Shown one piece after another: positions 1 through 9,619 of a stretch of DNA of 9,619 nucleotides. Every line of letters starts with the position of its first letter. The first letter of the stretch is position 1. The stretch is taken from NCBI GenBank assembly GCA_030618495.1, contig JAUXDE010000067.1, positions 1 through 9,619 of the forward strand, written 5' to 3'. The notes beneath the pieces are model-generated. The model did no database searches and had not been told where the DNA came from. It saw only the letters and a program-made list of their open reading frames with translations. Source of the DNA: Clostridia bacterium (GTDB taxonomy: Bacteria > UBA6262 > WVXT01 > JAUXBS01). A program made the position numbers and the translations under genes.

Positions 1-123
1 TTTGTTATTAAGGCCATCACCGTCATAATCATACGTATCTGTATCGTAATCAACGACGTAAGGTATAGTTGCCGTGCTGTACTCTACTTCCCACTTGTCC
101 GGTAGTCCGTCACCGTCAGTATC
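1..123 (-). repeat. Duplicated TSP3 module, copy 2 (reaches window edge)
   Basis: This stretch aligns without gaps to 304-426, an offset of 303 bp or 101 codons. I count 8 differences in 123 bases, and positions 1-53 are identical. It encodes DTDGDGLPDKWEVEY, a linker STATIPYV, and DYDTDTYDYDGDG. Because it touches the edge, the repeat may continue outside the window. Confidence 0.9.
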
Positions 124-1743
124 GTTGTTATTGGGGTCTGTATCGTTAATGTATTCCTGAAGGTTTGTAAGTCCATCATCATCATAATCAGCATTAGCAT
201 CGGCAGTCGAAGGTTTAACGCTGTAATCCACTTCCCACTTGTCCGGCATGCCATCGCCATCGGTATCATTCAATTTGGGACTTGTCCCGGAATTGTATTC
301 TTCTTTGTTATTAAGGCCATCACCGTCATAATCATACGTATCTGTATCGTAATCAATAACGTAAGGTATGGTTGCCGTGCTGTACTCCACTTCCCATTTG
401 TCCGGCAGGCCGTCGCCGTCAGTATCTTCCTTCTTGGGGTCTGTTCCGTTTTCTTGCTCATCATAATTTGTCAGTCCATCATCATCTATGTCTTCCTTGT
501 CATCGGAAACACCATCATTGTCGGTATCCACATTAAGCGGGTTAGTTGAAGTCTTGTTAACTTCAAAGTCATCTTCCAGGTTATCCCCATCGGTATCAGA
601 ACTTGTCGGGACGCAGAAGTTTTCGTACTCCTGCAGATTATTCAAGCCATCAGTATCATCATTACCTGCGGGGTCGGATACACCGTACTTGGTTTCCCAG
701 TAATCGGGCATACCGTTTGCGTCCGAATCAACGAATTCATCTGCTCCGATATCAATCACACCGTCAATTCTTGTATCCCCATCAATATCAAAAGTTTCGG
801 TTACAGCAGTCCCGGCTTCTTTGCATCCGGAAACAGCCATTAAATGGTAATCATTTTTTCCTGTTAAAGGGTCAAGATGGAATTTTGGGTCAATAGAAAT
901 ATCTGAACCATCGTTAGAGATTGCATGGTAGTTGCCCCCGGAATTGTTCCATGTGTTGTTGGTGGAGAGAACCGGGTCTGCCCCTTCTTTGCCCCAGATT
1001 GCCCCCTGAAGACTTGTATTGTTCGCTATTAAATTGTTGGTAACCTCAGGATTTGAACTATCGCCAATAATGGTCAATGCCCCCGGGTCATCAGTCAATT
1101 CATTTTCAAATGAAAATATCGGGCGGTACCTTGAAGTTAATTTATTGATGTCCGTTGAATTATTAATAATCGTGTTGTTAATGATTTTTGGAGATGAATT
1201 GATTATTTTTATTCCCGCGCTTCCGTAGGGACTGACATTATCCGAAATCACATTATTGATGATTAATGTGGATGAGGTATTGGTGGATGATGAGCCTATC
1301 AGTATGCCATAAGAAATGTTTCCCTTTATGATGCAGTTCATAATTTTCGGATTGGAATCAGCTTCGTTTCCTATGGAGATGCCTCCGCCTTTTGTTGAAT
1401 CCCCGTACCCGTTTGTAATGGTGAATCCATCGAGCACTGCAGTGTTGTCCTCGTTGTTGTTTGCCGAAACGACCGAAGCCGGGGCGTTCTCGGTCCCGGT
1501 ACCTATTATCGTTGTATATTCGGGGCCTGACTGGCTTTTTATGATAACCCCGGGCTTCATTGTAATGTTTTCTACATATTCCCCGGCATTTACTTGAACC
1601 GTATCGCCGCTTACGGCATAATTTATTCCCAGCGAGATTGTGGGTTGATTAGTAGGAACGATTATTGGTGCTGCGCCACAAATATGTGATAAAAGAATAA
1701 TGAGCGCGCACAAGCTAATTGTTATTTTTGTAATTTTTTTCAT
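1..1743 (-). CDS. Partial right-handed beta-helix surface protein with choice-of-anchor-Q-like segment and TSP3-like calcium-binding repeats
   Basis: This frame is open for 581 codons from the ATG at 1743 to the window edge with no stop, so the C-terminus is missing. Residues 1 to about 24 form a signal peptide (MKKITKI, hydrophobic core, cut near CGA/A). Residues about 40-300 show beta-helix rungs: LDGFTITNGYG, GGGISIGN, repeated NN-I/V-I stretches, NPKIMNCIIKG and SPKIINNTII. Residues about 282-337 match choice-of-anchor Q proteins (DPKFHLDP, YHL, DIDGDTRIDG, DIGADEF). From about 338 to the edge it is a chain of Asp-rich TSP3-like units (DTDGDGLPDKWEV, DYDGDGLNN) expected to bind calcium and form a rigid stalk. 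It is probably secreted or surface-displayed; its ligand is unknown. It lies 26 bp after the LamG-like gene in an AT-rich gap with no evident Shine-Dalgarno, and is probably co-transcribed with it. The missing C-terminus may carry a sorting domain like that of the gene at 7380-9619. Confidence 0.9.
   Translation of the reverse strand, partial: MKKITKITISLCALIILLSHICGAAPIIVPTNQPTISLGINYAVSGDTVQVNAGEYVENITMKPGVIIKSQSGPEYTTIIGTGTENAPASVVSANNNEDNTAVLDGFTITNGYGDSTKGGGISIGNEADSNPKIMNCIIKGNISYGILIGSSSTNTSSTLIINNVISDNVSPYGSAGIKIINSSPKIINNTIINNSTDINKLTSRYRPIFSFENELTDDPGALTIIGDSSNPEVTNNLIANNTSLQGAIWGKEGADPVLSTNNTWNNSGGNYHAISNDGSDISIDPKFHLDPLTGKNDYHLMAVSGCKEAGTAVTETFDIDGDTRIDGVIDIGADEFVDSDANGMPDYWETKYGVSDPAGNDDTDGLNNLQEYENFCVPTSSDTDGDNLEDDFEVNKTSTNPLNVDTDNDGVSDDKEDIDDDGLTNYDEQENGTDPKKEDTDGDGLPDKWEVEYSTATIPYVIDYDTDTYDYDGDGLNNKEEYNSGTSPKLNDTDGDGMPDKWEVDYSVKPSTADANADYDDDGLTNLQEYINDTDPNNNDTDGDGLPDKWEVEYSTATIPYVVDYDTDTYDYDGDGLNNK
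304..426 (-). repeat. Duplicated TSP3 module, copy 1
   Basis: This is the partner of the copy at 1-123. Seven of the eight nucleotide differences are synonymous and one changes Val to Ile. A third, more diverged unit with the DKWEV core lies between them (core at 231-246; the other two cores are at 87-102 and 390-405). The spacing therefore alternates between 53 and 48 codons, giving a super-repeat of 101 codons. Confidence 0.9.
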
Positions 1744-1769
1744 AGTTTTATATTATAATTATATTAGTT

Positions 1770-2768
1770 CTAAAAACCATCAAACAAGCCCGGAGTCAAA
1801 CTGTCAGGTATTTCCGGGTTATTCAAGCTATATACACTATTGGGGTCTGATACCGTTACAGTTACTTTAATTTCGTCAAAATACACCTTTCTTGATGATT
1901 CTCCGGGTTCCGTAACCAATTCCAAGGCAAATATTGACGGAGCTATATCATCATAAACCCCTGTAGTTCCTGTTTCATCATCATCAATCCATACAGTCCA
2001 TTCACTGTTATCAATATCTATCGTTAACTTGACTTTATGCCATTCATCCTTAACTATACTGACTCCGGTGTTTTTTGAATTATTCATATTTTCACCATAG
2101 TATACGGTAATTTTACCGTTTTCATTCATTATGTTTATTCCACCGTAGCCATACCTGACAAACCCTATATGCATTCCGGTAGAAGTGCTGGAAACCCTTG
2201 CATAACCTTCAATATCCAGTAAACTGATTGAAGTTGAATCAAAACTTCTCATAACATCAACAACACCGTCATTTTCAGCTTCAAGCAGCAATGATTTACT
2301 GGTGTCTGCCGCTCCGATAGAAGCAATAGCAGGGTCAGTTGAAGGTTCTCTTGAAGCTATCTGCCAGCCGCCGGTACCATTGCTTATTTCAGAATAGGAT
2401 TCAAAACTTTCGCTGATTATTATTTTCCGGGCTTCACCGAATTTAATGTTTGCGGTAGAAGTGGCAGATTTACAGCTGAAGAAATCCGGCTTTTCAAGGT
2501 GGGCGGTAGTTAAAGCGCTGAATATGCCTTTTACGGCATTAATAGTACATGAACCGTCAGGAACATCGTAAAGACAGAATTCACCCTTACTATTGGTCGG
2601 TACGTTATAGTAGTCTATGTTATCCGATGTTACAGTTGCCCCTTCCACCGGATTATCATTTTTATCTATTACAAGTCCGGTGATATTACCGCTGCCGCTC
2701 AAGCCGAAAAATCCAGTCATCATAGAGATTAACAATATTCCCAAAATATATATTCTTAACATACCCAT
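1770..2768 (-). CDS. Secreted protein with carboxypeptidase-regulatory-like and LamG/concanavalin-like domains
   Basis: A 332-residue exported protein of unknown role. The N-terminus is a signal peptide (MGMLRIYILGILLISMM, ending near GFFGLSG). Residues about 28-95 look like a carboxypeptidase regulatory-like beta-sandwich: GNITGLVIDKNDNPVEGATV, then NSKGEFCLYDVPDG. Such domains usually act as spacers or adhesion modules in surface proteins. Residues about 118-315 resemble a LamG/concanavalin-type jelly roll: SESFESY at its start, GWQIASREPS, an EWHKVKLTID strand, WTVWIDD and VYFDEIKV at its end. This fold often binds carbohydrate, but no binding site can be named here. The first ATG was chosen because a GGGGG tract lies 6 bases upstream; the ATG two codons later is a possible alternative. 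It is followed after 26 bp by the beta-helix/TSP3 gene, probably in the same transcript. The domain calls come from pattern reading and are moderately sure. Confidence 0.8.
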   Translation of the reverse strand: MGMLRIYILGILLISMMTGFFGLSGSGNITGLVIDKNDNPVEGATVTSDNIDYYNVPTNSKGEFCLYDVPDGSCTINAVKGIFSALTTAHLEKPDFFSCKSATSTANIKFGEARKIIISESFESYSEISNGTGGWQIASREPSTDPAIASIGAADTSKSLLLEAENDGVVDVMRSFDSTSISLLDIEGYARVSSTSTGMHIGFVRYGYGGINIMNENGKITVYYGENMNNSKNTGVSIVKDEWHKVKLTIDIDNSEWTVWIDDDETGTTGVYDDIAPSIFALELVTEPGESSRKVYFDEIKVTVTVSDPNSVYSLNNPEIPDSLTPGLFDGF

Positions 2769-2844
2769 TGCCGACCCCCATTATTGGTGAATTTATAGTT
2801 TTAAGCCGGTAAACATAGTTTTATTTTTTACAGAAAATCTAATC

Positions 2845-3093
2845 CTATTTGTTATTTTTACTCTTATATCCTGACACCGATTTTGCTTTTTTTAGTGATT
2901 TAAACTTGCTTGAAGATATCTTTGACAGGTCTTTTATTAAAAATTTCATCTCATCGCTGTCCAGTTTTGAAATACTGCCGAAACTGGCAATTACACGCTG
3001 CCTGGTCTTGCCGTTAACGCGGTAGTTTTCCACCAGGCGGAGGTACTGATACTGCCTGCCATTTTGAATGAATTTGTGAACTCTGAAAAACAT
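2845..3093 (-). CDS. Solo N-terminal domain of an IS1634-type transposase (relic or domesticated)
   Basis: An 82-residue protein whose first 50 or so residues match the start of IS1634-type transposases: MFFRVHKFIQNGRQYQYLRL, LVENYRVNGKTRQRVIASFG, then a short SKLD segment. In the full transposase this small beta-rich segment precedes several hundred residues carrying the DDE catalytic core. Here the protein ends after a Lys/Ser-rich tail (SKFKSLKKAKS, YKSKNNK) with a clean stop and no catalytic part. The next gene begins only 76 bp beyond, so there is no room for the rest of a transposase. It has its own strong promoter and no leader in which a Shine-Dalgarno could sit. The basic tail and origin suggest nucleic-acid binding, but this is inference. 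It could be a decaying insertion-sequence remnant or a retained small regulator. Confidence 0.72.
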   Translation of the reverse strand: MFFRVHKFIQNGRQYQYLRLVENYRVNGKTRQRVIASFGSISKLDSDEMKFLIKDLSKISSSKFKSLKKAKSVSGYKSKNNK

Positions 3094-3099
3094 GACAAA

Positions 3100-3128
3100 A
3101 ATATACCATTTTTAACATCACAAGTCAA
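3100..3128 (-). promoter_or_regulatory. Sigma70-type promoter of the solo transposase-domain gene; predicts a leaderless mRNA
   Basis: On the minus strand a -35 box TTGACT (3123-3128) and a -10 box TATATT (3100-3105) are separated by exactly 17 bp. Each hexamer differs from consensus at one base. Only 6 bases (TTTGTC) lie between the -10 box and the ATG at 3093, so transcription should begin at or within a base or two of the start codon. Confidence 0.7.
3107..3122 (-). repeat. 16-bp motif copy in the promoter spacer
   Basis: The minus strand reads TGTGATGTTAAAAATG. It occupies 16 of the 17 spacer positions between the -35 and -10 boxes. It matches the copy at 3152-3167 at 15 of 16 positions in the same orientation, with a 45-bp offset. 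A protein bound here would cover the promoter. Confidence 0.75.
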
Positions 3129-3148
3129 GGAAAATATGACGATAAAGC

Positions 3149-3186
3149 AAACATTTTTAACACCACATATTGCGTGTTAAATGTTT
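3149..3186. repeat. Inverted repeat holding the second 16-bp motif copy and a third, inverted one
   Basis: The left arm at 3149-3163 (AAACATTTTTAACAC) pairs with the right arm at 3174-3186 (GTGTTAAATGTTT) across a 10-base loop, with a 2-base bulge on the left. The left arm contains most of the second copy of the promoter-spacer motif (3152-3167); the right arm is a shortened inverted copy. It sits 27 bp after the stop codon of the solute-binding protein gene. It could be an operator dyad, an insertion-sequence end, or a weak AT-rich terminator. The minus-strand exit side (TTTGCTTTAT) lacks a clean T-tract. Confidence 0.6.
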
Positions 3187-3213
3187 TTTATTCTGAAAGA
3201 TTGTGAATTTCTG

Positions 3214-4869
3214 TTATCTTGTATATCTCTGGAGGGTTTCCGGAATGTACCACTTGATGAAATTATAGCCGATTCCGATAGGTGCAACGGCTATGCCGTG
3301 TATCCTGCTGCTTACGACAGGCAGGGCGTCATCAACGTAAAGGAATGTATATGGCTGGTCCTCGGCAATCAGTTCATGGATTTTCTGATATATTTTCTTC
3401 CTTTTCTCTTTGGCGAAGGTTTCCCTCCCCTTGATTATCAGCCTGTCCACTTCGGGGTTGCTGTAGCTGACGAAATTGTATTGTCCTTTGTCTATCTGGG
3501 AGGAATGCCATATGCTGTAGCAGTCGGGGTCTCTTGACAGGCTCCAGCCGATTATTAAGGCTTCAAACCTCTTGTTGTGAATGTATTCATTAATAAAAGC
3601 GCTCCATTCAATGATACGGATGTTTACCTTTATCCCTATTTTCTTCAAATTTGACTGTATCATCGTGGCGCTTAATTCCCGTTTCTTGTTGCCCTGATTG
3701 GTCATGAGGGTGAATTCAAAGTTGTTTCCGTCCCTGTCAAGCAAACCGTCAGCGTCTGTATCCTTCCACCCGCATTCTTCAAGTAATTTCTTAGCTTTAT
3801 TTGGATTGTACTCATATCTTCTTACATTTGGGTTGTATGCCCAGGATTGTTTTGGAAACGGTCCCGTACATATACTACCCAGCCCGAGCAGTATACCGTC
3901 AATTATTTCCTGCTTGTTGATTGCATAGGTCAGCGCCTGCCGCACCTTCTTTTCTTTAAAAAGGTGGAAGTTGAGGTTATACCCGAGATACGTGAAGCCG
4001 AAGCCCGGGTACCTGAATTTATTATATGCCTTGGTGAAGCCGCTGTCGCCGGTTTCCTTTGTGTACTGGTCAGGGGTAAGGCCCATTGAGTCAATCGATC
4101 CCTTTCTTAATTCCATGAACTGGACCGCCTGGTCAGGCACGATTCTGTAAATTATCCTGTCGATGCGCGGCCTTCCTTCAAAATAATCAGGATTAGCCTC
4201 AAGGATTATCTTGTCGTCGGTTTTCCATTCAATAAACCTGTAGGGCCCCGTTCCCGTGGGGTTCCTGTTTGCGGGATGTTTGTTGAAGCCGCCTTTCTCA
4301 AATATATGTTTTGGTATTATTCCCATACCCCAGCTTTCCACGGCAGGTGAAAAGGGCTTTGAGTAGGTTATTTTTATCGTGTAATCGTCAAGGATTTCAA
4401 ATTTCTTTACCAGCAGGTACTTGGAAGCGTAGGGGGTAATCACTTCGGGATCAATTAGTTTTTCATAGGTGAATTTGACGTCCCGCGCCGTAAAGGGAAC
4501 GCCGTCGTGCCATTTCACGTTTTTTCTTAAATGGAACCTCAGTTCCAGCCCGTCGTCAGAGACTTCCCATGATTGGGCGAGGTCCCCTACAAGAACGATG
4601 TCCTTGTCGTACTTCACGAGGCCGTTATACACGTAGCCGTTGATGTCTCCCGAAGCGCTGTCCGTCGCAAGTATCGGGTTTAAATAACTGGCATCCCCTA
4701 TGGAAGCTTCAATATATGTGTCGCCGCAGACGGGTTCTGTGGAAATAGCGGAGTTATCCTTTCCGGGAGGGCTGCCTTTGCAGCAGCATAAAGCGGCGGC
4801 AAGGATAAAAGTCAGGAACAGGACGGACTTATTCTCTTTTATAAGACGGTTTTTTGAATAATTTATCAT
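3214..4869 (-). CDS. ABC transporter substrate-binding protein, family 5 (peptide/nickel/opine type)
   Basis: A 551-residue extracytoplasmic solute-binding protein, full length for the SBP_bac_5 family. These capture oligopeptides or similar solutes and deliver them to a DppBC/OppBC-type permease. Visible family features in order: YNGLVKYDKD and LAQSWEVSDDGLE (about 80-110), the signature KWHDGVPFTARDVKFTYEKL (119-138), GTGPYRFIEW, EANPDYFEGRP, VRQALTYAINKQEII, AKKLLEECGWKDTDADG and a C-terminal IHGIAVAPIGI. The export signal is KNRLIKENKS followed by VLFLTFILAAAL and a Cys triplet at residues 28-30. It looks like a lipoprotein signal, but the residue before the first Cys is Leu, so the lipobox is not canonical. 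The ATG is the only sensible start; it overlaps the LolA-like gene by 41 bp with a weak GGGA upstream, consistent with translational coupling. No permease or ATPase gene lies in the window, and the substrate cannot be told. Confidence 0.93.
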   Translation of the reverse strand: MINYSKNRLIKENKSVLFLTFILAAALCCCKGSPPGKDNSAISTEPVCGDTYIEASIGDASYLNPILATDSASGDINGYVYNGLVKYDKDIVLVGDLAQSWEVSDDGLELRFHLRKNVKWHDGVPFTARDVKFTYEKLIDPEVITPYASKYLLVKKFEILDDYTIKITYSKPFSPAVESWGMGIIPKHIFEKGGFNKHPANRNPTGTGPYRFIEWKTDDKIILEANPDYFEGRPRIDRIIYRIVPDQAVQFMELRKGSIDSMGLTPDQYTKETGDSGFTKAYNKFRYPGFGFTYLGYNLNFHLFKEKKVRQALTYAINKQEIIDGILLGLGSICTGPFPKQSWAYNPNVRRYEYNPNKAKKLLEECGWKDTDADGLLDRDGNNFEFTLMTNQGNKKRELSATMIQSNLKKIGIKVNIRIIEWSAFINEYIHNKRFEALIIGWSLSRDPDCYSIWHSSQIDKGQYNFVSYSNPEVDRLIIKGRETFAKEKRKKIYQKIHELIAEDQPYTFLYVDDALPVVSSRIHGIAVAPIGIGYNFIKWYIPETLQRYTR

Positions 4870-5521
4870 TTAATCCCACGTTTAACTTTAAATTCTCGTA
4901 TTGAGTTGACTGCATGATGTTTCCGTCCTTATCGTAGAAAATGAATTTCAAGAGAAGCATTCTTTCCTTGTCAATCCATACCAGTTCCCTTGCGATTAAA
5001 TCAGTTTTATCAAGGTCTTTTGAAACCAGTTCTATAACAAGGGCTTCGTCGCCGTCAAGTTTCTCTTCCCTCAGTATTCTGGATTCAAAGGATTCAAGGT
5101 TTTCAATATGCATGTCAAGGAAGTAGTTCCCGGCGGACTCGTTCACGGTAAATCCGTTCAGCCCGCGTACCCTCTTGTTGCGCGGGTCAAGGCTGAAAGT
5201 AAAAAGCGAAACAAGGCCTCTACCCGCCTTGACTTTAACCTTCCCGTTCCTGTAGATAAGAACAGTACCTATGTTCTTATCCCCGCCGATAATATCCATT
5301 CTGACCTTTTCAGGTTTTTTGTAGTAGAAATCATACACATAACGTTCGGATTCGCCGTCCTTTGCCTGGTAGTCCCTCATAATACAGGCGAAATCATTGA
5401 TTTCGTTGAATCTTTGGCGCATCTCAATAAACAGCTGCTTTACGTTGTAAGCGTATGCGGAATTTGCGATAAGCAGCAGGACAGCGCAGAGAATAATTAG
5501 TTTTATATAACTTTTTTTCAT
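4829..5521 (-). CDS. LolA-like periplasmic protein (outer-membrane lipoprotein-sorting-like)
   Basis: A 230-residue exported protein. Residues 1-24 are a standard signal peptide (MKKSYIKLIIL, cut after NSAYA). The mature part follows the LolA/LppX-type half-barrel pattern: a first amphipathic helix (KQLFIEMRQRFNEINDF), strands YVYDFYYKKPEKVRMDI and GTVLIYRNGKVKVK, then ALVIELVSKD, RELVWIDKERMLLLKFIFYD, and a final VGLNDKLFKKP resembling the usual family ending. Proteins of this fold carry lipids or lipoproteins across the periplasm, or act as secreted lipid-binding factors. Sequence identity inside the fold is low, so it should not be called LolA proper. The start codon follows the Memo stop codon directly (TAA then ATG) with no good Shine-Dalgarno, so translation probably depends on ribosomes finishing Memo. 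The 3' end overlaps the solute-binding protein gene by 41 bp. Confidence 0.75.
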   Translation of the reverse strand: MKKSYIKLIILCAVLLLIANSAYAYNVKQLFIEMRQRFNEINDFACIMRDYQAKDGESERYVYDFYYKKPEKVRMDIIGGDKNIGTVLIYRNGKVKVKAGRGLVSLFTFSLDPRNKRVRGLNGFTVNESAGNYFLDMHIENLESFESRILREEKLDGDEALVIELVSKDLDKTDLIARELVWIDKERMLLLKFIFYDKDGNIMQSTQYENLKLNVGLNDKLFKKPSYKRE

Positions 5522-6331
5522 TTATTTAACCAGTATGCCGGCATAACCCACGACTGACGAGTAATCCCCGGATGAGTCCCCGCTCGTGTTGTAAAAGACG
5601 AGTTCCGCTTTCTTTGCCCCGAGCGATTTTGCCGCAAACAGCATAACAGCTGCCGGCCCCGACCCGCACATTGATATGTTGTTAACGGAAACTGTATCAA
5701 GCAGTCCTTCGGGGTCCAGCTCTACTATTTTGTCAATGGCGAGATTATCCTTTTCCTTTGCCGTTTCAACGGATTCGTAATGGCTCATGTCCGAAGAGGC
5801 AATTATCAGCGCTTTGACGGAAGAGTCAAGTGAATCAGCTATTGCCTTGCCTATTGCCCTGCAGGTTTTAGCGCTGTAATCCCTCATGCAGATAGGAACG
5901 ATACTGAATTTCTTCCTGAAATATTGTATAAAGGGGAGCTGTGTTTCCAGTGAATGTTCGTACGCATGGGCGTTCTCATCATCCTTAATCAAGTTTTTGG
6001 CGTTTGACAGGATTGACCTGGCAAGTTTGCTGTTTATCCTGACATTGCCGTTCGGCATGGACCAGTAACCTTCGGTCATGATTGCCGTATCAGTTCCCAT
6101 CCCCGAGTGGTTTGGGCCCAGTATTATGAATACGTCGGGAAGTTTCACCCTTGAATACACAGCGCCGGCCGCCTTTCCCGAGTACATGAACCCGGCATGA
6201 GGGGCGACTATTCCCAGGGCTGACTCTTTCTTTGCGTCCTTTACGATATATTGTTCAACGTCTTTCTTCAGTTTCTCTGGGTCCGAAGGGTAGAACCTGC
6301 CTGCCTGGGCAGGATTCCTTGTAACGCTCAT
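5522..6331 (-). CDS. amrB: Memo-family metalloprotein (AmmeMemoRadiSam system protein B)
   Basis: A 269-residue cytoplasmic protein of the MEMO1 family, about the usual length. The fold is related to extradiol dioxygenases and LigB, and human MEMO1 binds metal through two His and one Cys. Counting from the chosen start, the equivalents are H45 (APHAGFMYSG), H75 (LGPNHSG) and C222 (MCGSGPAA). D181 and H184 (SSDMSHY), H126 and E129 (EHSLETQLPF) and the N-terminal NPAQAGRFYP signature are also present, so the site looks intact. The start at 6331 is supported by GGGAGG six bases upstream and by the family N-terminus. An in-frame ATG at 6361 adds ten unlike residues and falls inside the -10 box. 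It is the first gene of an operon with the LolA-like and solute-binding protein genes. The usual partners, AMMECR1 and a radical-SAM enzyme, are not in the window. The reaction in bacteria is not settled. Confidence 0.93.
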   Translation of the reverse strand: MSVTRNPAQAGRFYPSDPEKLKKDVEQYIVKDAKKESALGIVAPHAGFMYSGKAAGAVYSRVKLPDVFIILGPNHSGMGTDTAIMTEGYWSMPNGNVRINSKLARSILSNAKNLIKDDENAHAYEHSLETQLPFIQYFRKKFSIVPICMRDYSAKTCRAIGKAIADSLDSSVKALIIASSDMSHYESVETAKEKDNLAIDKIVELDPEGLLDTVSVNNISMCGSGPAAVMLFAAKSLGAKKAELVFYNTSGDSSGDYSSVVGYAGILVK

Positions 6332-6337
6332 GCAGTG

Positions 6338-6343
6338 CCTCCC
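6338..6343 (-). promoter_or_regulatory. Shine-Dalgarno that sets the Memo start
   Basis: The minus strand reads GGGAGG, then CACTGC, then ATG. The six-base spacing is close to ideal and fixes the start at 6331 instead of the upstream in-frame ATG at 6361. Confidence 0.88.
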
Positions 6344-6360
6344 GGTTCTTTCATGTATCA

Positions 6361-6389
6361 ATTATAGATGTTTTCATTCTAAATGTAAA
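6361..6389 (-). promoter_or_regulatory. Sigma70-type promoter of the Memo / LolA-like / solute-binding protein operon
   Basis: The minus strand has TTTACA (6384-6389), a 17-bp spacer and a perfect TATAAT (6361-6366). Transcription should begin near 6354, giving a leader of about 20-25 bases that includes the Shine-Dalgarno. It lies just downstream of the terminator of the preceding unit, so the operon is transcriptionally separate. Confidence 0.82.
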
Positions 6390-6390
6390 T

Positions 6391-6427
6391 AAAAAACGGG
6401 AATGAAATTATAATCCATTCCCGTTTT
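6391..6427 (-). terminator. Rho-independent terminator after the PorV/PorQ-like gene
   Basis: A perfect 12-bp stem (arms 6416-6427 and 6393-6404; minus strand AAAACGGGAATG and CATTCCCGTTTT) with an 11-base loop is followed on the minus strand by a run of six T. It begins 20 bp after the stop codon of the barrel gene. The A-tract on the other side means it could act in both directions, but no plus-strand gene approaches it. Confidence 0.88.
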
Positions 6428-6446
6428 CATAAATATTAATTATAGA

Positions 6447-7370
6447 TTAAAACTTGAAACTTATTGAAATTCTATGGGTGCTTCCAAGAGCCCCGTACAT
6501 GAGCCAGCCATAGTCAATTGACGCATTATCAAAAATCAACCCGCCTCCAAAAGAAAGGCTTGAAAAAGCATCTTGAGAGGGGACCATTTGATAGCCCGCC
6601 CTGATGGAGTAATTTTGAATCCTAAATTCGCTTCCGGTATTCAGTACGAACGTATCAAGGGTCATGAAATTTATATCTGCGGCTACCGTGAGTAAGCCAT
6701 CCATTGTCCTGAAAGCAATTCCCGACCTGAAATTCATCGGTGAAGGATCGGCCTCATTGATAAACTTTATCTCTTGTCCGAAATTCTGCAAAGAAAACCC
6801 GATATTTAATGTTTGCGCCAGTTTAACGATAATCCCGACGTCTGCCTGGTAAGCTTCAGCGCTTTCATTCTCGATTGTCATGCTGAGTATCCTTCCGCTT
6901 ATACCGACAGAAAGCTTGCCGGTAAGTTTCTGGCTGTAACTGATTGTTGCCGCCATGTCCGACGCCCCGTAAGTCCCCTCGTCAACCAAACTACCCTCAT
7001 TGTCCCTGTAAGCTATTTCTCCGGCATTAAGGAAGAAAAAGGAACCCCCTATAGCCATTGAATCGTTCAGTGGTAAGGCAACTGCCACATATTCATACCT
7101 GATTCCCTGAAGCCATTCGTTATGGGTAAATGTTATCTCTTTTTGGGGCATAAAGGCTATACTGGCTGGGTTATATGATAAAGCATTGGCGTCGTCCGTA
7201 ACCGCAGTGAAAGCTCCTCCCATGGCTGCCGGCCGAGCGCCCGGAGATATTCTCATAAACTGCGCCCCCGATGTGCCCGCGGCGTTATCAAATAAACCTG
7301 AATAAGATGAAGCAACCATTAAGCATAAGATTGATACGGTTAACGGGACTAGAAGTATTTTTCTGTACAT
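6447..7370 (-). CDS. PorV/PorQ-family outer-membrane beta-barrel protein
   Basis: A 307-residue outer-membrane protein. A signal peptide (MYRKILLVPLTVSILCLMV, cut near SSYS/G) is followed by the hallmark N-terminus of the PorV/PorQ (UPF0164, FadL-like) family: AGTSGAQFMRISPGARPAAM, GGAFTAVTDDANALSYNPA, then the strand EITFTHNEWLQGIRYEYVAV. Alternating amphipathic strands continue to the end, which is IDYGWL and a final aromatic RISISFKF typical of BAM-assembled barrels. In Bacteroidota, PorV shuttles type IX cargo after export and PorQ belongs to the attachment complex; in other phyla many paralogues of unknown job exist. Its gene follows a protein with a FlgD-Ig-like sorting-type domain by 9 bp, with overlapping stop and ribosome-binding signals, and a strong terminator follows it. 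This pairing supports a cargo-linked role, by inference. Which PorV-type subfamily it belongs to cannot be told by eye. Confidence 0.87.
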   Translation of the reverse strand: MYRKILLVPLTVSILCLMVASSYSGLFDNAAGTSGAQFMRISPGARPAAMGGAFTAVTDDANALSYNPASIAFMPQKEITFTHNEWLQGIRYEYVAVALPLNDSMAIGGSFFFLNAGEIAYRDNEGSLVDEGTYGASDMAATISYSQKLTGKLSVGISGRILSMTIENESAEAYQADVGIIVKLAQTLNIGFSLQNFGQEIKFINEADPSPMNFRSGIAFRTMDGLLTVAADINFMTLDTFVLNTGSEFRIQNYSIRAGYQMVPSQDAFSSLSFGGGLIFDNASIDYGWLMYGALGSTHRISISFKF

Positions 7371-7375
7371 GATAG

Positions 7376-7382
7376 CCTCCTA
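7376..7382 (-). promoter_or_regulatory. Shine-Dalgarno of the PorV-like gene overlapping the upstream stop codon
   Basis: The minus strand reads TAGGAGG, then CTATC... wait-free spacing of five bases, then ATG at 7370. The TAG is the stop codon of the preceding gene (7380-7382), so translation of the two genes is probably coupled. Confidence 0.88.
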
Positions 7383-9619
7383 TTTAATTATTGAAAATTT
7401 CCCTGTAGTGTCGCTGCCGTCTTCGTCCTTAATTGCATAAATATAGACTCCACTTGCTGCTTTGTCACCGGAATCATTAACGGTTATATCCCATGTCATA
7501 GATGACGATTCTTCGGTATTTTTGAATACTCTTATGACTTTACCGGCAATATTGTGAATGGTTAGTGTTGTTTCAGGTTCTCTGCAGACGTTGCTAAAAG
7601 TTATGGAATCGGCGTCGAATTTTCCGCCTGTTCCCGGCTTGTATGGGTTAGGGTAAACGATAACATTACTTGAATTACTTGGAGCCCCCATTGACATGAA
7701 TACCGAGAAATGATTCACATTTACAGAAACACAATTAACCGTTTCGTCAACGACATAGTTATCCAATTCATCCCATTCCTGATTTAACTCGTTAACGTGG
7801 TTTACTCGCAGGTATCTTTCCTTCAAAGGAGGCGAAATGCCGTCAATAAATCCATCGTTATCACTATCATCATAATAATAGCTTATTTTAACATTACCGT
7901 TAAAAACCTCCACTCTTTCTGAGGTTGCTATGTCATATGCATTGATTTCTACGAGGCTTCCAGCTATTCTGTAACCGGCGCCGCCTGCGGCATCGTGCTT
8001 TCTGTTTGCTTCAACAATTAAAGCAGAGTCAATTTCTCTCGGGTTATCTATGGGAGTTATGGTAATTGATATTGCCACATCCACATCAAAAGTGCTGCCG
8101 GGAACGTCAACCTTTATTTTATCATTCGTCCCCCCTACAATAATTCCGCCTTCGGTACTATCAAGGTGTTTACTGGATGCGGTGACCCAGACATAAGCGG
8201 GAGAACTTTCTTTTTCTTCATTGGACACGACAAGTTTGAATTTATAGTTTCCTTTTATATTGGGTGTAAATGTGGGATTGACTGTTGTTGTTCCTGCCAG
8301 TGTTATTACCGCGGGGCCGGATACAAAACTCCATAGATATGAGATTTCTCCGCCTTTGGGGTCATAACTCTGCTCCCCGTCAAGCGTAACCAGGTTTCCT
8401 ACGAGTACAAATACGTCATTCCCGGCGACTGCCTGCGGTATATCCGGAATTTCTTCGGGGAAGAGCCCGCCGAGGTCTCCTGTCTCGTTTACGAAGTAAT
8501 CTTCAAGTAACGTCAGGATATCAACGGGGACGTTGTCGAACCATGCTGAAAGATTTATGTAGTCATCAGGGTATACCGGGGTGTATTTATTCGAGTATTT
8601 GAAATCCTGGTGAATAGTAATGAAGAAGTTACTAATTTCATCAACAGCGTCGAGAAAATATGTGTCGTCACTTCCCTCGTACGCGATTTTAGAAACAAAT
8701 TCGCTAACATCCGAAAAATAACCGGTAAACGTTGTTATATCTTCCCCTATATCCTTTATTACTTGCTCTCCGTCCAATCCGTGGCTTGCAACTGTTTTTA
8801 ACTTTAGAAAGTCCGGGTTGGAAGCTCTAAGGGCGTTTATGTAATCCTCTATCTCAACACAACCGTCAAAATTCAGCGTATTCGGATTAAGACTTAAATC
8901 ATACGGGAAATTGGCGAAGTCCTCATCAGCCCCGGTGTTGGATATCATTCCGATGATAGTCCCGTAGAAATCAAGCATAGGTTTAATCTCAACAATCGCC
9001 CATGATGGAATCGTTAAAGGAACAATATCGTCATTTATGTTCACCACATAAGGAAACTGGTCATCCTTTGTATACTTTGCAACCATTGTGTATAAAAACG
9101 AGTGGTCAAGTTCTGCAATCCTGTCTACATAGTGTCTTGCGGAGTCTACTGTATTATTCATTTCCCCGGTAGTTTCAAAGAAACTAATGAAATCACCAGC
9201 TTCAAATTCATCAAATGCTTCAGGCAGTTTATCAGAGAACGAAACGCTGACTCTATATAACTCAATTATTGCCAGGGTCATAAGGGCTTTAGAATCATTC
9301 GGGTCAATGACCAGTTCAGCCTCGCATACGGCCTCTATTTCATCAAATCGCGACTGTATTGTATCAGTGCTCAACAGGACATTAAATGTACCGTAGCTGT
9401 GCGGTTCAAGCGCATCAACGATTTCCTGTATAAGCCCTTCCGGGAAAAGTCCTGCAAACGTATAACTTGACCTTTCAACAATGGACGGCAGGGAGTAATA
9501 CTCAACTACAAGTTTAGTTAAGTCATCAGGCGTAGTTTCAAGCCACGCAATAGGGCATATTGTCTTATCCCCGAAAGGATATGATTTGCCGTCTACCAGC
9601 TCGCTTAATATGTTAACCT
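7380..9619 (-). CDS. Partial large surface protein: helical N-region, PKD-like domain, FlgD-Ig-like (type IX-like) C-terminal domain
   Basis: The frame is open from the window edge to the TAG at 7380: 745 residues are visible and the true start lies outside. A TTG at 9374 is not the start, because 81 further in-frame codons upstream read as normal protein. Residues about 1-390 are mostly helical with a TPR-like stretch (AELVIDPNDSKALMTLAIIE) and an internal duplication. Residues about 395-481 are a PKD-like beta-sandwich (AVAGNDVFVLVGNLVTLDG, SYDPKGGEISYLWSF, GNYKFKLVVSN). Then comes a beta-rich region with a possible calcium loop (DDSDNDGFIDG) and VNVNHFSVFM. The last 91 residues are a FlgD-Ig-like C-terminal domain: VYPNPYKPG, TLTIHNIAGKVIRVF, SGVYIYAIKD, GKFSIIK. 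In Bacteroidota such tails direct type IX secretion. The function of the body is unknown. The PorV-like gene follows 9 bp downstream, which fits a secreted cargo. Confidence 0.88.
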   Translation of the reverse strand, partial: VNILSELVDGKSYPFGDKTICPIAWLETTPDDLTKLVVEYYSLPSIVERSSYTFAGLFPEGLIQEIVDALEPHSYGTFNVLLSTDTIQSRFDEIEAVCEAELVIDPNDSKALMTLAIIELYRVSVSFSDKLPEAFDEFEAGDFISFFETTGEMNNTVDSARHYVDRIAELDHSFLYTMVAKYTKDDQFPYVVNINDDIVPLTIPSWAIVEIKPMLDFYGTIIGMISNTGADEDFANFPYDLSLNPNTLNFDGCVEIEDYINALRASNPDFLKLKTVASHGLDGEQVIKDIGEDITTFTGYFSDVSEFVSKIAYEGSDDTYFLDAVDEISNFFITIHQDFKYSNKYTPVYPDDYINLSAWFDNVPVDILTLLEDYFVNETGDLGGLFPEEIPDIPQAVAGNDVFVLVGNLVTLDGEQSYDPKGGEISYLWSFVSGPAVITLAGTTTVNPTFTPNIKGNYKFKLVVSNEEKESSPAYVWVTASSKHLDSTEGGIIVGGTNDKIKVDVPGSTFDVDVAISITITPIDNPREIDSALIVEANRKHDAAGGAGYRIAGSLVEINAYDIATSERVEVFNGNVKISYYYDDSDNDGFIDGISPPLKERYLRVNHVNELNQEWDELDNYVVDETVNCVSVNVNHFSVFMSMGAPSNSSNVIVYPNPYKPGTGGKFDADSITFSNVCREPETTLTIHNIAGKVIRVFKNTEESSSMTWDITVNDSGDKAASGVYIYAIKDEDGSDTTGKFSIIK

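Follow-up and report, generated by a model that had tools for sequence, protein, structure and literature searches.

Transposon proteins can be turned into regulators, and TldR, which is derived from TnpB, is one example. Regulatory proteins are also found within insertion sequences (IS) themselves, and for IS1 InsA, the IS2 14-kDa protein, and the IS50 inhibitor it has been proposed that these truncated transposases act on the promoter or the end of the IS (PMC11677980). The IS1634 family, which was separated from the IS4 family, has ends of the type C-----YT, generates 5–6 bp duplications, and is rare, being present in approximately 2% of genomes (PMC2266710). A literature search, for which subscription papers were mostly out of reach, turned up no report of an IS1634 N-terminal domain that stands alone or has been domesticated. 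In this work, we analysed a stretch of 9,619 nucleotides, designated the window, which carries a gene for such a domain, and we consider it somewhat better than an even chance that this gene encodes an exapted IS1634 N-terminal DNA-binding domain, a putative autorepressor at the head of a cassette of secreted-protein genes.

The stand-alone gene and its product

The gene occupies positions 2845–3093 of the minus strand and occurs once in the genome of the window (G000). As the initial annotation had stated, it is an intact open reading frame (ORF) of 82 codons with an ATG start and a TAG stop, and its proposed relationship to the N-terminus of IS1634-type transposases was confirmed by alignment with the first approximately 70 residues of three full-length proteins (L002, L003, and L006; 36–38% identity). 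L006 and another full-length protein, L007, belong to NF033559 (transpos_IS1634; E 5.5e-118 and 2.7e-119, respectively), and both contain the DDE domain PF01609. The 82-aa ORF alone has no match in Pfam and nothing meaningful in NCBIfam, because the NF033559 model starts only at about residue 26 of the transposase. The stop codon is separated from the next ORF by only 76 bp, so that, as had been noted, there is no room for the DDE core at this position, and NF033559 has no match elsewhere in G000. The same model detected no IS1634 transposase in the relatives G001–G005 or in G060, the genome that holds the second copy described below. The outer end of IS1634 elements, which can be made out by eye in a number of full-length members, is not apparent upstream of either copy, and the right end was not seen; the ends of this family are poorly conserved.

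The structure of the domain, whose prediction had been suggested initially, was modelled with AlphaFold2 from six sequences. The predicted topology is β-β-β-α (strands 2–10, 13–26, and 29–40, helix 46–57), with a pLDDT of about 90 for residues 1–50 and a disordered tail. The first matches in Foldseek were integrase arm-type DNA-binding domains with weak E values of 0.3–0.65, the best being 3jtz (E 0.3), and VIA gave Z-scores of 3.1 for 3jtz, 2.7 for the AP2 structure 6sy0, and less than 5 for all chains; neither fold search gave a significant match. A search by sequence for relatives of solved structure returned only de novo coiled coils aligned to the helix (E 1.3e-4), which were discarded as not meaningful. 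The likeness to arm- or AP2-type domains is weak, and the predicted fold is compatible with DNA binding and no more.

A second copy and the distribution of the domain

A second stand-alone copy was found on another metagenomic contig (L005, positions 716–1000). It encodes 94 aa, is 74% identical over residues 1–77, likewise lacks the core, and precedes the same two secreted-protein genes. The gene of the window is therefore not a unique truncation, which had been named as a finding that would speak against domestication. The basic tail is present as described, but it is not new to this copy: L005 has it with hardly any change, and residues 55–69 are identical. The expectation that many stand-alone homologues exist was not borne out: searches with peptide patterns over 84,980 species genomes, which detect close relatives only, and with a profile over 386 genomes yielded two stand-alone copies in total. 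The N-terminal domain was matched in 32 of the 386 genomes, and a wide occurrence of stand-alone domains was rejected, as the other short matches mostly had core remnants or stops or were located near contig ends. No further stand-alone copy was seen in Fibrobacterota relatives of G060. Carriage by phages or plasmids was also rejected, as the protein had no matches on them and both the second protein of the cassette and the promoter pattern were absent from the viral contigs searched.

DNA homology between the two loci begins at window position 3167 (L005 position 642), exactly where the distal repeat described below begins, and continues for more than 3 kb, whereas upstream of this position L005 has a transposase-like fragment in place of the SBP (SBP_bac_5) gene; the two copies therefore share one conserved cassette in differing surroundings. 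At positions 48–491 (minus strand) of L005, near the contig end and upstream of the second stand-alone gene, lies a divergent transposase-like ORF of 147 aa with a zinc-ribbon-like N-terminus. The L005 contig was assigned to the Fibrobacterota bin G060, which has no Memo homologue; such a homologue is present in all six genomes of the phylum of the window that were examined. The tetranucleotide profile of L005 is slightly closer to G000 (0.64) than to G060 (0.61), and all other usable contigs of G060 that were tested behave otherwise. For these reasons, either L005 was placed in the wrong bin or the cassette was acquired by transfer.

Genomic context and downstream genes

Positions 3214–6361 of the window carry Memo-like, LolA/DUF1571-like, and SBP_bac_5 genes, and in G001, a genome of the same genus, the corresponding genes follow in the same order with 73% DNA identity up to window position 3213; in G004, Memo and SBP are likewise no more than about 6 kb apart. 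Beyond the SBP gene, G001 has approximately 470 bp without stand-alone gene or transposase, followed by a different CarboxypepD_reg protein. A full transposase at the syntenic locus of a close relative, the other finding that had been named as contrary to domestication, is thus absent in G001 and was ruled out there. As G001 keeps the gene order up to SBP and then diverges, the region beyond this gene is variable and the cassette is an accessory insertion. Homology to G001 ends at position 3213 and homology to L005 begins at 3167, leaving a 46-bp junction (3168–3213), between the conserved SBP gene and the cassette, that matches neither. In the same genus, the SBP gene is followed at L071 366–1382 by a gene for a different, repeat-containing protein of the CarboxypepD_reg type, and the position looks like a site at which secreted-protein genes are swapped. 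At the other end of the window (6447–9617), a PorV/UPF0164-like protein is encoded, as is a PKD protein whose C-terminal signal resembles that of type IX secretion; six genomes of the phylum were examined.

The cassette comprises, downstream of the stand-alone gene and on the same (minus) strand, a gene for a secreted protein with a CarboxypepD_reg domain (1770–2768), which is 77% identical in L005 and probably co-transcribed, and a third gene for a beta-helix/TSP3-repeat-like secreted protein (1–1743), which is cut by the contig end and has related DNA at L005 2043–5081. The gap between the first two genes is 76 bp in the window and 16 bp in L005. Because no promoter-like or terminator-like site was found within the 76 bp, transcription of the downstream genes probably starts at the promoter of the stand-alone gene; a weak promoter-like site (2774–2745) overlaps the start of the CarboxypepD_reg gene, which may have a separate promoter.

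Promoter and upstream repeats

The gene was initially credited with a strong promoter of its own. A promoter is indeed present at 3094–3128 (minus strand), with TTGACT (3128–3123), a 17-nt spacer, TATATT (3105–3100), and a TG preceding the −10 region (10 of 12 matches), but it is a legacy of the IS. The ATG follows the −10 region after 6 nt, so that the mRNA is probably leaderless. The same geometry recurs in L005 and among full-length IS1634 elements; L032, for example, combines the upstream motif at −73 and a TTGACA at −35 with a leaderless ATG.

The 110 bp upstream of the gene contain two 16-mers that differ by one mismatch, and an equally good direct repeat was obtained in none of 3000 shuffles. 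The distal repeat, TGTGGTGTTAAAAATG (3152–3167, minus strand), is located at −74 and corresponds to a conserved subterminal IS1634 motif, TGTRGTGYCAA, which, across 20 other IS1634-type upstream regions, occurs beyond −50 more often than expected by chance (combined p 4e-12). The proximal repeat, TGTGATGTTAAAAATG (3107–3122, minus strand), is located at −29 within the spacer between −35 and −10 and is a putative autorepression operator; a copy of the motif in the spacer is not enriched in the other IS1634 promoters (p 0.34), yet both of the stand-alone loci have one (p 0.015 and 0.003). Since IS1634 elements share the upstream motif, some of them with the same −73/−35 geometry, and the homology of the two loci begins exactly at this motif, the promoter is inherited from an IS1634 element rather than newly acquired. 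Just upstream, an inverted copy of the distal repeat forms the pair AAACATTTTTAACAC / GTGTTAAATGTTTTT (3149–3163 / 3174–3188; 10 nt apart), which was not seen in L005.

From the window to L005, both repeats show a T to C and an A to T change at the same two positions, each keeping its own G/A difference. Such parallel changes would be expected if the repeats co-evolved with one binding protein, two positions being thin evidence. Perfect matches to the repeats occur in the genome only at these two sites. Nine further sites with two mismatches, eight of them within ORFs, were dismissed as chance, and a regulon elsewhere in the genome was rejected with them; given this distribution, the protein looks like a local regulator.

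Selection on the reading frame

Comparison of the gene with its L005 counterpart by the NG86 method gave dN 0.163, dS 1.08, and a dN/dS ratio of approximately 0.15 (YN00, 0.41; LWL85, 0.19), and the ratio for the neighbouring gene is 0.20. Third codon positions hold 32 of the 54 differences (binomial P 8e-5). As few as 20 amino-acid changes were obtained in none of 5000 stop-free neutral simulations, and the reading frame stayed open in only 12% of neutral simulations. These computations support purifying selection at the protein level, in a comparison of two copies of which one comes from a contig of uncertain binning.

Proposed origin and alternative explanations

Retention under selection and the domestication that the initial annotation considered plausible are supported by the low dN/dS ratio and by the second stand-alone copy, which has kept the tail, the promoter, the operator-like repeats, and the genes behind them. 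Homology, loss of the core, and the lack of a detectable IS1634 transposase in the genome were likewise established by computation. According to the origin that we favour, an IS1634 element would have inserted upstream of genes for secreted proteins and would have been stripped of its catalytic core and its outer ends, leaving the subterminal motif, the promoter, and the N-terminal domain. The TGTGRTGTYAAAWATR repeats at −74 and −29 are probably the binding sites of the protein, which, when bound at −29, would be expected to block RNA polymerase, because this repeat lies between −35 and −10; the autoregulated promoter probably also sets the transcription of the CarboxypepD_reg and beta-helix genes. 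This binding, repression, and read-through are inferred. More tentatively, and with a probability well below even, the left end of IS1634 (motif, promoter, and DNA-binding domain) may constitute a self-contained, self-repressing transcription module that heads a secreted-protein cassette, travels with it from genome to genome, and gained its second operator after loss of the core.

The main rival, which we regard as unlikely, is that the host keeps the domain as a repressor of incoming IS1634 elements, the protein recognising the subterminal motif and either competing with the transposase or shutting off its promoter. The motif kept at −74 is the upstream motif of IS1634, such action is known for truncated transposases made from the 5′ portion of the gene (PMC11677980), and no IS1634 transposase was found in G000–G005 or G060. 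However, the family is rare in any case (PMC2266710; 32 of 386 genomes in our search), so that its absence says little, relatives without the stand-alone gene also lack IS1634, and a gene kept for immunity alone need not accompany the same downstream genes. Less probable is an ordinary relic of a dead IS, whose 5′ end was truncated and is open by chance. Other genomes commonly contain broken copies of IS1634, among them a decayed 5′ end in a Lentisphaerae genome (L008, 5001–5213) that loses its frame after about 34 residues, and the gene is missing in G001, but this reading is already disfavoured by the low dN/dS ratio, the excess of third-position differences, the rarity of open frames in neutral simulations, and the conservation of promoter and repeats. 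Least probable is that an IS-derived portable promoter drives the secreted-protein genes, with the short ORF mainly serving as a leader for leaderless transcription and translation, since the conserved promoter geometry, the close downstream ORF, and a gap free of promoter-like sites would agree with this, but a leader requires neither amino-acid-level purifying selection across domain and tail nor a second repeat in the spacer.

Comparison with known systems

There are few bacterial regulators whose origin from one specific IS transposase can be followed and that still carry the promoter and the binding motif of their ancestor. If the exaptation proposed here is correct, full-length relatives show the ancestral geometry, to which the putative spacer operator was added, and a DNA-binding role and a target motif are suggested for the N-terminal domain of IS1634 transposases, for which the literature searched gave none. 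A single small protein and a 75-bp piece of DNA would suffice to test the step from parasite to regulator directly.

The stand-alone gene has the N-terminal domain sequence in common with the IS1634 (IS1549) transposases of NF033559, and both its locus and the IS1634 elements have the upstream TGTRGTGYCAA motif and the leaderless TTGACA-17-TATNNT promoter geometry. Unlike these elements, the gene stands alone without DDE core or recognisable outer terminal repeat, its product has a unique tail, and its locus has an additional motif within the promoter spacer. By origin, it fits the class of truncated-transposase regulators represented by IS1 InsA, the IS2 14-kDa protein, and the IS50 inhibitor, as it corresponds to the 5′ region of a transposase gene and lacks the core. 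Those regulators are, however, encoded by live elements beside the transposase, whereas here no transposase is left, host genes follow, and repression is a prediction. The proposed conversion of a transposon protein into a regulator parallels that of the TldR proteins, RNA-guided transcription factors (PMC13418256), from which the protein described here differs in being unrelated, much smaller, and without an RNA guide.
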